DNA from: Halobacillus massiliensis
GTDB taxonomy: Bacteria > Bacillota > Bacilli > Bacillales > Halobacillaceae
Reading direction: 5' to 3'
Assembly: GCF_900166625.1 (NCBI RefSeq)
Contig: NZ_LT800499.1
Span: 4,002,541-4,066,540 of the forward strand
Length of the DNA stretch: 64,000 bases
Positions 1 to 64,000 of this stretch are shown here, piece after piece. The notes beneath the pieces are model-generated. The model was not told the DNA's origin. It made no database searches and saw only the letters and a list, made by a program, of their open reading frames with translations. Position numbers and translations under genes: made by a program. How positions within the stretch are numbered: the stretch's first letter is position 1; every line of letters starts with the position of its first letter.

Positions 1-330
1 AATAATCCATCCAGACATTCTGCCCAGCTCTGAAGCTTTCTCCAAATTAATAATTGCCTGGATGATAGATACCATTACAAGTGGAATGACGATCATCATC
101 AGTAGTTTGACATAGCCGCTGCCCGCCAAACTGTACCAGTCTGTCGTCTGAGCTGCGATTTTGGATTCTGCACCAAACGCGGTCTGCAAATAAATACCTA
201 AAATGATTCCAAATCCAAGACCTGCAAACACGCGTTTACTGAACGAAAAACTTTTTTGCTGCATTTTAATCAAGACAGCAATCAGAGCCACTAAAACCGC
301 AACGTTTACAACTACTAATAATGTACTCAT
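1..330 (-). CDS. tcyP: Sodium:dicarboxylate (SDF) family symporter, TcyP-like, partial at window edge
   Basis: The N-terminal 110 residues are visible; the rest runs off the left edge. It starts MSTLLVVVNVAVLVALIAVL, a first membrane helix, followed by FSKRVFAGLGFGIILGIYLQ and GSGYVKLLMMIVMPLVMVSI. This is the N-terminus of the SDF family and closely resembles Bacillus TcyP, the sodium-dependent L-cystine importer of the plasma membrane. The ATG at 328-330 has an upstream AAGGGAG. A sigma-A promoter precedes it. Family assignment is sure; the cystine specificity is inferred from resemblance of the N-terminus only. Confidence 0.8.
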   Translation of the reverse strand, partial: MSTLLVVVNVAVLVALIAVLIKMQQKSFSFSKRVFAGLGFGIILGIYLQTAFGAESKIAAQTTDWYSLAGSGYVKLLMMIVIPLVMVSIIQAIINLEKASELGRMSGWII

Positions 331-413
331 GGTGTAGCTCCCTTCTTGCGTTTAATAAAATATGAGTGCTGCTCAAAACTAATAATTCCGATAAGATGTA
401 TCAGCATTCATAT

Positions 414-442
414 TATTTAAACTTAATTTAAATCTATGTCAA
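414..442 (-). promoter_or_regulatory. Sigma-A promoter of the symporter gene
   Basis: On the minus strand TTGACA (442-437) is followed after 17 bp by TAAATA (419-414), about 85 bp before the symporter start codon. A perfect -35 and ideal spacing make this a good vegetative promoter. Confidence 0.55.
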
Positions 443-471
443 TATTGAAGTAAACATCCTTGTTAGAAAGA

Positions 472-499
472 AAAAATGCGCCAGAAGCGGCGCATTTTT
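472..499. terminator. Bidirectional rho-independent terminator
   Basis: AAAAATGCGCC and GGCGCATTTTT form an 11 bp stem with a 6 nt loop and T runs in both directions. It sits just past the stop of the methyltransferase at 508 and upstream of the symporter promoter. Confidence 0.8.
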
Positions 500-507
500 G
501 TTCCTGC

Positions 508-1194
508 TTATTCAACTGGTTTCTTTAAGATAAATACCCACATAAACGTTAAGGCCTGCTGTAAGTCACGCGGGAAGCTTGAGAGGTCTTTCCCTTCCGC
601 CTCCCGCTTCCATACACCGTGTCCATCAATCAGTTCCCAGCCCGATTCTAAAGCTAACTGCTCAAACTCCCATGGCATCATCGTATTACAGATGACTTCC
701 TCTCCGTATACGCGACGATAACTGTTTACTCTGGGTTTTGCTGTTGGCCCAAGGATCCCAATACACAAATTGCCGCCAGGCTTTAATATGCGCTTCATTT
801 CCTTTAATCCTTCTGCTGGAACTTGCACCCATTCGAGACTGTTTATCGCCATAATTGCATCAAAGCTGTCATCCTTTAATGGAAGCGATACAAGATCGCC
901 CTGAACAAATTGAAGCTTGTCTTCTTCCAACCTGCTTTTTGCACGTTTGATCATGTCCTCTGATATATCCACTCCAGTTACATTAAAACCAGTTTGAAAG
1001 AGCTTAAATGAGCCATATCCATCGCCACACCCGAGATCGGCCACAGTGCTTCCTTTTTCTATATACTGTTCCATAAAGGGAATGATTGTCTTCCGGCTGC
1101 CGCTGTCCCACATGGCACGGCTGTTGGTATTCCAAAATTCAGCTCGTTCATCCCACTGTTTTTCTGCCTCTTTATGCCAATTAAAAGATTTCAT
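508..1194 (-). CDS. Class I SAM-dependent methyltransferase
   Basis: A 228-residue Rossmann-fold methyltransferase of the Methyltransf_11 type. Motif I is VADLGCGDGYGS (about residues 51-62), followed by the acidic VDIS at the end of strand 2, QGDLVSLPLKDDSFDAIMAI (motifs II/III) and LKPGGNLCIGILGP (post-motif). The ATG at 1194 is preceded by AAGGAGAAT. It lies 13 bp downstream of a second methyltransferase in the same direction, so the two are probably co-transcribed and end at the terminator at 472-499. The substrate cannot be told from sequence; a small molecule is more likely than nucleic acid because no target-recognition domain is present. Confidence 0.85.
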   Translation of the reverse strand: MKSFNWHKEAEKQWDERAEFWNTNSRAMWDSGSRKTIIPFMEQYIEKGSTVADLGCGDGYGSFKLFQTGFNVTGVDISEDMIKRAKSRLEEDKLQFVQGDLVSLPLKDDSFDAIMAINSLEWVQVPAEGLKEMKRILKPGGNLCIGILGPTAKPRVNSYRRVYGEEVICNTMMPWEFEQLALESGWELIDGHGVWKREAEGKDLSSFPRDLQQALTFMWVFILKKPVE

Positions 1195-1207
1195 TTTTTT
1201 ATTCTCC

Positions 1208-1954
1208 TTACTTTCGAGCTTTTAATATAAAGGTAGCAGGTACTTTACTCGCTTTAAAAGAAGAATAATAACGTTCCGAGTAAAACACATCTTCTTCAGA
1301 ACACTCGCACTCAATAAGCCTTTCTATCGTAAACCCTGCTTGAATGAGTTCATTTATGTAGGTACTCATCGTTCTCCGTTTCATTACAGCCTGAATACCC
1401 TCTTCTTTAAAGCTGTCAAAGACCCGATCCTGAGAGCTGGAGTAAGCCTGCTCCACTTCTATTCTACCTTCTTTGACATCCAATGTCGGGTAAAAAGGAT
1501 GCTCCCAGCTGAATACAAAGATTCCTCCCTTTTTTAAAGAGGAATACACTAAAGATAAAGTTTTTGGTAAATCCATCGTCCAGCCAAGAGCGTAAATTGA
1601 GTAGACGATATCGAAATGGTTACTTGGAAGTATCCCCTTTGCTTCTTCCATCGGACAGCAATGCAGGGAAACATATTCATAGGGGAGAAGCTTTCTTGCC
1701 GTTTGCAGCTGAGCCTCCGAAATATCAACTCCCCATAATTCTTTTGCTCCTTTATTTCTAACATATTCTAAAGAATGGCCGCTTCCACATCCAATATCAA
1801 GCACAGCAGTCTGATTGATATTTCCGAGCAGCTGAAGCTCTTCTTCATTTTGGCTATAGGGTCCGTAAAAAGGTAAAGCATCTTTTCCGTTAAAATGCTG
1901 AGCGATCGAATTCCAGCAGTTTTTATTAATGGTTAACGCCTTTTCTGCATCCAT
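1208..1954 (-). CDS. Class I SAM-dependent methyltransferase
   Basis: A 248-residue methyltransferase starting MDAEKALTINKNCWNSIAQHF. Motif I is VLDIGCGSGHSLE, followed by LWGVDIS and the FDIVYSIYALGW segment; the C-terminal part contains a helical cap with a Cys/Glu-rich ECECSEED stretch. The frame stays open up to 2059, but the ATG at 1954 has a purine-rich GGGAGAAAGGTAGG just upstream and gives the N-terminus usual for this family, so it is preferred. It is the first gene of a likely two-gene operon with the methyltransferase at 508-1194. It diverges from the ribonucleotide reductase transcription unit. Substrate unknown. Confidence 0.8.
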   Translation of the reverse strand: MDAEKALTINKNCWNSIAQHFNGKDALPFYGPYSQNEEELQLLGNINQTAVLDIGCGSGHSLEYVRNKGAKELWGVDISEAQLQTARKLLPYEYVSLHCCPMEEAKGILPSNHFDIVYSIYALGWTMDLPKTLSLVYSSLKKGGIFVFSWEHPFYPTLDVKEGRIEVEQAYSSSQDRVFDSFKEEGIQAVMKRRTMSTYINELIQAGFTIERLIECECSEEDVFYSERYYSSFKASKVPATFILKARK

Positions 1955-2082
1955 GAATATCCTACCTTTCTCCCTATAAAATTCGATATTGAAATAAGCG
2001 TTCCCTCTATTTTCAACCATATTCTTTCCTGAGTTTTTATATAAAATTGTTGCATTCATTTTTAATCTTCGTTATGCTTATA

Positions 2083-2129
2083 ACACAATATAAGCTAACA
2101 TTTAAAAACAACAACACCATATATAGTAT
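2083..2129 (+). promoter_or_regulatory. Two NrdR-like boxes in the RNR promoter region
   Basis: ACACCATATATAGTAT at 2114-2129 matches the NrdR consensus ACACWATATATWGTGT at 14 of 16 positions. ACACAATAT at 2083-2091 matches the left half of a second box (2083-2098), whose right half is poor. The two starts are exactly 31 bp apart, the three-helical-turn spacing typical of NrdR box pairs. A possible promoter TTGCAT (2050-2055), 17 bp, TATGCT (2073-2078) lies just upstream. NrdR is the ATP/dATP-sensing repressor of RNR genes. Assignment is by motif and spacing only. Confidence 0.55.
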
Positions 2130-2134
2130 CCGCG

Positions 2135-2300
2135 AATAGAAGATGCCACTAGGCTTAATAGGGAATCTGGTGAAATTCCAGAACTGCCCCCGCAACTGTA
2201 ATCACTCGCGAAACGGATCACCCACTGTGCATGCACGGGAAGGGCCAGAGTAGAATCGAGTGTAAGTCAGGAGACCTGTCTTCGTTCGCAGAAGTTTCTA
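2135..2300 (+). promoter_or_regulatory. Cobalamin (B12) riboswitch
   Basis: The segment has the conserved cobalamin-aptamer landmarks in order: GATGCCACTAGG, AGGGAATCTGGTGAAATTCC, AACTGCCCCCGCAACTGTAA (the B12 box), the P5 hairpin CACTGTGCATGCACGGGAAGG, and GTAAGTCAGGAGACCTG. It lies 155 bp ahead of a class I ribonucleotide reductase gene and is followed by an intrinsic terminator at 2375-2402. B12 riboswitches of this layout shut off B12-independent isozymes when cobalamin is plentiful, which implies a B12-dependent class II RNR elsewhere in the genome (inference). Confidence 0.95.
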
Positions 2301-2319
2301 CTTCTTCGGGGTTTGAGAA

Positions 2320-2402
2320 GATGAAACGATGGAATGCAGGAAGGCAGCAGATTTCCTTTGTTTCATGGTTTCATCCGCTCAATTTAATGAGCGGATTTTT
2401 TT
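2320..2402 (+). terminator. Riboswitch expression platform: antiterminator arms and intrinsic terminator
   Basis: CCGCTC (2375-2380) pairs with GAGCGG (2389-2394) and is followed by ATTTTTTT, an intrinsic terminator about 50 bp before the RNR start codon. GATGAAAC (2320-2327) is perfectly complementary to GTTTCATC (2368-2375), which touches the first base of the terminator stem. This pair could serve as the alternative antiterminator fold. The terminator is clear; the antiterminator is an inference. Confidence 0.75.
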
Positions 2403-2454
2403 ATGGACCGAATTAATTTCTTTATAAATACCATTTAAACAAAGGAGTGCTAAT

Positions 2455-4677
2455 ATGCAATCTCTTCAAACCGCCTTTTGGCAGGAATGGCTCGAATCTC
2501 AAACGACTTCTTTTCCTTCATTAGAAATGAACCGTATGATTGAAAAAGCAAAGACGCTGCAAGGCGATCAAAAAGAACAGGCCAAATCCCTTATCCTGGA
2601 ATGTCTTGCGGAAATTAGTGAAACAGCGCCCGATTGGACATATCTGGCCAGCCGCATACATTTACAGCAAATGTATGAAGAAGCCAGAAAAAACCGTAAC
2701 ACAGAGCACGTCTACTCAGGTCTCCATGAACTAATCAACCTTCTGATTGACGAAGGGATTTATACTCCGACATTGCTTGATTACTATACGCCTGGAGAAC
2801 TGAAAGAGTTAGAAAAATCCATTGTGCCTGAACGAGACGGCCTCTTTACTTATATCGGAATCAAAACGCTGGGCGACCGTTATTTAGCGAAATCTAAAGC
2901 TGGTGCTGTCTTTGAACTTCCACAGGAGCGCTTTATGATTATCGCTATGACAGTTATGGCACAGGAGCCTGAAGACAAAAGAATTAGATTAGTAAAAGAA
3001 GCCTACTGGGCCTTGAGCCATCTTTATATGACCGTTGCTACCCCTACCCTTGCTAATGCAGGAAAAAGATACGGACAGCTGAGTTCGTGTTTTATCGATA
3101 CAATTGATGACAGCCTGCAGGGAATCTATGACAGTAATACAGACATCGCCAACTTAAGCAAGCATGGCGGAGGGATTGGCGTATACTTAGGAAAAATTCG
3201 CAGCCGCGGCAGTGACATTCGGGGATTCAAAGGGGTTTCTTCTGGTGTCCTGCCATGGATGAAGCAGATTAATAACACAGCAGTCAGCGTTGACCAGCTT
3301 GGCCAGCGCCAGGGTGCCGTAGCTGTTTACTTAGACGTCTGGCATAAGGATATCTTTCCGTTTTTAGACAGCCGTTTAAACAATGGAGATGAACGCCAGC
3401 GGACCCATGATTTATTTACCGGTGTCTCTATTCCAGACTTGTTTATGGAGACTGTAGAAAACCGTGAAGACTGGTACTTATTCGACCCACATGAAGTACG
3501 CACTGTAATGGGCTTTTCGCTTGAAGATGCTTATGACGAAGAACGAGGTTACGGTACGTTCAGACAGCGCTATGAAGCATGTGTAAATAATGAACAGCTT
3601 ACTAAAGAAAAAGTTCCGGCGATTGAGATTATGAAGCGGATTATGATTGGACAGCTCGAAACAGGTACACCTTATATGTTTTACAGAGATGAAGTAAACC
3701 GCATGAACCCTAACTCCCACAAAGGAATGATCTACTGCAGCAACCTTTGTACGGAAATTACTCAGAATCAGAGTCCAACCACTCAGGAAGAACAGCTTGT
3801 CGAAGATGGAAAAATTATTACGATAAAGACTCCAGGCGACTTTGTAGTATGTAACCTCTCAAGCATTAATCTTGGAAAAGCCGTTCCAGCCGGCGTATTG
3901 TCAAGACTCGTTTCGATTCAGGTTCGTATGCTTGATAACGTAATCGATAGAAATACCATCCCTGTGCTTCAGGCTCAGTTAACGAACCAGTCTTACCGGG
4001 GAATTGGTCTTGGCACGTTTGGATGGGCTCACCTTCTCGCCCAGAAAAAAATCGCCTGGGAAAGTGATGAAGCGGTTGATTATACTCACGAAGTATATGA
4101 AGAAATTGCCTTCCATACTATTCTTTCCAGCAGTGAGCTGGCTGCAGAAAAAGGCAGTTACCCATTATTTGAAGGTTCTGATTGGCAGACAGGGGAATTT
4201 TTTGTTAAACGGTCGTTTGATCAAGATAGCAAATTCGAATGGACCACGCTAAAGGAAAAGGTTCATAAACAAGGGATTAGAAATGGTTATCTTATGGCCG
4301 TTGCTCCGAATTCCAGTACCTCTCTGATCGCAGGAAGTACGGCGAGCATTGATCCAATCTTTAAGAAATTTTATTCCGAGGAAAAGAAAGACTTTAAAAT
4401 TCCTGTGACTGCCCCAGATTTGAGCCCTGAGACGTACTGGTATTATAAATCAGCCTATGACATTGATCAGCATACGAGTATTAGGCAGAATGCAGCACGG
4501 CAAAGATATATCGATCAATCCATTTCCTTTAATTTGTATGTCAAAAACACGATAAAAGCGAAGGAGCTGCTGAATCTTCACGTAGACGCCTGGAAATCGG
4601 GGCTGAAAACAACCTATTACACCCGCTCTACTTCAAGCCAGGGTGAATTCGATGAATGTGAAAGCTGCTCATCTTAA
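2455..4677 (+). CDS. nrdA: Class I ribonucleoside-diphosphate reductase, alpha (large) subunit
   Basis: 740 residues. It reduces ribonucleotides to deoxyribonucleotides together with the beta subunit encoded next. Visible landmarks are ATPTLANAG and SSCF (first redox cysteine), HGGGIGVYLG, NPNSHKGMIYCSNLCTEI with the thiyl-radical Cys and the Asn/Glu pair of the NLCTE active site, MAVAPNSSTSLIAG, and a C-terminal CESCSS tail carrying the swinging CxxC thiols. No N-terminal ATP-cone of usual length is obvious; the N-terminal ~120 residues are divergent. Start ATG follows AAAGGAG. The gene is controlled by a cobalamin riboswitch and probably NrdR. The beta gene begins 13 bp after the stop. Whether it should be called nrdA or nrdE is uncertain. 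Confidence 0.93.
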   Translation: MQSLQTAFWQEWLESQTTSFPSLEMNRMIEKAKTLQGDQKEQAKSLILECLAEISETAPDWTYLASRIHLQQMYEEARKNRNTEHVYSGLHELINLLIDEGIYTPTLLDYYTPGELKELEKSIVPERDGLFTYIGIKTLGDRYLAKSKAGAVFELPQERFMIIAMTVMAQEPEDKRIRLVKEAYWALSHLYMTVATPTLANAGKRYGQLSSCFIDTIDDSLQGIYDSNTDIANLSKHGGGIGVYLGKIRSRGSDIRGFKGVSSGVLPWMKQINNTAVSVDQLGQRQGAVAVYLDVWHKDIFPFLDSRLNNGDERQRTHDLFTGVSIPDLFMETVENREDWYLFDPHEVRTVMGFSLEDAYDEERGYGTFRQRYEACVNNEQLTKEKVPAIEIMKRIMIGQLETGTPYMFYRDEVNRMNPNSHKGMIYCSNLCTEITQNQSPTTQEEQLVEDGKIITIKTPGDFVVCNLSSINLGKAVPAGVLSRLVSIQVRMLDNVIDRNTIPVLQAQLTNQSYRGIGLGTFGWAHLLAQKKIAWESDEAVDYTHEVYEEIAFHTILSSSELAAEKGSYPLFEGSDWQTGEFFVKRSFDQDSKFEWTTLKEKVHKQGIRNGYLMAVAPNSSTSLIAGSTASIDPIFKKFYSEEKKDFKIPVTAPDLSPETYWYYKSAYDIDQHTSIRQNAARQRYIDQSISFNLYVKNTIKAKELLNLHVDAWKSGLKTTYYTRSTSSQGEFDECESCSS

Positions 4678-4690
4678 GGAGGAAGAAATT

Positions 4691-5731
4691 ATGGACCAAA
4701 TATTAGAAAAACGAAAGCTTGTAGACCATCAAGCTCCCAATGCCTCCACCGGAATCGTAAACGGCAGAAGCTCAAACGTACTCAATTGGGACCACACGCG
4801 CTATTCCTGGGCGTATCCTATGTACAAAACGATGCTCGCTAACTTCTGGATTCCGAGTGAAATCAATATGAGCAATGACTTAAAGCAGTGGCCGGCACTT
4901 TCAGAGAAGGAACAGGATTCTTTTAAAAAAATTATCGGTCTGCTCGCGTTTCTGGATTCGATACAAACCGATTACTCTGGTAAAATCGCTGATTATTTAA
5001 CAGATTCCAGTCTTTCTGCATTAATGCAGGTGCTCGCGTTTCAAGAGGTCGTCCATAATCAGTCCTACTCTTATGTATTATCAACGTTAGTCGATCAAAG
5101 CGAACAGGAGCGCATTTTTGAATATTGGAAGCACGATGAAATCCTTATCGAACGCAATAATTTTATTACAGATGGCTATGAATCGTTTGCAGAGAAACCA
5201 ACATTGGATTCTTTCTTAAAATCTATCGTCTATGATGTTGTATTAGAAGGGCTTTTCTTCTATGCCGGGTTTGCGTTCTTCTACAACCTTGCACGTAATC
5301 AGAAAATGGTTTCCACGAGTACGATGATTAACTATATTAATAGAGATGAACAAGTTCATGTCAATCTATTCGCCCATATATTTAAGGAAACTCTTAATGA
5401 AAATCCTGAACTCGACCGTGGACACTATGAACAATTTGCCACACAAACCTTCAAAGAAGCTGTAGACTTGGAGATCAAATGGGCTCATCACATTATTGGC
5501 GATGATTTTCCCGGGATTCCGATAGATGAGCTTGAAGATTACATTAAGTTCATTGCCAACAAGCGATGCAAACTTCTTGGAGCTGAGAAGCCGTACCCGG
5601 GATATAACGAAAACCCTTTGAAATGGATTCGTGCCTATCAGGAAGTTGATGAAGGAAAATCTGATTTCTTTGAACAGAAATCAAGGCAGTATACTAAAGT
5701 TTCTGAAGATAACGGGTTTGATGATCTGTAA
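4691..5731 (+). CDS. nrdB: Class I ribonucleoside-diphosphate reductase, beta (radical) subunit
   Basis: 346 residues starting MDQILEKRKLVDHQ; the frame is open further upstream, but AAGGAGG overlaps the alpha stop and sits 8 bp before this ATG. All diiron ligands are in place: Asp in LLAFLDSIQ, Glu and His in FQEVVHNQSYSYV (with the radical Tyr seven residues after the Glu), Glu in VLEGLFFYAG, and Glu/His in RDEQVHVNLF. It is therefore a conventional tyrosyl-radical subunit, not a Phe-substituted class Ic form or R2lox. The last ten residues (VSEDNGFDDL) match the usual acidic tail that docks on the alpha subunit. Same operon as alpha, under B12 control. Confidence 0.93.
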   Translation: MDQILEKRKLVDHQAPNASTGIVNGRSSNVLNWDHTRYSWAYPMYKTMLANFWIPSEINMSNDLKQWPALSEKEQDSFKKIIGLLAFLDSIQTDYSGKIADYLTDSSLSALMQVLAFQEVVHNQSYSYVLSTLVDQSEQERIFEYWKHDEILIERNNFITDGYESFAEKPTLDSFLKSIVYDVVLEGLFFYAGFAFFYNLARNQKMVSTSTMINYINRDEQVHVNLFAHIFKETLNENPELDRGHYEQFATQTFKEAVDLEIKWAHHIIGDDFPGIPIDELEDYIKFIANKRCKLLGAEKPYPGYNENPLKWIRAYQEVDEGKSDFFEQKSRQYTKVSEDNGFDDL

Positions 5732-5758
5732 TATTTATATAAGGAGGTTGTTTCTAGA

Positions 5759-5899
5759 GTCTATGAAAGACTTGAAGAGACAGCCTTTTTTGTTACTTTT
5801 GAGTTGCAAGATGAAAGATATACAGTTCCTGTTTATCTTGTTTGGAAAAGAGGAAAATGGCTGTTTCGTTTATTGAAAAAAGAGAAAAGAATCTGGTAA
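5759..5899 (+). pseudogene. Possible frameshifted small gene downstream of the RNR operon
   Basis: AAGGAGG at 5741-5747 suggests a translated gene, but no good start codon follows in the frame that looks protein-like. That frame (5759-5899) reads VYERLEETAFFVTFELQ, then DERYTVPVYLVWKRGKWLF and a basic end, with an amphipathic, natural composition. The ATG at 5763 is in another frame; a single-base indel after ATGAAAGA would join it to LEETAFF. This is either a decayed ~45-aa protein, a gene with a non-standard start, or chance. No homologue is recognised. Confidence 0.3.
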
Positions 5900-6610
5900 A
5901 AGACTCACTTTCCACGGGGAGCCGGTGAGCTAGCTCGTTGCACTCGCGGATCTCACCCTGGCTCTATCTCCCTGCAGGAGTCTCGCCATTCTGAAGAGAA
6001 TGAGCTGTTCCGTTTACTGTATAAGAGGAACGAGGCTAGGAAATAGCTCGCTTTCCGCGGGGAGCCGGTGAGCTAGCTCGTTACACTCGCGGATCTCACC
6101 CTGGCTCTATCTCCCTGCAGGAGTCTCGCCATTTCCCAGCCTCTTTAAATTAGTTGGTGGAAATGGAACGCTGTAAGCTCAGTAACCTCTCTAATGGGAT
6201 TGATCCTCTCTTCTTAAATGTTCCGTTACTGAAAAAAACGTAAAGGGCCAGGGGAAACGGCGAGACTCCTATGGGAGGATAGAACAGGGTGAGATCCCGG
6301 AGGGCTAAAAGCCCGAGGAAGCTCACCGTTCGCCCATGGAAAGCGAGTTGTTTCCCCAGGCCCGATTCCCTTTATCAATGTAAATGGAACAAGGGAATTC
6401 CCTTCAAACTTCTATCGTATTTGTCCTCACTATTTCACTGTTTCGTTACACCAAAAAACATAAAGGGCCGGGGGAAATGGCGAGACTCCTATGGGAGGAT
6501 AGAACAGGGTGAGATCCCGGAGGGCTAAAAGCCCGAGGAACCTCACCGTTCGCCCATGGAAAGGGAGTTGTTTCCCCAGGTCCGATTCTCTTTATCAAGG
6601 GAAACGGAAC
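5864..6610. repeat. Palindromic repeat cluster 1 (modules A-A-B-B)
   Basis: Four structured modules fill the gap between the RNR operon and nadA. A1 core is 5901-5990 and its outer stem is decayed. A2 is 6007-6169, from GTTCCGTTTAC to GGAAATGGAAC, with core 6032-6143 (GAGGCTAGGAAAT paired to ATTTCCCAGCCTC, tip GAGCTAGCTC). A 50 bp spacer (6170-6219) leads to B1 at 6220-6390, with core 6245-6363 (GGGCC-A-GGGGAAAC paired to GTTTCCCC-A-GGCCC, inner stems GGTGAG/CTCACC and GGGCT-AAAA-GCCC). B2 is 6440-6610. ORFs that cross the modules are not protein-like. Possibly an intergenic mobile (MITE-like) or structured RNA family. Confidence 0.85.
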
Positions 6611-6662
6611 TCTCTTCTCCTTTAAGTGATAATCAAAGAAGCCTCTTAAGACAGAACCCGAC

Positions 6663-7766
6663 TTATATTTTCCGAGAAAACATTCGGTTCAGCGCAATCT
6701 CTGCCTTTTCCTTAGTCTTGTCATCAACCGTAATTATATGATGAGGATTCCCTTCAAGAATACTCTCAAGTGACCATAGAAGGTGGGGCAGATCAATCCG
6801 GTTCATCGTCAGGCATGCACACATATTAGGATTTAATGAAACAACCATTTTATCGTCTTCCTGTTTAGCGATGCGGTTAACGAGATTCATTTCCGTACCT
6901 ACAGCCCACTTCGTCCCTGCGGGCGCTTTGTTGATTACGTCTATTATTTTTCTAGTCGATCCTGACTCATCGGCTGATTGAACGACGTCAAATGAACATT
7001 CAGGGTGGACGATAATATTCCCATCCGGATACTCTTGTCTGAACTTGCTGACATTGTCTGTTGTAAACTTTTCATGAACTGAGCAGTGTCCTTTCCAGAG
7101 AATGATTTGAATATCGTTCAGATTCCCATCATACTCCAGGTAGTCCTGGATCGGGTCCCATACAGCCATATGTTTTAAAGGAATCCCGAGATTATAAGCT
7201 GTATTTCGTCCGAGGTGCTGGTCAGGGAGAAAAAGCACAATCTCTTTTTGAGCAAATGCCCAGCTGAGCATCCTAGCAGCATTTGATGAAGTGACGGTAG
7301 CTCCTCCGTTTTCTCCGCAGAAAGCTTTTATGGCTGCCGTACTATTTACATACGTTATAGGAAGTATACGATCGCCGAGCTTGTCCTGAAGATGAGTCCA
7401 CCCTCGCTCAACTTGACGGATTGTAGCCATATCAGCCATTGAACATCCTGCTCTTAAATCAGGGAGCAGGACTTTTTGGTGGCTGGCGGATAAAATATCG
7501 GCGGTTTCCGCCATGAAGTGAACACCGCAAAAAACGATATATTCAGCTTCCTTATTTTTGGCTGCTGTCTCTGCCAGCTGCAAGGAATCTCCAGTTGAAT
7601 CAGCAAACTGAATGACTTCATCTTTTTGATAATAATGGCCTGGCATATAAAGCCGGCTTCCCAGCTCCTTTTTAATTGACCGCACACGGGCTTTCATTTC
7701 TCCCCGGCTCATTAACCGAATAGTCTCTGGAAGAGCGTGACCGTGGAAACTTTCCATCAGCTTCAT
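6663..7766 (-). CDS. nadA: Quinolinate synthase NadA
   Basis: 367 residues, the same length as Bacillus NadA. It condenses iminoaspartate with dihydroxyacetone phosphate to quinolinate in de novo NAD synthesis and carries an oxygen-sensitive [4Fe-4S] cluster. The three cluster cysteines are seen in [26 protein letters not shown] and [11 protein letters not shown], and the substrate-binding motifs GHYYQKDEV and TSSNAARML are present. Its ATG overlaps the nadC stop by four bases (ATGA), marking translational coupling. It is the last gene of nadB-nadC-nadA; the promoter and likely operator are upstream of nadB. No strong terminator is visible before the repeat cluster at its 3' side. Confidence 0.97.
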
Positions 7767-8626
7767 TTTAAAACTTCCTTTCTCAGTGGGACCTTCGTTT
7801 CAATCAATAAGCTAATATCCGCTGCTTTAACAGAATGAGTAAGACTTCCTAAAGAAATATAGTCAACTCCGCTTTGTCTGTATAAAGATATATTGCTTAA
7901 AGTAATATTTCCTGACGCCTCTGTTAAAATATGAGCAGGGACAAGGGCCTTATGGGACTTAATTTCTTCAGGGGTGGAATTATCAAACATAATTACATCT
8001 GCCCCAGCCATTACAGCCTCTTCTACTTCCGCTTTATCTTTCGTCTCCACCTCAATTTTCATCATATGAGAGGCGGAATGTTTAACTTTTTGAACAGCTT
8101 TTTTTATGCTGCCGGCCGCCGCAATATGGTTATCCTTTATCATCACGGCATCATATAATCCGTATCGATGACTGCTTCCTCCACCACAGCGTACAGCATA
8201 CTTATCAAATATTCTTAATCCGGGCACTGTTTTTCGTGTGTCACATATCTTTATGGAAGGGTCATCAAGATTGAATACGGCCTCGGCTGTTAAGGACGCT
8301 ATGCCGCTCATACGCTGGATAAGGTTTAATACCACTCTCTCCCCATTTAAAATCGCTGATGTTCTGCCTTCAACTTCTGCAATCACTTCCCCTTTGTTCA
8401 TTTTTTCTCCATCTGTTATATACATATTTACATCAGCCTCAGGATCTAAGAGTCTAAACGCTGTATGTAAAACTTCTTCACCACAGAAGATTCCGTTACT
8501 TTTAGCGACAAGACTAGCCTTTGATCTGTCGGCACTTGTGAATATAGCTTCTGTTGTCACATCACCTGATCCAATATCCTCCATAAAAAAACTATTCAAT
8601 TTTTCTTTAAGTAAAAACGTATTCAT
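7763..8626 (-). CDS. nadC: Nicotinate-nucleotide pyrophosphorylase (carboxylating) NadC
   Basis: 287 residues. It converts quinolinate and PRPP to nicotinate mononucleotide. The family landmarks are the N-terminal [36 protein letters not shown] (phosphoribosyl and quinolinate contacts), NRYG-like [24 protein letters not shown], and [12 protein letters not shown]. The start has AAGGGGAGAACCAA upstream and overlaps the nadB end by 20 bp. Second gene of the nadBCA operon, so its product is fed directly by NadB and NadA. Confidence 0.97.
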
Positions 8627-10193
8627 TTGGTTCTCCCCTTTTCGTTGTGCGGCTTTCTTCTATCCTCATGCTGCCTTCCCAGCAAACGGTAGAATCCGAC
8701 CAATATTGGGATTCTTCTGGATAATCCGTTCTGATATGTGCTCCTCTGGACTCCTCCCTCACTAATGCAGCATTTACAATCATCCATGCTGTATCCAGGC
8801 AATTTCTAGCGGCGAGTGCCTCCTTCGTTAACGATAAAGACAAAGGTCCCCTACATTCACTATGGAAGCGGGTAAGCCAGCTTCTCATTTTTAATAAATC
8901 TTTTTTAGTTTTAATAATTCCTGCCCACTGACTCATCTTCACCTTCAGTTCTGCCAGATCAGGAAGATCCTTTTCTTCTTGAAAGATCATAGGTGCTTCT
9001 GGGAGCTTCCAATTATTATGAATGGCTTTAGCTTTTATACATTGACTGAGCATTAATGCTGAAGCTGAAGCTTCAAGCAGAGAATTACTAGCCAGTCGGT
9101 TAGCACCATGAAGGCCGGTACAAGCCACTTCTCCAATAGCATAAAGATTTTCAATGTTTGTTTCTCCCCATTTGTTGACAGAGATGCCTCCCATCAGGAA
9201 ATGAGCGCCTGGATGTACGGGAATCCTATCGTTCATTAAGATGCCTCTTTCTCCCTGAACATGTGCAGCGATCGTCGGAAATCTTTTATGAAAATTGTCT
9301 ACATGTTTAATGGACAGAAAGACTTTTCTTCCACTTTTTATGTACTCCCAGACAACACGTGCTGTAATCGATCGAGGAGCTAAATCTCCAAGAGGATGAC
9401 GTCTTTCCATAATGGGTTGATCCTTTTCATCTACCAGTCTGCCTCCTTCTCCACGTATAGCTTCTGATAACAGGCAAGCTTGTTTATCGTTAGATACAAG
9501 CATCGTTGGATGGAACTGCATAAACTCCATGTCCATTAACTTAGCTCCCGCACGATAAGCCATGGCTAATCCGTCACCTGTAGATTCTTCTGCATTAGAG
9601 GTAATATCATAAACCTGGCCGCAGCCTCCCGATGCCACAATCGTACTTTGGGCTGTAATCATGCTTGTCTGTCCCTTTTTATCTTTCCCTATGATTCCTT
9701 TACATTGGCCTTCATCCATTACGAGATCGTATACGGTAAAGGCTTCAACTACTTCCACTCTGTCTGCTATATGCTCCTTTAGCTTTTCAATAATATGGGC
9801 GCCTGTCGAGTCCCCGCCTGCGTGATATATTCTTCTTTCGCTGTGAGCCCCTTCCTGTGCCAAGTCATATTCACCTTTCCTGTTTTTATCAAAGGGAATT
9901 CCAAGAGCAAAAAGCTTATGCATCACCTCTGGTGCCTTTTCCAGGATAGACACAGCAGCTTCTTTGTCATTAAAATAGTGGCCCGCCTGCAGTGTATCTT
10001 TCAGATGCTGGTCTATACTGTCAGCTCTTGTAAGAGCAGCTGCAATTCCTCCTTGGGCTTTAATGGAGTTACCAGCACCAAGGAGAGACTTAGTAACCAA
10101 AGTAACCTTCCTCACAGAGGATAATTCTAAGGCCGCTAATAACCCTGCGAGCCCGCTGCCAATGATAATAACCTCTGTGTGCCATGTCCGCAT
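8607..10193 (-). CDS. nadB: L-aspartate oxidase NadB
   Basis: 528 residues from the ATG at 10193 (MRTWHTEVIIIGSGLAGLLA), which has AAGGGAGGG upstream; the reading frame is open to 10463 without a ribosome site, so the long form is rejected. FAD-dependent flavoprotein of the succinate dehydrogenase/fumarate reductase class making iminoaspartate. Seen are the GSGLAG dinucleotide fold, GAGNSIKAQGGIAAA, RIYHAGGDSTGAHI, HFLMGGISVNKWGET and the FAD-contacting YAIGEVACTGLHGANRLASN. First gene of the operon, divergent from nifS; the shared 135 bp region holds a promoter and a perfect palindrome. Confidence 0.96.
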   Translation of the reverse strand: MRTWHTEVIIIGSGLAGLLAALELSSVRKVTLVTKSLLGAGNSIKAQGGIAAALTRADSIDQHLKDTLQAGHYFNDKEAAVSILEKAPEVMHKLFALGIPFDKNRKGEYDLAQEGAHSERRIYHAGGDSTGAHIIEKLKEHIADRVEVVEAFTVYDLVMDEGQCKGIIGKDKKGQTSMITAQSTIVASGGCGQVYDITSNAEESTGDGLAMAYRAGAKLMDMEFMQFHPTMLVSNDKQACLLSEAIRGEGGRLVDEKDQPIMERRHPLGDLAPRSITARVVWEYIKSGRKVFLSIKHVDNFHKRFPTIAAHVQGERGILMNDRIPVHPGAHFLMGGISVNKWGETNIENLYAIGEVACTGLHGANRLASNSLLEASASALMLSQCIKAKAIHNNWKLPEAPMIFQEEKDLPDLAELKVKMSQWAGIIKTKKDLLKMRSWLTRFHSECRGPLSLSLTKEALAARNCLDTAWMIVNAALVREESRGAHIRTDYPEESQYWSDSTVCWEGSMRIEESRTTKRGEPNEYVFT

Positions 10194-10209
10194 GTTAATC
10201 CCTCCCTTA

Positions 10210-10264
10210 GTGTATATACACAAGTATTGACATATATATTTACATAACTTTAAACTAGTTTCAA
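10210..10264 (-). promoter_or_regulatory. nadBCA promoter with a palindromic operator candidate
   Basis: On the minus strand TTGAAA (10264-10259) and AAATAT (10241-10236) are 17 bp apart. The perfect 12 bp palindrome GTGTATATACAC at 10210-10221 lies about 8-19 bp downstream of the expected transcript start, a good position for repression. In Bacillus the nadBCA/nifS divergon is repressed by the nicotinate-responsive NadR (NiaR, YrxA), whose gene follows nifS; no such gene is present here. The link to NadR is an inference. Confidence 0.45.
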
Positions 10265-10328
10265 GTAGAATTTTTTGTAATTGTGAATAATTGAACAAAA
10301 AATAATTGAAGATATAAGGAGAAATTAG

Positions 10329-11489
10329 ATGACCATGATTTATCTGGACCATTGTGCAACTACTCCCATGAGTGAGTCGGCCATTCAAGCTTATACTGCT
10401 GCAGCACGCACTTATTTCGGTAATGAACAGAGCCTTCATGAGCAAGGGTATGGTGCCCGCCAATTAATGTGGCACTGCCAGAAAAACCTTGCCGACATAC
10501 TACACGGAGACCCAGAAGGCATATTTTTTACAAGTGGAGGAACTGAGAGTAATTTATATTCCATATTAAGTCTGGTTTACGGAAATACACAGCGAGGAAG
10601 ACACATTATAACCTCGCCATTTGAACATCCGTCCGTATATTACGCCCTGCAAAAGCTTGCTGATGAAGGGTACGAGATAGAAGAAATTGAAGCAGAGCCT
10701 AATGGACAGATCTCTCTTTCCTCCCTTCATAATTGCATTCGCTCTGATACCATTCTTGTCACGATTTGTCACGCAAGCAGCGAGACAGGAGTCATACAGC
10801 CGCTTGCTGAAATTGGACGAATATTAAATCGAAAAGGTATTCTTTTTCATAGTGATGCAGTCCAAACCTTTGCCAAGCTGCCGATTGACGTCAATGAATT
10901 ACATTTAGCTTCACTTTCCTTTTCCGCTCATAAAATTAACGGACCTAAGAATATGGGGGGATGCTATATTAACCCTGAAGTTCTTCGAAAAAGCGTCTAC
11001 AATGGAACGGTTCATCAGAATGGATTTCGCCCAGGCACAGTAGATGTACCTGGAGCAGCAGCTTTTGTAACAGCGGCTATGGAAATGCACGAGGATTCTT
11101 CCTTATTAAATTTAGAATGGAAGGAAATGCAGGATTGGGTCCTTTCACAATTAAATATGGCTTCCCTGACTTTTATTGGGGATCGCAAACATCGCATGGC
11201 CCATCATTTGGCTTTTCATTTAAAAGGCATAGAGGGGCAATGGATGATGCTGGAGTGTAACAAGAGAGGGATAGCTATTTCGGCAGGCAGTGCCTGTAAG
11301 TCTGGTCATTCTTTTCCACCAAAAGGACTGTTGGCTATGGGGTTAACCCAAGATGAAGCTCACGGTTTATTCCGTGTAAGCTTCGGCCGTACAACTTCTT
11401 ATTCGGAACTTGAGCAGCTGGTAACTGTCCTGCACGATATTATATCCGAAAAAGGGTTAATTACCGTTCCTTTTCCACCTTCTTACTAA
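10329..11489 (+). CDS. nifS: Cysteine desulfurase, NifS/IscS family
   Basis: 386 residues, PLP-dependent. It takes sulfur from cysteine to build Fe-S clusters; next to nadBCA its known Bacillus counterpart activates the NadA cluster. Seen are YLDHCATTPMS at the N-terminus, FTSGGTESN, HSDAVQTFAK (PLP-contacting Asp), the PLP lysine in SFSAHKINGPKNMGG, RPGTVDVPG, and the active-site Cys in ISAGSACKSGH. TAAGGAG precedes the ATG. Divergent from nadB, as in Bacillus. The usual downstream nadR (yrxA) is missing; a sigma factor gene follows instead. Confidence 0.95.
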   Translation: MTMIYLDHCATTPMSESAIQAYTAAARTYFGNEQSLHEQGYGARQLMWHCQKNLADILHGDPEGIFFTSGGTESNLYSILSLVYGNTQRGRHIITSPFEHPSVYYALQKLADEGYEIEEIEAEPNGQISLSSLHNCIRSDTILVTICHASSETGVIQPLAEIGRILNRKGILFHSDAVQTFAKLPIDVNELHLASLSFSAHKINGPKNMGGCYINPEVLRKSVYNGTVHQNGFRPGTVDVPGAAAFVTAAMEMHEDSSLLNLEWKEMQDWVLSQLNMASLTFIGDRKHRMAHHLAFHLKGIEGQWMMLECNKRGIAISAGSACKSGHSFPPKGLLAMGLTQDEAHGLFRVSFGRTTSYSELEQLVTVLHDIISEKGLITVPFPPSY

Positions 11490-11579
11490 TTGTTACAACA
11501 CCTTAATATCATAAGAATTTTCATGTGTTATCCTAGAATTGGCGTAAAAACCTCGCCGGGAGGAGTGTCGTCTAATTCT

Positions 11580-12155
11580 ATGAGGTGGGACAAATTATCT
11601 GGAAAGCAGCAGCCTACTAAAGACAAGGATCAGCCCCTTGAAATAAAAGTGGAGCACTGGATCAAAACCTACAGTCATGATTTAAAATGGCTGGCATTTT
11701 CTTATGTAAAAGATCACGCACTTGCAGAAGACATTACACAGGATGCTTTCATTAAAGCTTACGAAAAATATGATACTTTCAAAAAACAGTCCAGTGAGAA
11801 AACCTGGCTTTATAAAATAACGATCAATCTATGTAAGGATCATCTTAAAAGTTCTTATATACGCAGAGTTTTTAAAAAGGGCCTGGAAGCTTTTCAGCAA
11901 CTTCCCTCTCAAAATGAAACACCGGAACAATATGCTATCCATAAAAGTGAAGATGAAGAACTTCTTGAGTATATTTTGATGCTTGAAGATAAATATCGGG
12001 AAGTTGTTATTCTTTTTTATTTTGAAGAGTTTGAAGTAAAAGATATGGCTCAATTATTAAGTGTGAGTCCGAATACCGTTAAGACTAGACTGCGCAGGGC
12101 CAGACAGATGCTGCAAGACCAGCTAGTTTCCGAAGGGGGGTCTACTGGTGAATGA
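11580..12155 (+). CDS. ECF (sigma-70 family) RNA polymerase sigma factor
   Basis: 191 residues from the ATG at 11580 (MRWDKLSGKQQ); GGGAGGAG lies 14 bp upstream. Region 2 is LAFSYVKDHALAEDITQDAFIKAYEKYDTF with KTWLYKITINLCKDHLK, and region 4 is LEDKYREVVILFYFEEFEVKDMAQLLSVSPNTVKTRLRRARQML. Between them is a ~35-residue linker. The 3' end overlaps the next gene by 8 bp, so a membrane-anchored partner is translated with it, the usual arrangement for an ECF sigma factor and its anti-sigma. The signal it answers cannot be inferred. The frame is open to 11490 from a TTG, but without a ribosome site. Confidence 0.9.
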   Translation: MRWDKLSGKQQPTKDKDQPLEIKVEHWIKTYSHDLKWLAFSYVKDHALAEDITQDAFIKAYEKYDTFKKQSSEKTWLYKITINLCKDHLKSSYIRRVFKKGLEAFQQLPSQNETPEQYAIHKSEDEELLEYILMLEDKYREVVILFYFEEFEVKDMAQLLSVSPNTVKTRLRRARQMLQDQLVSEGGSTGE

Positions 12156-12792
12156 ACTGATGGATCATCGTTTAAAAAAGATGAATCACGACGTGAAATA
12201 TAAGAAGGTTCCCATGGGAGAACATGAAACGCATAAAATAATTCATCATGTGAAAAATCGTCCTGTCAGGAATTATCGAACGACCCATTGGAAGAAAACT
12301 CTTCCTCTTTCAACTGTGGCAGCAGCTGCAGTCATTGCCTTTCAATTTTACAGTTATCCATCTAATACGGAGACCCAGGAGGCTACACTCGCCTCCCAGC
12401 GATCAGCAAACATTGAGTTAAAAGAACAGCAGATGGTAACCGCAGAAGAACAAGAAAGCATCGAGCTGTTAAGCGGAAATAAAGATGAGGCTTCTCCAAT
12501 TGTCCGTAAAACTTATGTGATTCATAAAGATTCCCTGTACGTTCAAACCGAAAGGCAGGTCCAGCCCCAGCTGCTGGATAAGTCAATCGGGACAGCCGTC
12601 CCTCAAGAGTCGAGCAATCAACGACAAAGCTCCCTGCCCCAGCAGGAAAAAATCTATGCCGTTAAAGGGGAAGAGGAGCAGGAAGCTGTCGCCATAAAAA
12701 GCTGGCGTTATGTTGGAACGGGCGCAAGCCGTATAAACCAAAAAGGGTACTTTATTTTTGAAAGAGAAGAATCGCTTCCTCTCGCTCAATAA
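12148..12792 (+). CDS. Membrane-anchored putative anti-sigma factor
   Basis: 214 residues from a GTG start with AAGGGGGG 7 bp upstream, overlapping the sigma gene. A ~45-residue basic, His-rich cytoplasmic N-terminus precedes one membrane helix (LPLSTVAAAAVIAFQFY, about residues 52-68) and a ~145-residue hydrophilic, Gln/Glu/Ser-rich extracytoplasmic part with no cysteine. The classical zinc-binding HxxxCxxC of ZAS anti-sigma factors is absent, so identification rests on the position and topology. It ends at a strong terminator. It may instead be an extracytoplasmic sensor for the same sigma factor. Confidence 0.6.
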   Translation: MNELMDHRLKKMNHDVKYKKVPMGEHETHKIIHHVKNRPVRNYRTTHWKKTLPLSTVAAAAVIAFQFYSYPSNTETQEATLASQRSANIELKEQQMVTAEEQESIELLSGNKDEASPIVRKTYVIHKDSLYVQTERQVQPQLLDKSIGTAVPQESSNQRQSSLPQQEKIYAVKGEEEQEAVAIKSWRYVGTGASRINQKGYFIFEREESLPLAQ

Positions 12793-12793
12793 A

Positions 12794-12835
12794 AAAGCTG
12801 TAATAACTCGGCACCCGGTTATTACAGCTTTCTTT
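12794..12835. terminator. Bidirectional terminator between the sigma operon and udg
   Basis: AAAGCTGTAATAAC (12794-12807) pairs perfectly with GTTATTACAGCTTT (12818-12831). T-rich sequence on one side and an A run on the other let it serve both convergent genes. Confidence 0.85.
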
Positions 12836-13472
12836 ATATATTTTTCTTATTTAGATAATCCTTCAGGCGATCGAGCGAAGTATAAATATCATCCCTAATG
12901 GACGGATTGTAGAATATGGCCGCAGGGTGGTACAGCGGGAAAACGGCATATTCTTTTTTTGTCGGCTTAAATTCATCATTTTCCAGAGTCAAAACAGGTG
13001 TTTTAATCACTTCTCCAAGCCTCTGACTAATTTTATACTCCTTGCCTGCCAGCCTTTCTAAGGCCACTCCTCCTAAAGCAATAATAACTTTAGGATCCAC
13101 TTTTTTAATTTGATAATCAAGGATAGGAGCATGGGCTTTTATTTCCTTTTGGTTAGGCTTTCGGTTTGCTTTTCGCCGGCCGTTTTTATGCTTCTTTGCC
13201 TTCGTATCCACCCACTTATATGGACGGCTCCTAACCGCACTTGTTATATAAATATCTTCTCTTTTCAACCCTAAATAATCGAGCTGTTTATCAAGCTCAT
13301 CTCCAGCTCGTCCTATAAAAGGTGTTCCTTCAACGGCTTCTTTTTCTCCCGGTGCTTCCCCAACAAGCATGATATCTGCCTCAGGATTCCCTTCCCCAAG
13401 GACGAAACCTTCTACATCCAGGCCTTTCATATTTTCTTCTGCCTTTTCCAATAAACCTGCCGGCAATTCCAT
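12834..13472 (-). CDS. Uracil-DNA glycosylase superfamily protein (family 4/5-like)
   Basis: 212 residues. It belongs to the superfamily that removes uracil from DNA. Motif 1 is MLVGEAPGEKEAVEGTPFIGRAG, the family 4-type GEAPGxxE with the following hydrophobic GxPFxGxAG; motif 2-like HPAAIFYNPS is at the C-terminus. The cysteines that bind the [4Fe-4S] cluster in canonical family 4 enzymes are absent: the N-terminus (MELPAGLLEKAEENMKGLDV) has none. The internal insert KKHKNGRRKANRKPNQKE is unusually basic and could contact DNA. ATG preceded by GGAGGCGGG. Confidence 0.85.
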   Translation of the reverse strand: MELPAGLLEKAEENMKGLDVEGFVLGEGNPEADIMLVGEAPGEKEAVEGTPFIGRAGDELDKQLDYLGLKREDIYITSAVRSRPYKWVDTKAKKHKNGRRKANRKPNQKEIKAHAPILDYQIKKVDPKVIIALGGVALERLAGKEYKISQRLGEVIKTPVLTLENDEFKPTKKEYAVFPLYHPAAIFYNPSIRDDIYTSLDRLKDYLNKKNI

Positions 13473-13526
13473 ATTCCCGCCTCCTTTTTCGTTGTTTATG
13501 CCCTTATCTATTATTGTTCACACAGC

Positions 13527-14516
13527 TTATCTCATCGCAAAGACGAAATAAGTTGTGACAAAGTATAAACCAACAATTAGCAGAGAGGGCAGCATATAAC
13601 TCCACGAAGGCTGTAATCGGCGCTTGCTCAAACTGTAAATCACTATTAATACAAACAGAATCGAAACTGACGATGTAATTAAGTTCGAGGGAGCCGCCTG
13701 CTCAAGAAGTCTTCCGTTAATAAAAAATATATCTGTGATCGCTAAAATAATTAGATTAAACGCATTACTGCCCAACAAAGAGCTGATAGCCAGATTATAA
13801 TTTCTCATTTTCAAAGCTGTTCCCACGCTGACCGCATCAGGCAGGGAAGTACTTATGGCCACTAAGAAAGCACCGACAAACGAGGATCCTAATCCTGTAG
13901 TAGTCGCAATATCCTCAGCAGCTATCGTTAAAATACTGCCCATAATCATAATTAAGACAGCGGCCGTAATAAAATACCCAATCGCCTGCTTATAGGTATA
14001 TTCCTTAAATCTCTTAGGCTTTCTCTTAATCTTCCTTCCTTTATATTCCGTATGTTCATTTATCCATTTCGCTGCAACGGCATAAACGAGAATAACGCCT
14101 ATGGATGTATAACCAATATTGAATAAATGGGCAGGTATTGAAAAAATAAGTCCCACCATGATAATAAGGGTCAGCAGAATAACTAACCATCCGTAGAGCT
14201 TACTTTCAACGGTGGCGTGAGTCATTATCTGATGCTTCCGGTAAACGAAGTCAAATATTGCCAGAGCTAGTATATTAAACAGGTTACTCCCTAGTAAATT
14301 ACCTACCGCTAAGTCTGGCGCGCCGATAACAATAGAAGTAGCACTTGATGTCAATTCAGGCAGTGAAATAGCTATACCTATCAGCATTCCAATAAATGCT
14401 GACGTAGCTTTTGTTTTTTCTTTTACGGCATCTCCAAAATAAGCAAGACGAGAAGCTGCAAAAAAGGCTCCCACCCCTGAAAGAATAAATAAAGACGCTG
14501 CTAACCATAGGTTCAT
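13527..14516 (-). CDS. Ca2+:cation antiporter (CaCA) family, Na+/Ca2+ exchanger-like
   Basis: 329 residues, about ten membrane helices in two homologous halves. The alpha repeats are recognisable: ISLPELTSSATSIVIGAPDLAVGNLLGSNLFN in the first half and STSLPDAVSVGTALKMRNYNLAISSLLGSNAFN in the second, with the conserved acidic residue that binds the ion in each (Glu in LPEL, Asp in LPDA). A central basic loop (GRKIKRKPKRFKEYTYK) is cytosolic. AAGGAG precedes the ATG. It probably extrudes Ca2+ in exchange for Na+ or H+ across the plasma membrane. Single-gene unit. Confidence 0.88.
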   Translation of the reverse strand: MNLWLAASLFILSGVGAFFAASRLAYFGDAVKEKTKATSAFIGMLIGIAISLPELTSSATSIVIGAPDLAVGNLLGSNLFNILALAIFDFVYRKHQIMTHATVESKLYGWLVILLTLIIMVGLIFSIPAHLFNIGYTSIGVILVYAVAAKWINEHTEYKGRKIKRKPKRFKEYTYKQAIGYFITAAVLIMIMGSILTIAAEDIATTTGLGSSFVGAFLVAISTSLPDAVSVGTALKMRNYNLAISSLLGSNAFNLIILAITDIFFINGRLLEQAAPSNLITSSVSILFVLIVIYSLSKRRLQPSWSYMLPSLLIVGLYFVTTYFVFAMR

Positions 14517-14579
14517 TCAAAAACTCCTTAATCCTTTAGCCTTAAAGACAGGAAAGAAGGCCAGCTTGAGAGCCGGCCC

Positions 14580-16085
14580 TTATACTTTCACTTCCTTGTT
14601 CGAATGTTCTTTAATCAGATCTGCTGTTAACTGGCCGGAGAGGGTGACCATTGGAACACCGCCTCCAGGATGAGTGGAACCGCCTGCAAAATATAAATTT
14701 TCATAGACCTGACTCTTAGCCGGGACCTTGAAGCCGCCGTTCGCTTTCTTATCAGAAGCAATGCCATAAATAGATCCGCCATTTGGTCCGTAAAGCTGCT
14801 CCAGGTCTTCGGGAGTAAAGCGATATTCGAATTCAATAGAATCCCTCAAGCCTTCCATTCCCATTCTTTCAAGCTTATCAATAACTACTTCCCGATAATG
14901 ATCCCAATTAAAGGACTTGCGGCGTTTTCCATTCTTTAATGGAGGAACATGTGTTAAGACAAATAAGTTATCTTTCCCTGCCGGAGCCTGTGAACTGTCG
15001 GAGCGCGATGAAATGCCGATATATACCGTGGGATCATCCGCCGGAACTCCTTTTTCAAAAATCTCTTTAAATTCTTTTTCCGGATCATTTGAGAAAAAGA
15101 AATTATGATGCTTCAGGTTCTTAAACTGTTTATTGACACCGAGCAGAAGTACGAGTCCGGATACAGTCGGTGTAAATTCCTTCTCAAGCGATTTTCTTTC
15201 TTTTTTAACCTTTGAATCTTGTGGAGCTAACTGTCGATAAGCAGGAATAGCTTCAAGGTTGGAGACGACAACATCGGCTGTGTGGACATTTCCGTCTTCC
15301 GTTTGTACTCCAACTACCTTTTCACCTTCTACCACTAACTGTTCCACTGGGGTATTTAAGTGGATATCCACTCTTAGCTCCTCCATCAGCTTTTTCATAC
15401 CTTCCGCAATCTGGTACATGCCGCCTTTTACATAATGAATTCCAAGTCCAAGCTGGACATAAACAAGCTGATTTAAAATTGCAGGCGCTGAATAGGGATT
15501 TGATCCTACATACATAACGAAATAGTTAAACAGCTGTTCCAAATACTTATTGTCAAACTGCTTATGTGTAGCTTTAGCGACCGTGCTCATAGGATCCATC
15601 TTCAACAATTCGCTTAGGGAATGATGCTTCTTCAAATCCTTAAGATCTGCAATACTGTATTTATAAAAACTCTTCATACAAAGTTCATACATATCCTGGG
15701 AGTATGAAAGGAAATCCGTTAAGCTGCGATTCGGACGGTCTGTAACCTTGGCCATCTCTTCCAGCATCGTCGGCAGATCACTCGTGACATCGAGCTGGGT
15801 CCCATCTTCATAAAAGGTACGCCACTGAGGTTCAACCCTCTCAACTTGTATGTAGTCATCCAAACGGCGATGGACACTCTCAAACAGCTGTTCTAAAACC
15901 CAAGGCATCGTTAAAATAGAAGGACCTGTATCAAACGTAAATCCTTTTCCTTCTCTACGATTCAGTTTACCGCCTAAGTTACTGTTCTTCTCCAGAAGCT
16001 TTACATCATAGCCATCTCCGCTTAAACGGATAGCTGTAGACATTCCGCCTAATCCTCCGCCAATTACTATAGCTTTTTTATTCAT
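14580..16085 (-). CDS. crtP: Carotenoid oxidase/desaturase, CrtP (CrtNb)-like
   Basis: 501-residue FAD-dependent enzyme of the phytoene desaturase family. The N-terminus KKAIVIGGGLGGMSTAIRL is the FAD fold; TFDTGPSILTMP, HHNFFFSNDPE, PADDPTVYIGISSRSD, GGSIYGIASDKKANGGFK and the C-terminal AGGSTHPGGGVPMVTLSGQL follow. By recall, these resemble the staphylococcal 4,4'-diaponeurosporene oxidase CrtP more than the desaturase CrtN. The product would introduce the terminal oxygen in C30 carotenoids of the membrane. No crtM, crtN, crtO or crtQ gene is nearby, so it is an orphan. CrtP versus CrtN assignment is moderately sure. Confidence 0.75.
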   Translation of the reverse strand: MNKKAIVIGGGLGGMSTAIRLSGDGYDVKLLEKNSNLGGKLNRREGKGFTFDTGPSILTMPWVLEQLFESVHRRLDDYIQVERVEPQWRTFYEDGTQLDVTSDLPTMLEEMAKVTDRPNRSLTDFLSYSQDMYELCMKSFYKYSIADLKDLKKHHSLSELLKMDPMSTVAKATHKQFDNKYLEQLFNYFVMYVGSNPYSAPAILNQLVYVQLGLGIHYVKGGMYQIAEGMKKLMEELRVDIHLNTPVEQLVVEGEKVVGVQTEDGNVHTADVVVSNLEAIPAYRQLAPQDSKVKKERKSLEKEFTPTVSGLVLLLGVNKQFKNLKHHNFFFSNDPEKEFKEIFEKGVPADDPTVYIGISSRSDSSQAPAGKDNLFVLTHVPPLKNGKRRKSFNWDHYREVVIDKLERMGMEGLRDSIEFEYRFTPEDLEQLYGPNGGSIYGIASDKKANGGFKVPAKSQVYENLYFAGGSTHPGGGVPMVTLSGQLTADLIKEHSNKEVKV

Positions 16086-16125
16086 CGAAACACCTCCACT
16101 TTTATCAAAACAGTTCCTTGAGAAT

Positions 16126-16171
16126 AGAGAAAAGAGCCTGAGAGCACCGCTCGTCTCTTGCTCTTTTCTCT
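16126..16171. other. Long inverted repeat upstream of the carotenoid gene
   Basis: AGAGAAAAGAGC (16126-16137) is perfectly complementary to GCTCTTTTCTCT (16160-16171), with further pairing inside (GAGC/GCTC). It lies in the 200 bp between the carotenoid gene start and the small membrane gene at 16292. No good T run follows, so it may be an attenuator or operator rather than a terminator. Confidence 0.4.
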
Positions 16172-16291
16172 TCTAAGCTGCTTAACAACATATACCCTTC
16201 TAATCGCCATCGATAACCAGACCTTGCACATTATAAAACTTGTAAAACCTGAGGCCTGTCTTTAAGATAAAAATAGGAAAGGAGCTGCCTT

Positions 16292-16450
16292 TTGTATATG
16301 GAATTAATCTATTGGTTTTTTATCCCGAGTGTAATCATCGCAACTTTTTTTGTGATTTTCAGAAGGCTGTCTCCCTTAAGTTATTTCACGATGGCTTTCA
16401 TTATATTTCTGTATATCCTTGTGTTAATTGTTTCATACGTGCTGCGATAA
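16292..16450 (+). CDS. Small membrane protein of about 50 residues
   Basis: AAAGGAG (16279-16285) precedes TTG-TAT-ATG; the TTG at 16292 has the better spacing (7 nt), the ATG at 16298 is the alternative. The product reads MELIYWFFIPSVIIATFFVI, a short FRRLSPLSYF loop and a second helix ending IVSYVLR. It is almost all hydrophobic with two membrane helices and a basic link. It ends two bases short of the end of a convergent small membrane gene. No family recognised, but codon structure and ribosome site favour a real gene. Confidence 0.6.
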   Translation: MYMELIYWFFIPSVIIATFFVIFRRLSPLSYFTMAFIIFLYILVLIVSYVLR

Positions 16451-16451
16451 A

Positions 16452-16685
16452 CTATCTAAACCTTTTTTGTTCCTGCCGCTGTTTGTTAATGGCCTCACGA
16501 ATATGGTAAAGCTCTGCATACATAGCGGATGCAAATACGACTATAATACTGAGAAACACAGAGACTAGAAATGCTGTTCCATCAAGGCCAAAGCCTAGAA
16601 CAGAGCTAAAGCCGATAACCGCTCCGATTGTGAGTCCTATCCCTAGAAAGATTAATATTTTTTGCAGTGTTACAGAGTATTCCAC
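16452..16685 (-). CDS. Small two-helix membrane protein
   Basis: 77 residues from a GTG at 16685, 8 nt after AAAGAGGTG; an open frame to 16799 has no ribosome site. It holds two membrane helices (KILIFLGIGLTIGAVIGFSS and TAFLVSVFLSIIVVFASAMY) and a charged tail ending IREAINKQRQEQKRFR. The function is unknown. The two convergent genes (16292-16450 and this) end 1 bp apart with no room for a terminator, so their transcripts must overlap. Confidence 0.6.
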   Translation of the reverse strand: MEYSVTLQKILIFLGIGLTIGAVIGFSSVLGFGLDGTAFLVSVFLSIIVVFASAMYAELYHIREAINKQRQEQKRFR

Positions 16686-16890
16686 GTTGCTCACCTCTTT
16701 ACAATTTACATCTAATAAAGGTATACCCAAAACTGACATTTGCCACACATAGGAAAACAAACGAATGAATTCCCTCTGAAGAAATTCTCTTTTCTTCAAA
16801 TCTTAGGAGGAAATGCCCAAATTTCAAAGATCATCTCCTGTTCAATGGGCTCCAGGAGGTTTATTTGATTCTCACTTAAACGGGAAGAGA

Positions 16891-17395
16891 GTTCCGTTTA
16901 CTTTGTATTAGAAAACCGGGTCTGGGGAAAGACTCGCTTTCCATAGGCGAACGGTGAGCTTCCTCGGGCTTTTAGCCCTCCGGGATCTCACCTTGTTCTT
17001 TTCTCCCATAGGGTCTCGCCGTTTCCCCCGCCCTTTGCGCTTATTAGAAGTAACGGAACACTGAGGTTAGAAAAGATTATTTCCTCAAGAGAGATTACTG
17101 AAACTACAGCGTTCCGTTTATACTACCAACAGTATAGAGGCTGGGAAATGGCGAGACTCCTACAGGAGATAGAGCCATGGTGAAATCCGCGAGTGTAACG
17201 AGCTAGCTCACCGGCTCCCCGCGGAAAGCGAGCTATTTCCCAGCCTCGTTCCTCCTTATAAAGTAAACGGAACCGTCTTTCCCCTCCTCAAATATGTGAA
17301 TAAGATAGGGAAAATTGCTAGAATCCTACAGGAGATAGAGCCAGGGTGAGATCAGCGAGTGCAACGAGCTAGCTCACCGGCTCTCGCGTGTCATT
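16891..17395. repeat. Palindromic repeat cluster 2 (modules B-A-A, inverted)
   Basis: B3 is 16891-17059, from GTTCCGTTTAC to GTAACGGAAC, core 16917-17034, opposite in orientation to cluster 1. The spacer 17060-17110 is the reverse complement of the cluster 1 spacer with substitutions. A3 is 17111-17273, bounded by GTTCCGTTTA and GTAAACGGAAC, with an intact GAGGCTGGGAAAT/ATTTCCCAGCCTC outer stem (17137-17247). A4 (about 17306-17395) is truncated; the junction A3-A4 is the same sequence as the A5-A6 junction of cluster 3, reversed. The cluster lies between a small membrane gene and the acetyl-CoA synthetase paralogue. Confidence 0.85.
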
Positions 17396-17429
17396 GAAAA
17401 CTTCGTATGAAAAAGCTTTCTTTAAAATA

Positions 17430-17461
17430 AAAAAAAACAGGCTGGTGATCAGCCTGCTTTT
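17430..17461. terminator. Terminator overlapping the acs-like stop codon
   Basis: CAGGCT (17438-17443) pairs with AGCCTG (17451-17456); on the minus strand a long T run follows. The stem overlaps the stop codon of the synthetase gene at 17449. Confidence 0.7.
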
Positions 17462-19140
17462 TCAATATCTCTTTTCTTCAATTCTCTTCTAAGCACTTTT
17501 CCGCTGATCTCCGTTTTTGGGAGTTCATCGATAACTTCAATTTCTTTTGGCGCCTCACGAGCTGCAAGTCCTTGTCTTACGAAAAGCCGAATGTCTTCAA
17601 GTAACTCTTCACTTTTTTCAAACCCGGAATTTAGTGTGATAAACGCCTTAACGATTTCACCGTGTACCCGATCAGGCTTGCCGATAACTCCTGCTTCTTT
17701 TACTGCTTTATGTTCGATTAATTTGCTTTCAGCTTCAAACGGGCCAATGCGCTCACCGGAAGAATTGATCATATCATCACTGCGGCACTGAAAAAACACA
17801 TAGCCATCATCATCCATATAAGCCAAGTCTCCAGCTATATACCAATCCTTCCCGTAAGTAAAGTACGTGTTATAGTACTTTTTATTTTTCCATATTTCTT
17901 TCATAATAGAAGGCCAGGAAGGTTTAATCGCAAGGTAGCCAGTTTCATAAGGAGAGAGTTCTTCCCCTTCATCGTCCAGAACAGCAACTTCAATACCAGG
18001 AATAGGACGCCCCATCGAACCAGGCTTAATCATCCTTGTCGGAATGTTTGCAATTAGTTGTGCCCCTGTTTCCGTCATCCACCATGTGTCGTGAATGCGC
18101 AGGTTGAGAACACTCTCTCCCCAGTAAATCACTTCCGGATTAAGTGGTTCACCAACACTTGATATATGCCTTAATGAAGTGAAATCATACTTCTTAACCG
18201 TGCGGTTTCCTTGAGCCATCAACATCCGAAAACCTGCAGGCGCACTATACCATACATTAACTTTTGCCTTATGAAGAATCTGATACCAGGCATCGGCCGA
18301 AAATCTACATCCATGAATAACGGTTGTGACACCATTAAGCAAAGGAGCAAATACTCCATAAACTGTACCTGCCGCCCCACCCGGATGGGCAGTGCACCAA
18401 TACACATCATCCTCTTTTAAATCGAGTACCCAGCGTCCGGTCTGGTATTGTTGGATCATATTGCGATGAGCATGAATAATTCCTTTCGGTTTCCCTGTAA
18501 ATCCACTCTTATAATGAATGCTTAAACCATCTTCGAGATCGACCCATTCTGTCTCCGCATGACGAGGAGCTTCTTGTGCTTCTGCCGTCATAGAAATGTC
18601 TGCGCCTTTACTCTCTTTATCCGTCGTAAAGATGGTCTGCAAACTTGGAATTTCATCGCGTTTCACGCGGTTGAGGAATTGTGCATTAGTTATTAGATAT
18701 TTGGCGTCGCAGTCATTGATTCGATCTTTTATTGCTTCTTCCTTAAAGGGTTCAAATAACGGACCGACTACGGCACCGATTTTAATAGCTGCCAGCATGG
18801 CAATATGGCAGTAAGGATGCTTTGGCAGAAAAACAAATACAAAGTCGCCTTTTACCACTCCATGACTGCGCAGGACGCTGCTCCAGCGGTTGACTTCTTC
18901 CTGAAGCTCGCTATAAGTATAAGTGATTTCTTCTTCCTCTGAAAAATAATGGAGCGCTATTTTATTTCCTTTTCCATCTTCAACATGCCGGTCCACACAT
19001 TCATGGGCCATGTTCACCTTTCCAGTTTCAAACCAGGTAAACATTGGATAGACGCGTTCCCAGCTGAATGGTTCGCCTTCCATCCATTCAATCCCGACAT
19101 TATAAGTTCCACTTCTTGGCGGCAAAACTTTTTGTACCAT
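17449..19140 (-). CDS. Divergent acetyl-CoA synthetase (AcsA) paralogue, ANL superfamily
   Basis: 563 residues, aligned throughout with Bacillus AcsA (572 aa), which makes acetyl-CoA from acetate, ATP and CoA. Well conserved are GPLFEPFKEEAIKDR, NVWYSAPAGFRMLM, SSVGEPLNPEVI, IHDTWWMTETGAQLI and PGSMGRPIPGIEVAVLDDEGE. However, the phosphate-binding loop reads HYKSGFTGKPKG where the family has YTSGSTGTPKG, GRxDD is CRSDD, and the catalytic-lysine motif KTRSGKIMRR reads KTEISGKVLRR with one extra residue. It is therefore a diverged member whose adenylation activity is doubtful, or an enzyme with another substrate. Single gene with its own terminator. Confidence 0.8.
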   Translation of the reverse strand: MVQKVLPPRSGTYNVGIEWMEGEPFSWERVYPMFTWFETGKVNMAHECVDRHVEDGKGNKIALHYFSEEEEITYTYSELQEEVNRWSSVLRSHGVVKGDFVFVFLPKHPYCHIAMLAAIKIGAVVGPLFEPFKEEAIKDRINDCDAKYLITNAQFLNRVKRDEIPSLQTIFTTDKESKGADISMTAEAQEAPRHAETEWVDLEDGLSIHYKSGFTGKPKGIIHAHRNMIQQYQTGRWVLDLKEDDVYWCTAHPGGAAGTVYGVFAPLLNGVTTVIHGCRFSADAWYQILHKAKVNVWYSAPAGFRMLMAQGNRTVKKYDFTSLRHISSVGEPLNPEVIYWGESVLNLRIHDTWWMTETGAQLIANIPTRMIKPGSMGRPIPGIEVAVLDDEGEELSPYETGYLAIKPSWPSIMKEIWKNKKYYNTYFTYGKDWYIAGDLAYMDDDGYVFFQCRSDDMINSSGERIGPFEAESKLIEHKAVKEAGVIGKPDRVHGEIVKAFITLNSGFEKSEELLEDIRLFVRQGLAAREAPKEIEVIDELPKTEISGKVLRRELKKRDIEKAG

Positions 19141-19212
19141 GTTTCACGATCCTCCTCACCCTTTCTTAATGTCTAGCTGTTACAAACAGCTAAATAAGAG
19201 CAGCCGCATTCA

Positions 19213-19233
19213 CGCGGATATGGAATATCCGCG
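19213..19233. other. Short perfect hairpin in the acs-met intergenic region
   Basis: CGCGGATAT (19213-19221) and ATATCCGCG (19225-19233) form a 9 bp stem with a 3 nt loop, without a T run. It lies beside the ABC ATPase relic and could be a leftover of the same rearrangement. Confidence 0.4.
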
Positions 19234-19257
19234 GTGATTGCGACTCATTCGGCCAGG

Positions 19258-19353
19258 CTACAGAACTTCCGGCCGGATCAGCAAGGAACATGCAATGGCA
19301 GCGCGCTGCATCATATCTCCAGATAAATAGTGATTTTCAAAGCCATTAAACCT
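19258..19353 (-). pseudogene. Relic of an oligopeptide/nickel ABC transporter ATPase
   Basis: On the minus strand 19353-19258 translates to RFNGFENHYLSGDMMQRAAI followed by ACSLLIRPEVL and a stop. LSGDMMQRAAIA...LLIRPEVL matches the signature motif of Opp/Nik-type ATPases (LSGGMxQRxxIAxALLxxPxxL), including spacing. Only about 32 codons remain and no start or Walker motifs are found on either side, so it is a decayed fragment left in the region between the acs-like and metY genes. Confidence 0.5.
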
Positions 19354-19390
19354 TACTGTCCTCATTTATTTTTTCAGTACCTGCCTCATT

Positions 19391-21178
19391 TTATATCTCA
19401 CATGCGTAAGTTTCTATCGTACCTCTTAAACGCTGAGCTTCTTTATACGTACAGCGATTGTGAATCACCTGCAGGCCGGCATCACTTGCGATTTTTGCTG
19501 CTTCTGGTGCAATAACACCTTCTTGCAGCCAGAAGACATCGGGTTTTACTTCTGCCGCTTCCCGGGCAATTTCTACAGCAGCTTCCGGACTTCGGAAGAT
19601 TTGGGCTACTTCAATTTTAAAAGGAATGGAGCTTAAGTCCGGATAAGCTTTTTCACCAAGAACCTCATCTTCCCGAGGATTGACTGGTACAATATGGTAA
19701 CCCATACGCTGCATTTTTCGTGCTAGACGATGACTTGGACGGGAAGGCTTACCGCTCAGCCCCACAACAGCGAGCCTCTTCGGTCTGGTAACCTCTTCTC
19801 CATCTACCGTTTCTTTTACATTCGGAGAGTTAAGCGCCCATTTGATGACACCTTCATCATTTTCAGTAATCGTTTCACCTGCTTCGTGTCCTGTTGCTTT
19901 TCCAATCGCACGATTTAAGTCATTGATTAAGTCTTTAGCTGATTCTAAACCTACAGATAAGCGGATTAACTCTTCCGTTACACCGCTTGCCGACAAGTCC
20001 TCTACAGAAAGCTGCTGGTGAGTCGTAGAGGCCGGGTGAATAATAAGAGACTTAGCGTCACCGACATTGGCCACGTGGGACCATAAAGCGATATTGTTGA
20101 TCACCTGGCGGCCGGCTTCGCGTCCCCCTTTAATTCCGAAGTTCACAATTGATCCGTAACCCACCTCTAAGTATTTTTTCGCGAGGTCGTGAGCGGGATG
20201 TTCTTTCAATCCTGGGTAGGATACCCATTCTACATCGGGATGTGCTTTTAAATATTCAGCGATTTCCAACGCATTATCTGTATGTCGTTCCACTCTCAGC
20301 GGTAGAGTTTCTAATCCTTGCAGCAGCTGAAATGCATTCTGTGGACTTAAGCAGGCTCCAAGGTCTCTAAGCAGCTGGACACGAAGCTTCGTAATAAAAG
20401 CTAATGTGCCAAAGTCTGCCGCGTAGCGGATACCGTTATAGCTTTCATCTGGTTCCGTAAAAACAGGGAATTTGCCGTTACTCCAGTCAAAACGTCCTCC
20501 ATCAACGACTACGCCGCCGATTGTTGTGCCATGGCCGCCAATCCATTTCGTTGCTGAATGAACGACAATGTCCGCGCCCCACTCAATGGGTTTGCAGGAG
20601 TATGGAGTAGCAAATGTGTTATCAACGATCAAAGGAATGTCATTATCATGAGCAACGGCCGCTACCTTTTCAAAATCAAGCACATGCAGGCTTGGATTTC
20701 CAATCGTCTCTGCAAAAACAGCTTTTGTTTTATCGTTGATGGCTTTACGGAAGTTTTCAGGATCTTCCGGATCTACAAAAACAACTTTAATGCCATATCG
20801 AGGCAAAGTATTGGCAAATAAATTATAAGTGCCGCCATACAGATTAGCTGCCGCCACAATCTCATCTCCGGCACCTGCCAGGTTTAAGATGGATAATGAA
20901 ATAGCTGACATACCTGAAGCAGTCGCCACAGAAGCTACACCATTCTCAAGCAGTGCCATTCTTTTTTCAAATACATCTACAGTGGGATTACCAATACGGG
21001 AATAGATATTTCCCGGTTCACCAAGAGCAAACAAGCTTTGTGCATGGTCCGTATCATGAAAAACGTAGGATGTTGTCTGATAAATAGGTACTGCTCTTGA
21101 TCCTGTTGTCGGATCAGGTGATTGGCCACCGTGTAGTGAAATCGTATCTAAATCATAGCTTTCAAAAGAATTGGTCAT
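19391..21178 (-). CDS. metY: O-acetylhomoserine sulfhydrylase (MetY) fused to a CoA-binding domain
   Basis: 595 residues, about 165 longer than usual. Residues 1-430 are a PLP-dependent Cys/Met metabolism enzyme: THSLHGG-like SLHGGQSPDPTTGSRAVPIY, YSRIGNPTVDVFE, GGTYNLF, IVDNTFATPY and the PLP lysine in HSATKWIGGHGTTIGG. Residues 456-595 form a Rossmann CoA-binding domain (CoA_binding_2): RLAVVGLSGKPSRPSHRLA, GYHIVPVNPRE, QIFRSPEAAVEI, VFWLQEGVI, IHNRCTYKEAQRL. The first part makes homocysteine from O-acetylhomoserine and sulfide. The second part may sense a CoA thioester. AAGGAGG start; controlled by an S-box riboswitch. Confidence 0.92.
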   Translation of the reverse strand: MTNSFESYDLDTISLHGGQSPDPTTGSRAVPIYQTTSYVFHDTDHAQSLFALGEPGNIYSRIGNPTVDVFEKRMALLENGVASVATASGMSAISLSILNLAGAGDEIVAAANLYGGTYNLFANTLPRYGIKVVFVDPEDPENFRKAINDKTKAVFAETIGNPSLHVLDFEKVAAVAHDNDIPLIVDNTFATPYSCKPIEWGADIVVHSATKWIGGHGTTIGGVVVDGGRFDWSNGKFPVFTEPDESYNGIRYAADFGTLAFITKLRVQLLRDLGACLSPQNAFQLLQGLETLPLRVERHTDNALEIAEYLKAHPDVEWVSYPGLKEHPAHDLAKKYLEVGYGSIVNFGIKGGREAGRQVINNIALWSHVANVGDAKSLIIHPASTTHQQLSVEDLSASGVTEELIRLSVGLESAKDLINDLNRAIGKATGHEAGETITENDEGVIKWALNSPNVKETVDGEEVTRPKRLAVVGLSGKPSRPSHRLARKMQRMGYHIVPVNPREDEVLGEKAYPDLSSIPFKIEVAQIFRSPEAAVEIAREAAEVKPDVFWLQEGVIAPEAAKIASDAGLQVIHNRCTYKEAQRLRGTIETYACEI

Positions 21179-21224
21179 AGTAAAATCCTCCTTAGTTATA
21201 GTCGCATTTCAAATATAAAAGACG

Positions 21225-21256
21225 CAAAAAACCCCTCTTCGATAAGAAGAGGGGTT
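21225..21256 (-). terminator. S-box expression-platform terminator
   Basis: AACCCCTCTTC and GAAGAGGGGTT form an 11 bp stem around a GATA-type loop; on the minus strand a run of T follows. It lies between the SAM aptamer and metY, so it is the OFF-state terminator of the riboswitch. Confidence 0.9.
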
Positions 21257-21271
21257 GTCATTAACAAAGTT

Positions 21272-21388
21272 CCTCCTCTTATCTCTCAGATCAATGATCT
21301 GTAGGATTTGGCACCTTTTCAAACCGAAGTTTGAAGGTTGCCGGGCTTCACAGGGCCTAGTCCCTCTGCCGCTCTTGATAAGAGTAAT
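21272..21388 (-). promoter_or_regulatory. SAM-I (S-box) riboswitch
   Basis: Read on the minus strand: CTTATCAAGAGCGGCAGAGG, GACTAGGCCCTGTGAAGCCC, GGCAACC, AAGGTGCCAAATCCTACAG, then GAGAGATAAGAGG closing P1. This is the standard S-box order. High S-adenosylmethionine should terminate the metY transcript at the downstream hairpin. Confidence 0.96.
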
Positions 21389-21416
21389 TAAATATTTAAT
21401 TTGGCTATGTTAATGA

Positions 21417-21445
21417 ATTATAAGGATTTCTTGTTTTAAAGTCAA
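21417..21445 (-). promoter_or_regulatory. Sigma-A promoter of the S-box/metY transcript
   Basis: TTGACT (21445-21440), 17 bp, perfect TATAAT (21422-21417), about 25 bp before the aptamer. Thus metY is transcribed on its own and not only by read-through from the upstream PLP gene. Confidence 0.75.
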
Positions 21446-21463
21446 TAATTTTTTGAATTTTTA

Positions 21464-22603
21464 TTAAATAGAGTGCTGAATAGCTTCCCTGAACTGAGCG
21501 ATAATATCCTCTGCTTCCTCTATTCCGATGGAAAGGCGGATTACATAATCATTAATCCCGATGTTTTTACGCTCCTCCTCGGTAAGTGACCGGTGGGAGG
21601 TTCGGATTGGATATGAAACAGTGGTTTCGACACCAGCCAATGTAGGAGCCAATTTGATCCAGCCGAGTGATTTGAAAAATGCTTCCACATCAGCATTATG
21701 ATTAAGCTCAATCGTTACGATGGCACCTTTCCCGCGTTCAGACACCTTTTCTGGATAAAAAACTCGTTCAATACCGCTGTCTTCACTCAGCGCACGAGCG
21801 ACTAGCTCAGCATTTTCTGACTGCTGCTTCATTCTTAATGCCAATGTTTTTGACCCTCGCTGTGTCAGCCACGCTTCAAATGGACTTAAATTAGTGCCAA
21901 GTCCAATAACTTTTCTTTTAGCTTTAGCGATAAGATCTTCATGACCCACGACTACCCCCGAAGTCACATCACTATGGCCGCCTATATATTTAGTGGCACT
22001 ATGGACGACGAGGTCAACACCCTGTTTGTAGGGTTGTAATAGATAAGGGGTGGCAAATGTATTATCAATCATCGTTCGAATTCCATGCTCCCGGCCCATC
22101 TCCACGAGCACTTCAATATTTTCCACACGCAGAAAAGGATTGGAGACTGATTCGGAGTATAAAAGCTTTGTATTCGGCTGAATGGCATCCTTGACTGCCT
22201 GTTCATCTGCAAAAGAAACCATTGTATACTCAATTCCAAAGCTGGCAAGCTCTTTAGTAATCAGCTGGTGGGTGCCTCCATACAAGTCTTCAGCTGTTAC
22301 AATATGATCACCTGATTCTGCAACAGAGAGAATTCCAGCCATAATCGCTGAAATTCCAGAAGAAGATGCCACTCCTGCCGGCGCCCCTTCCAGTGCAGCG
22401 ACCGAACGGCCCAGTTCATCTGTATTCGGGTTATTTTCTCTCGAATAAGAATAAGGTGTTTGACCAGCATAGTAGCTTTCCAGATGGTCTAAATCACGAA
22501 AGGCAAACGCCGATGTTTGGTAGATAGGTGTCGATTTACTATTTAAAGCTTTTTCCTGATCAATATGATTATGTACGACTTCGGTGTGAAAAGATTTAGT
22601 CAT
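21464..22603 (-). CDS. Trans-sulfuration PLP enzyme (cystathionine gamma-synthase/lyase family)
   Basis: 379 residues. Cys/Met metabolism PLP family: STPIYQTSAFAF, YSRENNPNTDELG, ASSSGISAIMAGIL, YGGTHQLI, TMIDNTFATPYLLQPY and the PLP lysine in VVHSATKYIGGHSDVTSG; the C-terminus has the family's VSYPIRTSHRSLTEEER. Length fits MetI/MetB (cystathionine gamma-synthase) or cystathionine gamma-lyase; the two cannot be told apart here. It has its own sigma-A promoter without a riboswitch and TAAGGGGAG before the ATG. It is directly upstream of the S-box and metY, so together the two provide homocysteine and methionine precursors. Confidence 0.85.
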   Translation of the reverse strand: MTKSFHTEVVHNHIDQEKALNSKSTPIYQTSAFAFRDLDHLESYYAGQTPYSYSRENNPNTDELGRSVAALEGAPAGVASSSGISAIMAGILSVAESGDHIVTAEDLYGGTHQLITKELASFGIEYTMVSFADEQAVKDAIQPNTKLLYSESVSNPFLRVENIEVLVEMGREHGIRTMIDNTFATPYLLQPYKQGVDLVVHSATKYIGGHSDVTSGVVVGHEDLIAKAKRKVIGLGTNLSPFEAWLTQRGSKTLALRMKQQSENAELVARALSEDSGIERVFYPEKVSERGKGAIVTIELNHNADVEAFFKSLGWIKLAPTLAGVETTVSYPIRTSHRSLTEEERKNIGINDYVIRLSIGIEEAEDIIAQFREAIQHSI

Positions 22604-22632
22604 TGCTGTCTCCCCTTATATGTTTTCAAGAA

Positions 22633-22661
22633 AATATAATACGACAAAACTCTACTGTCAA
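22633..22661 (-). promoter_or_regulatory. Sigma-A promoter of the trans-sulfuration gene
   Basis: TTGACA (22661-22656), 17 bp, TATATT (22638-22633); the start codon is 30 bp further down. No S-box fits in this short leader. Confidence 0.65.
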
Positions 22662-22666
22662 ATAAT

Positions 22667-23260
22667 TTACCGCGTACTCATTACAGCCTGGACGATATGC
22701 TGGTAATAATTAAAATCATGAGGACAGAATTCTTCCGCATCTATAAAAAGAGAATTATCACTAAATAACGACTCAGCCATGACTGACCTTCCATTTTTAG
22801 AAATCATGCTTAAGAACTCTTCCAGGTTTATTCTTACGACATCCGTAACTTCTTCGTTCATTGTTAAAAGACTCGCTTCATCATATGCATAGAGATAGAT
22901 ATGGCAGATTTCCCTGTCATTTAAAGCTTTTAACTTGAGCTCTTCTTTATAAAATCCGTGGTAGGCAATATCTTCCTCCATAAGATTCAGTCCCAATTCT
23001 TCCTTGATCTCACGAAGCCCGCCTTGTATCCGGCTTTCTGTGTACTCAATGTGACCAGCCGCTGTTATATCATACAGACATGGAAAATCCTTCTTCGATT
23101 CCGATCGTTTTTGAAAATAGATGAAGGTTTTATCTGCATCATGCCTGTAAAACCAGCAGTGAAAGCTTTCATGCCAGTCACCGTCCCGGTGGACTTCATC
23201 TCGATCCTTTTCACCCGCAGGAGTCATCCAGTCACTAAAAATCTTTAATTTTTCTCCCAT
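22667..23260 (-). CDS. Nudix hydrolase
   Basis: 197 residues. The Nudix box GX5EX7REUXEEXGU is complete in GHIEYTESRIQGGLREIKEE followed by LGL. The N-terminal DEVHRDGDWHESFHCWFYRH and the box position resemble the isopentenyl-diphosphate isomerase-like Nudix proteins that many Firmicutes have, but their true substrate is unknown. Ribosome site AAAGGGTGG. Single gene divergent from the small gene at 23379. Confidence 0.88.
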   Translation of the reverse strand: MGEKLKIFSDWMTPAGEKDRDEVHRDGDWHESFHCWFYRHDADKTFIYFQKRSESKKDFPCLYDITAAGHIEYTESRIQGGLREIKEELGLNLMEEDIAYHGFYKEELKLKALNDREICHIYLYAYDEASLLTMNEEVTDVVRINLEEFLSMISKNGRSVMAESLFSDNSLFIDAEEFCPHDFNYYQHIVQAVMSTR

Positions 23261-23378
23261 AAGTCCACCCTTTCTTTTTACAGTAAAAGCTTATTAGTAA
23301 CATTCTATCATTTTTTCTTTGTTTAAAAAGATACTAAGGAGGAAAACTATAAAAAAAGAAGATCTTAGGAGGATTAGT

Positions 23379-23567
23379 ATGAAGAAAGATAAAAAACATC
23401 AAAAAGAACAAACTTCAAATGAGGCTGCCGATCTATTTTCACATCCTTCCAAATTTAATAAAGCCTTCACTACAGAGCATGAAGAGCATGAGGAGGACAG
23501 TTCCTTACCTAAAGAAGGAGAAGCCCTTATCGATCACTACTCTGATAAAGACGAAGATGAAAAATAA
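23379..23567 (+). CDS. Small hydrophilic protein
   Basis: 62 residues from the ATG at 23379, with TTAGGAGG 6 nt upstream; the frame is open further up but without a site. Very charged: MKKDKKHQKEQTSNEAADLF, then FTTEHEEHEEDSSLPKEGEA and an acidic DKDEDEK end. No cysteine, no hydrophobic segment, probably disordered. It resembles the small acidic proteins often found in halotolerant Bacillaceae, but no function is known. Followed by a terminator. Confidence 0.6.
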   Translation: MKKDKKHQKEQTSNEAADLFSHPSKFNKAFTTEHEEHEEDSSLPKEGEALIDHYSDKDEDEK

Positions 23568-23577
23568 AAGCAATAAA

Positions 23578-23622
23578 GCAAACGGAACCTGTAGTTTTAA
23601 AGAAACAGGTTCCGTTTGCCTT
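23578..23622 (+). terminator. Terminator built from repeat-family ends
   Basis: GCAAACGGAACCTGT (23578-23592) pairs perfectly with ACAGGTTCCGTTTGC (23605-23619), followed by CTTTTAA. The arms are the same GTTCCGTTTGC/GCAAACGGAAC ends that bound the palindromic repeat modules, without a module core in between. It lies just left of repeat cluster 3. Confidence 0.75.
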
Positions 23623-23639
23623 TTAATAAAGAGAATCTT

Positions 23640-24236
23640 GAAAGAGACTAGCAGTTTTCACTATCTTATATACACATTTGAGGAAGGCAAAGACGGTTCC
23701 GTTTACTTTATAGAGAGGAACGAGGCTGGGAAATAGCTCGCTTTCCGCGGGGAGCCGATGAGCTAGCTCGTTGCACTCGAAGATCTCACCATGGCTCTAT
23801 CTCCTGTAGGATTCTAGCAATTTTCACTATCTTTCTTATTCACATTTTTGAGGAGGGGAAAGTCGGTTCCATTTACTTTATAAGGAGGAACGAGGCTGGG
23901 AAATGACTCGCTTTCCACGGGGAGCTGGTGAGCTAGCTCGTTGCACTCGCGGATCTCACCTTAGCTCTATCTCCCTTCAAGAGTCTCGCCATTTCCCAGC
24001 CTCTTTAACTTTAGCAGTGGAAACGGAATACTGTTGGTTAGTATTCTAATGAAATTAGTCTTCTCAAACTCAATGTTCCGTTATTTCTAAAAACCATAGA
24101 GGGCCGGGGGAAACGGCGAGACTCCTATGGGAGGATAGAACAGGGTGAGATTCCGGAGGGCAAAGCCCGAGGAATCTCACCGTTCGCCATGGAAAGCGAG
24201 TCCTTCCCCCGGCCCGGTTCTCTAAGTAAAAGGAGC
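23640..24236. repeat. Palindromic repeat cluster 3 (modules A-A-B)
   Basis: A fragment of an A-module junction at 23640-23695 is followed by A5 (starts GTTCCGTTTAC 23696; core 23722-23830 with a decayed right arm), A6 (23866-24029; core 23892-24003, GAGGCTGGGAAAT/ATTTCCCAGCCTC), spacer 24030-24074 and B4 (24075-24236; core 24101-24215, GGGCC...GGCCC). B4 has a shortened tip GGGCAAAGCCC and a decayed right end. Same A-spacer-B order as cluster 1. It lies between the small gene terminator and the hydrolase gene. Confidence 0.85.
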
Positions 24237-24260
24237 CTTTTCGAAAGTCCTGCTCACTTT

Positions 24261-25025
24261 TTAAAAGGTTCTTTGGTAAAAATCCCTGACCGCCTGATTA
24301 ACTACTGGCCCATGACTCGCCGGGATCTGATGATATGCACCGTCGATCATTACAAGCGAGGGAGCCCCGCACACCTGATAATACTTTAAGTGATGATTGA
24401 TCCATTTCGACCGGTTCCCATATAAAAGAAGCTGCGGCACTTCAAGTGAAGGCAGACGATCTGTGCAATCATAGTGTAGAGATGCTTTATAAAATTGGTA
24501 CCATATTAAAGGATCTGTCTTCGCCATATGGTCCTCCAGTTCACGTCTGATCTCAGCACTTTTAAAATGAGAAAAACTTAATAATTTCGCCAGTGTATCG
24601 GGAGAGTTTTTCACCCACCACATACCTGCTTTAAATTCTATTTCCAACATTTTAACAGCAACTTTAGGAAAAGCTCCTGATAGTATAAGTGCTTTGACTT
24701 TATCCTGAAAGGACAAAGCAAATTCCTGAGCAATCGAACCGCCAGCTGAATATCCAAACAATATAACTTCGTTGATTTTAAGTTCTTCCAGCAGTTCTCG
24801 GATCTCCTCAGCATAATCTCTAATAGATGGTGCATCCTTATCCGTATCTGAATCACCATGCCCGCAGAGATCAGGTATAATTAACCGAAATTCAGAGGAT
24901 AACTGGTGTTGATTTAGGAAAACCTTTCGTCCCATTCCAGGCGGATGAACGAACAGCAGGATCTCTCCCGCACCAATGTCTTCATAAAATATCCGCTGCC
25001 CGTTCTTTTTTGTATAAAATGGCAT
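24261..25025 (-). CDS. Alpha/beta hydrolase
   Basis: 254 residues, alpha/beta hydrolase fold. The oxyanion segment LFVHPPGMGRKVF, the nucleophile elbow VILFGYSAGGSIAQEFA (catalytic Ser in GYSAGG), a late acidic residue region VPQLLLYGNRSKWINHH and the terminal His in GAYHQIPASHGP give a plausible Ser-Asp-His triad; the acid is not certain. Cytosolic, no signal peptide. Substrate unknown; carboxylesterase or haloperoxidase-like proteins look the same. Divergent from the Sco gene. Confidence 0.82.
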   Translation of the reverse strand: MPFYTKKNGQRIFYEDIGAGEILLFVHPPGMGRKVFLNQHQLSSEFRLIIPDLCGHGDSDTDKDAPSIRDYAEEIRELLEELKINEVILFGYSAGGSIAQEFALSFQDKVKALILSGAFPKVAVKMLEIEFKAGMWWVKNSPDTLAKLLSFSHFKSAEIRRELEDHMAKTDPLIWYQFYKASLHYDCTDRLPSLEVPQLLLYGNRSKWINHHLKYYQVCGAPSLVMIDGAYHQIPASHGPVVNQAVRDFYQRTF

Positions 25026-25114
25026 TATATATCCCTACTTTCTCTTCAGGTATATAGTGTCCCCTCAATTAATTCTGACATGCGGAAAAAAGCCAAGGAA
25101 TCCGCTTTCTAAAA

Positions 25115-25144
25115 TTGACACTTTGAATCCCTCAATCGTAAACT
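25115..25144 (+). promoter_or_regulatory. Probable sigma-A promoter of the Sco gene
   Basis: TTGACA at 25115-25120, 18 bp spacer, TAAACT at 25139-25144, 39 bp before the ATG. Confidence 0.5.
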
Positions 25145-25183
25145 ATAAAGGAATTCACCTAATATTTTTGGAAGGAGCAGCTT

Positions 25184-25771
25184 ATGTCTTTACATAATGC
25201 CTTAAAGCTTATACTTGTTATTACTTCATTCCTTTTTCTTGCTTCGTGCGGGCAAAAAGAGTTAGAAGAACCACTTGAATGGGAAATCGGAAATATAGAA
25301 GGAACGACACAGTCCAATGAGGATTTTGCTGTAGAAGACATGGAAGGTAAAGTTTGGATAGCAGACTTTATTTTTACCTCCTGCAATACCGTGTGTCCCC
25401 CAATGACACGAAACATGTCTCAGCTGCAGAAAGAATTTAAAGAGCAGGATATAGATGTAGAATTTGTTTCTTTTTCTGTCGATCCCGAAGTAGATACTCC
25501 TGAAAAACTTAACGAATTTGCAGAAGCCCATGGAGCTGATTTAGATAACTGGACGTTCGTCACAGGCTATGAGCAAAATGAGATTGAACAGTATGGACAG
25601 GAAAGCTTTCGTTCCGTTACTAGTAAGCCTGAAGGAGCCGATCAGGTTACACATGGCTCTTCCTTTTTCCTCGTCAGCCAGGATCAGCAAATTATGAAGT
25701 ATTATAATGGGGATAAAGATGTCCCTTATGAGCAGATCGTTGAAGATGCTGAAATTCTCTTAAATCAATAA
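25184..25771 (+). CDS. Sco1/SenC family lipoprotein (copper delivery to cytochrome oxidase)
   Basis: 195 residues. A short lipoprotein signal ends in the lipobox LFLASCGQ, so it would be anchored outside the membrane at the Cys. The thioredoxin-like domain has the copper ligands TSCNTVCPPM (CxxxC) and the third ligand His in VTHGSSFFLV. In Bacillus, Sco (YpmQ) assists CuA assembly in cytochrome c oxidase. ATG preceded by GGAAGGAG. Monocistronic, closed by a terminator at 25777. Confidence 0.93.
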   Translation: MSLHNALKLILVITSFLFLASCGQKELEEPLEWEIGNIEGTTQSNEDFAVEDMEGKVWIADFIFTSCNTVCPPMTRNMSQLQKEFKEQDIDVEFVSFSVDPEVDTPEKLNEFAEAHGADLDNWTFVTGYEQNEIEQYGQESFRSVTSKPEGADQVTHGSSFFLVSQDQQIMKYYNGDKDVPYEQIVEDAEILLNQ

Positions 25772-25776
25772 AGAAA

Positions 25777-25805
25777 AAAACAGGCCTTCCGGGGCCTGTT
25801 TTCTT
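25777..25805. terminator. Bidirectional terminator between sco and the sigma factor
   Basis: AAACAGGCC / GGCCTGTTTT stem with a 4 nt loop TTCC-type centre, A run on the left and T run on the right, between two convergent genes. Confidence 0.85.
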
Positions 25806-26329
25806 TATTTAGCAGCAACAGAGAGACTTAGTTCTCCTCCTAATTGATCTCTCGCTCTCTTCATTCTTGTTTTCAAGGTGTTTTCATTCGTGTGAAGAAC
25901 TCTGGAGATTTGCTTAACTGACAAATTATTGAAATAATAGAGATGGACACACACATGATAGTCTGGACGCAAATGGCCTACAGCTCGATGAATGTGGGAG
26001 TACTCTTCTTTTTCAAGCATAATTTCTAGAGGGTCTAAAGTATTGGCTTCAGTATTTTGCAGCCACTGCCCTTCCCAAGGTGTGACTTTGCGGCTTTCAT
26101 ATCTCCGCAAGTAATCTTTACAGTGGTTAACCATAATCGTAAAGACCCAGGCTTTTAAGTTCTGTCCTTCTTGAAACATGTGAAATTTATCATAGGCTTT
26201 CAGCAGAGCATCCTGTACCATATCTTCAGCTGTAGTCTTATTATTCACATATTGAAAAGCTGTACGCAGCAAGGAAGCGTAATACTTTTCCATGATTTCA
26301 CACAATCCTTCATCCCGCTTACTGTCCAT
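25805..26329 (-). CDS. ECF (sigma-70 family) RNA polymerase sigma factor
   Basis: 174 residues from ATG 26329 (GTG 26332 is equally well placed after GGAG; the frame is open to 26341). Region 2: LRTAFQYVNNKTTAEDMVQDALLKAYDKFHMF with KAWVFTIMVNHCKDYLRRYE; region 4: LRPDYHVCVHLYYFNNLSVKQISRVLHTNENTLKTRMKRARDQL. No anti-sigma gene is adjacent, unlike the sigma factor at 11580. It resembles the general ECF01-like sigmas; the signal is unknown. Confidence 0.88.
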   Translation of the reverse strand: MDSKRDEGLCEIMEKYYASLLRTAFQYVNNKTTAEDMVQDALLKAYDKFHMFQEGQNLKAWVFTIMVNHCKDYLRRYESRKVTPWEGQWLQNTEANTLDPLEIMLEKEEYSHIHRAVGHLRPDYHVCVHLYYFNNLSVKQISRVLHTNENTLKTRMKRARDQLGGELSLSVAAK

Positions 26330-26574
26330 CACATCGCCCACTCCATATCATTTTTCTCCATTATTTTACGTTTTCTTACATCGTACAATATCCCCACAAA
26401 ATTCAAATCTTGTATTCGACCTATTCTTCATCAGAAATTTAGCAAGTTTTATGAAAAGTGAAGGTTTTTAGCAGAATTTCCTAGATAATTTTACTATATC
26501 CTGCCTATTTTGTTACTTTAGACCTAACATTAATCCGACAAATTTTGTATGATGGAAATATGGGGTGATGATCG

Positions 26575-27846
26575 TTGGATATCGGACGCAGAATTAACAT
26601 TTACCGAAAGAAAAATAACTTAAAGTTAAACGATATAGCAGGGGCATCTGTTTCGCCTGCCCACTTAAGCAAGATTGAGAATGGCTACCGCAGACCGGGA
26701 TCTGCAACACTTTCAGCTATATCTAGTGCTCTTAAGCTTCCTATGGATTTCTTTGAAGACTATGAAACGGAAGATATCGAAGTCCAGCATGTGCTCACAC
26801 AGCTGGAACAGTTTATCATCACAGATTTAAGCAAAGCAGGTCCACTAATTGAAACTTTAGAGGATAATTATTTTAATTACTTATCAAACGTAAGCCAGGA
26901 AATATACTACCTCCTCTTAAAATGCGCTTATTACTGTAAAAGCAAACAGTACCCAAAAGCCCACTACACCTATGATTCATTTGTCAAACCTTATGTAGAG
27001 GGGCAACATTTAACAGATGCTCCTGTCTACGTACATAACGCTTTTCATTACTGCCAGGGAATCCGCTTCTATCAAAGCTCAAATTTTGAAGAGAGTCTCA
27101 GCCATTATAGTCAATTTTGCTTAGAGGGGTATTCTCTGTCAGTAAAGGCTGCCATTACCTACAATATTGCTGTGCTTTCCAGTGCAGTAAAAGACTACAT
27201 ACAGGCGGAAAAATCCAGCCAGAAAGCAATCAATTATTATCAAACATTAAATCAGGAAAGTGAAGTTTCCATGGTTTATAACCTGATCGGGGTTCTCTAT
27301 TTAAATCAGGAAAAGTTCAAGCAGGCGCTCGAAGCTTTATCCGAAGCAGAATGCCGGTTGGCTAAGTTAGGTAACAAAAGAATGCTCACACAGGTTTATC
27401 ATAATAAAGGACTCATTATGCGAAAGACAGGTAATCAGGCTGCGGCGCGCGATTACTTGGAAAAGGCTTTGGAGCTTAAAGTACAGGAAGGGCTTGTGGC
27501 CCAAAAGCAGATTACTTACCATTCTCTCTGCAAAACTTACTTAGAGCTTGAGCTTCTTGATGAAGCCAATAAACTGTACAGCACTGCAAAGGAAGAAGTA
27601 ACCCAGGCTCTTGACGATCATTATTTACTGGAAGCTTTTCTGGAATTCTATAATAAAACAAACGACCATAAAGCCTATCGAAAAAGTATAGAGACATGCA
27701 TAGACTTCTTTGAACAAAACGCTGACAAAGAGCCTCTCGAAACGCTCTACTTAAAACTCGGAGACCATTTATATAAAACAGGAAGGTACAAAAAAGCCGC
27801 CGATGCTTACATATCTCATATAAGTCAATTAGAAAACAAATCGTAG
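26575..27846 (+). CDS. XRE-family regulator with TPR domain (RRNPP/NprR-like architecture)
   Basis: 423 residues from a TTG with GGGGTGATG upstream. Residues 1-65 are a Cro/C1 HTH (RRINIYRKKNNLKLNDIA...SPAHLSKIENGYRRPG). The rest is a helical TPR array, e.g. AAITYNIAVLSSAVKDYIQA, VSMVYNLIGVLYLNQEKFKQ and MLTQVYHNKGLIMRKTGNQA. Such HTH-TPR proteins (NprR, PlcR and relatives) bind short secreted peptides and control exported enzymes, sporulation or competence. A 40-codon ORF starts 5 bp after the stop, but it lacks a clear secretion signal. The effector and targets cannot be read from sequence. Confidence 0.85.
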   Translation: MDIGRRINIYRKKNNLKLNDIAGASVSPAHLSKIENGYRRPGSATLSAISSALKLPMDFFEDYETEDIEVQHVLTQLEQFIITDLSKAGPLIETLEDNYFNYLSNVSQEIYYLLLKCAYYCKSKQYPKAHYTYDSFVKPYVEGQHLTDAPVYVHNAFHYCQGIRFYQSSNFEESLSHYSQFCLEGYSLSVKAAITYNIAVLSSAVKDYIQAEKSSQKAINYYQTLNQESEVSMVYNLIGVLYLNQEKFKQALEALSEAECRLAKLGNKRMLTQVYHNKGLIMRKTGNQAAARDYLEKALELKVQEGLVAQKQITYHSLCKTYLELELLDEANKLYSTAKEEVTQALDDHYLLEAFLEFYNKTNDHKAYRKSIETCIDFFEQNADKEPLETLYLKLGDHLYKTGRYKKAADAYISHISQLENKS

Positions 27847-27931
27847 GGTTGTGATTGGCGGCACCCTAAGCTGGGTCACTCTGGTGGTTAATAGAACGAT
27901 TGACAAGGAAAACACTGAAAAACTCAAAAAA

Positions 27932-27962
27932 ACATCCCTCGCCAAACACGAGGGATGTAAAA
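27932..27962. terminator. Bidirectional terminator between the XRE gene and ypuA
   Basis: ACATCCCTCG (27932-27941) pairs with CGAGGGATGT (27949-27958), followed by AAAAAAATTAA on one side and preceded by AAAAAA on the other. Confidence 0.85.
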
Positions 27963-27965
27963 AAA

Positions 27966-28865
27966 TTAATTAATTATAGAACGGAAGAAATCTGCTAATG
28001 CTTCAAAGAAGGACTTGATGGCATTTGATACTTTATTCCAAAATCCTTCATCATTAATGATATCGGTTATTTGACCCGTAATATCATCCAGTTGATTACG
28101 GACTTGATCAAAGTTAATATTTAAATCGCGCATCTTATTGAAGAGATCGGTTAACCGCTGGCGGTCTTCTTCACTTAGTTCAATATTTAGCTGATTGAGC
28201 TTTTCATCGACAATCTGCTCTACTTCTTCCCTTGTTACAGGGTTCTGTTCGGCAATTTCCTTCTTGATTTCAGTCAGCAGCTGGCTAACTTCATCCTCAC
28301 TGGCTTCGCTGTCCTTTGCAATGGAAGTGGCAACATCAAGCTCTTCATTGGCCACCTTCATTCGTTCTTCATCAAGCTTCACGCCTTTGGAATCATAGGC
28401 TTTATAAATTCCCGTAAGAGCAGAGTGCCCGCTTACTTTAACGGAAGAGGCAACGAGAACATCAGCATTCTCTACTCCTGCGGTAAGTAAAGCATTTGCA
28501 TACATTTCTTTTGTCACTTCTGTAATATTATCAGGTGTTACAATTTCAATATTAAGATTTTCTTCGTCTTTGTGAATGATTTTCACAGAAGAGTACATAT
28601 TGGAATTCGGGTTACCGCCAATATAATTTGCAATATCCTGGCCTGTGACGGTAAACTCATCAACTTGGTCATGCTGATCTACTTCAAGCAGTTCAGCCAC
28701 TTCGGCTTTTTGAGTTTCAGACAGAGCATCTCCATAAACAACGATTGGAAGGCCAAGTTTCTCATTAATGCCTTGATCTCCTGTAGAAGCCATAACCGCC
28801 TGCGGAACTAATGCAGCAAGCATTACTAATACAACAGCTGTCATAATAAGAAAACGATTTTTCAT
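27966..28865 (-). CDS. ypuA: DUF1002 exported protein, YpuA-like
   Basis: 299 residues (Bacillus YpuA is 290). A signal peptide MKNRFLIMTAVVLVMLAALV ending at AVMAS is followed by the DUF1002 domain: VVYGDALSETQKAEVAELL, VTGQDIANYIGG, SVKIIHKDEE, VTPDNITEVTKEMYANALLTAG, and KVSGHSALTGIYKAYDSKG. A low-complexity acidic coiled-coil tail leads to a C-terminal amphipathic segment. The protein is probably exported; function unknown. AAGGGG before the ATG. Confidence 0.88.
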   Translation of the reverse strand: MKNRFLIMTAVVLVMLAALVPQAVMASTGDQGINEKLGLPIVVYGDALSETQKAEVAELLEVDQHDQVDEFTVTGQDIANYIGGNPNSNMYSSVKIIHKDEENLNIEIVTPDNITEVTKEMYANALLTAGVENADVLVASSVKVSGHSALTGIYKAYDSKGVKLDEERMKVANEELDVATSIAKDSEASEDEVSQLLTEIKKEIAEQNPVTREEVEQIVDEKLNQLNIELSEEDRQRLTDLFNKMRDLNINFDQVRNQLDDITGQITDIINDEGFWNKVSNAIKSFFEALADFFRSIIN

Positions 28866-29034
28866 TGTATTCTACCCCTTACAATTGTTTCAATTTTAGT
28901 CAAAAAATGTGCTACACTTGTTTATTATACATATTAGTTAGTGCTGGCATCATCTCTCTTTGTGAAATTTTTCTAACAGCCTATATACGGCTTACTCTAT
29001 TAAAAGTTTCAATTTTTTTAAAGGAGTTCTCTCT

Positions 29035-29406
29035 ATGAGTTATATTAAAACATTAGCTTTATATGTATTCGCAGTGACACTTTTCTTAGCGGGGGTCACT
29101 CATTTCATCTACGATGACGGGTTCGCAGCTATGATCCCGCCGTTTATTCCAATGCGTCTTGAAATAGTATATATGTCAGCGATTACAGAATGGATGCTGT
29201 CACTGCTTCTTGTTTTCCCCCAGACGAGAAGGGTGGCAGGCATAGCTACCGCTGTCTTCTTAATCGGTGTACTGCCTGCAAATATTTACGCTGCTATTAT
29301 GGGAATACCGGCCCCTTGGGATACAGATACAAGCCTGGTCGTTCTCTGGATCCGTCCCCTGCTACAGCCTTTGCTGATCTGGTGGGTGCTTGTTGTTTCA
29401 AAATAG
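29035..29406 (+). CDS. DoxX-like small membrane protein
   Basis: 123 residues with four membrane helices: TLALYVFAVTLFLAGVTHF, EIVYMSAITEWMLSLLLVF, GIATAVFLIGVLPANIYAAI and a C-terminal helix. AGVTHFIYDDGFAAMIPPFIP and the ITEW motif match the DoxX-like family of Firmicutes. The function is unknown. Start has AAAGGAG. It is 61 bp upstream of the DJ-1/PfpI gene and may be co-transcribed with it. Confidence 0.75.
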   Translation: MSYIKTLALYVFAVTLFLAGVTHFIYDDGFAAMIPPFIPMRLEIVYMSAITEWMLSLLLVFPQTRRVAGIATAVFLIGVLPANIYAAIMGIPAPWDTDTSLVVLWIRPLLQPLLIWWVLVVSK

Positions 29407-29467
29407 TATCGTGAAGGCCGTCGCTTTGTTAGACTAATCTTAGATAACAATAAAGGAGGCTTTTTCG

Positions 29468-29992
29468 ATGCGATTACAAAACAAGAAAGTCATTGCTCTT
29501 GTAAGTAAAGACTTCGAGGATCTGGAGCTATGGTATCCTCTTCTACGTCTGCAGGAGGAAGGGGCGACAATTCACCTCGTCGGTGAAAAAGCAGGCACGG
29601 AGTATCCGGGAAAATACGGCGTTCCAGCGACATCGGACTACGGATTTGATGATATTAGACCCGAAAACTATGATGGAATTCTTGTCCCTGGCGGCTGGTC
29701 TCCAGATAAGCTTCGCCGCTATGAAAGTGTACTAAATATGGTTCGCCATATGGATGAGCATAAGAAGCCGATCGGCCAAATCTGCCATGCGGGCTGGGTT
29801 CTTATCTCTGCAGGAATTTTAGAAGGCCGCCAAGTAACAAGCACTCCCGGCATTAAAGACGATATGATAAATGCAGGAGCTGAATGGCTGGATAAGCCTG
29901 TCGTGCAGGACGGTCATCTTATCTCTGCCCGCCGTCCACCAGACCTGCCTCCCTATGCAAAAGCTTTTGCAGATTTATTAGCCGAATCATAA
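29468..29992 (+). CDS. DJ-1/PfpI family protein (glutamine amidotransferase-like)
   Basis: 174 residues. The class I glutamine amidotransferase fold appears as KVIALVSKDFEDLELWYPLL, the Glu of the catalytic set in DFEDLE, YDGILVPGGWSPDKLR, and the nucleophile Cys in IGQICHAGWVLISAG. It belongs with YraA/YfkM-type stress proteins, reported as protein/nucleotide deglycases or chaperones; the exact activity is debated. AAAGGAGG starts it; a terminator follows. Confidence 0.9.
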   Translation: MRLQNKKVIALVSKDFEDLELWYPLLRLQEEGATIHLVGEKAGTEYPGKYGVPATSDYGFDDIRPENYDGILVPGGWSPDKLRRYESVLNMVRHMDEHKKPIGQICHAGWVLISAGILEGRQVTSTPGIKDDMINAGAEWLDKPVVQDGHLISARRPPDLPPYAKAFADLLAES

Positions 29993-29994
29993 TA

Positions 29995-30027
29995 AAAGAG
30001 CCGGATCCCTGGTGGATTCGGCTCTTT
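29995..30027. terminator. Bidirectional terminator
   Basis: AAAGAGCCGGATCC pairs with GGATTCGGCTCTTT (one G-U/T mismatch near the loop), T run to the right and A run to the left, between two convergent genes. Confidence 0.8.
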
Positions 30028-30034
30028 TTATGGT

Positions 30035-31201
30035 CTAAAAGTTTTCATCAAGGGCGTTCCCGGCAAGCATTCTTAGTACAGCATCATCCATTGGAGGATT
30101 ATGGAGGCCAGCTCTTACATCGCGATACAGCTTTTCAAATGGATATTTTCGGGACAGCCCCCGGCCGCCCGCGATCCGCATGGCTAAATCGACGACATCA
30201 TTTGCTGTATTTGTAACCGCCAATTTAACTGATGCTAATTCTGCTCCCATTTTCCCTCTCATTTCCGGCTCTTCGTCCCACTTACGAGCCGTTGTATATA
30301 GAAAACTGTGAGCCTGGAGAAGCTTCCACTCCATTTCACCAATTTTGTCCTGAATATGACCAACTTCAGAAATCGGAGTATCCAAACTATTCGGTTGAAA
30401 TTCCTTCGCAAACTGAATAGCCAGATTTCGGGCTGCTGTGGCAATTCCTAAGTAGCATGCTGGAATATGAAGGAGCCATCCCTTAGGTATAGGCTTACCT
30501 TTCCCTTTCACTTCCACTAAATCTTCCTCATTCACTTCTACGTCTTCCAAAACTAAATCATCACTAGCCGTGCCGCGCATCCCGAGTGTGTCCCATGTTT
30601 TTTCCACTTTTACTCCCGGCTGATGACGGTCGATGAGAAACCAGCCGACCTCATTAATATCTTCGACAAAAGCAGAAACGATATAGTAATCTAGAGACTC
30701 TGCCATGGATGTAAAAGTTTTTCGGCCTGAAACAATATATCCATCATCTTTTTTCACAGCCTTCGTTTCCGGGATGCCTCCTCTTGTTGGACTTCCCGTT
30801 GCCGCCTCTGAAGCTGCCCTGTTGACCACCGCCTGATTTTCAGCGACTTCTTTTGCCAGCTTCAAGAAGTTATCTTTACTCCACAAACGCTCCTGACTCA
30901 GCTCCATCATAATTCCTAAGTGCCAGCCAATGGATAAAGCGGCAGCCCCGTCTCCTTCCGCAATCTTCTCTTGAAGCAATAAAAATTCATATAACGATAA
31001 GCTCTCTCCCCCGTGCTGAACAGGCAAGGATAGCGATGGATATTTCTCCTCTTTCATTACTTGTAAGGTTTTATATGAAAATTCAGCATTACGATCACTT
31101 TCAACAGCATGAGAACGAGCTTCCTCTGCAATGACCGAGGCTTTCCGGTACAAACGTTCCTGCCTCTCGTTTCTTACCCATGCTTGAATCATGTCACTCA
31201 C
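30035..31201 (-). CDS. Acyl-CoA dehydrogenase family flavoprotein, YdbM-like
   Basis: 388 residues in three parts typical of the family: helical N-domain (EEKYPSLSLPVQHGGESLSLY), beta domain with the substrate/FAD segment VSGRKTFTSMAESLDYYIVSA and LGMRGTASDDLVLEDVEV, and C-terminal helices (AMRIAGGRGLSRKYPFEKLYRDVRAG). These segments fit Bacillus YdbM and DszC-type members. The Glu base of typical acyl-CoA dehydrogenases (usually ...YGGxGYxxE...) is not evident, and the last domain resembles the flavin monooxygenase branch. The reaction is therefore uncertain: dehydrogenation or flavin-dependent oxygenation. Confidence 0.8.
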   Translation of the reverse strand: MSDMIQAWVRNERQERLYRKASVIAEEARSHAVESDRNAEFSYKTLQVMKEEKYPSLSLPVQHGGESLSLYEFLLLQEKIAEGDGAAALSIGWHLGIMMELSQERLWSKDNFLKLAKEVAENQAVVNRAASEAATGSPTRGGIPETKAVKKDDGYIVSGRKTFTSMAESLDYYIVSAFVEDINEVGWFLIDRHQPGVKVEKTWDTLGMRGTASDDLVLEDVEVNEEDLVEVKGKGKPIPKGWLLHIPACYLGIATAARNLAIQFAKEFQPNSLDTPISEVGHIQDKIGEMEWKLLQAHSFLYTTARKWDEEPEMRGKMGAELASVKLAVTNTANDVVDLAMRIAGGRGLSRKYPFEKLYRDVRAGLHNPPMDDAVLRMLAGNALDENF

Positions 31202-31354
31202 GCCAGCTCACTTCCTTAATCTTTATTTAGACTTATATTATACCCAGTCCATTCCCTATTCCCTTAAAAAATAACAAATGTAAGAAGGAATTCAAAAAGG
31301 TTTCACGAACACTTTAAATAAAATCAGCCACGGCTGAGAAAAACTAAAAAGGTT

Positions 31355-31741
31355 GTGGAATCTTTGAAGTCAATTGCTGTGAAACAGATAAACACTGTGT
31401 TTGTGCATGTACGTGATTTAAAAATTTCCGTTAGGTGGTATTCCGACTTGTTAGGTCAATCTGTAAAAGAAGAAGACATCATGAAGCCTGTGTATACTTT
31501 TCCTCTAAGCGAAACAACGAGTCTTACAATTGATGCAGGACCTGATGATGCACCTCGAAAAGAGTTCCATCCGCTGCCCTATCCTTTGTTTAACCTACAT
31601 ACTCATGATATCGATAAATCCTGGAAAGCTGCAATAGAAAAGGGCTTATCATTTGCTTCTGATCTTACTGAGTTTGACGACTTTGCCTTTTTCACTCTAT
31701 ATGATCCTGATGAAAATCAAGTTATGATCTGTTCGGGGTAA
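31355..31741 (+). CDS. VOC/glyoxalase-family protein
   Basis: 128 residues. Vicinal-oxygen-chelate fold: INTVFVHVRDLKISVRWYSDLLG, then PLFNLHTHDIDKSWKAAIEKG and DFAFFTLYDPDENQVMICSG. A His, an acidic DENQ segment and a possible Glu could bind metal, but the canonical His/Glu metal set is not complete. Start could also be TTG at 31364, which has the better ribosome-site spacing to AAAAAGG; GTG 31355 keeps the full frame. Function unknown (binding protein or dioxygenase-like). Confidence 0.75.
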   Translation: MESLKSIAVKQINTVFVHVRDLKISVRWYSDLLGQSVKEEDIMKPVYTFPLSETTSLTIDAGPDDAPRKEFHPLPYPLFNLHTHDIDKSWKAAIEKGLSFASDLTEFDDFAFFTLYDPDENQVMICSG

Positions 31742-31773
31742 TTCTGGACTGGGTTCAAGAAAAGAAGAATCCT

Positions 31774-32596
31774 GTTCCGTTTGCTTAATGTAGAGAACCG
31801 GCCGCGGGAAATGACTCGCTTTCCATGGGCGAACGGTGAGTTTGTTCAGGTAAAATCCTACTGGGGACTCACCCTTATTCGGTGTTCCTTCAGTTTATTT
31901 TCACTTAAAGGGGGAAGAGAGTTTCGTTTACTTTAATAGAAAACTGGGCCTGGGGAAAGACTCGCTTTCCATGGGCGAACGGTGAGCTTCCTCAGGCAAA
32001 GCCTTCCGGGATCTCACCCTGTTCTTTTCTCCCATAGGAGTCTCGCCGTTTCCCCTGGCCCTTTGCGTTTATTAAGAGTAACGGAACATTGGGTAAGAAG
32101 AGACTATTTCCTTAAGAGAGCTTACTGAAACTGTAGTGTTCTGTTTATCCCAACAAAGGTAAGGAGGCTGGGAAATGGCGAGACTCCTGCAGGGAGAAGA
32201 GCCAGGGTGAGATCCGCGAGTGGAGCGAGCTAGCTCACCGGCTCCCCGCGGAAAGCGAGCTATTTCCCAGCCTCGTTACTCTTCTACAGCAAACGGAACC
32301 GTCTTTTTCCTTTCTCCGAAAAAGAAGAAAGAAAGAGAAATGGCGAGACTCCTGCAGGGAGATAGAGCCAGGGTGAGATCCGCGAGTGCAACGAGCTAGC
32401 TCACCGGCTCCCCGCGGAAAGCGAGTGATTTCCCAGCCGCTTTTCTACACACATGATAAACGGAACAGCTCTTTCTCTATTCATAAAGAGCCACGGAGAT
32501 TGCAGGACTCCTGCAGGGAGATAGAGCCAGGATGAGATCTGCGAGTGTAACAAGCTAGGTCACCGGCTCCCCGTGAAAACGAGTTATTTCCCAGCC
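31774..32596. repeat. Palindromic repeat cluster 4 (modules B-B-A-A-A, inverted)
   Basis: B5 (GTTCCGTTTGC 31774) is truncated near 31885. B6 is 31921-32087 (GTTTCGTTTAC to GTAACGGAAC; core 31946-32061). The 50 bp spacer 32088-32137 matches that of cluster 2. A7 is 32138-32299 (core 32164-32274, perfect outer stem). A8 (core 32335-32440, ends ATAAACGGAAC) and A9 (core 32490-32596) follow in the same orientation; A9 is visibly decayed (GCTAGGTC tip, GTGAAAAC arm). The longest cluster seen, filling the space between the VOC gene and ytvA. Confidence 0.85.
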
Positions 32597-32616
32597 GTTT
32601 TTCTCCAAACGAAATC

Positions 32617-32659
32617 TAAAAAAAAGAAGACCGCCCTTTTCTTGGCAGTCTGTTTCTTC
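32617..32659 (-). terminator. Probable ytvA terminator
   Basis: On the minus strand GAAGAAACAGACTGCC pairs imperfectly with GGCGGTCTTCTT, followed by TTTTTTTAG; located directly after the ytvA stop. Confidence 0.55.
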
Positions 32660-32661
32660 TT

Positions 32662-33456
32662 TTACCGAATATCCTTTAATGCCTGGTTAACTGTGGTATA
32701 GGCTTTTAAATCAAGTTCATTGAAATTAACATACGGTGTACTTTGCATGGCGAAATTGGGCTTCACCCCTGTAACCAGAAGCTTTGTCCCCATTAAAGTG
32801 AGCAATTGCCCCAGACGATAAATCCCTACGTGAATATCTTCATTAAATGTATGTACAGCTGATAAATCTAAAATGATATAATCCTCTTTTGATTCCTGCA
32901 CATGATGGCCGACGAAATCAAGCATCTGTTGAACACGTTCTTCATCAACAGTGCCGATTAAAGGAAGCACGGAAACATTATCTTCAACAGGAACAATCGG
33001 CGTAGAAAGCCGTTTTACTTCTGTAGTGTAGTGGCCTACCAGAAACTCAGCGTCTTTTCTCTTCGAAATATCTTTTTGGACTCCTACGAAATATGTTTGT
33101 TCCATCGGCTCTATATATACAGGGAAAATTTGCAGGTCATTCCAAAAAGGAGTACCATCTTTCTTATAATTCAATAGTTCCAGCTCAACCGGTTCCAGGT
33201 TGTTTAAATGCTCACGAATCGTCTGCACATCTTTTTCATCCGTATTTTTTCCTTGCAAAAACCGACAGTTCAAGCCAATCACTTCATCTGCTTCGTATCC
33301 CGTTAACTCCTCAAATCCTTTATTAATATAGATAATTGGATTATCAGGCTGCTCGGGATCAGAAATAACTACTCCTGCACCTACACGGTCAATTGCTGCC
33401 TTAATAAATTCATTTTGCTGAATTTCATTTAAATACTCCACCGTCTTATATTCCAT
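32662..33456 (-). CDS. ytvA: Blue-light receptor of the general stress stressosome, LOV-STAS protein YtvA
   Basis: 264 residues (Bacillus YtvA 261). Residues 20-130 are a PAS/LOV domain with the photoactive Cys in GLNCRFLQGKNTDE, FMN contacts NKGFEELTGYEADE, and DGTPFWNDLQIFPVY. A J-alpha helix (DISKRKDAEFLV) leads to a C-terminal STAS domain (about 150-260: YIILDLSAVHTFNEDIHVG... LGQLLTLMGTKLLVTG). By homology it feeds blue light into the sigma-B stressosome. AGAAGGGAT precedes the ATG. Single gene next to a LysR gene. Confidence 0.95.
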   Translation of the reverse strand: MEYKTVEYLNEIQQNEFIKAAIDRVGAGVVISDPEQPDNPIIYINKGFEELTGYEADEVIGLNCRFLQGKNTDEKDVQTIREHLNNLEPVELELLNYKKDGTPFWNDLQIFPVYIEPMEQTYFVGVQKDISKRKDAEFLVGHYTTEVKRLSTPIVPVEDNVSVLPLIGTVDEERVQQMLDFVGHHVQESKEDYIILDLSAVHTFNEDIHVGIYRLGQLLTLMGTKLLVTGVKPNFAMQSTPYVNFNELDLKAYTTVNQALKDIR

Positions 33457-33522
33457 AGAAAATATCCCTTCTAAAAAAATTATTGTTTTTATAATAAAAT
33501 GAATGAGAAAAAACTTCCAGTC

Positions 33523-34404
33523 CTATTCTATTACCTTCATATCTTGGGTGGCAGAATTTTCTTTTAATATCTGGAAGAAGGCTTCTACCTGAGATAAAAT
33601 CTTTTGCTCTGGCTTCACACATGCCCAGGCCACTCTCTGAACAGAGGAGCCATCTACACATACCGGAGCATAAAAGAGGTTTTTGAGATTTTTATCCTTA
33701 CACATGAGACTCCAAGGAAGAACCGTCATGCCCAGGCCCTCTGCCATTAGTTTCTTCGCCACTTCAAAATGGTCTACCTTCATTGTACGGCGTATGTTTA
33801 GTTTTGAAGAATGAAACAGCCAGTTTTCTATTAACTGCTGGTATTCATTGTCTGCTTTAAATTCGATAAACGGCCGTTCTTTAGTGCCGTTTATCTCTTC
33901 GGTATCAAAAATATATAAGGGATCCTTAAATAAAGACAGACATTCCATTCCTTTTAAAGGCTCTCCCCGAACGATTATCACATGAAAATCAGCAGCCCTG
34001 TTCTTAATTTCAGCACTTACAGCAGAAACAAGATCAACTTTTACATCAGGGAACCTCTCGGCATAAGTCCTTAATATTGAAGGAAGGATATGCTGGCTTA
34101 CAAGTGAAGATACACCAAGAGAAAGGGTTCCAGCAACTTTATCTTTGAGTTCAGCCAGCTTCTGTGTAAGCTGTTCTTCTTTAGAAATCAGCTCCAGAGC
34201 ATGCTCTAGCACCGCTTCTCCTTCAGGTGTTAGCACAAGCTGCTTAGGTGTTCTTATAAAGATGGCCGTATTCAGGTGCTCTTCTATATATTTAAGACGT
34301 TGTGTGATCGCAGGCTGAGAGATTAGAGCTTTCTTTGCAGCTGCCCGTATGGTCTTGCAGCGGTAGAGCAAAATGATTAACTCATAGTCTTCTACCCTCA
34401 ACAT
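33523..34404 (-). CDS. LysR-family transcriptional regulator
   Basis: 293 residues. N-terminal winged HTH: LYRCKTIRAAAKKALISQPA followed by ITQRLKYIEEHLNTAIFIRT, a linker helix, then a periplasmic-binding-like effector domain starting GTLSLGVSSLVSQHILP. It is transcribed away from the MFS gene at 34519, 114 bp apart, the typical LysR arrangement in which the regulator controls the divergent gene and binds the shared region. The inducer is unknown. Confidence 0.9.
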   Translation of the reverse strand: MLRVEDYELIILLYRCKTIRAAAKKALISQPAITQRLKYIEEHLNTAIFIRTPKQLVLTPEGEAVLEHALELISKEEQLTQKLAELKDKVAGTLSLGVSSLVSQHILPSILRTYAERFPDVKVDLVSAVSAEIKNRAADFHVIIVRGEPLKGMECLSLFKDPLYIFDTEEINGTKERPFIEFKADNEYQQLIENWLFHSSKLNIRRTMKVDHFEVAKKLMAEGLGMTVLPWSLMCKDKNLKNLFYAPVCVDGSSVQRVAWACVKPEQKILSQVEAFFQILKENSATQDMKVIE

Positions 34405-34518
34405 TTATCCCTCCCTGATAACTTTTTCTTATCACTTAATATTATAATTTAATATTATTTTTATCTCACTTCTTAACGTATGATGAATCTAGAAGAACAA
34501 GTAAGTGAGGTGCAGCAA

Positions 34519-35727
34519 ATGAACCGTATAAATACGTTTAAGCTTATGAGCGGTTATTTCTTATACGAGTGCGGGAGAGCGATGTATTTTGTGCTCGTTA
34601 CCTGGTTTTTATATCAGTGGACAGAGGATGCTATATACACCGGGTTGTTTGTAAGCTTTGGATTCGTACCAGGACTTTTTTCTAATTTGATCTTCGGTGT
34701 ACTTGTCGACCGCTACAATCGAAAACGACTGGCCAGTATCTCTGGAGCAGTAAGTACAGCCATATTAGCACTGCTGCTGCTTTCATTTAAATTCAGCTGG
34801 GTTACTGCCTGGTGGGTGATTTTGACTCACATGCTCCTACAGACGTGCGGCTCATTATTCCGCCCATCTCTGCAGGCATTAGTGGCTGAAGTGTTTGATG
34901 AAAAAGAGCTGCCGAAAATCTTTTCACTTTCCGGCTCAGCCACAATTTCGGGAAGTCTCGCAGGGGCGATGCTCGGAGGGTTATTTTCTACCTTTGCTGC
35001 CATGCCACTGTCTTTAACTCTTGTCATTTTATTATATTCAGTGGCTTTCCTATCTGTCGTACTGTTGGATTATTCACCGATAAGCCGGCAGAAAAAGCAG
35101 TCAGGCTCATTCTTTAAAGAAATGGGGGAGGGCTTTTCATTTTTGAGTACAAATCGAATGCTTTACGGTCTATTTGTCATGCTTATGATCGGTCAGCTTA
35201 CATTCCATACTACTTTAGGTTTTTTATCCGTCTATACGAGCGAGTTCTTACAGCGGTCCTCCGTGATTTATGGGGCATTAGATATGACTTTTTCAATCGG
35301 CGGAATTGCTGCAGGGCTGCTTGGCGCATGGTGGTGGAAACGGATGGAAAATCATCTAGCGGTATACTCTCTCGCGGCAATGGCTGCAGGGCTGCTTATT
35401 ATGAGTCTCACAAAAAGTTTAACCGCTGCTTTTGCAGGGATTCTTCTTGTAGGTTTAGGAACTTCATTTGTTAGAGCCCTTCTCCAATCTGTCCAGCAAA
35501 TAGCTACACCTAAAGAGCTTCAAGGACGTATGGCAAGTCTCCGCATGCTATGTAATCAAAGTTCTGTTGTTATTACAGGCCCTGTCTTTGGACTTATTGC
35601 TAGAAACTACGGGGCAGACCGTGTCTTTCTCACTCTTCTCATTCCTGTATTACTCGGCTTTGTCTGGTCACTATTGCAATCAAGACATCCCCAGTTTATT
35701 AAAATTACATCCCATAAATCTGCGTAA
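34519..35727 (+). CDS. MFS transporter
   Basis: 402 residues from ATG 34519 (MNRINTFKLMSGYFLYECGR), with GTGAGGTG 6 nt upstream; the ATG pair at 34480 lacks a site. About 12 membrane helices, with the family loop VLVDRYNRKRLASIS (A-motif between helices 2 and 3). It resembles the MFS_3/enterobactin-exporter type such as EntS-like drug or siderophore exporters. Divergent LysR gene likely controls it. Ends at a perfect palindrome. Confidence 0.85.
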   Translation: MNRINTFKLMSGYFLYECGRAMYFVLVTWFLYQWTEDAIYTGLFVSFGFVPGLFSNLIFGVLVDRYNRKRLASISGAVSTAILALLLLSFKFSWVTAWWVILTHMLLQTCGSLFRPSLQALVAEVFDEKELPKIFSLSGSATISGSLAGAMLGGLFSTFAAMPLSLTLVILLYSVAFLSVVLLDYSPISRQKKQSGSFFKEMGEGFSFLSTNRMLYGLFVMLMIGQLTFHTTLGFLSVYTSEFLQRSSVIYGALDMTFSIGGIAAGLLGAWWWKRMENHLAVYSLAAMAAGLLIMSLTKSLTAAFAGILLVGLGTSFVRALLQSVQQIATPKELQGRMASLRMLCNQSSVVITGPVFGLIARNYGADRVFLTLLIPVLLGFVWSLLQSRHPQFIKITSHKSA

Positions 35728-35762
35728 GGAGAAGGTATGCTGCCGGCAGCATACCTTCTCCT
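35727..35762. terminator. Perfect 36-bp palindrome after the MFS gene
   Basis: AGGAGAAGGTATGCTGCC is immediately followed by its exact reverse complement, 18 bp per arm with no loop. It begins at the last base of the MFS stop codon. No T run follows, so termination would have to rely on the stem alone; it could also be a binding site or a residue of a former element. Confidence 0.55.
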
Positions 35763-35782
35763 AAATTGTATGATAAGTAGGG

Positions 35783-35875
35783 CTATCTTGTTTCTTCTTT
35801 TGGTGTTTTATAAACTTTCTCGACCTCAATGCCCAGTGTCTTTAAGTAATCGACGATCTGGTCCAGGCTTTTCAT
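35783..35875 (-). CDS. Possible 30-residue small protein
   Basis: MKSLDQIVDYLKTLGIEVEK followed by VYKTPKEETR, started by an ATG with TGAGGTG 6 nt upstream. Helical N-half and a charged tail look natural. It lies alone between the MFS palindrome and a LysR gene. No homologue recognised. Confidence 0.4.
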   Translation of the reverse strand: MKSLDQIVDYLKTLGIEVEKVYKTPKEETR

Positions 35876-36025
35876 AGTTTCACCTCATGTATTTTAGAAT
35901 TGATTAGAAATCAAGATCTAACTTTTATACGGCTGGCTGTTTAAAAGGTTTCACTTTTTTCTCTACCTAACCTTACCCCAAATTCTTTACCTATATTCAA
36001 TTAATAGCACATTTCCATAGTTTTT

Positions 36026-36916
36026 CTACAATTCCTTTGTAAAATTTTCAAGCAGCTGTATAAAAACTGAAACATTTTTGGAAATTTCTCTTTCATTCAC
36101 TGGGAAAACGCATGAAAAAAAGCGCGATGCCGTTTTAATAAAAGGAATGGGCAGGATAAGAGATTCCACGTGGGACTGCTCTACCACCGTACGAGAGATA
36201 ACCGAAAGGCCTAAGCCTTGTTTGACCCCTTCAATCACCCCATGATTGCTTCCGATCGTTATGATTTTCCCTGGGCTGATGTTGTAATTTGCAAGTATTG
36301 ACTCCATTACCGCTCTCGTGCCAGATCCCTCCTCCCTGCTGACCCATGTGTGGCTCTGCAAGTCATCAAAGGTGATCTCTCCTTTATCCCGTAGCGGGTG
36401 AAATTCTGGCACCACAATTACCATTTCATCTTCTTTAAAAGGAAACGAGGATAACTCTTTTTTATCCACTTTGCCTTCTACTAATCCTATATCTAACTCA
36501 TGGTGTAAAATCCCACGGTTGATCTGTTCCGTATTTTTGATCGTAACATTTAAGTCTACAGATGGGTAAGTTTCATCAAAAGCTTTTAGTAAGTAAGGAA
36601 GGATATATTCTCCTACCGTATAACTGGCGCCAATTCTAATCGTTCCTCTTATCTGATTATGGTACTCCTGGACTTCTACTCTCGCTTTCTGAAGAATACC
36701 CAGCATCTGTCTTGCCCGTTCATATACAATCTCCCCTGTCTGTGTCGGCTGAAACCGCTTAGGCGACCGGTCGATTAACGTTGTTTGGAAGTATTCTTCT
36801 AAATTTCTAATGTGAAAGCTTACGGACGGCTGGGACATGTTTAAGTGCCTGGAAGCTTTTGTAAAGCTTTTCAGCTCAATGACTTTTATATAGGTCTGCA
36901 AAGATTCAATATCCAT
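36026..36916 (-). CDS. LysR-family regulator, CysL/CysB-like
   Basis: 296 residues. HTH: IKVIELKSFTKASRHLNMSQ followed by PSVSFHIRNLEEYFQTTLIDR; then effector domain GTIRIGASYTVGEYILPYLL with the typical GIGLVEG-type strand HELDIGLVEGKV and GSNHGVIEGVKQGLGLSVISR. It resembles Bacillus CysL (YwfK) and the E. coli YeiE group. Divergent from a YeiH-type transporter at 37030, 113 bp apart, which it probably activates. Sulfur or lysine ligands are only guesses. Confidence 0.88.
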   Translation of the reverse strand: MDIESLQTYIKVIELKSFTKASRHLNMSQPSVSFHIRNLEEYFQTTLIDRSPKRFQPTQTGEIVYERARQMLGILQKARVEVQEYHNQIRGTIRIGASYTVGEYILPYLLKAFDETYPSVDLNVTIKNTEQINRGILHHELDIGLVEGKVDKKELSSFPFKEDEMVIVVPEFHPLRDKGEITFDDLQSHTWVSREEGSGTRAVMESILANYNISPGKIITIGSNHGVIEGVKQGLGLSVISRTVVEQSHVESLILPIPFIKTASRFFSCVFPVNEREISKNVSVFIQLLENFTKEL

Positions 36917-37029
36917 TGTCGCACCCCATTATTAAAATTATTAATCGTTGTCATTATAAAGTTCTATTTTACTAATACAAAAGGCGTTCGTATAGTGAGA
37001 ATAGATCATAAATCAAAGTGGGTTAAAGT

Positions 37030-38031
37030 ATGAACTTATTAATATTTAGACAGAATTCCTTCCTCCCAGGTGTGTTACTTACTTTTGTGCTTGCAGGGGT
37101 CGGCTTTCTGCTCGCCAAACTTCCTATCCTCCAGCAGGTAGGTCCGCTGGCCGTTACGATAGCTATTGCAGTCTTATTTCGTCATTTTTTCGGTATTCCG
37201 GAGATTTTTAATAAAGGCGCGAAATTCTCGGCAAAACGTTTACTCCGGGCAGCTATTATACTATTTGGACTGCAGTTAAATGTTCAGCTTATTATGGCTG
37301 AAGGCTTTCCTCTCCTTCTTCGTGACTTACTCGTTATTTTATTCAGTATTGGAACGATGATGGTGTTAGCTAAATGGCTGAAAGCTGATCGAGGGCTGTC
37401 CTTGTTACTTGGAATCGGAACCGGGATCTGCGGAGCGTCTGCCATTGCAGCTGTTTCTCCTATTTTAGGGGCCAAAGAGAAAGATACGGCTCTTAGTGCA
37501 GGGATCATCTCTATAATAGGCACCTTCTTCGCAATCGCTTATACACTCCTCCGCCCCTTTCTTCCTGTAGAGGCAGAAGCCTATGGAATGTGGGCAGGCT
37601 TAAGTTTACATGAAGTCGCCCATGCGGTGCTGGCAGGTGAATCCGGCGGAGAAGAAAGTCTTTCCATGGCGTTATTAGCCAAGCTTGGACGTGTTTTCTT
37701 GTTGGTACCTTTTAGTTTACTCTTAATTGCTCTGATGAAACGCCACCAGGATAAAAACACTTCCACTCAGATTCCCTTTCCCTGGTTTTTAATTGGATTT
37801 ATTTTAATGAGTATAGCTGGAAGCTTTATCGTCACACCTTATATGCCGAACGCTTCCTCCTTTTTAAATCTCTCATCATCTGTTACTTCCTTTGTGTTAA
37901 CTATGGCTATGGCAGGCCTTGGTTTAAATGTGAGTCTTAAGGACCTTACCGAGCGCGCCTGGAAACCTATTCTCGCCGTTTCAGCTACTTCTATTCTCTT
38001 ATCTATCATAACTGCACTGATTGTCTTTTAA
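37030..38031 (+). CDS. yeiH: YeiH family (UPF0324) putative sulfate/sulfonate exporter
   Basis: 333 residues, about ten membrane helices. Family motifs are FNKGAKFSAKRLLRAAIILFG, LGIGTGICGASAIAAVSPIL and LHEVAHAVLAG, plus MAGLGLNVSLKDL near the end. Often encoded next to a LysR gene, as here. Members are annotated as sulfate exporters, but the substrate of the Firmicute proteins is unproven. Weak ribosome site (AAAGTGGG). Ends before a bidirectional terminator. Confidence 0.85.
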   Translation: MNLLIFRQNSFLPGVLLTFVLAGVGFLLAKLPILQQVGPLAVTIAIAVLFRHFFGIPEIFNKGAKFSAKRLLRAAIILFGLQLNVQLIMAEGFPLLLRDLLVILFSIGTMMVLAKWLKADRGLSLLLGIGTGICGASAIAAVSPILGAKEKDTALSAGIISIIGTFFAIAYTLLRPFLPVEAEAYGMWAGLSLHEVAHAVLAGESGGEESLSMALLAKLGRVFLLVPFSLLLIALMKRHQDKNTSTQIPFPWFLIGFILMSIAGSFIVTPYMPNASSFLNLSSSVTSFVLTMAMAGLGLNVSLKDLTERAWKPILAVSATSILLSIITALIVF

Positions 38032-38089
38032 GAAAATATTCTAAAAGGACTCTCTTTAAGTTTCTACCAATTCTCCAATCATAAAAATC

Positions 38090-38121
38090 AAAAAGAAGAA
38101 CCATTCCTGGTTCTTCTTTTT
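38090..38121. terminator. Bidirectional terminator
   Basis: AAAAAGAAGAACC pairs perfectly with GGTTCTTCTTTTT, 6 nt loop, between two convergent genes. Confidence 0.85.
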
Positions 38122-39274
38122 AATCTGTTTCGTTGTATTGATTATCCGGCGCGGCGAATTTATTAAACCTGCGTTTAAACCATATAAACATATAAACAAC
38201 GACCACTTTAATAATCGCATAGCCTGGTATAGCTACAATGATTCCCAGAATACCAAAAACGTGGCCGGCTGTAAGAAGGACAAAGATGATCGTAACCGGA
38301 TGAATGTGAAGTCTTTTCCCCATAATTTGAGGAGAAATAAACTTACCCTCAAGCAGCTGGACAACCGTCCAAACTATCGCTAATTTCACTAGCATGAAAG
38401 GAGAGGTCACAATAGCGATGATCAAGGCAGGTGTTATAGCAATCACCGGCCCCAAATAAGGAACAACACTCGTAACGCTGGCAATTGCAGCAAGCAAAAG
38501 GGCATAGTCCAGTCCTATAATTAAGAAACCGATATACATCATTATTCCAATACAGAAACTTACGATGATCTGCCCTTGAATATAAGCACTCAGCTGATGA
38601 TCGATACCTTTAAAAACATTGGAAAGCTCTGGACGAAGTTTTGGAGGGAAGACTTTTAAAATCATATTTGGAAACTTCTCTCCATCTTTTAATAAGTAGA
38701 AAAGAATAAAAGGAAGCGTCAACAGAGCAATAATTACATTAGTGAGAGTGGTTATAAAAGTTGTGAGACCTTCTACAGTATTTCCTACATAGGTCGAAAG
38801 GTTATTGGAAATCTGATCGAGCGTCCCTCCAAGATCTTCAAATAAGTTATAGTAATAATCAGCAAAGATAGAGTTCCTCAGCCATTGATCGATAGAGTAT
38901 GCAAGTTCCATCAAATAATCCGGAAGCTCTTCAACAAGACTTATAAGCTGTCTTTCCAAAAAGGGAATAATTAAGAAAATAATTAAGGTAATCAGCCCGG
39001 CTACTATAGCCAGTGTAATTAAAATCCCCCATACTCTCTTTATTCTAACCTTTTCTAATAACCCGATAATTGGCCGCAGCAAATAATAAACCACAACAGT
39101 AAAAATAACCGATAATGCGATCGTTTCAAAAAAAGCGACGATCGGTAGGAAAATAAACGAAACTTGAGAATAAATGAACAAATTCAGCCCGATAAACAGA
39201 AGCACTCCTAATATGTACAAAAGATTCTTTCCTCCAAAGAACCTAATGAGCGGAGTGGATTCCCATTTTTCCAT
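38120..39274 (-). CDS. AI-2E transporter family protein (PerM/TqsA-like)
   Basis: 384 residues with about eight membrane helices. Family landmarks: YYLLRPIIGLLEK, LPFILFYLLKDGEKF, LSAYIQGQIIVSFCIGI and GPVIAITPALIIAIVTSP...VQLLEGKFISPQIMGKRLHIHP. Members export quorum-sensing AI-2 or act as ion antiporters. The Bacillaceae forms (YtvI, YueF) have no proven substrate. AAAGAAAGAGGGAAG precedes the ATG. Single gene. Confidence 0.88.
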   Translation of the reverse strand: MEKWESTPLIRFFGGKNLLYILGVLLFIGLNLFIYSQVSFIFLPIVAFFETIALSVIFTVVVYYLLRPIIGLLEKVRIKRVWGILITLAIVAGLITLIIFLIIPFLERQLISLVEELPDYLMELAYSIDQWLRNSIFADYYYNLFEDLGGTLDQISNNLSTYVGNTVEGLTTFITTLTNVIIALLTLPFILFYLLKDGEKFPNMILKVFPPKLRPELSNVFKGIDHQLSAYIQGQIIVSFCIGIMMYIGFLIIGLDYALLLAAIASVTSVVPYLGPVIAITPALIIAIVTSPFMLVKLAIVWTVVQLLEGKFISPQIMGKRLHIHPVTIIFVLLTAGHVFGILGIIVAIPGYAIIKVVVVYMFIWFKRRFNKFAAPDNQYNETD

Positions 39275-39314
39275 AATGCTTCCCTCTTTCTTTCCAAACC
39301 TTATGTCCCTATGT

Positions 39315-39345
39315 AAAAACGCGCCTGATAATAAGACGCGTTTTT
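39315..39345 (-). terminator. Terminator of the 29-residue protein gene
   Basis: AAAAACGCG (39315-39323) pairs with CGCGTTTTT (39337-39345), just after the stop of the small gene at 39348. Confidence 0.75.
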
Positions 39346-39347
39346 CT

Positions 39348-39437
39348 TTATTTCGTGCGGCGATTTCTCATAAATTTTCTAATATACGGATAGACGATGG
39401 GACCATATTTCATTAACCGCTTAATCAGCCTTCCCAT
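39348..39437 (-). CDS. Small basic protein of 29 residues
   Basis: MGRLIKRLMKYGPIVYPYIR followed by KFMRNRRTK. It starts with an ATG 7 nt after GCAGGAGG, the strongest ribosome site in the area, and ends at its own terminator. Highly basic amphipathic helix, probably membrane-associated. I recall similar short basic proteins as hypothetical genes in Bacillus, but no function is known. Confidence 0.65.
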   Translation of the reverse strand: MGRLIKRLMKYGPIVYPYIRKFMRNRRTK

Positions 39438-39512
39438 TTTTAAAACCTCCTGCTTTAAAATAAACTATAATAAGAGTTTTCCCTTAAGGTCTATTTCTAA
39501 AACTTATTTACC

Positions 39513-40529
39513 TTATCCTACAATTTTATAATAAAGACGACGTGCTGCCGTTATGTCCTTTGTCCCATGAATAAGGACTCGGCCATCTCTAAAAAAGACA
39601 AACCTGTAACCTTCACGTTTAAAAGAAAGTAAAAAAGGATTTTCTTCTATTTCCGTTTCCGGCAAGCTCTCCTTCAACTTATTAAAATCTCGCTCCATTT
39701 TTCTTGGCGGACGGATTTGTACAGTGTCTCTGCCGCAAAGGACTGCGGATTTCGTCTGGTTTGCCTGCTGCATAAAAGGATAGTCAGCCTTTGAACCACA
39801 GGAAGGACAATCTTCCCTCTTAGCATGCTGGACTGCTATCCCTGTATAGGAGTGTTTCCACATATCGAATATAATCAGTTTTTTATAAAGCGCCTTTACA
39901 TCATCAACAAGCAGCTTTAAGGCTTCAGCCACCTGATGGGCTGCCGTCATCTGGACAGCCGGGCTGATTACTCCGACAGTATCGCAAGTCGCTCCCCCGA
40001 GTGGAACCTGGCCCATTAAACAGTGTAAACAAGGTGTTTTACCTGGAACAATAGTATAACTCATTCCGTGGCTGCCTGCGCAGCCGCCGTATATCCAGGG
40101 CACTTGATGCTTCTGGCACACATCATTAATCAGCATCCTTGTATCAAAGTTATCCGTTGCATCTATCAGAACATCAACCTCTTGTATTAGTTCCTCAAGT
40201 TCCTCACGCTGGACATCCATAATGCAGGAATGATAAAAAACATCTGTATTTACCTCTTTCAATCTTTTCTCAGCAGCTACAGCTTTAGGCATCCTTTTTT
40301 CAGCATCTGTTTCGGTAAAAAGCTGCTGACGCTGTAGATTGCTCCACTCCACGTAGTCGCGGTCAACTATAGTAAGTCTGCCGATGCCAGCGCGGGCCAG
40401 CTGCTCGGCATTACTCGTCCCGAGTGCTCCTGCTCCTATAATAAGTACATGCTTGTCCCGAATTTTTCGCTGTCCTTCTAAACCAATTGGCGAAAAAAGC
40501 TCTTGACGTGAATAACGGTCATTGGCCAT
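39513..40529 (-). CDS. ThiF/MoeB family adenylyltransferase (E1-like)
   Basis: 338 residues. E1-like enzyme that adenylates the C-terminus of a small sulfur carrier (ThiS or MoaD). ATP site: HVLIIGAGALGTSNAEQLARAGIG, TIVDRDYVEWSNLQRQQLF, VDVLIDATDNFDTRMLIND; zinc cysteines PCLHCLMG and CPSCGS; a Cys in GATCDTVGVISP. A ~90-residue C-terminal extension follows the zinc site and ends KIVG. No thi or moa genes are adjacent, so whether it acts in thiamine or molybdopterin synthesis is not clear from context. Confidence 0.9.
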   Translation of the reverse strand: MANDRYSRQELFSPIGLEGQRKIRDKHVLIIGAGALGTSNAEQLARAGIGRLTIVDRDYVEWSNLQRQQLFTETDAEKRMPKAVAAEKRLKEVNTDVFYHSCIMDVQREELEELIQEVDVLIDATDNFDTRMLINDVCQKHQVPWIYGGCAGSHGMSYTIVPGKTPCLHCLMGQVPLGGATCDTVGVISPAVQMTAAHQVAEALKLLVDDVKALYKKLIIFDMWKHSYTGIAVQHAKREDCPSCGSKADYPFMQQANQTKSAVLCGRDTVQIRPPRKMERDFNKLKESLPETEIEENPFLLSFKREGYRFVFFRDGRVLIHGTKDITAARRLYYKIVG

Positions 40530-40571
40530 GCGAATCCCCCATCAAACCTTTACTTATATTGTAGCATGTAG

Positions 40572-41363
40572 TTACCTCATCACGCTTCCCCCAGAGATTT
40601 TCAACGATTCGCCGACAATATTTGAGGCCGCATCAGAAAGCAGAAATACGATAGATCTGGCCACTTCTTCAGGTGTACTTAACTTGCCTGATGGAATTCC
40701 GTTTTTCGCCTTCTCCAGCTGTTCTTCATAGCTCCGTCCTTCTCTTTCACCTTTCTTCTTAATTGCCTGCCTTCCCATTTCCGTATCTACAAAACCTGGA
40801 CATACGGAATTAACCCTAATATTATTTTCGACAGCTTCAACAGCCAGTGATTGAGTAAAGCCGGTAAGTGCAAATTTGGATGCACTGTAAGCAATATTGC
40901 TGTGAGTCCCTCTTAGTCCTGATAATGAGGAGATATTTACAATCGATCCTCTGCCTTTTTCTTTCATATGCTTGTAAATCTCTTGTGTTAATAATACCGC
41001 AGAAAAGTAATTAAGCTCCATGACATTACGCAGATCCTCTTCCGATAAAGTCTCTATCGATCCGCCGCCGGAAATCCCTGCAGAATTGACAAGACCAGTG
41101 ATAGGGCCATATTCTTTCTGTGCCTGACTTATGAGCCGGTTACGGTCCTCCCTATCATTTAAATCAGCAGGACAAACGAAGACCTCTCCATTCTTTTCAC
41201 ACTCTTCTTTGAGGTTTTCCAGTTTTTCTTCATTTCTTCCCGTTACGGTTACCTTTGCTCCTGCTTTAACGGCTTCAATGGCTGTATGATAGCCAATCCC
41301 TCCTGTCGCCCCTGTAATAAGAATATGGTTATCCGCCAGTGCTTCTTTTGAAAATAAAGTCAT
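40572..41363 (-). CDS. Short-chain dehydrogenase/reductase (FabG-like)
   Basis: 263 residues from ATG 41363 (MTLFSKEALADNHILITG), preceded by AAGGAGG; the frame is open to 41393. Rossmann motif TGATGGIGYH, GLVNSAGIS, catalytic Ser in IVNISSLSG, Tyr/Lys in AYSASKFAL, and the PGFVDTEM segment. The C-terminal SIVFLLSDAASNIVGESLKISGG is typical of 3-oxoacyl-ACP reductase-like SDRs. Substrate unknown. Single gene, divergent from nothing nearby. Confidence 0.9.
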   Translation of the reverse strand: MTLFSKEALADNHILITGATGGIGYHTAIEAVKAGAKVTVTGRNEEKLENLKEECEKNGEVFVCPADLNDREDRNRLISQAQKEYGPITGLVNSAGISGGGSIETLSEEDLRNVMELNYFSAVLLTQEIYKHMKEKGRGSIVNISSLSGLRGTHSNIAYSASKFALTGFTQSLAVEAVENNIRVNSVCPGFVDTEMGRQAIKKKGEREGRSYEEQLEKAKNGIPSGKLSTPEEVARSIVFLLSDAASNIVGESLKISGGSVMR

Positions 41364-41448
41364 AAAAACATTCCTCCTTTTTGTTTTATCCATTCACTCA
41401 TTAAGCGGAGATGAAACTATCCAATAAAACATTTGGCTAAAAATAAAA

Positions 41449-41485
41449 TAAACGCCTTAACTCTACAATGAGGTTAAGACGTTTA
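41449..41485 (-). terminator. Terminator of the 51-residue protein gene
   Basis: On the minus strand AACGTCTTAACCTC pairs with GAGTTAAGGCGTT (one mismatch, one bulge), then TTATTTTATTTTT follows. It lies 75 bp after the small gene at 41560. Confidence 0.6.
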
Positions 41486-41559
41486 CCCAAGGAACAGCCA
41501 GAGGCTTGTTCTCAAATATTTTAATTATTCTCATAGCTACCGTCACCACTTCTTAAGTC

Positions 41560-41715
41560 TTATTTTCGCTTGTTTTTGCGAAAAGGCGTGAGAAGTTTGC
41601 CGCTTTTCGTGCGCTTCATTTGTTTTGAAGCCACTTGTTCAGATTCCTTAGCTTCCGGGCTGTTTTTGTAATCCTGGTCAAACAGCTCTCGAGCCTTGGA
41701 ATAAAGCATAGTCAT
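41560..41715 (-). CDS. Small basic protein of 51 residues
   Basis: MTMLYSKARELFDQDYKNSP, a Glu-rich middle and a Lys/Arg-rich end (KRTKSGKLLTPFRKNKRK). Ribosome site CTAAGGAGG 7 nt before the ATG; own terminator. The mixed acidic-basic pattern without hydrophobic segments suggests a soluble nucleic-acid-associated or disordered protein. No family recognised. Confidence 0.6.
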   Translation of the reverse strand: MTMLYSKARELFDQDYKNSPEAKESEQVASKQMKRTKSGKLLTPFRKNKRK

Positions 41716-41949
41716 CGTTAACCCTCCTTAGTGATGGTATATAGTACAATTCCCGCTGTGTGCTTCACTAAAACTAAAGAATTTAAGGAAATTTTACGAC
41801 CTATAGAGGGGGTAACGCAATAGTTTTTATAACTTTTTTTTTGACAAAATTCGCCACCTTCTTCTAAGCGGGTGAGGCAGATGATTAGAAGTAAAAACGG
41901 AGTGTCATTATAATAGTAATAATGAGAAATGTATAGGAGGCTAAGATTT

Positions 41950-42510
41950 ATGATCAAAGTCGCAGCTCTAGTCGGCAGCTTTCGGAAAGAATCGTACAAT
42001 ATGAAATTGGCGAAATTCATTCAAGAGCGATATAAAGATCGTTTAGATATCCAAATCATCCCCATCCATGATTTAGCGTTTTACGATCAGGATGTTGAAA
42101 ACGAGGCTCCAGCTTCCGTGCAGCGCTTTAAAGCAGCTGTGGGAGAAGCCGATGCTTTCTTAATTGTAACTCCTGAATTCAACCATTCTATTCCGGGTGT
42201 ATTGAAAAATGCGCTGGATTGGATGTCCCGGGGGGAACGTGAAATGGCGAATAAGGCTGTTTTCATCGCAGGAGCAACCATGGGAGCTCTTGGTACCGTG
42301 CGTGCCCAGATGCAATTGCGTCAAATATTAAACGCACCCGGCATGGGGGCTAACGTACTTCCGGGCAATGAAATTCTCATTGGCGGTGTTCAGAACAAAA
42401 TGGATGAAAACGGCCAATTGACCGATAACCAAACGGCTGAATTTATTGATAAAGTTGTCGATCAATTTATTCCTTTTGCAGAAAGACAGTTAGAAAAAAC
42501 ATATTCGTGA
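41950..42510 (+). CDS. NADPH-dependent FMN reductase family protein
   Basis: 186 residues from ATG 41950, 10 nt after ATAGGAGG; the frame is open to 41929. Flavodoxin-like fold with VAALVGSFRKESYNMKLAKF (FMN phosphate loop), VTPEFNHSIPGVLKNALDWM and GATMGALGTVRAQMQLRQIL. Resembles Bacillus azoreductase/quinone reductase YhdA. Probably a cytosolic NAD(P)H:FMN or quinone reductase. Ends at a strong terminator. Confidence 0.9.
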   Translation: MIKVAALVGSFRKESYNMKLAKFIQERYKDRLDIQIIPIHDLAFYDQDVENEAPASVQRFKAAVGEADAFLIVTPEFNHSIPGVLKNALDWMSRGEREMANKAVFIAGATMGALGTVRAQMQLRQILNAPGMGANVLPGNEILIGGVQNKMDENGQLTDNQTAEFIDKVVDQFIPFAERQLEKTYS

Positions 42511-42514
42511 AGTG

Positions 42515-42552
42515 AAAAGTACAGAAAATTCTATCGTTTTCTGTACTTTTTT
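42515..42552 (+). terminator. Rho-independent terminator of the FMN reductase gene
   Basis: AAAAGTACAGAAAA (42515-42528) pairs perfectly with TTTTCTGTACTTTT (42537-42550), with T run beyond. Confidence 0.85.
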
Positions 42553-42639
42553 ATATGTAAAACACTTCCTATTTTGTTTATTATTATGGAAATCAGGGTA
42601 CCCGCCTAAGTATATTCGGTATAAAAAAGGAATGATGAA

Positions 42640-44151
42640 ATGAAAAAGATGGTATACAATTTTTCAGACTTATGGGAGGCTTCAGTCTATGGCCCCGAAT
42701 CGCAGACCATCAGTTCAATTGTTTATGATTCAAGAGATGTGATGACCCATTCCGCCTTTGTATGTATAAAAGGAGAGCATCAAAATGGACACCGCTTTAT
42801 AGATAATGCAGTAGAGCGAGGGGCCTCAGTAATTATAGGAACAGAAAATGAACTTTTACATACAAAATCCCACCTTCACTCACATATCACCTTTATTGCA
42901 GTCACTGACAGCAAGCTAGCTATGGCAGAGCTTTCCTCACTTCTTTACGATTCCCCTAGTAGAGAACTGTTTACTGTAGGGGTAACAGGAACGAATGGAA
43001 AGACCACTGTTACTTCTTTTATCTACTCCTTATTGAACGCCTTGTCTTATAAAACGGGTTCCATTGGCACTGCCGGGATATGGGACGATAAAGAAAAGAA
43101 AGATTTTAAGCAGACAGTCCCCACCACACCCGAGAGCCCTGATCTGCAGCATGCGCTTCAATATTATCGCGACAATGACCTTCAGGCAGCCATAATAGAA
43201 TCCACTTCAATAGCAATTGCACAGCAGCGCCTGGCGACTATCGATTTTGACATCGCAGTACATACCAACCTTACACCTGAACATTTAGACTTTCATGGCA
43301 CGATAGAAAATTACAAAAAGGCCAAGTTGCAACTATTTTCAGCCGCAAAACAAGCGGTAGTAAATCTTGATGATACCGGAATGGCCCGAGATATTCTAAA
43401 ATTGAATAACGGCCCGATTATCACTTACGGCTTCCACCCGGAGGCAGACATACGGGCTGAAAAGATAGGCCATGCAGCAAACGGAACTTCACTTGCCCTC
43501 ATTTTCAATAATAAGAAATATTATGTCCAAGCCCCTTTGTTTGGAGAATACAATGTCTCTAATTTATTGGCTGCAATTGCCACATGTCACCTGATTGGTT
43601 TTACCATCGATGATATCCTTTCCGTCATTTATAAAATCAAAAGTCCAGAAGGGCGTTATCAAATCATTCAAAATCACACGTCTTTTACTATTATTATGGA
43701 CTATGCCCATACACCGGACGCGTTAACCCAGGTCCTTCAGTCAGTAAGAGAGAGACCTTACAATAAACTGATCGTTATGATAACGGGGATTGGACTGCGC
43801 GATCCTAATAAGCGTCCTATAATGGCCCAGTGTGTAGAAGGATTAGCGGATGAAATCATTGTCAGTGTCGACCAGCCCGGCTTTGCTGACAGGCATACAG
43901 TTGTTACAGATGTCCTAAAGGGATTCAAAAAACCAGAAGCTTCTAATATCCATACTGCTCTTTATCGTGAAGAAGGTATCCATTTAGCCTTAAGCCTTGC
44001 TTCAAAGGGAGACACTGTCTTATTAACTGGAATCGGATTCGGCGGGTACCAGATTATTGAAGACCAAAAGGTTCCATACTCTGAAGAGAAAGTCATTCAG
44101 GATTTTTTCGACATTCCTTGCTCTGATTTACCAGTTTTAAATGCAAAATGA
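42640..44151 (+). CDS. MurE-like Mur ligase paralogue
   Basis: 503 residues with the three Mur ligase domains: N-terminal UDP-binding (SSIVYDSRDVMTHSAFVCIK), central ATPase with GVTGTNGKTTVTSFIYSLL and HTNLTPEHLDFHGTIENYKKAK (carbamylated Lys), and C-terminal domain (DYAHTPDALTQVL, RDPNKRPIMAQCVEGLADEI). It differs from true MurE: the acceptor motif DNPR is DQPG at VSVDQPGFADRH, and EVSSHAL is ESTSIAI. So it probably joins something other than meso-diaminopimelate, or works on a different acceptor. A true murE would be in the dcw cluster; this is a stand-alone copy. Weak ribosome site before the ATG. Confidence 0.85.
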   Translation: MKKMVYNFSDLWEASVYGPESQTISSIVYDSRDVMTHSAFVCIKGEHQNGHRFIDNAVERGASVIIGTENELLHTKSHLHSHITFIAVTDSKLAMAELSSLLYDSPSRELFTVGVTGTNGKTTVTSFIYSLLNALSYKTGSIGTAGIWDDKEKKDFKQTVPTTPESPDLQHALQYYRDNDLQAAIIESTSIAIAQQRLATIDFDIAVHTNLTPEHLDFHGTIENYKKAKLQLFSAAKQAVVNLDDTGMARDILKLNNGPIITYGFHPEADIRAEKIGHAANGTSLALIFNNKKYYVQAPLFGEYNVSNLLAAIATCHLIGFTIDDILSVIYKIKSPEGRYQIIQNHTSFTIIMDYAHTPDALTQVLQSVRERPYNKLIVMITGIGLRDPNKRPIMAQCVEGLADEIIVSVDQPGFADRHTVVTDVLKGFKKPEASNIHTALYREEGIHLALSLASKGDTVLLTGIGFGGYQIIEDQKVPYSEEKVIQDFFDIPCSDLPVLNAK

Positions 44152-44225
44152 ATGAGGCAGCAAAGAATGCTGCCATACTTCTCCCCTTTCTGGAGAAATT
44201 TAATTATTAAGCTAGCAACTTTTAA

Positions 44226-44250
44226 AAAACCTCCTTTATAGGGGGGTTTC
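44226..44250 (+). terminator. Probable terminator of the MurE-like gene
   Basis: AAACCTCC and GGGGGGTTT flank a short loop TTTATA, followed by CTGTT. Imperfect T run. Confidence 0.5.
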
Positions 44251-44277
44251 TGTTGGAATAAAGTAAATAAATTCATA

Positions 44278-44324
44278 TTTCCCGGGGAATATTGACGAAT
44301 TTTAAGAAATTTTATCCCGGGAAA
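44278..44324. promoter_or_regulatory. Spaced inverted repeat upstream of dinB-like gene
   Basis: TTTCCCGGG (44278-44286) and CCCGGGAAA (44316-44324) are perfect inverted copies 29 bp apart, located 67-113 bp before the DinB start codon. The A/T-rich middle holds TTGACG. It could be a pair of operator half sites or a transcript hairpin. Confidence 0.35.
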
Positions 44325-44390
44325 GGGGATTAAATACTGAATGAAGAATATAGGTAATAACACAAAAAATTTCTATATGAGGTTATAACT

Positions 44391-44861
44391 ATGAATAACT
44401 ACTGTCAAATGGCATTTCATCAATTGGAAATTGTCATCGCATCAATCTCAGAAATATTAGGCCAGCTGAATGAAGAAGATCTAAAGTTTCGTCCAACAGA
44501 TGGGAAATTCTCAATTGGAGAACTTCTCGAACATATTGCCATCATTCCTTCTGCTGATGGAAAAGTTGCAGAGGGATTATCGGAAAGGGAAATGAAAAGG
44601 TATTATGACTCTATTTCCTTAAAGACGACCGAAGAGATCTCTGCTGCACTGTATGAGCATTTTGCGCAGTTAAAGTTTCAATATGAGAGCTATACGGAAG
44701 AACATTTATTTACAGAAATCACTTCATGGTGGGGGGTTACGTATACGAGATATGAATGGCTTCTTGAGATGCTGGCTCATATGTATCACCATCGCGGCCA
44801 GCTCCATGCCATACTCGTTCATACATACAATAAAGATTTAGAAATTTTATTATTTGAATAA
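44391..44861 (+). CDS. DinB-like four-helix-bundle protein
   Basis: 156 residues. DinB/YfiT superfamily: metal His in GELLEHIA and two in the C-terminal LAHMYHHRGQLHAIL, the usual three-His pattern of this fold. Such proteins are metal-dependent thiol transferases or of unknown role, often induced by damage. Ribosome site TGAGG before ATG. Followed by a terminator. Confidence 0.85.
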   Translation: MNNYCQMAFHQLEIVIASISEILGQLNEEDLKFRPTDGKFSIGELLEHIAIIPSADGKVAEGLSEREMKRYYDSISLKTTEEISAALYEHFAQLKFQYESYTEEHLFTEITSWWGVTYTRYEWLLEMLAHMYHHRGQLHAILVHTYNKDLEILLFE

Positions 44862-44871
44862 TCTTCTGCCT

Positions 44872-44903
44872 GAGAACTCCATTTAAAATGGGGTTCTTTT
44901 TTA
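44872..44903 (+). terminator. Terminator of the DinB gene
   Basis: AGAACTCCATTT and AAATGGGGTTCT form the stem, followed by TTTTTTAT. Confidence 0.8.
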
Positions 44904-45055
44904 TATCCAATTGATAAAATCCTTACACAATTGATATTAACCCATTTAATTATAATGCCCTCCTTCTTCTACCCCATTATTCATTCGTCCAACCCAGTAC
45001 ATCAAACAAAAAACACAGTAAAACATTCATCCATTAATTTAAAACATTAATTAAT

Positions 45056-45113
45056 TTATAATTAATATAAATTAATATTGATTTTTACTAAACTTATATT
45101 ATAATCATTATTG
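45056..45113 (+). promoter_or_regulatory. Catalase promoter with two PerR-box-like sites
   Basis: Sigma-A promoter TTGATT (45078-45083), 16 bp, TATAAT (45100-45105). TTATAATCATTATTG at 45099-45113 covers the -10 and matches the PerR consensus TTATAATNATTATAA at 12 of 14 defined bases. TTATAATTAATATAA at 45056-45070, upstream of the -35, matches at 13 of 14. Peroxide inactivation of PerR would derepress katA. Assignment by motif only. Confidence 0.7.
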
Positions 45114-45141
45114 AAACTATTTCTACGGAGAGGTGACGATT

Positions 45142-46605
45142 ATGTCAGAAACACAGAACAGAGAGCAGTTAACAACCAGCGGCGGTGCCCCTGTTGGAGA
45201 CAATCAGAACTCCATTACCGCAGGATCCCGTGGACCAACACTGATTCAAGATGTCCATCTGTTGGAGAAGCTTGCTCACTTTAATAGAGAACGTATCCCA
45301 GAGCGCGTAGTTCACGCAAAAGGAGCAGGGGCTCACGGCTACTTTGAAGTCACAAATGATGTTTCACCATATACAAAGGCAAAATTTTTAAATAAAGTTG
45401 GAAAACGCACGCCTGTTTTTACTCGCTTCTCTACGGTTGCGGGAGAAAGAGGATCAGCGGATACTGTGCGCGACCCGCGCGGTTTTGCTGTAAAGTTTTA
45501 TACAGAGGACGGAAATTATGACCTCGTCGGAAATAATACACCAGTCTTCTTTCTAAGAGATGCGATTAAGTTCCCTGACTTTATCCATACACAAAAAAGA
45601 AACCCTGCGACTAATATGAAGGACCCAAATGCTGTGTGGGATTTCTTCTCCCTCTCACCAGAGTCACTTCATCAAGTAACAATTCTACACACTGACCGCG
45701 GCATCCCTGCAACTTACCGCCACATGCACGGTTTTGGAAGCCATACCTTTAAATGGACAAATGAAGAGGGGAACTCTGTATGGGTGAAATATCACTTTAA
45801 ATCCGAGCAGGGAATAAAGAACATCGATGAGGAAACTGGAAACAAAATAGCTGGAGAAAACCCTGATTACAAGACAGGAGATCTGTATGAGGCTATTGAA
45901 AAAGGATCCTACCCTTCCTGGAAAGTGTATGTGCAGATTATGCCATTGGAGGAGGCACAAACATATCGCTTCGATCCGTTTGATGTGACAAAAGTATGGT
46001 CGCAAAAAGACTATCCGTTAATTGAAGTCGGCCGTATGGTGCTGGATCAAAATCCCGAAAATTATTTTGCAGAAGTGGAACAGGCAGCTTTCTCACCCGG
46101 ACGATTTGTGCCAGGTATTGAAGCATCACCTGATAAGATGCTGCAAGGTCGTCTGTTTGCTTACTCAGATGCCCACCGCTATCGACTGGGAGCAAATCAT
46201 GAAGCGCTGCCGGTTAACCGCCCGCGTGTTCAAGTAAATAACTATCAGCGGGATGGCTTGATGAGATTTGATGGAAACGGCGGCGGAAAGCCTAACTATG
46301 AGCCAAACAGCTATGGCGGCCCAGCAGAGGATCCAAACAGCAAAGGGGCACCTTTAGAAGTATCCGGTTACGCTGACAGTGTCCGCTATGACGAAAGCGA
46401 CTATTACACTCAGGCCGGTGACTTGTACCGTTTACTAGACAACGAGGAAAAAGCACGCTTAGTAAAAAATATTGTCGAGTCCATGAAAACTGTAGAAAAA
46501 GACGAAATTAAGCTTCGACAAATCGAGCATTTTTCCAAAGCTGACCCAGAATACGGGCAGCTTGTAGCTGAAGGACTGGGCCTTAAAGTTCCTGAGATCG
46601 TTTAA
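45142..46605 (+). CDS. katA: Catalase (clade 3, KatA-like)
   Basis: 487 residues from ATG 45142, 6 nt after GGAGAGGTG; a GTG 9 nt upstream is in frame but lies in the ribosome site. Heme catalase that splits H2O2 in the cytosol. Distal His in [17 protein letters not shown], Asn in [19 protein letters not shown], proximal heme ligand Tyr in [16 protein letters not shown]. Length around 480 fits the small-subunit class. Preceded by two PerR-like boxes; closed by a strong terminator. Confidence 0.97.
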
Positions 46606-46610
46606 TAATA

Positions 46611-46647
46611 AAAGCCTCCGCCTTATTAAAAAGGCGGAGGCTTTTTC
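46611..46647. terminator. Bidirectional terminator between katA and the FNT gene
   Basis: AAAGCCTCCGCCTT pairs with AAGGCGGAGGCTTT, T run to the right and A run to the left. Confidence 0.9.
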
Positions 46648-47514
46648 CTAGTCTGTAAGATGCTCCTTATAAGCATAAGAGAATAATAACGACACGAGAA
46701 TTCCCCCGCCGATCAAGTTTCCAATACTTGCAGGAATAAGATTAAAAAATAGATATTCGTACCATGTGTATTTGTCAGAGGTGAGTAATCCCATACTAAA
46801 ATATCCCATATTTGCTGCACTGTGCTGGAAATTTCCTGCCACAAATAAAATAACAGGAAGTGTAGTTCCTAAGATTTTACCCGTAATATCACGAGCAGCA
46901 GTAGTTAGAAAAGCAGCCATTCCGATCAGCCAGTTTGCCAGCACACCAGAAACAACAACTTCAAACCACCCCTTTACTCCCTGGTCCATAAATTTCATCT
47001 TTTTTTCGAGGTAAGAAGAAAGCTCCGTGTAAAACTGGGGATCAAGAGATGCCGACCACTGGATAAGACCTGCAACAGCCAATGCTCCAATAATATTCCC
47101 TATATATGCACTAGCCCAGAATTTGTAAATATTCACCTTCATTAAATTGGCTTTATTAAACAAATAGGATGGCAGCAGCACATTTATTTCCGTAAACAGA
47201 ACACCGCCTGAGATGAATACAAGAGCATATCCTGTGGCAAATCCAAGCCCGGATAATAAATAATACAACCCCTGTATTTCTACCCCTTCAGCCAGCAAGA
47301 TGGAGAAAACAGCTCCAAACGTCATAAACGCTCCGGCAGAAAGCGCCAGCAGGAACTGGCCTCTAAAAGGCTGAGCTAGATGATCTCTTCCTTTCTCGCC
47401 AAATTCATTAACTATTTGAGAAGGTAAATAAAACTGTCTATCCGGCTGACTTGTATCTTTATCTTGATTTTCATTACTTTGAATACTCTCTTGGTTCTCC
47501 TGTTCCTTTTTCAT
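46648..47514 (-). CDS. Formate/nitrite transporter (FNT) family channel
   Basis: 288 residues with six membrane helices after a ~45-residue hydrophilic, Asn/Gln-rich N-terminus. FNT features include LALSAGAFMTFGAVFSILL, the second-half GVLANWLIGMAAFLTTAARD, and FVAGNFQHSAANMGYF with the pore His region. GGAGGG precedes the ATG. It moves formate, nitrite or similar monovalent anions. Which anion cannot be told from sequence; no fdh or nir genes are nearby. Confidence 0.9.
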   Translation of the reverse strand: MKKEQENQESIQSNENQDKDTSQPDRQFYLPSQIVNEFGEKGRDHLAQPFRGQFLLALSAGAFMTFGAVFSILLAEGVEIQGLYYLLSGLGFATGYALVFISGGVLFTEINVLLPSYLFNKANLMKVNIYKFWASAYIGNIIGALAVAGLIQWSASLDPQFYTELSSYLEKKMKFMDQGVKGWFEVVVSGVLANWLIGMAAFLTTAARDITGKILGTTLPVILFVAGNFQHSAANMGYFSMGLLTSDKYTWYEYLFFNLIPASIGNLIGGGILVSLLFSYAYKEHLTD

Positions 47515-47642
47515 TTACTTCCCTCCAATACCTCTTCTTTTCCCGTTTCTTTCTAAAAGTAACCTGAAACCGAAAGGAAGCATGAATATTTAGGAAGAAT
47601 AAGGTCAACTTACTACTACAGAACCATCAAGGAGGAGTAAAC

Positions 47643-47816
47643 ATGCCGAGGGACGAAATTTGTTTAGCATGCGACGGAAAAGGACTTCTAATGGATGACG
47701 AAGAGTGGCAGTATACTTGTAAAGTATGTAACGGTGACGGCCTTATGCCCCAGCATTCAAATGTAGCAAACAGGGAAATTGCAGATGTTGATGAAATGAA
47801 CCGTATTTTAGATTAA
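47643..47816 (+). CDS. Small DnaJ-type zinc-finger protein
   Basis: 57 residues. Two CxxCxGxG-type motifs are present: CLACDGKG and CKVCNGDG, 15 residues apart, giving a single DnaJ-like zinc finger without a J domain. The rest is acidic (ADVDEMNRILD). ATG 6 nt after CAAGGAGGAG. Its own terminator follows. Possibly a chaperone-associated or redox-sensing zinc protein; unknown. Confidence 0.8.
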   Translation: MPRDEICLACDGKGLLMDDEEWQYTCKVCNGDGLMPQHSNVANREIADVDEMNRILD

Positions 47817-47852
47817 AGTCTTTTATTTAAGACAGGATATCTGACATATCAA

Positions 47853-47882
47853 AAAAGCACTGGACTCTGGTCCAGTGCTTTT
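47853..47882. terminator. Bidirectional terminator
   Basis: AAAAGCACTGGAC pairs perfectly with GTCCAGTGCTTTT around a 4 nt loop, between two convergent genes. Confidence 0.9.
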
Positions 47883-47886
47883 CTAT

Positions 47887-48333
47887 TTATAAAGATTCAG
47901 TTGTCGTTTCAGCCACCGAGTGCTTTGGCTTACGAACAAGTGCTATAATTCCTGCTACTACAAACGCAATTGATGCAAAGAGAGCCATACCGATCGATGA
48001 AAATGCGGTAATAACCCCCGTTACGATTAGAATAATCCCTGCGGCTTTCGGCTTTTTATTCCCCTTCAGAAATACAATACTTACGATACCTAATACAATT
48101 CCAGCTATCGCTGAAATAAGAACCAGCCAGGATCCAAGATCAATAAAGGACAGGACTTCATCAATAGGAACTTCTTCAGGATTCAAGTTAGGATCTGAAT
48201 ATAAAACACTTTCAAATTCTGCCCTCAGGCTGGGATCACCGCTAACGTTCACTAATAAACCTGCCAGGAAAGCAAGCAGTCCATAAAGGACGGTTCCGAT
48301 AACCGTGAATACTATTTCTACTGTACGCTTCAT
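47887..48333 (-). CDS. DUF4064 membrane protein
   Basis: 148 residues, four membrane helices (IVFTVIGTVLYGLLAFLAGL, LVLISAIAGIVLGIVSIVFL, AAGIILIVTGVITAFSSIGM, ALFASIAFVVAGIIALV) with an acidic extracellular loop after helix 1 (SVLYSDPNLNPEEVP). Matches the DUF4064 family of Firmicutes. Sits 21 bp downstream of an ABC transporter pair in the same direction, so it may be co-transcribed. Function unknown. Confidence 0.8.
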   Translation of the reverse strand: MKRTVEIVFTVIGTVLYGLLAFLAGLLVNVSGDPSLRAEFESVLYSDPNLNPEEVPIDEVLSFIDLGSWLVLISAIAGIVLGIVSIVFLKGNKKPKAAGIILIVTGVITAFSSIGMALFASIAFVVAGIIALVRKPKHSVAETTTESL

Positions 48334-48354
48334 AAAGATAACACTCCTCTGTCA

Positions 48355-49317
48355 TTATGCGTTTGTTACATCTCGTTTTGTAAAGAAAAGCCATGCTAGA
48401 CCCATAAACACTATAAAATAAGCAATGAGCATGGTAATCGAAAACTCAAGGGTTAAACCCTCAAGCATTGGTGTGCCTGTGAAAAATTGATTTAAATTAG
48501 TATTGGCAAAGAGAATGTACTTTGCCCAATCTTTTCCTGCAAAAAAACCTACAATCGCATTCCCTGACATCATTAGAAAAATCGCTATACCAATGGCTAG
48601 AGCACTGCTTCTGAATATAGCCGAGATCATAAAAGCAAAAGTGGCCATCATCACCAGATTTACAGAACTTAATAAGTATTCAATCACAGTATGCTGGAAC
48701 AGCGGAGTCTCCTGCACCTCTCCTGCCTTCATGTAAATGTGAGGTTCCCCGGCACCTGAAAAACCAAACAGAAGTCCACCTGCAATGAAAGCCATGATAT
48801 ATAAAAAGAATAACATGCTGAGGGCATTCAAAAGTACAGAAACATATTTAGCCCCTAAAATTTTCGTTCGTGAAATGGGTCGAATCAGCAGCAGTTTAAT
48901 TGTACCCCATCTGAACTCGTTTGCAATTATACTAGCCGCAATAACTATTGTAAAAAGGCTGATCAGGGATACATTTGTCCTGTTTTCCTGTACAAAATCC
49001 CATACATTATATTCAGCAGGCGGGATATCATTCTCCAGGCGATATTCATTAAGTGCAATCTGCTCCTCATGATAATCTGCCATAAATTCCTCTTCTTGAG
49101 CTTCCTTTTGCATCTGTTCATTCTCCTGCTGAAGCTGCTGTTTCCAGTCTTCCGCCACTTGAGATTCTTCTGAAACTCCTCCTTCAACCTTAAATAAGAC
49201 TCCAAGGCCGATTACAATGGCGGCTATTAGAATGACCATTATCCATGTCGAAATTTGGGAATATGTTTTCATTTGTTCGTTTCGTACAAGCTGGAAAAAA
49301 TTACTCAATGGCTCCAT
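48355..49317 (-). CDS. ABC-2 type transporter permease
   Basis: 320 residues, about six membrane helices with a long Gln/Glu-rich extracytoplasmic or coiled segment after the first (EESQVAEDWKQQLQQENEQM and on). Typical ABC-2 elements: SIIANEFRWGTIKLLLIRPI and SRTKILGAKYVSVLLNALSM. The ATG at 49317 lies directly on GGAG; the in-frame TTG at 49308 (MSNFFQLVRNEQ) has better spacing to GGAG and matches the family N-terminus, so it may be the real start. Overlaps the ATPase gene. Function: probably drug/bacteriocin export or membrane homeostasis. Confidence 0.85.
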   Translation of the reverse strand: MEPLSNFFQLVRNEQMKTYSQISTWIMVILIAAIVIGLGVLFKVEGGVSEESQVAEDWKQQLQQENEQMQKEAQEEEFMADYHEEQIALNEYRLENDIPPAEYNVWDFVQENRTNVSLISLFTIVIAASIIANEFRWGTIKLLLIRPISRTKILGAKYVSVLLNALSMLFFLYIMAFIAGGLLFGFSGAGEPHIYMKAGEVQETPLFQHTVIEYLLSSVNLVMMATFAFMISAIFRSSALAIGIAIFLMMSGNAIVGFFAGKDWAKYILFANTNLNQFFTGTPMLEGLTLEFSITMLIAYFIVFMGLAWLFFTKRDVTNA

Positions 49318-50218
49318 CTCCTATCAAATCCAGGAATTTATCCTCCAGGGTCGCCCGCCTTGCAGCAACGCTGTATATTTTAATGTTGTGTTTGGTGAGT
49401 TCCTGAATGATTAAAGGAATTTCTTCCTTTTGCGCGGTAAATATTAATTCCTTTTTTTCCCTCTTTACTTGACTATCCCTTTTTTTAAGAATAGCCTCTG
49501 CCTCTTCTATAGGCACAGCTTCTAAATTAACCTCTTTCTGGTCAGCTTCATCTACAGCTTCTTGAACAGACTGAATGGAAACGAGTTCCCCATTTTTAAT
49601 AATGCCGATCCGATCACACATCATCTCCATTTCAGATAAAATGTGACTTGATACAATAACAGCTACTCCTGATTCCTCAGCGAGTCTTCGAATATAGGAA
49701 CGTATCTCCCGGATACCGGATGGGTCTAGTCCGTTGGTCGGCTCATCGAGAACGAGAACCGAGGGATTATGTAACAGAGCCTGAGCAATTCCCAGCCGCT
49801 GCCTCATCCCAAGAGAATATTTTGATACTTTTTCTTTCATTCTTTTTTCCAGCCCTACCAGCTTAACGACTTCGATGATCCGTTCTTTGCTGATGCCTGG
49901 AATCATCCGGCTGTAATGGACTAAGTTTTTATAACCGCTCATAAATGGATACATTTCAGGATTTTCAACAATTCCTCCGACATGACGAATGGCTTTTTTA
50001 AAATCTTTTCTTACACTGAATCCTTTAATAAACACGTCTCCATCCGTCATACTTATCAGACCTGCCATCATACGAATCGTTGTCGTTTTACCTGCTCCGT
50101 TAGGACCAAGAAACCCGAATACTTCTCCCTCATATATTTCAAAATCCAGCCCTTTAATAATCTGTTTTCCTTTTATTGTCTTCTTAAGACCTTTTAACTG
50201 GACTACAGGTTCTGCCAT
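49301..50218 (-). CDS. ABC transporter ATP-binding protein (BcrA/YhaQ-like)
   Basis: 305 residues from ATG 50218, 5 nt after AAGGAGAGG; the frame is open to 50239. Walker A GFLGPNGAGKTTTIRMMAGL, Q-loop IVENPEMYPFMSGYKNLVHY, signature VSKYSLGMRQRLGIAQAL, Walker B VLVLDEPTNGLDPSG, H-loop IVSSHILSEMEMMCDRIGI. The ~80-residue C-terminal domain after the ATPase is usual for this exporter group. Partner of the adjoining ABC-2 permease. Resembles bacitracin- and bacteriocin-immunity type exporters; the substrate is unknown. Confidence 0.9.
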   Translation of the reverse strand: MAEPVVQLKGLKKTIKGKQIIKGLDFEIYEGEVFGFLGPNGAGKTTTIRMMAGLISMTDGDVFIKGFSVRKDFKKAIRHVGGIVENPEMYPFMSGYKNLVHYSRMIPGISKERIIEVVKLVGLEKRMKEKVSKYSLGMRQRLGIAQALLHNPSVLVLDEPTNGLDPSGIREIRSYIRRLAEESGVAVIVSSHILSEMEMMCDRIGIIKNGELVSIQSVQEAVDEADQKEVNLEAVPIEEAEAILKKRDSQVKREKKELIFTAQKEEIPLIIQELTKHNIKIYSVAARRATLEDKFLDLIGDGAIE

Positions 50219-50408
50219 TCTATCCTCTCCTTCTATCACCTTGTGACAGTTATTTCTACGAATTATATTTACTTCCGTTTCACATTTATCGAAATTTCAC
50301 TATCTCTCATAAAGTTCCTTAAAGAGAGAATACTGTTCCTATCAATGGATATACAGGGTTTTCTTTGATAAAATTTAACTAAATCCTTTCAGGAAGGAGG
50401 AACAAAAA

Positions 50409-51539
50409 ATGAAAATTGTTTCAATTGAACCAACCCCGAGCCCGCATTCAATGAAAATCAATCTAAACGAAGAACTGTCGGCCGGTGAAACATACAACTA
50501 TAAAATAGGCGAAATTGAGGATAGTGCTCCTCGTTTTGTTCATGAACTTTTTCAAATAGACGGAGTCAAAGGCTTATACCATGTTGCCGACTTTATAGCC
50601 CTGGAGCGCAGTCCGAAAACCGCCTGGGAAGAAATTCTTCCCCAAGTACGTAAAGTGTTCGGCTCTGAAGAAGCTGACACACCTGCTGAAAAACAACAGA
50701 CACCTGATGATTCTTTTGGCGAGGTAAAAGTGTTCGTTCAAATGTTTAGAGGAATTCCTATGCAGGTAAAGCTCGAAGAAGACGGCGAGGAAAAACGAGT
50801 GGGTCTTCCAGAAAGATTTATGAACGCGGCAATGGAAGCATCCCCGGCTTCTCCTAATATGATCATGGAAAGAAAATGGGTAGAACAGAGCCCCCGTTAC
50901 GGTGATGCAGAGGAAATCGGCGAACAGTTGAAAGAGGAGCTCTCCGCAAGCTATGATGAGGAACGACTGAAAGAACTGGTTAAACAAGCGTTTGATCAAG
51001 ATTCTAATGAGCCTTTAAAGCCTGAGAAAGCAAGAGTTTCCCTTGAGACGATGAACAATCCAGATTGGAAAGTAAGATATGCAGCCCTTGATCGAATGGA
51101 TCCAGAGATCGAAGACCTTCCTGTATTAGATAAAGCACTCGATGATCAAAAGGCCTCGATCCGCCGCTTAGCTACGGCTTATTTAGGGATGATAGAAGAA
51201 CCGGAAGTGCTCCCTTATTTATATAAGGCACTCGATGATAAAACTGTTACCGTAAGAAGAACAGCTGGTGACTGTTTATCTGATCTCGGTTTTAAAGAAG
51301 CGATGCCTAAAGTGATCGAAACACTAAAAGATTCAAACCGCTTAGTCAGATGGCGTGCCGCTATGTTTCTTTATGAATTAGGGGATAAATTAGCACTGCC
51401 TGCCCTTAAAGAAGCGAGCAATGACCCTGAATTTGAAGTCCGCCTGCAGGTAAACATGGCCATTGAAAGAATTGAGGGCGGAGAAGAAGCTAAAGGATCC
51501 GTCTGGCATCAAATGACACAAGCTACTAAACAAAAATAA
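50409..51539 (+). CDS. CvfC-like protein: Nfu N-terminal domain plus HEAT repeats
   Basis: 376 residues. The N-terminal ~90 residues (IEPTPSPHSMKINLNEEL, FVHELFQIDGVKGLYHVADF, LERSPKTAWEEILPQVRKVF) match the Nfu/NifU N-terminal domain. The C-terminal half is HEAT repeats (DWKVRYAALDRMDPEIEDLP, ASIRRLATAYLGMIEEPEVL, KTVTVRRTAGDCLSDLGF, NRLVRWRAAMFLYELGD). This layout is found in the Staphylococcus conserved virulence factor C group. A scaffold role is suggested but not proven. AAGGAGGAAC precedes the ATG. The next gene is bacilliredoxin, 17 bp away. Confidence 0.85.
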   Translation: MKIVSIEPTPSPHSMKINLNEELSAGETYNYKIGEIEDSAPRFVHELFQIDGVKGLYHVADFIALERSPKTAWEEILPQVRKVFGSEEADTPAEKQQTPDDSFGEVKVFVQMFRGIPMQVKLEEDGEEKRVGLPERFMNAAMEASPASPNMIMERKWVEQSPRYGDAEEIGEQLKEELSASYDEERLKELVKQAFDQDSNEPLKPEKARVSLETMNNPDWKVRYAALDRMDPEIEDLPVLDKALDDQKASIRRLATAYLGMIEEPEVLPYLYKALDDKTVTVRRTAGDCLSDLGFKEAMPKVIETLKDSNRLVRWRAAMFLYELGDKLALPALKEASNDPEFEVRLQVNMAIERIEGGEEAKGSVWHQMTQATKQK

Positions 51540-51556
51540 ACAGGAGGTATGCTTTT

Positions 51557-51985
51557 ATGAACCCATATGAAGCTTATATGAAAGAAATCTCGCAGCCTAT
51601 GCGTGATGAATTGACAACGGCCGGCTTTACAGAGTTGACCACACCGGAAGAAGTGGACGAATTTATAGGCAGCACAGAAGGAACCGCGCTTGTTTTCGTT
51701 AATTCAGTATGCGGATGTGCCGCCGGTCTTGCCCGCCCTTCTGCTCGTGAATCCTTGAATTCAGAAAAGAAACCTGATCAGCTTGTAACCGTATTCGCAG
51801 GTCAGGACCGCGATGCTACAAGCCGTATGCGTGAATATTTCGAAGGGTACGAGCCTTCCTCTCCTTCTATAGCACTTTTGAAAAATGGCCAGGTCGTTCA
51901 TTTCATTCCACGAGAAGAAATTGAAGACCATGAAGTTGAGGAAATAACGGAAAACCTTACAAAAGCATACGAACAATACTGCTGA
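51557..51985 (+). CDS. brxA: Bacilliredoxin BrxA/BrxB family (YphP-like)
   Basis: 142 residues. The thioredoxin-like CGC active site is in VNSVCGCAAGLARP. It removes bacillithiol from protein cysteines after oxidative stress. The N-terminus (NPYEAYMKEISQPMRDELTT) is closer by recall to BrxA (YphP) than to BrxB (YqiW). Ribosome site CAGGAGG. Co-transcribed with the CvfC-like gene; followed at once by a terminator that overlaps the stop. Confidence 0.93.
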   Translation: MNPYEAYMKEISQPMRDELTTAGFTELTTPEEVDEFIGSTEGTALVFVNSVCGCAAGLARPSARESLNSEKKPDQLVTVFAGQDRDATSRMREYFEGYEPSSPSIALLKNGQVVHFIPREEIEDHEVEEITENLTKAYEQYC

Positions 51986-52010
51986 AACTCCGCTTATAGC
52001 GGAGTTTTTT
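51985..52010 (+). terminator. Terminator of the cvfC-brxA operon
   Basis: AAACTCCGC (51985-51993) pairs with GCGGAGTTT (51999-52007), followed by TTTTTTC. Confidence 0.88.
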
Positions 52011-52110
52011 TTCACTGACTATTGAATCGTTTCTATTATCTCCCCTACACTTGTTGACATTTTAAAAATCCTGCTACTTTCCTATCATTTTTGCAAAATT
52101 CTGCACATTA

Positions 52111-52126
52111 ATGTTTACGCTTACAT
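52111..52126 (-). promoter_or_regulatory. Predicted cre site (CcpA operator)
   Basis: On the minus strand ATGTAAGCGTAAACAT fits the cre consensus WTGNAARCGNWWWCAW at every position; it also sits in the larger inverted repeat ATTAATGT-N8-ACATTAAT (52107-52130 by strand). It lies 62 bp before the glycoamylase-domain gene. GAAACGTTTC (52151-52160), 28 bp before the start, resembles a LacI-family half-site pair. This points to carbon catabolite control. Confidence 0.6.
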
Positions 52127-52187
52127 TAATGTTTTGTATACTGAAATCGAAACGTTTCACTAAAAATTCAATTAAAGGAGTGTTCTC

Positions 52188-53537
52188 TTGAAAAAGACGT
52201 TAATAATTTTTGCTGCTCTGCTTATAATAGTGGGAGTACTGGGTACGCCTTCCTTCGCCTCACCCTCTGATAAAGGGAAGGAAAAAGCACTGTCCAAACA
52301 GCTTGAAGCCATTTCCAAGCAAACATATCGCTACTTTGAAGAATTCACTGATGAAAATACCGGCCTTACATACGATGCTGTAAGGACAGACGACGGTGAG
52401 CTCGACCCCGCTAAGCATACTTCTCCTACTAATATTGGCATGTACTTTATGAGCACCATTGCTGCTGAAGAATCTGGCAATATATCCGAAAAAGAAGCCA
52501 TAGACAAAATTAAGACGACATTACGTACATTAGAAGGTATGGAAAAGTGGAATGGACTTTTCTATAACTGGTATTTCACAGATGACGGCTCCCTAATGAC
52601 AGATTGGGGACAATTTATTTCTACTGTCGATAATGGCTGGCTATCGGCGGGATTGATTGTCGCCGGACAAGCTTATCCTGAATTGTATAACCAAACGAAT
52701 AGCATCGTTGAAGCCATGGACTATTCCACCCTCTACGATCCTGAAGTCGGCCAAATGCGCGGCGGATATGATGTCGTTACTGAAAGCCTGACCGAACACC
52801 ACTACGGCGCCTTTTACACAGAGCCTCGTGTCGCCAGCTATTTAGCTATCGGTAAAGGAGATGTACCGAAATCACACTGGTGGCAGTTGTATCGTACCAT
52901 GCCTGCTGAGTGGGACTGGCAGTCTCAAAAACCAGAAGGCTATACTGAAGTGTACGATGGAATTGAGGTTTTCGAAGGTCATTACAGCTATAAAGGCACA
53001 AAATATGTTCCAAGCTGGGGCGGCAGTATGTTTGAAGCCCTTATGCCGGCACTCGTCCTTAAAGAAAAAGAGCTTGGTAAAAACGCACTTGGTTTAAACA
53101 ACCAGCGTCATGTTGATATTCAAATCGAATATGCAAAAGAACAGGGATATGAAGCATGGGGAATGTCTCCTACTGCAACTCCCGATAACTACAAAGAATT
53201 CGGAGTACCTGCACTTGGCATGGATGGGTATGAAGGGGATGGAACGGTAACGCCACATGCTACCTTTTTAGCTCTTGAATATGCACCGATTGAAGCATTT
53301 GAAAATATTAAAACACTAAAATCTTATGATATGTATGGAAAGTATGGTTTTAAAGATTCCGTAAATGTAGAAACTGGCGAAGTAACAAACGCCTACCTCG
53401 CCCTCGATCAGGGAATGAGTATCGTCGCGATTGCCAACTATCTTCATGATGGTGTCATCCGAGACTATTTCCACGAGGATAAGATTGGTGAAAAACCAGA
53501 AGACCTGCTTGAGAAAGAAACATTCTCTATCCAATAA
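52188..53537 (+). CDS. Secreted glycoamylase-domain protein (Glycoamylase/GH144-like)
   Basis: 449 residues, TTG start 6 nt after AAAGGAGTG. A Sec signal peptide (KKTLIIFAALLIIVGVLGT, cleavage near SFAS) precedes a single large alpha/alpha-barrel: TYRYFEEFTDENTGLTYDAV, TSPTNIGMYFMSTIAAEE, FYNWYFTDDGS, FISTVDNGWLSAGLI, VPSWGGSMFEALMPALVL and GVPALGMDGYEGDGTVTPHAT. This matches the Glycoamylase domain (PF10091) and the GH144 beta-1,2-glucanase fold, with likely acidic catalytic residues in these segments. It probably cuts an extracellular glucan. A cre site upstream suggests catabolite control. Confidence 0.85.
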   Translation: MKKTLIIFAALLIIVGVLGTPSFASPSDKGKEKALSKQLEAISKQTYRYFEEFTDENTGLTYDAVRTDDGELDPAKHTSPTNIGMYFMSTIAAEESGNISEKEAIDKIKTTLRTLEGMEKWNGLFYNWYFTDDGSLMTDWGQFISTVDNGWLSAGLIVAGQAYPELYNQTNSIVEAMDYSTLYDPEVGQMRGGYDVVTESLTEHHYGAFYTEPRVASYLAIGKGDVPKSHWWQLYRTMPAEWDWQSQKPEGYTEVYDGIEVFEGHYSYKGTKYVPSWGGSMFEALMPALVLKEKELGKNALGLNNQRHVDIQIEYAKEQGYEAWGMSPTATPDNYKEFGVPALGMDGYEGDGTVTPHATFLALEYAPIEAFENIKTLKSYDMYGKYGFKDSVNVETGEVTNAYLALDQGMSIVAIANYLHDGVIRDYFHEDKIGEKPEDLLEKETFSIQ

Positions 53538-53569
53538 ATATTTTTAAAAAGCGGTTCCTTTTTTCCTGT

Positions 53570-54146
53570 GTGAGTAAAAGCGGCTGTGGAGTCACTTTCT
53601 TTCCGCGAGGAGCCGGTAATCAAGCTCGCTGTACTCGCGCGATCTCATCTTGGCTCTATTTCCCTGTAGTAGTTTCGCCATTTTTCTTGATCTCTCTTTA
53701 AAGAAGGCTGTTCCGTTTATTATAAAAAGAGAAAAGCGGCTGGGAAATCGCTCGCTTTCCGCGGGGAGCCGGTGAGCTAGCTCGTTACACTCGCGGATCT
53801 CACCTTGGCTCTTTAAATTTAATGGTGAAAACGGAACGCTGTCATCTCAGTAAGCTCTCTCATGGAAACGATCCTATCTTCTTAAATGTTCCGTTACTCT
53901 AAAAACATAAAGGGTCTGGGGAAACGGCGAGACTCCTATGGGAGGATAGAACAGGGTGAGATCCCGCAGGGCTAAAAGCCCGAGGAAGCTCAGCGTTCGC
54001 CCACGGAAAGCGAGTGGTTTCCCCAGGCCCGCCTCTCTTTATCACGGGAAACGGAATAAGGGAATTCTCTTCAACTTTCTATCGGATTTGTCCTCACTAT
54101 TCCACCTATTCTCCCGGCCCTTTATGTTTTTTAGAGTAACGGAACA
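53570..54146. repeat. Palindromic repeat cluster 5 (decayed A, A and B modules)
   Basis: A10 (about 53581-53685) is strongly mutated. A11 (53710-53837, GTTCCGTTTAT to GTGAAAACGGAAC) has lost its right arm: the core stops at 53811 in TTGGCTCT and resumes at TTTAAATTT. The spacer 53838-53887 leads to B7 (53888-54056; core 53912-54030), intact except for substitutions. After B7 the B-B junction sequence is kept (54061-54110), but then runs directly into CCCGGCCC and AGAGTAACGGAAC, so a B module core is deleted leaving only its end (54111-54146). Same A-spacer-B order as clusters 1 and 3. Confidence 0.8.
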
Positions 54147-54170
54147 GTGAGACTTTCCAACAAGCAGCAG

Positions 54171-54200
54171 GGCTGCCGAGTAATGCTCGGCGGCTTTTTT
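54171..54200 (+). terminator. Terminator after repeat cluster 5
   Basis: GGCTGCCGAG and CTCGGCGGCT form a stem around TAATG, followed by TTTTTT. It would end the glycoamylase-domain transcript 630 bp past its stop, read through the repeat cluster. Confidence 0.7.
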
Positions 54201-54316
54201 GATTTTACCTTTATGATTTGATTTACTTATCACACATGATCAAAAACTAGTATTTCTTTTATCTCTCCTTCTTTCTTATAATGAAAGTATCCTGGTTGAA
54301 GAAAGGAGACTGCCAT

Positions 54317-55081
54317 ATGGATCCTGTTAAAAAACAGGCACAAAACACTTTTTCCAAAAACAAAGAAGCTTATGTTAACAGCACCACCCATGGAAATAAG
54401 AGCGATCTGGAAGCAATTACAGACTGGCTGAACCCTGAAAGCTCGTGGACGGTTTTAGATATCGCGACAGGAGGAGGTCATGTCGCTAAACAATTAAGTC
54501 CATTTGTGAGGACGGTGATCGCTTCTGACCTAACGAAAGAGATGCTCAGTAATACCGCCAGGCATCTCAAGGAACTTGAAAACCTCCTCTATGTGATTGC
54601 AGACGCTGAACAGCTTCCCTTTATTGAAAATTCGTTTGATGCAGTGACCTGTCGGATTGCCCCTCACCACTTCCCTAACCCTGATCATTTTCTTCAAGAA
54701 ACAGAGCGCGTGCTTAAACCGGGAGGGGCATTCGTTATGGTTGATAACATCAGTTCTGAAGATGATAATTTTGATGATTTTTACAATACGTTTGAAAAAA
54801 TGCGCGACCCCAGTCATTATCGCGCCCTAAAGGTTTCTGAGTGGAAAGAATTGATGAACAACAGTGGCCTTACCATTAAACAGGAAATAGTCCGCAGGAA
54901 AACACTTCCTTTTAAAGACTGGGCGGAACGAACACTTTCTGGTAATGAAATTATTAATATGGAAAACTTCTTCCTTAACTCTCCAGCAGCTGCGAAGAAT
55001 TACTTTCAGATTAATGAAGATAAAGGAAGAATTGTCGATTTTTCTATTGACGAGTGGATGGTTCATTGTATAAAGGAATAG
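54317..55081 (+). CDS. Class I SAM-dependent methyltransferase (YcgJ-like)
   Basis: 254 residues from ATG 54317, 9 nt after GAAAGGAGA; the frame is open to 54281. Motif I VLDIATGGGHVAKQL, then VIASDLTKEMLSNTARHL, IADAEQLPFIENSFDAVTCR, LKPGGAFVMVDNIS. The helical insert EDDNFDDFYNTFEKMRDPSH fits the UbiE/YcgJ group. Target likely a small molecule, unknown. Followed by a perfect 20 bp palindromic terminator. Confidence 0.85.
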   Translation: MDPVKKQAQNTFSKNKEAYVNSTTHGNKSDLEAITDWLNPESSWTVLDIATGGGHVAKQLSPFVRTVIASDLTKEMLSNTARHLKELENLLYVIADAEQLPFIENSFDAVTCRIAPHHFPNPDHFLQETERVLKPGGAFVMVDNISSEDDNFDDFYNTFEKMRDPSHYRALKVSEWKELMNNSGLTIKQEIVRRKTLPFKDWAERTLSGNEIINMENFFLNSPAAAKNYFQINEDKGRIVDFSIDEWMVHCIKE

Positions 55082-55123
55082 ACTGCCACCGTTCAGCTGA
55101 AACCTCATAAGTGATAAAACCTG

Positions 55124-55150
55124 CCTCCTTTTATAAAAGGAGGTCTTTTT
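55124..55150 (+). terminator. Terminator of the methyltransferase gene
   Basis: CCTCCTTTTATAAAAGGAGG is a perfect palindrome at 55124-55143, followed by TCTTTTT. Confidence 0.8.
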
Positions 55151-55215
55151 GTGTTTAATAGGCTGCTTTTAAGGACAGGCTGAATGCTAGATAAGAGTGA
55201 GTATGAGGTGACGTT

Positions 55216-56547
55216 ATGGATATAGTTACAATGTCTAGAGTCTTGTTCGGTTCTTCTATGGCCTTTCATATTATTTACGCAACGATCGGTGTAGGCATCC
55301 CGGTGATGATTATTTTAGCTGAGATTATGTATTGGATTAAAAAGGATAACGATTATGCGCTAATGGCACGCCGTTGGACAAAAGGCTTTGCCATTTTATT
55401 AGCAGTATCAATTGCTTCAGGTACAATTGTGGCTGTTTTGATGTCTCTGCTATTTCCTAATTTTATGCAGATCGTCGGCCAGGTCATTTCCCTGCCATTC
55501 CAAATTGAGATCTTCGCTTTTCTAATTGAAGCCGTGTTTATGTCGATTTATTTATACGCAGCCGACCGACTTCCCCGGGGGTTAAGGTTTCTTAGTATTT
55601 TGCTTGTAGCCATAGGGGCCACCGCTTCAGCGATATTGATTACCGATGTCCATGCATGGATGAATACACCCGCCGGATTCGATATTTCGGAAAATGGAAT
55701 AGTTACTAATGTCCATGTGTGGGAAGCTATATTTAACCCAAGCTTTATCGTAACGGCTATCCATGTCACACTGTCCGCCTACATGACAGTCGCATTTTTA
55801 ATTGCTTCCATTGCAGCCAATCGTCTGCTTAAGAAAAATATTTCCCAAAAAGAAAGACACTATCATAAAAAAGCTCTGATGATCGCTCTTTATTTCGGAG
55901 CAGCAATCTCTTTAGCTACTGCCCTGAACGGTCATGATGCCGCTCAGATGCTCCACGAAGAAAACCCAAGAAAACTGGCGGCTGCAGAAGGCTTATTTGA
56001 AACGACGAGCTATGCGCCTCTCGCGATCGGCGGATATGCATCGGCAGAAGAGCAAAGAGTCAAATATGCGATAGAAATCCCATATGCGCTAAGCTTTTTA
56101 GCCGGTGACCGTTTTGATACAGAAGTAATCGGACTAAATGAATACCCGGAAGAACTCTGGCCGCCGCTTTATGTCCATATTCTCTTTAATATCATGGTCG
56201 GGATTGGCAGTCTTCTCATCGTTGTCTCCTTTTTAGCTATTTTTTGGAAACATGTATTAAAAAGAGAGTTTCCCGGCTTTATTCTCGCGCTTATCGTGGC
56301 CAGCGGGCCTTTGGCCATGATTGCTATTGAAGCCGGATGGTGCTTTAGCTGTATCGGCCGTCAGCCTTGGACGATAACAGATGTATTAAGGACCGATGAA
56401 GCCTCAACTACTTCCAATAGTGTCGGCATCCTGTTCGTCACCTTTTTAAGTATGTACGTTACACTGCTGTTTGTTACAGGGTTCGTTCTTCGATATTACT
56501 TTAAGAGAAATCCAGTTGAAAAAGATTTAAACACTACCCAGTCATAG
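55216..56547 (+). CDS. ythA: Cytochrome bd-type quinol oxidase subunit I (YthA/CioA-like)
   Basis: 443 residues, about nine membrane helices, short Q-loop as in the cyanide-insensitive/YthA group. It reduces O2 with quinol at the plasma membrane using hemes b558, b595 and d. Heme His in AFHIIYATIGVGIPV, the E99/E107 pair equivalent in LPFQIEIFAFLIEAVF, and GRQPWTITDVLRT. In place of the conserved acidic residue before GRQPW (E445 of E. coli CydA, usually in GWxxxE-GRQPW) it has Cys: EAGWCFSCIGRQPW. ATG after TGAGGTGACG. Co-transcribed with subunit II 29 bp downstream. Confidence 0.9.
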   Translation: MDIVTMSRVLFGSSMAFHIIYATIGVGIPVMIILAEIMYWIKKDNDYALMARRWTKGFAILLAVSIASGTIVAVLMSLLFPNFMQIVGQVISLPFQIEIFAFLIEAVFMSIYLYAADRLPRGLRFLSILLVAIGATASAILITDVHAWMNTPAGFDISENGIVTNVHVWEAIFNPSFIVTAIHVTLSAYMTVAFLIASIAANRLLKKNISQKERHYHKKALMIALYFGAAISLATALNGHDAAQMLHEENPRKLAAAEGLFETTSYAPLAIGGYASAEEQRVKYAIEIPYALSFLAGDRFDTEVIGLNEYPEELWPPLYVHILFNIMVGIGSLLIVVSFLAIFWKHVLKREFPGFILALIVASGPLAMIAIEAGWCFSCIGRQPWTITDVLRTDEASTTSNSVGILFVTFLSMYVTLLFVTGFVLRYYFKRNPVEKDLNTTQS

Positions 56548-56576
56548 AAAAAACTATAGAAAAGAGTGACCTTTAA

Positions 56577-57605
56577 ATGGAAGCCTCTACTTTAGCCATT
56601 ACGCTCTTATGGAGCTTATTATTCGTTTATTCCATGCTCGGTTCTATGGACTTTGGAGCCGGTTTCTGGGGAATGGTCTATACCCATAACAGTCGAACAA
56701 GTGCGGCCAATATCGCCAACCGCTTCCTATCACCAACTTGGGAAGTAACTAACGTATTCCTCGTTCTTTTTGTCGTGTCTCTTGTTACATTTTTCCCATT
56801 TGCCACCAATACGCTCAGCAGTCTTCTGTTAATTCCGGTTGGATTAGGCTTAGTGCTGTTAACCATTCGTACAACCTTTATGGTATTTGCCAGCCATACA
56901 AGCCGTTATCGGGAGATTTTGCGAATCACATCAGGAGTTACGGGACTCGTTATCCCTGCCCTGCTCGTAAGTGTTCTCCCTATTACTCTCGGAGGATTTT
57001 CAGAAATGAGGAATGACGGAACTGAGCAGCTGTTATACGGAAAACTGCTTACTCATCCCACCCTGTACACACATATTGCATTCGGCTTAACGACAGAGCT
57101 GTTTATCTCAGCAGTCTTTCTTATGGATTATGCAAAAGAAGCAAAAGACTGGTCAGCCTATCACACGTATCGCAAGCATTCACTTTGGCTTGGACCCGTC
57201 TCCATAATCATTGCTGTCTTAACGATAGGGTCGATGCCTGCCGAAGCTTCCTGGCTGATTGATAACATTAAAGCCACCCCTATCTGGTTCGGCCTTTCCA
57301 TTGCCTTCTTTCTTTTAGGATATGGTTCACTTTTCATTAAGAAAAACGGTGTGCGAGGATTTTCCAGGGCGGCAATGGTCTTTATCATTATCCAATATGG
57401 TATCGCTATTTACGCCTACGGCTCAGCACATCTCCCTTATTTAATTTATCCAGAGCTTACAATTGAGAGTTCATTTACGAATACAACCGTCTTTTACAAG
57501 ATGCTGATTGTTTATGGTGTGGGTTTTTCCATATTAATTCCGGCATTCTACTTGTTTTGGAGGCTTTTCCTTAAAGATCAGCGTTATTTAAAGCAGCAGG
57601 AATAA
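56577..57605 (+). CDS. ythB: Cytochrome bd-type quinol oxidase subunit II (YthB/CydB-like)
   Basis: 342 residues, eight membrane helices. CydB family: SMLGSMDFGAGFWGMVY at the N-terminus, SPTWEVTNVFLVLFVVSLVT (the NVF... DGL-like segment), THIAFGLTTELFISAVFLM and GSMPAEASWLIDNIKATPIW. It binds no heme itself and stabilises subunit I. Forms an operon with the upstream gene; a tiny ORF follows. Alternative to heme-copper oxidases in low oxygen. Confidence 0.9.
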   Translation: MEASTLAITLLWSLLFVYSMLGSMDFGAGFWGMVYTHNSRTSAANIANRFLSPTWEVTNVFLVLFVVSLVTFFPFATNTLSSLLLIPVGLGLVLLTIRTTFMVFASHTSRYREILRITSGVTGLVIPALLVSVLPITLGGFSEMRNDGTEQLLYGKLLTHPTLYTHIAFGLTTELFISAVFLMDYAKEAKDWSAYHTYRKHSLWLGPVSIIIAVLTIGSMPAEASWLIDNIKATPIWFGLSIAFFLLGYGSLFIKKNGVRGFSRAAMVFIIIQYGIAIYAYGSAHLPYLIYPELTIESSFTNTTVFYKMLIVYGVGFSILIPAFYLFWRLFLKDQRYLKQQE

Positions 57606-57609
57606 AGCA

Positions 57610-57675
57610 ATGAAACGAAGGCTTTACAGATTTCCGCTGAAAAAACCAAAAAAGCCGAGTAAGAAATTTTCCTAA
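57610..57675 (+). CDS. Possible 21-residue basic peptide downstream of ythB
   Basis: MKRRLYRFPLKKPKKPSKKFS, started by an ATG with AGGA 8 nt upstream and ending inside the terminator. In Bacillus a small ytzL gene follows ythB (recall, unchecked), so this may be its counterpart. Composition and overlap with the terminator stem leave real doubt. Confidence 0.35.
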   Translation: MKRRLYRFPLKKPKKPSKKFS

Positions 57676-57686
57676 CTCGGCTTTTA
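57650..57686. terminator. Bidirectional terminator between ythAB and rsgA
   Basis: AAAAGCCGAGT (57650-57660) pairs with ACTCGGCTTTT (57675-57685), 14 nt loop that can pair further; A and T runs on either side. Confidence 0.85.
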
Positions 57687-57694
57687 CTTATATA

Positions 57695-58705
57695 TTATTT
57701 ATGAGAATTTGGGCCATGGAGGATTCGATTGGCTCGATGTGTGCCATACTTTTCTTTTAAATCAAGCCGTTCCAGCTCTCTGGATAATTTATGATAGCTT
57801 TTTACCCTGTCTGTACGGAGGTCACCTTTATCAATTGCCTTTAAAACGGCACAGCCTGGTTCACTTTCATGCTTGCAGTCACGGAATTTACACCTGGCGG
57901 CCAGCTGTTCAATATCTGAAAAAGCTGCTTCTACTCCTTCAGCATTTCCCCAAAGCTGCACTTCTCTCATTCCCGGTGTATCAATCAGGATCGCTCCGTT
58001 TTCAAGTGCAAACATTTCTCTATGAGTCGTCGTATGACGTCCTTTATCATCTTGTAAACGCACTTGTTTCGTTTGCTGCACTGACTGGCCAAGCAAATTA
58101 TTAATCAGTGTGGATTTCCCCACGCCGGAAGAACCGATCAATACGTAGGTTTGAAGGGGGGATAACTCCTTTATAAACACTTCCATTCCCTCGAGAGATA
58201 AACTGCTTAATCCGTAAACAGGTACAGCCGGGATTCTTTGTTCAATCTGGGCAACTAAAGCTTCGGGTTCATCATATAAATCCCTTTTTGTACAAACGAT
58301 CAGCGGCCTTGCTCCGCTTTCATATACTTGATACACATAACGTTCCAACCTCTGCATATTAAATTCAGCGGTCATCGCCGTCATGATAACAACAGCATCC
58401 ATATTAGCAGCAATAATCTGTTCCCTATGCTCAGTTCCGGGTTCTCTTCTTGATAACACCGTTTCTCTTGTTAAAACTCGATGTATCATCGCTTTTTCTT
58501 GATCAAAAGGTTCAAAAACCACCCAATCCCCTGTGACTGGTCGTACACTTGATTCATAGCGCAATTTTCCAGACAAATGACCTTGAAGGACTCCACGGTC
58601 ACTCCACAGCGTAAAGATACTTGAAGACGAACGCGCAATTCGACCTGCCTGCTCTCCACCTTTTAATTGATGAACAACTTCCTTCGGTAATTTTGTTAGC
58701 TTCAC
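57695..58705 (-). CDS. rsgA: RsgA/YjeQ-family ribosome-dependent GTPase
   Basis: 336 residues, longer than YloQ (298). Circularly permuted GTPase: G4 TKRD in IVCTKRDLYDEP comes before G1 YVLIGSSGVGKSTLINNLLG and G3 AILIDTPGMREVQLW; G5 GLSS. An OB domain (residues 1-95) precedes, and a C-terminal zinc-binding Cys-Cys-His-Cys is in CKFRDCKHESEPGC. It helps mature the 30S subunit. Bacillaceae often carry two copies; divergence from YloQ suggests this is the second. A small upstream ORF is candidate leader peptide. Confidence 0.9.
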   Translation of the reverse strand: MKLTKLPKEVVHQLKGGEQAGRIARSSSSIFTLWSDRGVLQGHLSGKLRYESSVRPVTGDWVVFEPFDQEKAMIHRVLTRETVLSRREPGTEHREQIIAANMDAVVIMTAMTAEFNMQRLERYVYQVYESGARPLIVCTKRDLYDEPEALVAQIEQRIPAVPVYGLSSLSLEGMEVFIKELSPLQTYVLIGSSGVGKSTLINNLLGQSVQQTKQVRLQDDKGRHTTTHREMFALENGAILIDTPGMREVQLWGNAEGVEAAFSDIEQLAARCKFRDCKHESEPGCAVLKAIDKGDLRTDRVKSYHKLSRELERLDLKEKYGTHRANRILHGPNSHK

Positions 58706-58738
58706 TAAATTCCTCCTAAATTTGGAGGACGATCACGT

Positions 58739-58804
58739 TTAGCTGATGTGTCCTCCCGATTCTGATAAGTAGTGTATGGGTTGTACGAAATTGAGTTTTT
58801 TCAT
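58739..58804 (-). CDS. Possible leader peptide upstream of rsgA
   Basis: On the minus strand an ATG follows AAAGGAG (10 nt gap) and encodes MKKLNFVQPIHYLSESGG followed by HIS and a stop, 33 bp before rsgA. The arms AGCTGATGTGT (58741-58751) and ACACATCAGCT (58806-58816) enclose this ORF as an 11 bp perfect inverted repeat, so translating it would open the stem. TCCTCC/GGAGGA around the rsgA ribosome site also pair. Suggestive of translational attenuation, unproven. Confidence 0.3.
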   Translation of the reverse strand: MKKLNFVQPIHYLSESGGHIS

Positions 58805-58855
58805 AACACATCAGCTCCTTTACTTAATCTTCCTCTATTATATACAACGGCTAAT

Positions 58856-58887
58856 AAAAAAACACGGTTTCTTTATAGAAACCGTGT
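58856..58887 (-). terminator. Hairpin with T run reading leftward
   Basis: ACACGGTTTC (58862-58871) pairs with GAAACCGTGT (58878-58887); on the minus strand TTTTTTATT follows. No minus-strand gene ends here, so the partner transcript is unclear. Confidence 0.6.
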
Positions 58888-59017
58888 GTAATCATGTTTA
58901 ACTATACTAAGATGTTAAAATATAGTTATTGACTCCTGCTCATAAGTTTAAAAAATTCCAATCCAGCAAAATGCCGGCTTGTTTACTTTAAATCCGCAAA
59001 AAAGAGGAGTGGAAGAA

Positions 59018-59725
59018 ATGGATTTTTCACAAAAAATGAGAGCTCATCACATTCAAAACGAAACGAGTGATTTTTCTAATGAACAAGTCCTAAATATATT
59101 AAATGGCCAGGTTATGTACGATGAGTTTAAGAATCAAAAGATTATGGGGAATTCAGAGTACGCTCCGTTTAATGAAGCGATGTGTATAAACACCGCTACC
59201 AGTAATATATTTAGTAAGGAATTCATAGAGACAAGAGCAGCAGGGCACAATGAGCTAGTTGATGATTATATTGATAAGGTCATTAGCCCTTTAAATCCTC
59301 TCTTTAATAACCAATATCCATGTACCGTATTATGGTTCGGTGAAGATATGTTCTGCCAAATGAACCTCCTTACAATTCTCGCTTACCTTGAACAATCCGA
59401 ATACAGTGGCAGAGTTTTCTTGAATAGCTTTAAAGAAGATGAATTTAAGGTAAGACAAACTGAACTGGTATTAGGTAATTATTTCATTGTTTATGAAGAC
59501 GTCCTCTTAAATCAGAAAAACACTTCCGTTAAAGTAATTCCAATAATGGCCGAGGCAATAGACCTATACTCAGAGATGCAAAAAGATGATAATCCAGTAA
59601 TGAAGTATATTGAAAAGAATATAAACTTATCGACATCTGAATTACTTGAAAGGTTATTTGCACTTTTCCCAAAAATAGGATATGGAGATTTACAATATAA
59701 ACAACTTATCAATAAAATTAAGTAA
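59018..59725 (+). CDS. Conserved hypothetical protein (DUF1835-like)
   Basis: 235 residues from ATG 59018, 6 nt after AGAGGAGTGG; the frame is open to 58979. Motifs: VLNILNGQVMYDEFKNQK, YAPFNEAMCINTATSNIFSK, VLWFGEDMFCQMNLLTILAYLEQ. I recall this pattern in Bacillaceae proteins labelled DUF1835 or misnamed as AraC regulators; it has no HTH. Two conserved Cys and Trp-Phe-Gly-Glu-Asp suggest an enzyme, unproven. AT-rich codon use unlike the 50-58 kb genes. A terminator lies 135 bp downstream. Confidence 0.7.
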   Translation: MDFSQKMRAHHIQNETSDFSNEQVLNILNGQVMYDEFKNQKIMGNSEYAPFNEAMCINTATSNIFSKEFIETRAAGHNELVDDYIDKVISPLNPLFNNQYPCTVLWFGEDMFCQMNLLTILAYLEQSEYSGRVFLNSFKEDEFKVRQTELVLGNYFIVYEDVLLNQKNTSVKVIPIMAEAIDLYSEMQKDDNPVMKYIEKNINLSTSELLERLFALFPKIGYGDLQYKQLINKIK

Positions 59726-59860
59726 ACACACTCTTTTCTCATAATCTCAGGCAATGGCCAGAAGTGTAAAAATAAAATTACACGCAACAACACTACACAA
59801 GAGAATTTTAAATCGTTGAATATAATTCTACTATACTAATTTGCAACATACCGATTAATG

Positions 59861-59888
59861 TGTCAAAGCTTAGACTTTGACATTTTTT
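59861..59888 (+). terminator. Terminator of the DUF1835-like gene
   Basis: TGTCAAAG (59861-59868) pairs with CTTTGACA (59875-59882), followed by TTTTTT. The rest of the gap 59726-60164 holds no credible gene; a TTG-started hydrophobic ORF (59897-60124) has no ribosome site. Confidence 0.8.
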
Positions 59889-60164
59889 AATTTTAATTGT
59901 CCTTCAGTAAAACTTCTAAGAAGTTGAATCTTAAGTTCCGGACCACTTTTGGCACTACTTTCTTAATAAGTTACCTTATAGATTTTATTCCCTCCTTATA
60001 TCCCCTAACTGATCTATCCATCACTATATTAGGATTTTATTTCTCACTATGTTACGTTATTCTATGTCTCCAAAAATTGAAAGGCTATTTTTGTGGCAGT
60101 TATTTAAGGGGCAATTCTCGTTAAACCCTGGTGATTTATAAGTAATGAGAGGAAGGAGGATTGA

Positions 60165-60644
60165 ATGTTTACCCTTAGTGATATACCTATGTTTTTTGTG
60201 AATTTTTTCATAATTTTACCAATGGTCACCCTAATCCATGAGGCTGGGCATGTGTTGACTGCACGAATGTTCGGAGGGAAAATCAAATTTTGCATAGGAA
60301 CCGGTGAGACACTCTTTAATGTTGGTCCACTAGAAGTGAAAAAGAAATACTTTATGGAGGGGTGGTGCCAGTATGAATCCTTAACATACAACAAAACGTG
60401 GACTCATGTTTGCATCTATTTAGCAGGTAGTGGTTTTAATTTAATCGTTATCCTCATGTTGAATTACCTAATATCCTCTAAATTCTTGCCTCCTACATTG
60501 TTTTTTTACCAATTCGCCTATTTCTCCATATACTTTATATTCTTTTCTTTGTTTCCTTATAGAAATGACGATGGAAAGCCAAGTGACGGAATGGCTGTCT
60601 ATGATGTGCTTCGATATGGAAAGGCAAAAGATCCTATTGACTAG
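60165..60644 (+). CDS. Peptidase M50-like membrane metalloprotease homologue
   Basis: 159 residues, three or four membrane helices. The zinc motif HExxH occurs in MVTLIHEAGHVLTARMFGG, and the second acidic region LFPYRNDDGKPSDGM replaces the usual NLLPxxPLDG with an Asp that could complete the site. It is about half the size of site-2 proteases and has no PDZ domain. AGGAAGGAGG gives a very strong start. Perhaps a small stand-alone intramembrane protease or an inactive homologue. Found in an AT-rich patch of uncertain genes. Confidence 0.75.
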   Translation: MFTLSDIPMFFVNFFIILPMVTLIHEAGHVLTARMFGGKIKFCIGTGETLFNVGPLEVKKKYFMEGWCQYESLTYNKTWTHVCIYLAGSGFNLIVILMLNYLISSKFLPPTLFFYQFAYFSIYFIFFSLFPYRNDDGKPSDGMAVYDVLRYGKAKDPID

Positions 60645-60650
60645 AAAGGC

Positions 60651-60680
60651 ACCTGAGAGTGGAATATTTTGCTCTCAGGT
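60651..60680 (+). terminator. Hairpin after the M50-like gene
   Basis: ACCTGAGAG and CTCTCAGGT form a 9 bp stem with a 12 nt loop right after the stop codon; T run is missing. A second, imperfect stem at about 60714-60740 (AGGATTGCT/AGCAACCCT) may end the convergent gene. Confidence 0.55.
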
Positions 60681-60764
60681 ACAACATCTTACAAAAAAGT
60701 AAACACATTAAAGAAAGGATTGCTAAGCAACCCTTTCCTTATTATGCTGTATCATGTCACTCTC

Positions 60765-61205
60765 TTACCTTAGGTTAAACATACCCTTCCCATTTTCCAA
60801 ATCAATTGGCAATGAGGAATGTTCATGTTTAATCAACCAGGTGTTGTCTACTTTTTTCAAGCCAAATGTAAAACGATTTGTCGTTTGACGAAGTTTCTCT
60901 TCCGATTCTTCAGGGTAAGCCGTGTAAGTAACCGCACAATGAACGAAAGCGATGTTCGCAAGTTCTTCAATAACTACATCATTAAAATCTACTTTAAGAA
61001 TATTTCCTTCTTCTTTTAAACCATTAAACCATTCCACTACATTTACCTGCCATGATTCCTTACCATTACATTCCCAGTTTTCCCAACAATCATAAATATG
61101 AATGTCAGACGTATAGGCAGACAAAAGTTTTTCTACATTTCGCTCGTTCACCGCATTTTTGTACGTATCAAGTAATTCTTGAACAGAACCCCTTCCATTA
61201 GCCAT
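60765..61205 (-). CDS. SnoaL-like (NTF2 superfamily) protein
   Basis: 146 residues. The NTF2 fold is seen as LLDTYKNAVNERNVEKLLSAY, YTSDIHIYDCWENWECNGKES, FVHCAVTYTAYPEES and TNRFTFGLKKVDNTWLIKHEHSS. Such proteins are small cytosolic enzymes, isomerases or ligand binders. Trp/Cys-rich CWENWEC is unusual. Its ATG has no clear AGGAG, only GAGAGA. Single gene between two terminators. Confidence 0.75.
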   Translation of the reverse strand: MANGRGSVQELLDTYKNAVNERNVEKLLSAYTSDIHIYDCWENWECNGKESWQVNVVEWFNGLKEEGNILKVDFNDVVIEELANIAFVHCAVTYTAYPEESEEKLRQTTNRFTFGLKKVDNTWLIKHEHSSLPIDLENGKGMFNLR

Positions 61206-61384
61206 ACCATTCTCTCCTCTACAATGAGAAATTAATAAAAAGAAGACTGCTTCATTTACTCAAAAATTCTTCCATAAGAACCAGCTGAAGCTGAAAATTT
61301 GGTTTGTCATTTTTGTATTCTCCGTATATTGCTTTATTCCTTCAAAAAAATGCAAAGAAGACCCAACCGTGAAAAGTTGTAATT

Positions 61385-61404
61385 TTATGGTAATATGACC
61401 ATAA
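61385..61404. promoter_or_regulatory. Candidate operator upstream of the 61469 gene
   Basis: TTATGGT (61385-61391) and ACCATAA (61398-61404) are perfect inverted copies 6 bp apart, 65 bp before the GTG. A typical spacing for a dimeric HTH regulator; no regulator gene is adjacent. Confidence 0.35.
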
Positions 61405-61468
61405 GGTTTTTACGGACCGTGTTAGTTTTAATGAATTACTCATCGGTTTTTTATGAGGGGGGAAATAT

Positions 61469-62071
61469 GTGATAAGAAGATTATTTAATCTCAATACGTT
61501 ATATATCCTCATTGCCATAATCGCAATAGGTCTCCTGCTGATACCGAGAATAATCGAAAGCAGCCATCTACAATCTAAAGGTATCAGCTACATATCTAGT
61601 AACATAGAGGATTATTATCATACGGTTTTTCCTCAGGAAGGAAAAGTAACTATAGAAATTGATTTAAGTGATTTAGAGAGTAACGAAGGAAAAGTGCTTT
61701 TTGAGGATAGTGAAACCAAAATTTATATAACGAAAGTAACGCATGACGATTCAGAGTATAATGTAACTTTCAGATCGAGTGGAAGTTATGACGCGGGCGG
61801 GGCGACATTAGTTTCTGGATTGGAACACGAACGTAATAATAATGGTTTAACTAGTCATTTCAAAGCGAAGGCCGAAGCAGTGTATAAAGGCGAAAACTAT
61901 GAATTATCTCCTTCTGGCTCTTCTGGGTTACATTACCGCGATGGGGACCGATTTGGGTTTTATTTATTGCCTCCAAACCAAATGAAAAATATTGATTTAA
62001 TAGAAGAATCTATCATAGAGGTTACTATTACTAATTTACAAGTGAATTTATGGGTGAAGAAGCCAAAATAA
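61469..62071 (+). CDS. Membrane-anchored extracytoplasmic protein of unknown function
   Basis: 200 residues, GTG start after GAGGGGGG. One N-terminal membrane anchor (LYILIAIIAIGLLLIPRIIE), then an extracytoplasmic beta-rich domain: GKVTIEIDLSDLESNEGKV, YITKVTHDDSEYNVTFRSS, GSYDAGGATLVSGLEHERN and a C-terminal VEVTITNLQVNLWVKKPK-like strand. No cysteine and no known family. Inverted-repeat operator candidate upstream. Probably a cell-surface protein. Confidence 0.65.
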   Translation: MIRRLFNLNTLYILIAIIAIGLLLIPRIIESSHLQSKGISYISSNIEDYYHTVFPQEGKVTIEIDLSDLESNEGKVLFEDSETKIYITKVTHDDSEYNVTFRSSGSYDAGGATLVSGLEHERNNNGLTSHFKAKAEAVYKGENYELSPSGSSGLHYRDGDRFGFYLLPPNQMKNIDLIEESIIEVTITNLQVNLWVKKPK

Positions 62072-62200
62072 AATAATGAACAGAACTTTTCATTTCTTTA
62101 AATGACCTTCAAAATCATGAAACCTATCCCTGTCTTATGCTACGTTTACTCTCCTCCATGGAAAGGGTACATTTTAATATTAAATTCAGGAGGATCTGCT

Positions 62201-63154
62201 ATGAAAAAACTCAGCCACGAATACTTGGAAGAAGCAATAGAAGACAGCAAACCTTATGCTGCAAATGGGGAAATAAAGCCAGGTATACCCGGACTGGATG
62301 AAACGATGAGAGATATGCTGGGTGTTACGATTATTACGACAGACTCTGAAATATATAAATCTGGTGAATGGGATACTCCGATTCCAATGCAAAGTACCTC
62401 AAAAATAATAGGACTCATGCTTGCATTAAGGGACTTTGGGAAAGAGAGGGTCTTCCAAACGGTAGGAATGGAGCCGATGGGAGATTTCTTTAACTCAATT
62501 TCATCACTGGAATCACCAGCAAACCAAAAACCGTTTAACCCTATGGTAAACGCTGGAGCAATTTCTGTCGCCTCTCTTATTAAGGGACAGACGGTCGAAA
62601 ATCGATTTAATCGTTATCTTAGCTTTTTAAGAGACATTACAGAAAACAATGAACTCGAAATGGATCAAGAGGTTTATGAAGCGGAAAAGAAAAACGGGGC
62701 TCGTAACCGGTCACTGGCTTATTTTCTGCAGAGTACCGGCACCCTTGTAACAAATGTAGAAGAAGCTCTGGATCTTTATTTTAGAATGAATTCGATATCT
62801 ATGAACAGTATGGATTTTGCGAGGGTGGGACTATTTTTAGCACGAGGTGGATATGATCCGGATGGAAATAAGCTTATCCCAGACCATCATCTGCGCACTG
62901 TAAAAGCCATCATGATGACGTCCGGCATGTACAATGCGTCAGGTCACTATGCTGTAGAAGTCGGTTTTCCTTGTAAAAGCGGGGTTTCAGGAAGTATTAT
63001 CTGCTCTGTTCCCGGAGTGATGGGGATGGGCGTAGTATCACCACCCATCGACAGTAAAGGCAACAGTACGGCCGGCGGGGCACTAATTAAAAAACTTTCT
63101 CAAGATTTACAATTAAACATGTTTGGCATTGAAAATATTAAGGATGTCGATTAA
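62201..63154 (+). CDS. glsA: Glutaminase A
   Basis: 317 residues from ATG 62201, 5 nt after AGGAGGATC; the open frame to 62102 is not used. It hydrolyses glutamine to glutamate and ammonia, using a serine-dependent beta-lactamase-like fold. Ser-x-x-Lys is in PMQSTSKIIGLMLALRD; further motifs are PFNPMVNAGAISVASLI, LAYFLQSTGTLVTNVEEAL and CSVPGVMGMGVVSPPIDSKGNSTAGGAL. Length normal (Bacillus YlaM/YbgJ about 309-327). The next gene starts on the base after its stop. Confidence 0.96.
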   Translation: MKKLSHEYLEEAIEDSKPYAANGEIKPGIPGLDETMRDMLGVTIITTDSEIYKSGEWDTPIPMQSTSKIIGLMLALRDFGKERVFQTVGMEPMGDFFNSISSLESPANQKPFNPMVNAGAISVASLIKGQTVENRFNRYLSFLRDITENNELEMDQEVYEAEKKNGARNRSLAYFLQSTGTLVTNVEEALDLYFRMNSISMNSMDFARVGLFLARGGYDPDGNKLIPDHHLRTVKAIMMTSGMYNASGHYAVEVGFPCKSGVSGSIICSVPGVMGMGVVSPPIDSKGNSTAGGALIKKLSQDLQLNMFGIENIKDVD

Positions 63155-63601
63155 ATGGGATTTGACTACTCTATTGATTTTGAGAAGATTGATTTCAGGA
63201 AGCAGCCCGAGCTCTATCGTGTCGGCCGCGGAGAGCAGGGAGTTCTTCTAGTAGAACCTTATAAAAGCGAAATTCTTCCCCATTGGAGATTTAAAACTCC
63301 TGCGATTGCAAAAGAATCTGCGGAAAAAATTTATCAGATATACCTCACTTACAAGGAAGATGGAGACTTTATCGGCATGGATATGGCAAGAAAGTTTTTA
63401 CAAATGGGATATACACGTTCCCGCCGTTATGCAAATTATAAAGGCGGAAAGAAGTATGATAACGATGGAGAAATCAACGAGCGCGAAATTGATGAAGAAA
63501 AAGCGAGGTCGGCAGAAATTTTTGAAAAGAAATGGATTGTCGTTCGTGAAGATGAAGATTATTTAGCATTAAAAAAGGCACATCAAAAAAACTACGGGTA
63601 G
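63155..63601 (+). CDS. DUF4385 protein
   Basis: 148 residues. FDYSIDFEKIDFRKQPELYR, GRGEQGVLLVEPYKSEILPHW, GDFIGMDMARKFLQMGYTRSRRYANYKGGKKYD match the DUF4385 family of small soluble proteins of unknown function. Its ATG touches the glsA stop, so the two are co-translated (AAGGATG in the end of glsA). Ends before a terminator. Confidence 0.85.
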   Translation: MGFDYSIDFEKIDFRKQPELYRVGRGEQGVLLVEPYKSEILPHWRFKTPAIAKESAEKIYQIYLTYKEDGDFIGMDMARKFLQMGYTRSRRYANYKGGKKYDNDGEINEREIDEEKARSAEIFEKKWIVVREDEDYLALKKAHQKNYG

Positions 63602-63654
63602 TTCGAGAAGACTAAGCTTCTCCTCTGTCATTCTCCTCCCGTCTAAAATTAATT

Positions 63655-63683
63655 TAAGCTTGCAGATATTTTCTGCAAGCTTA
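63655..63683. terminator. Bidirectional terminator between glsA operon and yumC-like gene
   Basis: TAAGCTTGCAGA (63655-63666) pairs with TCTGCAAGCTTA (63672-63683), 5 nt loop. The gap holds also a weaker stem near 63604-63621. Confidence 0.75.
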
Positions 63684-63685
63684 CA

Positions 63686-64000
63686 TCATTTGGAGTGCTT
63701 ATAAATAACTGTACTGTAAACCTGAGATTTCGCTTTCGGGTCTACATACATTTTCGCTGAATTAACAGCAGTCATAGCTTCCGTAAATCCTGAAGCGATC
63801 AACATCGTTTTATGAGGGTAAATCGCTGCATCCCCTGCAGCAAATACTCCTTCAATGTTTGTCCCCATGTTCATATCTACAGGAATTCGTCCTTTTTCGG
63901 TATCTAGTCCCCATTCCTGATAATAGCTTTTTTCTATTTTCAACCCTTCGTACACTAAGACATGTTCTGCCGGCAAACGATTTCCGTTTTCCAAAGTTAC
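63686..64000 (-). CDS. Ferredoxin/flavodoxin-NADP reductase (YumC-like), C-terminal part
   Basis: The last 104 residues are visible; the 5' end lies outside the window. VFAAGDAAIYPHKTMLIASG is the FAD contact of the thioredoxin-reductase-like flavoprotein class, and TEKGRIPVDMNMGTNIEG precedes it. The tail YSTVIYKHSK and the absence of the TrxR CxxC in this part suit Bacillus YumC (ferredoxin-NADP reductase 2). Stop codon TGA just right of the terminator. Confidence 0.8.
   Translation of the reverse strand, partial: VTLENGNRLPAEHVLVYEGLKIEKSYYQEWGLDTEKGRIPVDMNMGTNIEGVFAAGDAAIYPHKTMLIASGFTEAMTAVNSAKMYVDPKAKSQVYSTVIYKHSK

Follow-up and report, generated by a model that had tools for sequence, protein, structure and literature searches.

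A paired palindromic repeat of Halobacillus massiliensis as the probable core of an old group of MITEs in its bacterial family

The stretch of Halobacillus massiliensis DNA analysed here, a window of 64 kb from a 4.31-Mb genome, contains a composite palindromic repeat in which two homologous modules, A (163 bp) and B (171 bp), stand in inverted orientation on either side of a spacer of about 50 bp. The repeat itself, noticed in a preliminary description of the window, was confirmed, and the interpretation proposed with it was partly supported. On balance, we consider it probable that the composite is the core of old non-autonomous transposons (MITEs) of this bacterial family, which would be moved in trans by an ISL3-type transposase, and that the copies present here are an end-less derivative located beyond the 3' ends of genes.

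The reverse complement of B aligned with A over the full length, showing that the cores of the two modules derive from a single module and have since diverged. The initial view was that A and B share their ends but have different cores; the cores are not unrelated. An HMM search resolved the five clusters of the window into 19 modules or fragments (Table 1), where about 18 modules had been counted before. The modules, coordinates, clusters and orientations reported at that stage were all correct. The composite reads A>..<B in the clusters at 6.0, 23.9 and 53.8 kb, and the two others, at 17.0 and 32.0 kb, have B>..<A. The core motif GGAGTCTCGCCNTTTCCC, with up to three mismatches allowed, occurred 11 times in the window, compared to 0.09 expected matches, which excludes a chance occurrence. 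By eye, a terminator-like hairpin could also be discerned at approximately 23570-23625, the stem of which consists of the module end GCAAACGGAAC/GTTCCGTTTGC pointing inwards, as if it had been formed from the junction of two elements. The only Rfam families that the window matched above gathering score were the cobalamin (2124-2296, + strand) and SAM (21276-21384, - strand) riboswitches.

Table 1. Modules, module fragments and the spacer of the first composite in the window, with the HMM positions matched
Feature	Coordinates	Strand	Basis
Outer A copy, 3' truncated	5863..5990	+	HMM A positions 1-128
Module A of composite 6007..6390	6007..6169	+	HMM A positions 1-164; folds as single long branched hairpin
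50-nt spacer, A to B	6170..6219	.	Gap separating HMM matches
Module B of composite 6007..6390	6220..6390	-	HMM B positions 1-171; reverse complement aligns with whole A
Outer B copy	6440..6610	-	HMM B positions 1-171
Module B	16891..17059	+	HMM B 1-171
Module A, tail to tail with B 16891..17059 across 51 nt	17111..17273	-	HMM A 1-164
Outer A fragment	17288..17386	-	HMM A 53-153
Outer A copy	23696..23837	+	HMM A 1-144
Module A	23866..24028	+	HMM A 1-163
Module B	24075..24232	-	HMM B 11-171
Outer B fragment	31774..31875	+	HMM B 1-105
Module B	31921..32087	+	HMM B 1-171
Module A	32138..32299	-	HMM A 1-164
Outer A copy	32307..32466	-	HMM A 1-162
Second outer A copy	32476..32611	-	HMM A 14-150
Outer A copy	53561..53691	+	HMM A 8-137
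Module A, 3' truncated	53710..53814	+	HMM A 1-105
Module B	53888..54056	-	HMM B 2-171
B 3'-end fragment, unusual orientation	54108..54145	+	HMM B 134-171

In the whole genome, the core motif was matched 332 times, compared to 10 times for its reversed control; the earlier estimate of hundreds to thousands of modules per genome is therefore borne out for hundreds but not for thousands. The exact pattern of the composite core was found 75 times in the H. massiliensis genome and once in G004, the nearest relative, whereas a search of nine further genomes of the genus gave no match. Linkage was assessed on 43 clusters in 40 stretches picked solely by the core motif, and the tail-to-tail A/B junction was present in 39 of them at an E-value of 1e-4 and in 41 at 1e-3. 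A and B, which might have proved to occur mostly apart, are thus joined across a spacer of near-constant length, and it is the composite that forms the architectural unit. Addition of 39 clusters from loci chosen by the composite, and hence biased, and of the five clusters of the window gave a set of 87, which holds 197 of the 332 motif matches. The clusters follow a strict grammar, as the 197 pairs of neighbouring modules comprised 85 tail-to-tail A/B junctions, 107 tandem A-A or B-B arrangements and only five others. The composites read B>..<A in 48 cases and A>..<B in 37, and the gap between A and B ranged from 11 to 73 nt, with 69 of the 85 at 44-51 nt. Many clusters carry an extra tandem outer A or B, so that the 385-bp composite is best regarded as a core, its role as a mobile unit being unproven. 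Outer copies are frequently truncated, and their similarity to inner modules is barely higher within a cluster than between clusters (0.776 vs 0.754 for A in 32 cases; 0.839 vs 0.808 for B in 25 cases). No module was detected on the genome's own plasmid contig at an E-value of 1e-4, nor any composite at 1e-5 in plasmid and phage collections, from which records of this genome or of very close ones may be absent. Clusters with equal HMM scores and flanks were observed at locus L031 and at L033, the latter with three copies approximately 4.6 kb apart, apparently as parts of repeated chromosomal units.

Conservation differed strongly between the parts of the composite. Among 69 distinct composites (of the 85, after exclusion of duplicates and of those with a module below 140 bp), A reached a median pairwise identity of 85.8% and B one of 88.2%, unpaired positions being conserved as well, but the spacer only 54.5%; what had been described as a conserved spacer is accordingly conserved in length and not in sequence. 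The parts nevertheless share a history, since pairwise distances were correlated between A and spacer (r = 0.26, reached in 0 of 2000 permutations), between B and spacer (r = 0.19, 8 of 2000) and between A and B (r = 0.15, 52 of 2000).

Related genomes were informative as to how the repeat has spread. At an E-value of 0.001, the composite query matched at least 43 of 61 genomes, its own included, in at least 15 of 30 genera, while a pattern scan of named genomes, with a pattern that was too strict, gave a single match. Ends of the form GGCTCTGTTAAA-N8-TTGATTTT were found 17-128 times in nine relatives, compared to 0-2 times for the reversed control, and three times in the H. massiliensis genome. 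Of 20 copies selected by these ends in genus g4, 18 contained modules, in 15 of these as the inverted pair, and the element length ranged from 192 to 920 bp, with 13 at 604-685 bp. The systematic test for target duplications, which covered g4, revealed exact duplications of 8 bp in 11 of the 20 copies and of 7 bp in two, with none of 4-6 or 9-13 bp; the flanks of 13 copies matched at seven or more of eight positions, compared to a mean of 0.85 copies and a maximum of five in 2000 shuffles, and the 8-bp duplications were 91% A+T. By length, both the composites and the g4 elements are too short for most transposases. The g4 results show that the pair has moved there as a MITE, mostly of 600-690 bp, with transposon-type ends; the A-spacer-B composite, originally taken as the unit that spreads, is therefore smaller than the mobile unit of the relatives. 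An additional palindromic insert was seen by eye in the apical part of the second module (approximately 1100-1180) of one g4 element (L183).

In genus g2, the pair is flanked by inner repeats of the form GAAGACTYRRTTTCRAG, of which four genomes have 153-188 matches each, compared to 0-1 for the control, and its spacer exceeds that of the window, with 71-120 nt in most pairs. The GGCTCTGTTAAA-N8-TTGATTTT ends lie outside these inner repeats. At a distance of up to 200 bp, 13 of 19 g4 clusters, from loci selected by these ends, had both terminal repeats, as did 7 of 34 g2 clusters, while 18 of the 34 had neither. Thalassobacillus devorans possesses one copy of the same build, with both terminal repeats within that distance, though without an exact duplication (L220, 3378-3991). 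Two stand-alone hairpins, in which two g2 inner repeats face each other head to head with approximately 20 nt between them, were noted at L163 (~540-600) and L166 (~555-615). A further candidate, an autonomous element delimited by a 1.8-kb pair of inner ends at L162, was discarded, as the enclosed reading frames appeared ordinary by eye.

The inverted duplication appears to be older than three genera, for which a tree of 60 of the 95 collected modules (chosen at random within large groups) gives rough support. The modules of g2, g4 and T. devorans were entered without a prior A or B label, and 9 of the 10 elements from outside the genus with both modules sampled had one module among the A and the other among the B sequences, L181 being the exception. 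In this tree the A/B split precedes that of the three genera, with a support of 69 of 100 at the fork, from a bootstrap that had yet to converge.

The terminal repeats together with the 8-bp AT-rich duplications suggest a DDE transposase of the ISL3 type acting in trans, although duplications of 8 bp are also made by the IS1595, IS66 and IS256 families. Four intact ISL3 elements (three in genome G020 and one in G061) are flanked by exact, AT-rich 8-bp duplications, and their ends, GGCTCT/GGTTCT...TTGTTGGGG, contain TTGTTG and resemble those of the MITEs without being identical. A partner with identical ends was sought among the ISL3 loci of 44 genomes of the family, of which eight have an ISL3 transposase, but no element with both MITE ends was present; this lowers the claim for ISL3, not that for a MITE. 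The transposase was found in two of ten searched genomes, and not in the H. massiliensis genome, in G034 or in the end-carrying g2 genomes. Conversely, ISL3 is present in g6, in three genomes out of four, with no g6 module among the matches listed. The many ends without ISL3 in G034 and g2, as well as ISL3 without detected modules in g6, count against a simple link.

In H. massiliensis itself, 85 of the 87 clusters have no terminal repeat within 200 bp, the other two showing one weak match, and none of six G004 loci has one at this distance. The flanks of the 87 clusters, in which there are no ends from which a duplication could be positioned, yielded no 8-bp duplication with GG ends; shuffling gave 0.4 such pairs on average. 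Without the GG requirement, 267 pairs of flanking 8-mers were found, compared to 1852 per shuffle, an excess in the shuffled data which is due to repeat sequence common to the flanks of different clusters. The absence of both ends and GG-ended duplications means that the clusters are either old insertions, of which the ends but not the modules have decayed, or products of another process.

At all five window sites the pair is absent from G004. The nrdB-nadA gap holds a different palindromic repeat there, as does, by eye, the equivalent of the 17.0-kb gap, while short gaps correspond to those at 23.9 and 32.0 kb. The equivalent of the 53.8-kb gap contains sequence that by eye resembles a diverged module without giving an HMM match, and a weak A match (19 bits) lies in a neighbouring gap (L223). 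The other palindromic repeats that fill G004 gaps corresponding to window composites were located at L134 (1029-1500) and, by eye, L222 (~1385-1505). Conversely, of the six G004 composites that matched best, five lie in gaps that also hold a composite in H. massiliensis, four with support from both sides and one (L168/L095) from one side. The sixth (L169) corresponds to a short, module-free gap (L221), and five more G004 module loci had no flank match to the H. massiliensis loci compared, giving five shared sites out of eleven. Since the window sites lack the pair in G004 and H. massiliensis has no module at one site occupied in G004, sites have been gained or lost. In four of the five shared gaps the two composites have opposite orientations, and the copy in the same gap ranked 45, 56, 59, 1 and 37 of 85 in similarity. 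Both repeated insertion into favoured gaps and exchange with flipping in place fit these data.

The clusters are situated past the 3' ends of genes, as called with a home-made codon model rather than a standard gene finder. Overlap between a cluster and a called gene never exceeds 60 bp, and the gaps with clusters comprise 22 convergent, 24 codirectional and two divergent ones, compared to 17, 68 and 42 among cluster-free gaps of at least 50 bp (Fisher P = 1.2e-5 for convergent and 2.7e-5 for divergent gaps). Considering gene ends with gaps of 21-350 nt, a terminator-like hairpin precedes the cluster at 30 of 58 facing gene ends, compared to 4.35 in shuffled gaps. Transcription termination was dismissed as the main role of the repeat, although terminator-like hairpins do occur within the clusters, in 71 of 174 cluster-strands.

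In the explanation that we favour, an ancestral hairpin module would have given rise to an inverted duplicate before the divergence of at least three genera. In relatives, the pair lies inside terminal repeats of the GGCTCTGTTAAA-N8-TTGATTTT type and duplicates an 8-bp AT-rich target, as seen in g4, with this signature pointing to an ISL3-type transposase supplied in trans. In H. massiliensis the family would survive as a derivative with transposon ends that are no longer recognisable. The copies gather beyond gene 3' ends, where an insertion is presumably harmless.

An alternative, which we regard as improbable, is that the pair behaves as a REPIN, excised as single-stranded hairpins and copied in trans by a RAYT without target duplication. 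The inverted pair with its spacer, the restriction to gaps, the hundreds of copies and the missing terminal repeats in the H. massiliensis genome all fit the REPINs of PMC3116915, as far as the available part of that source describes them. Moreover, PF01797 is matched at least once, in an open frame of 185-218 aa, in every one of the ten same-genus genomes, and the four g6 genomes, with no modules among the matches listed, have no PF01797 match. The H. massiliensis copy is decayed; the fragment of this Y1 transposase (L046, C2:941872-942078) contains stop codons. However, REPs adjoin their RAYT according to the same part of PMC3116915, while none of 37 PF01797 loci had a module at E <= 0.01, and it was for this reason that the RAYT, which its pattern of presence had made a promising mover, was demoted to a rival. 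Genome G016, with 106 module candidates at first look, also has no PF01797 match, and the g4 pair sits in an element with 8-bp duplications.

Maintenance by the host, whereby MITE-derived modules would now be under selection, for example as protein-binding, supercoil-absorbing or transcription-insulating sites, is unlikely too, if a little less so than a REPIN-type origin. It would account for the conservation of the modules relative to the spacer, unpaired positions included, for the gaps shared by G004 composites and for the terminator-like hairpins within clusters. Conservation of the modules would, however, equally follow from a constraint on mobility or from copying between copies, and it is difficult to reconcile selection at a site with the five pairless window sites in G004, with shared-gap orthologues that are usually not the closest copies, or with the hairpins that gene ends facing the clusters often have already. 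Least probable is a structured non-coding RNA family transcribed from the cluster gaps. The predicted folds are highly stable (-63 kcal/mol for A, -75 for B and -200 for the composite), but the modules match no Rfam family at gathering score, and the composites occur in both orientations, often past terminator-like hairpins. The stems had been described as compensatory, which was not corroborated: within the genome, with 36 sequences for each module, compensatory changes were seen in just 2 of 30 predicted pairs in A and in 0 of 41 in B.

The favoured reading as a MITE core places the family close to ISL3-type MITEs, with which the g4 elements have in common their short length, the apparent lack of a gene, terminal inverted repeats starting with GGCTCT and exact 8-bp AT-rich duplications; duplications of this length, together with similar ends, are also seen in the family's intact ISL3 elements. 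It differs from these MITEs in that the core is an old inverted pair of hairpin modules of approximately 165 bp, in that no ISL3 with matching ends was found and in that the copies of the window genome are devoid of ends. Compared to REPINs, which likewise consist of an inverted pair with a spacer in gaps and reach hundreds of copies (PMC3116915, available part), the modules are long, as REPs are given as 20-40 bp in the accessible part of PMC3733652, and they neither lie beside PF01797 genes nor, in g4, lack 8-bp duplications. Other repeated stem-loop sequences of bacilli are bcr1 of the Bacillus cereus group (167 bp) and Bhal-1 (74 bp) and Bhal-2 (76 bp) of Bacillus halodurans; any kinship with the modules would be hypothetical, and the available part of PMC2267715 mentions no paired composite for them.

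A family with matches in at least 43 of 61 genomes is widespread, yet no description of this A/B palindromic repeat was found in the literature searched, parts of which were accessible in excerpt. With the ends, element size and target duplications provided by the relatives, a loosely defined repeat can now be studied as a transposon family open to test, and the end-less derivative poses the question of how a MITE core multiplies and stays conserved after the loss of its transposon ends. One tentative answer, in our view unlikely, is that the MITE core has turned into an end-less repeat in which the modules are near-fixed while spacer and ends drift, and which occupies preferred gaps after genes where it is flipped or exchanged in place; this reading draws on the opposite orientations in four of the five gaps shared with G004 and on shared-gap copies that are mostly more similar to copies from other sites. 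If so, the composite would have become domesticated as an element past terminators that may be invertible and is kept by selection or by copying between sites.
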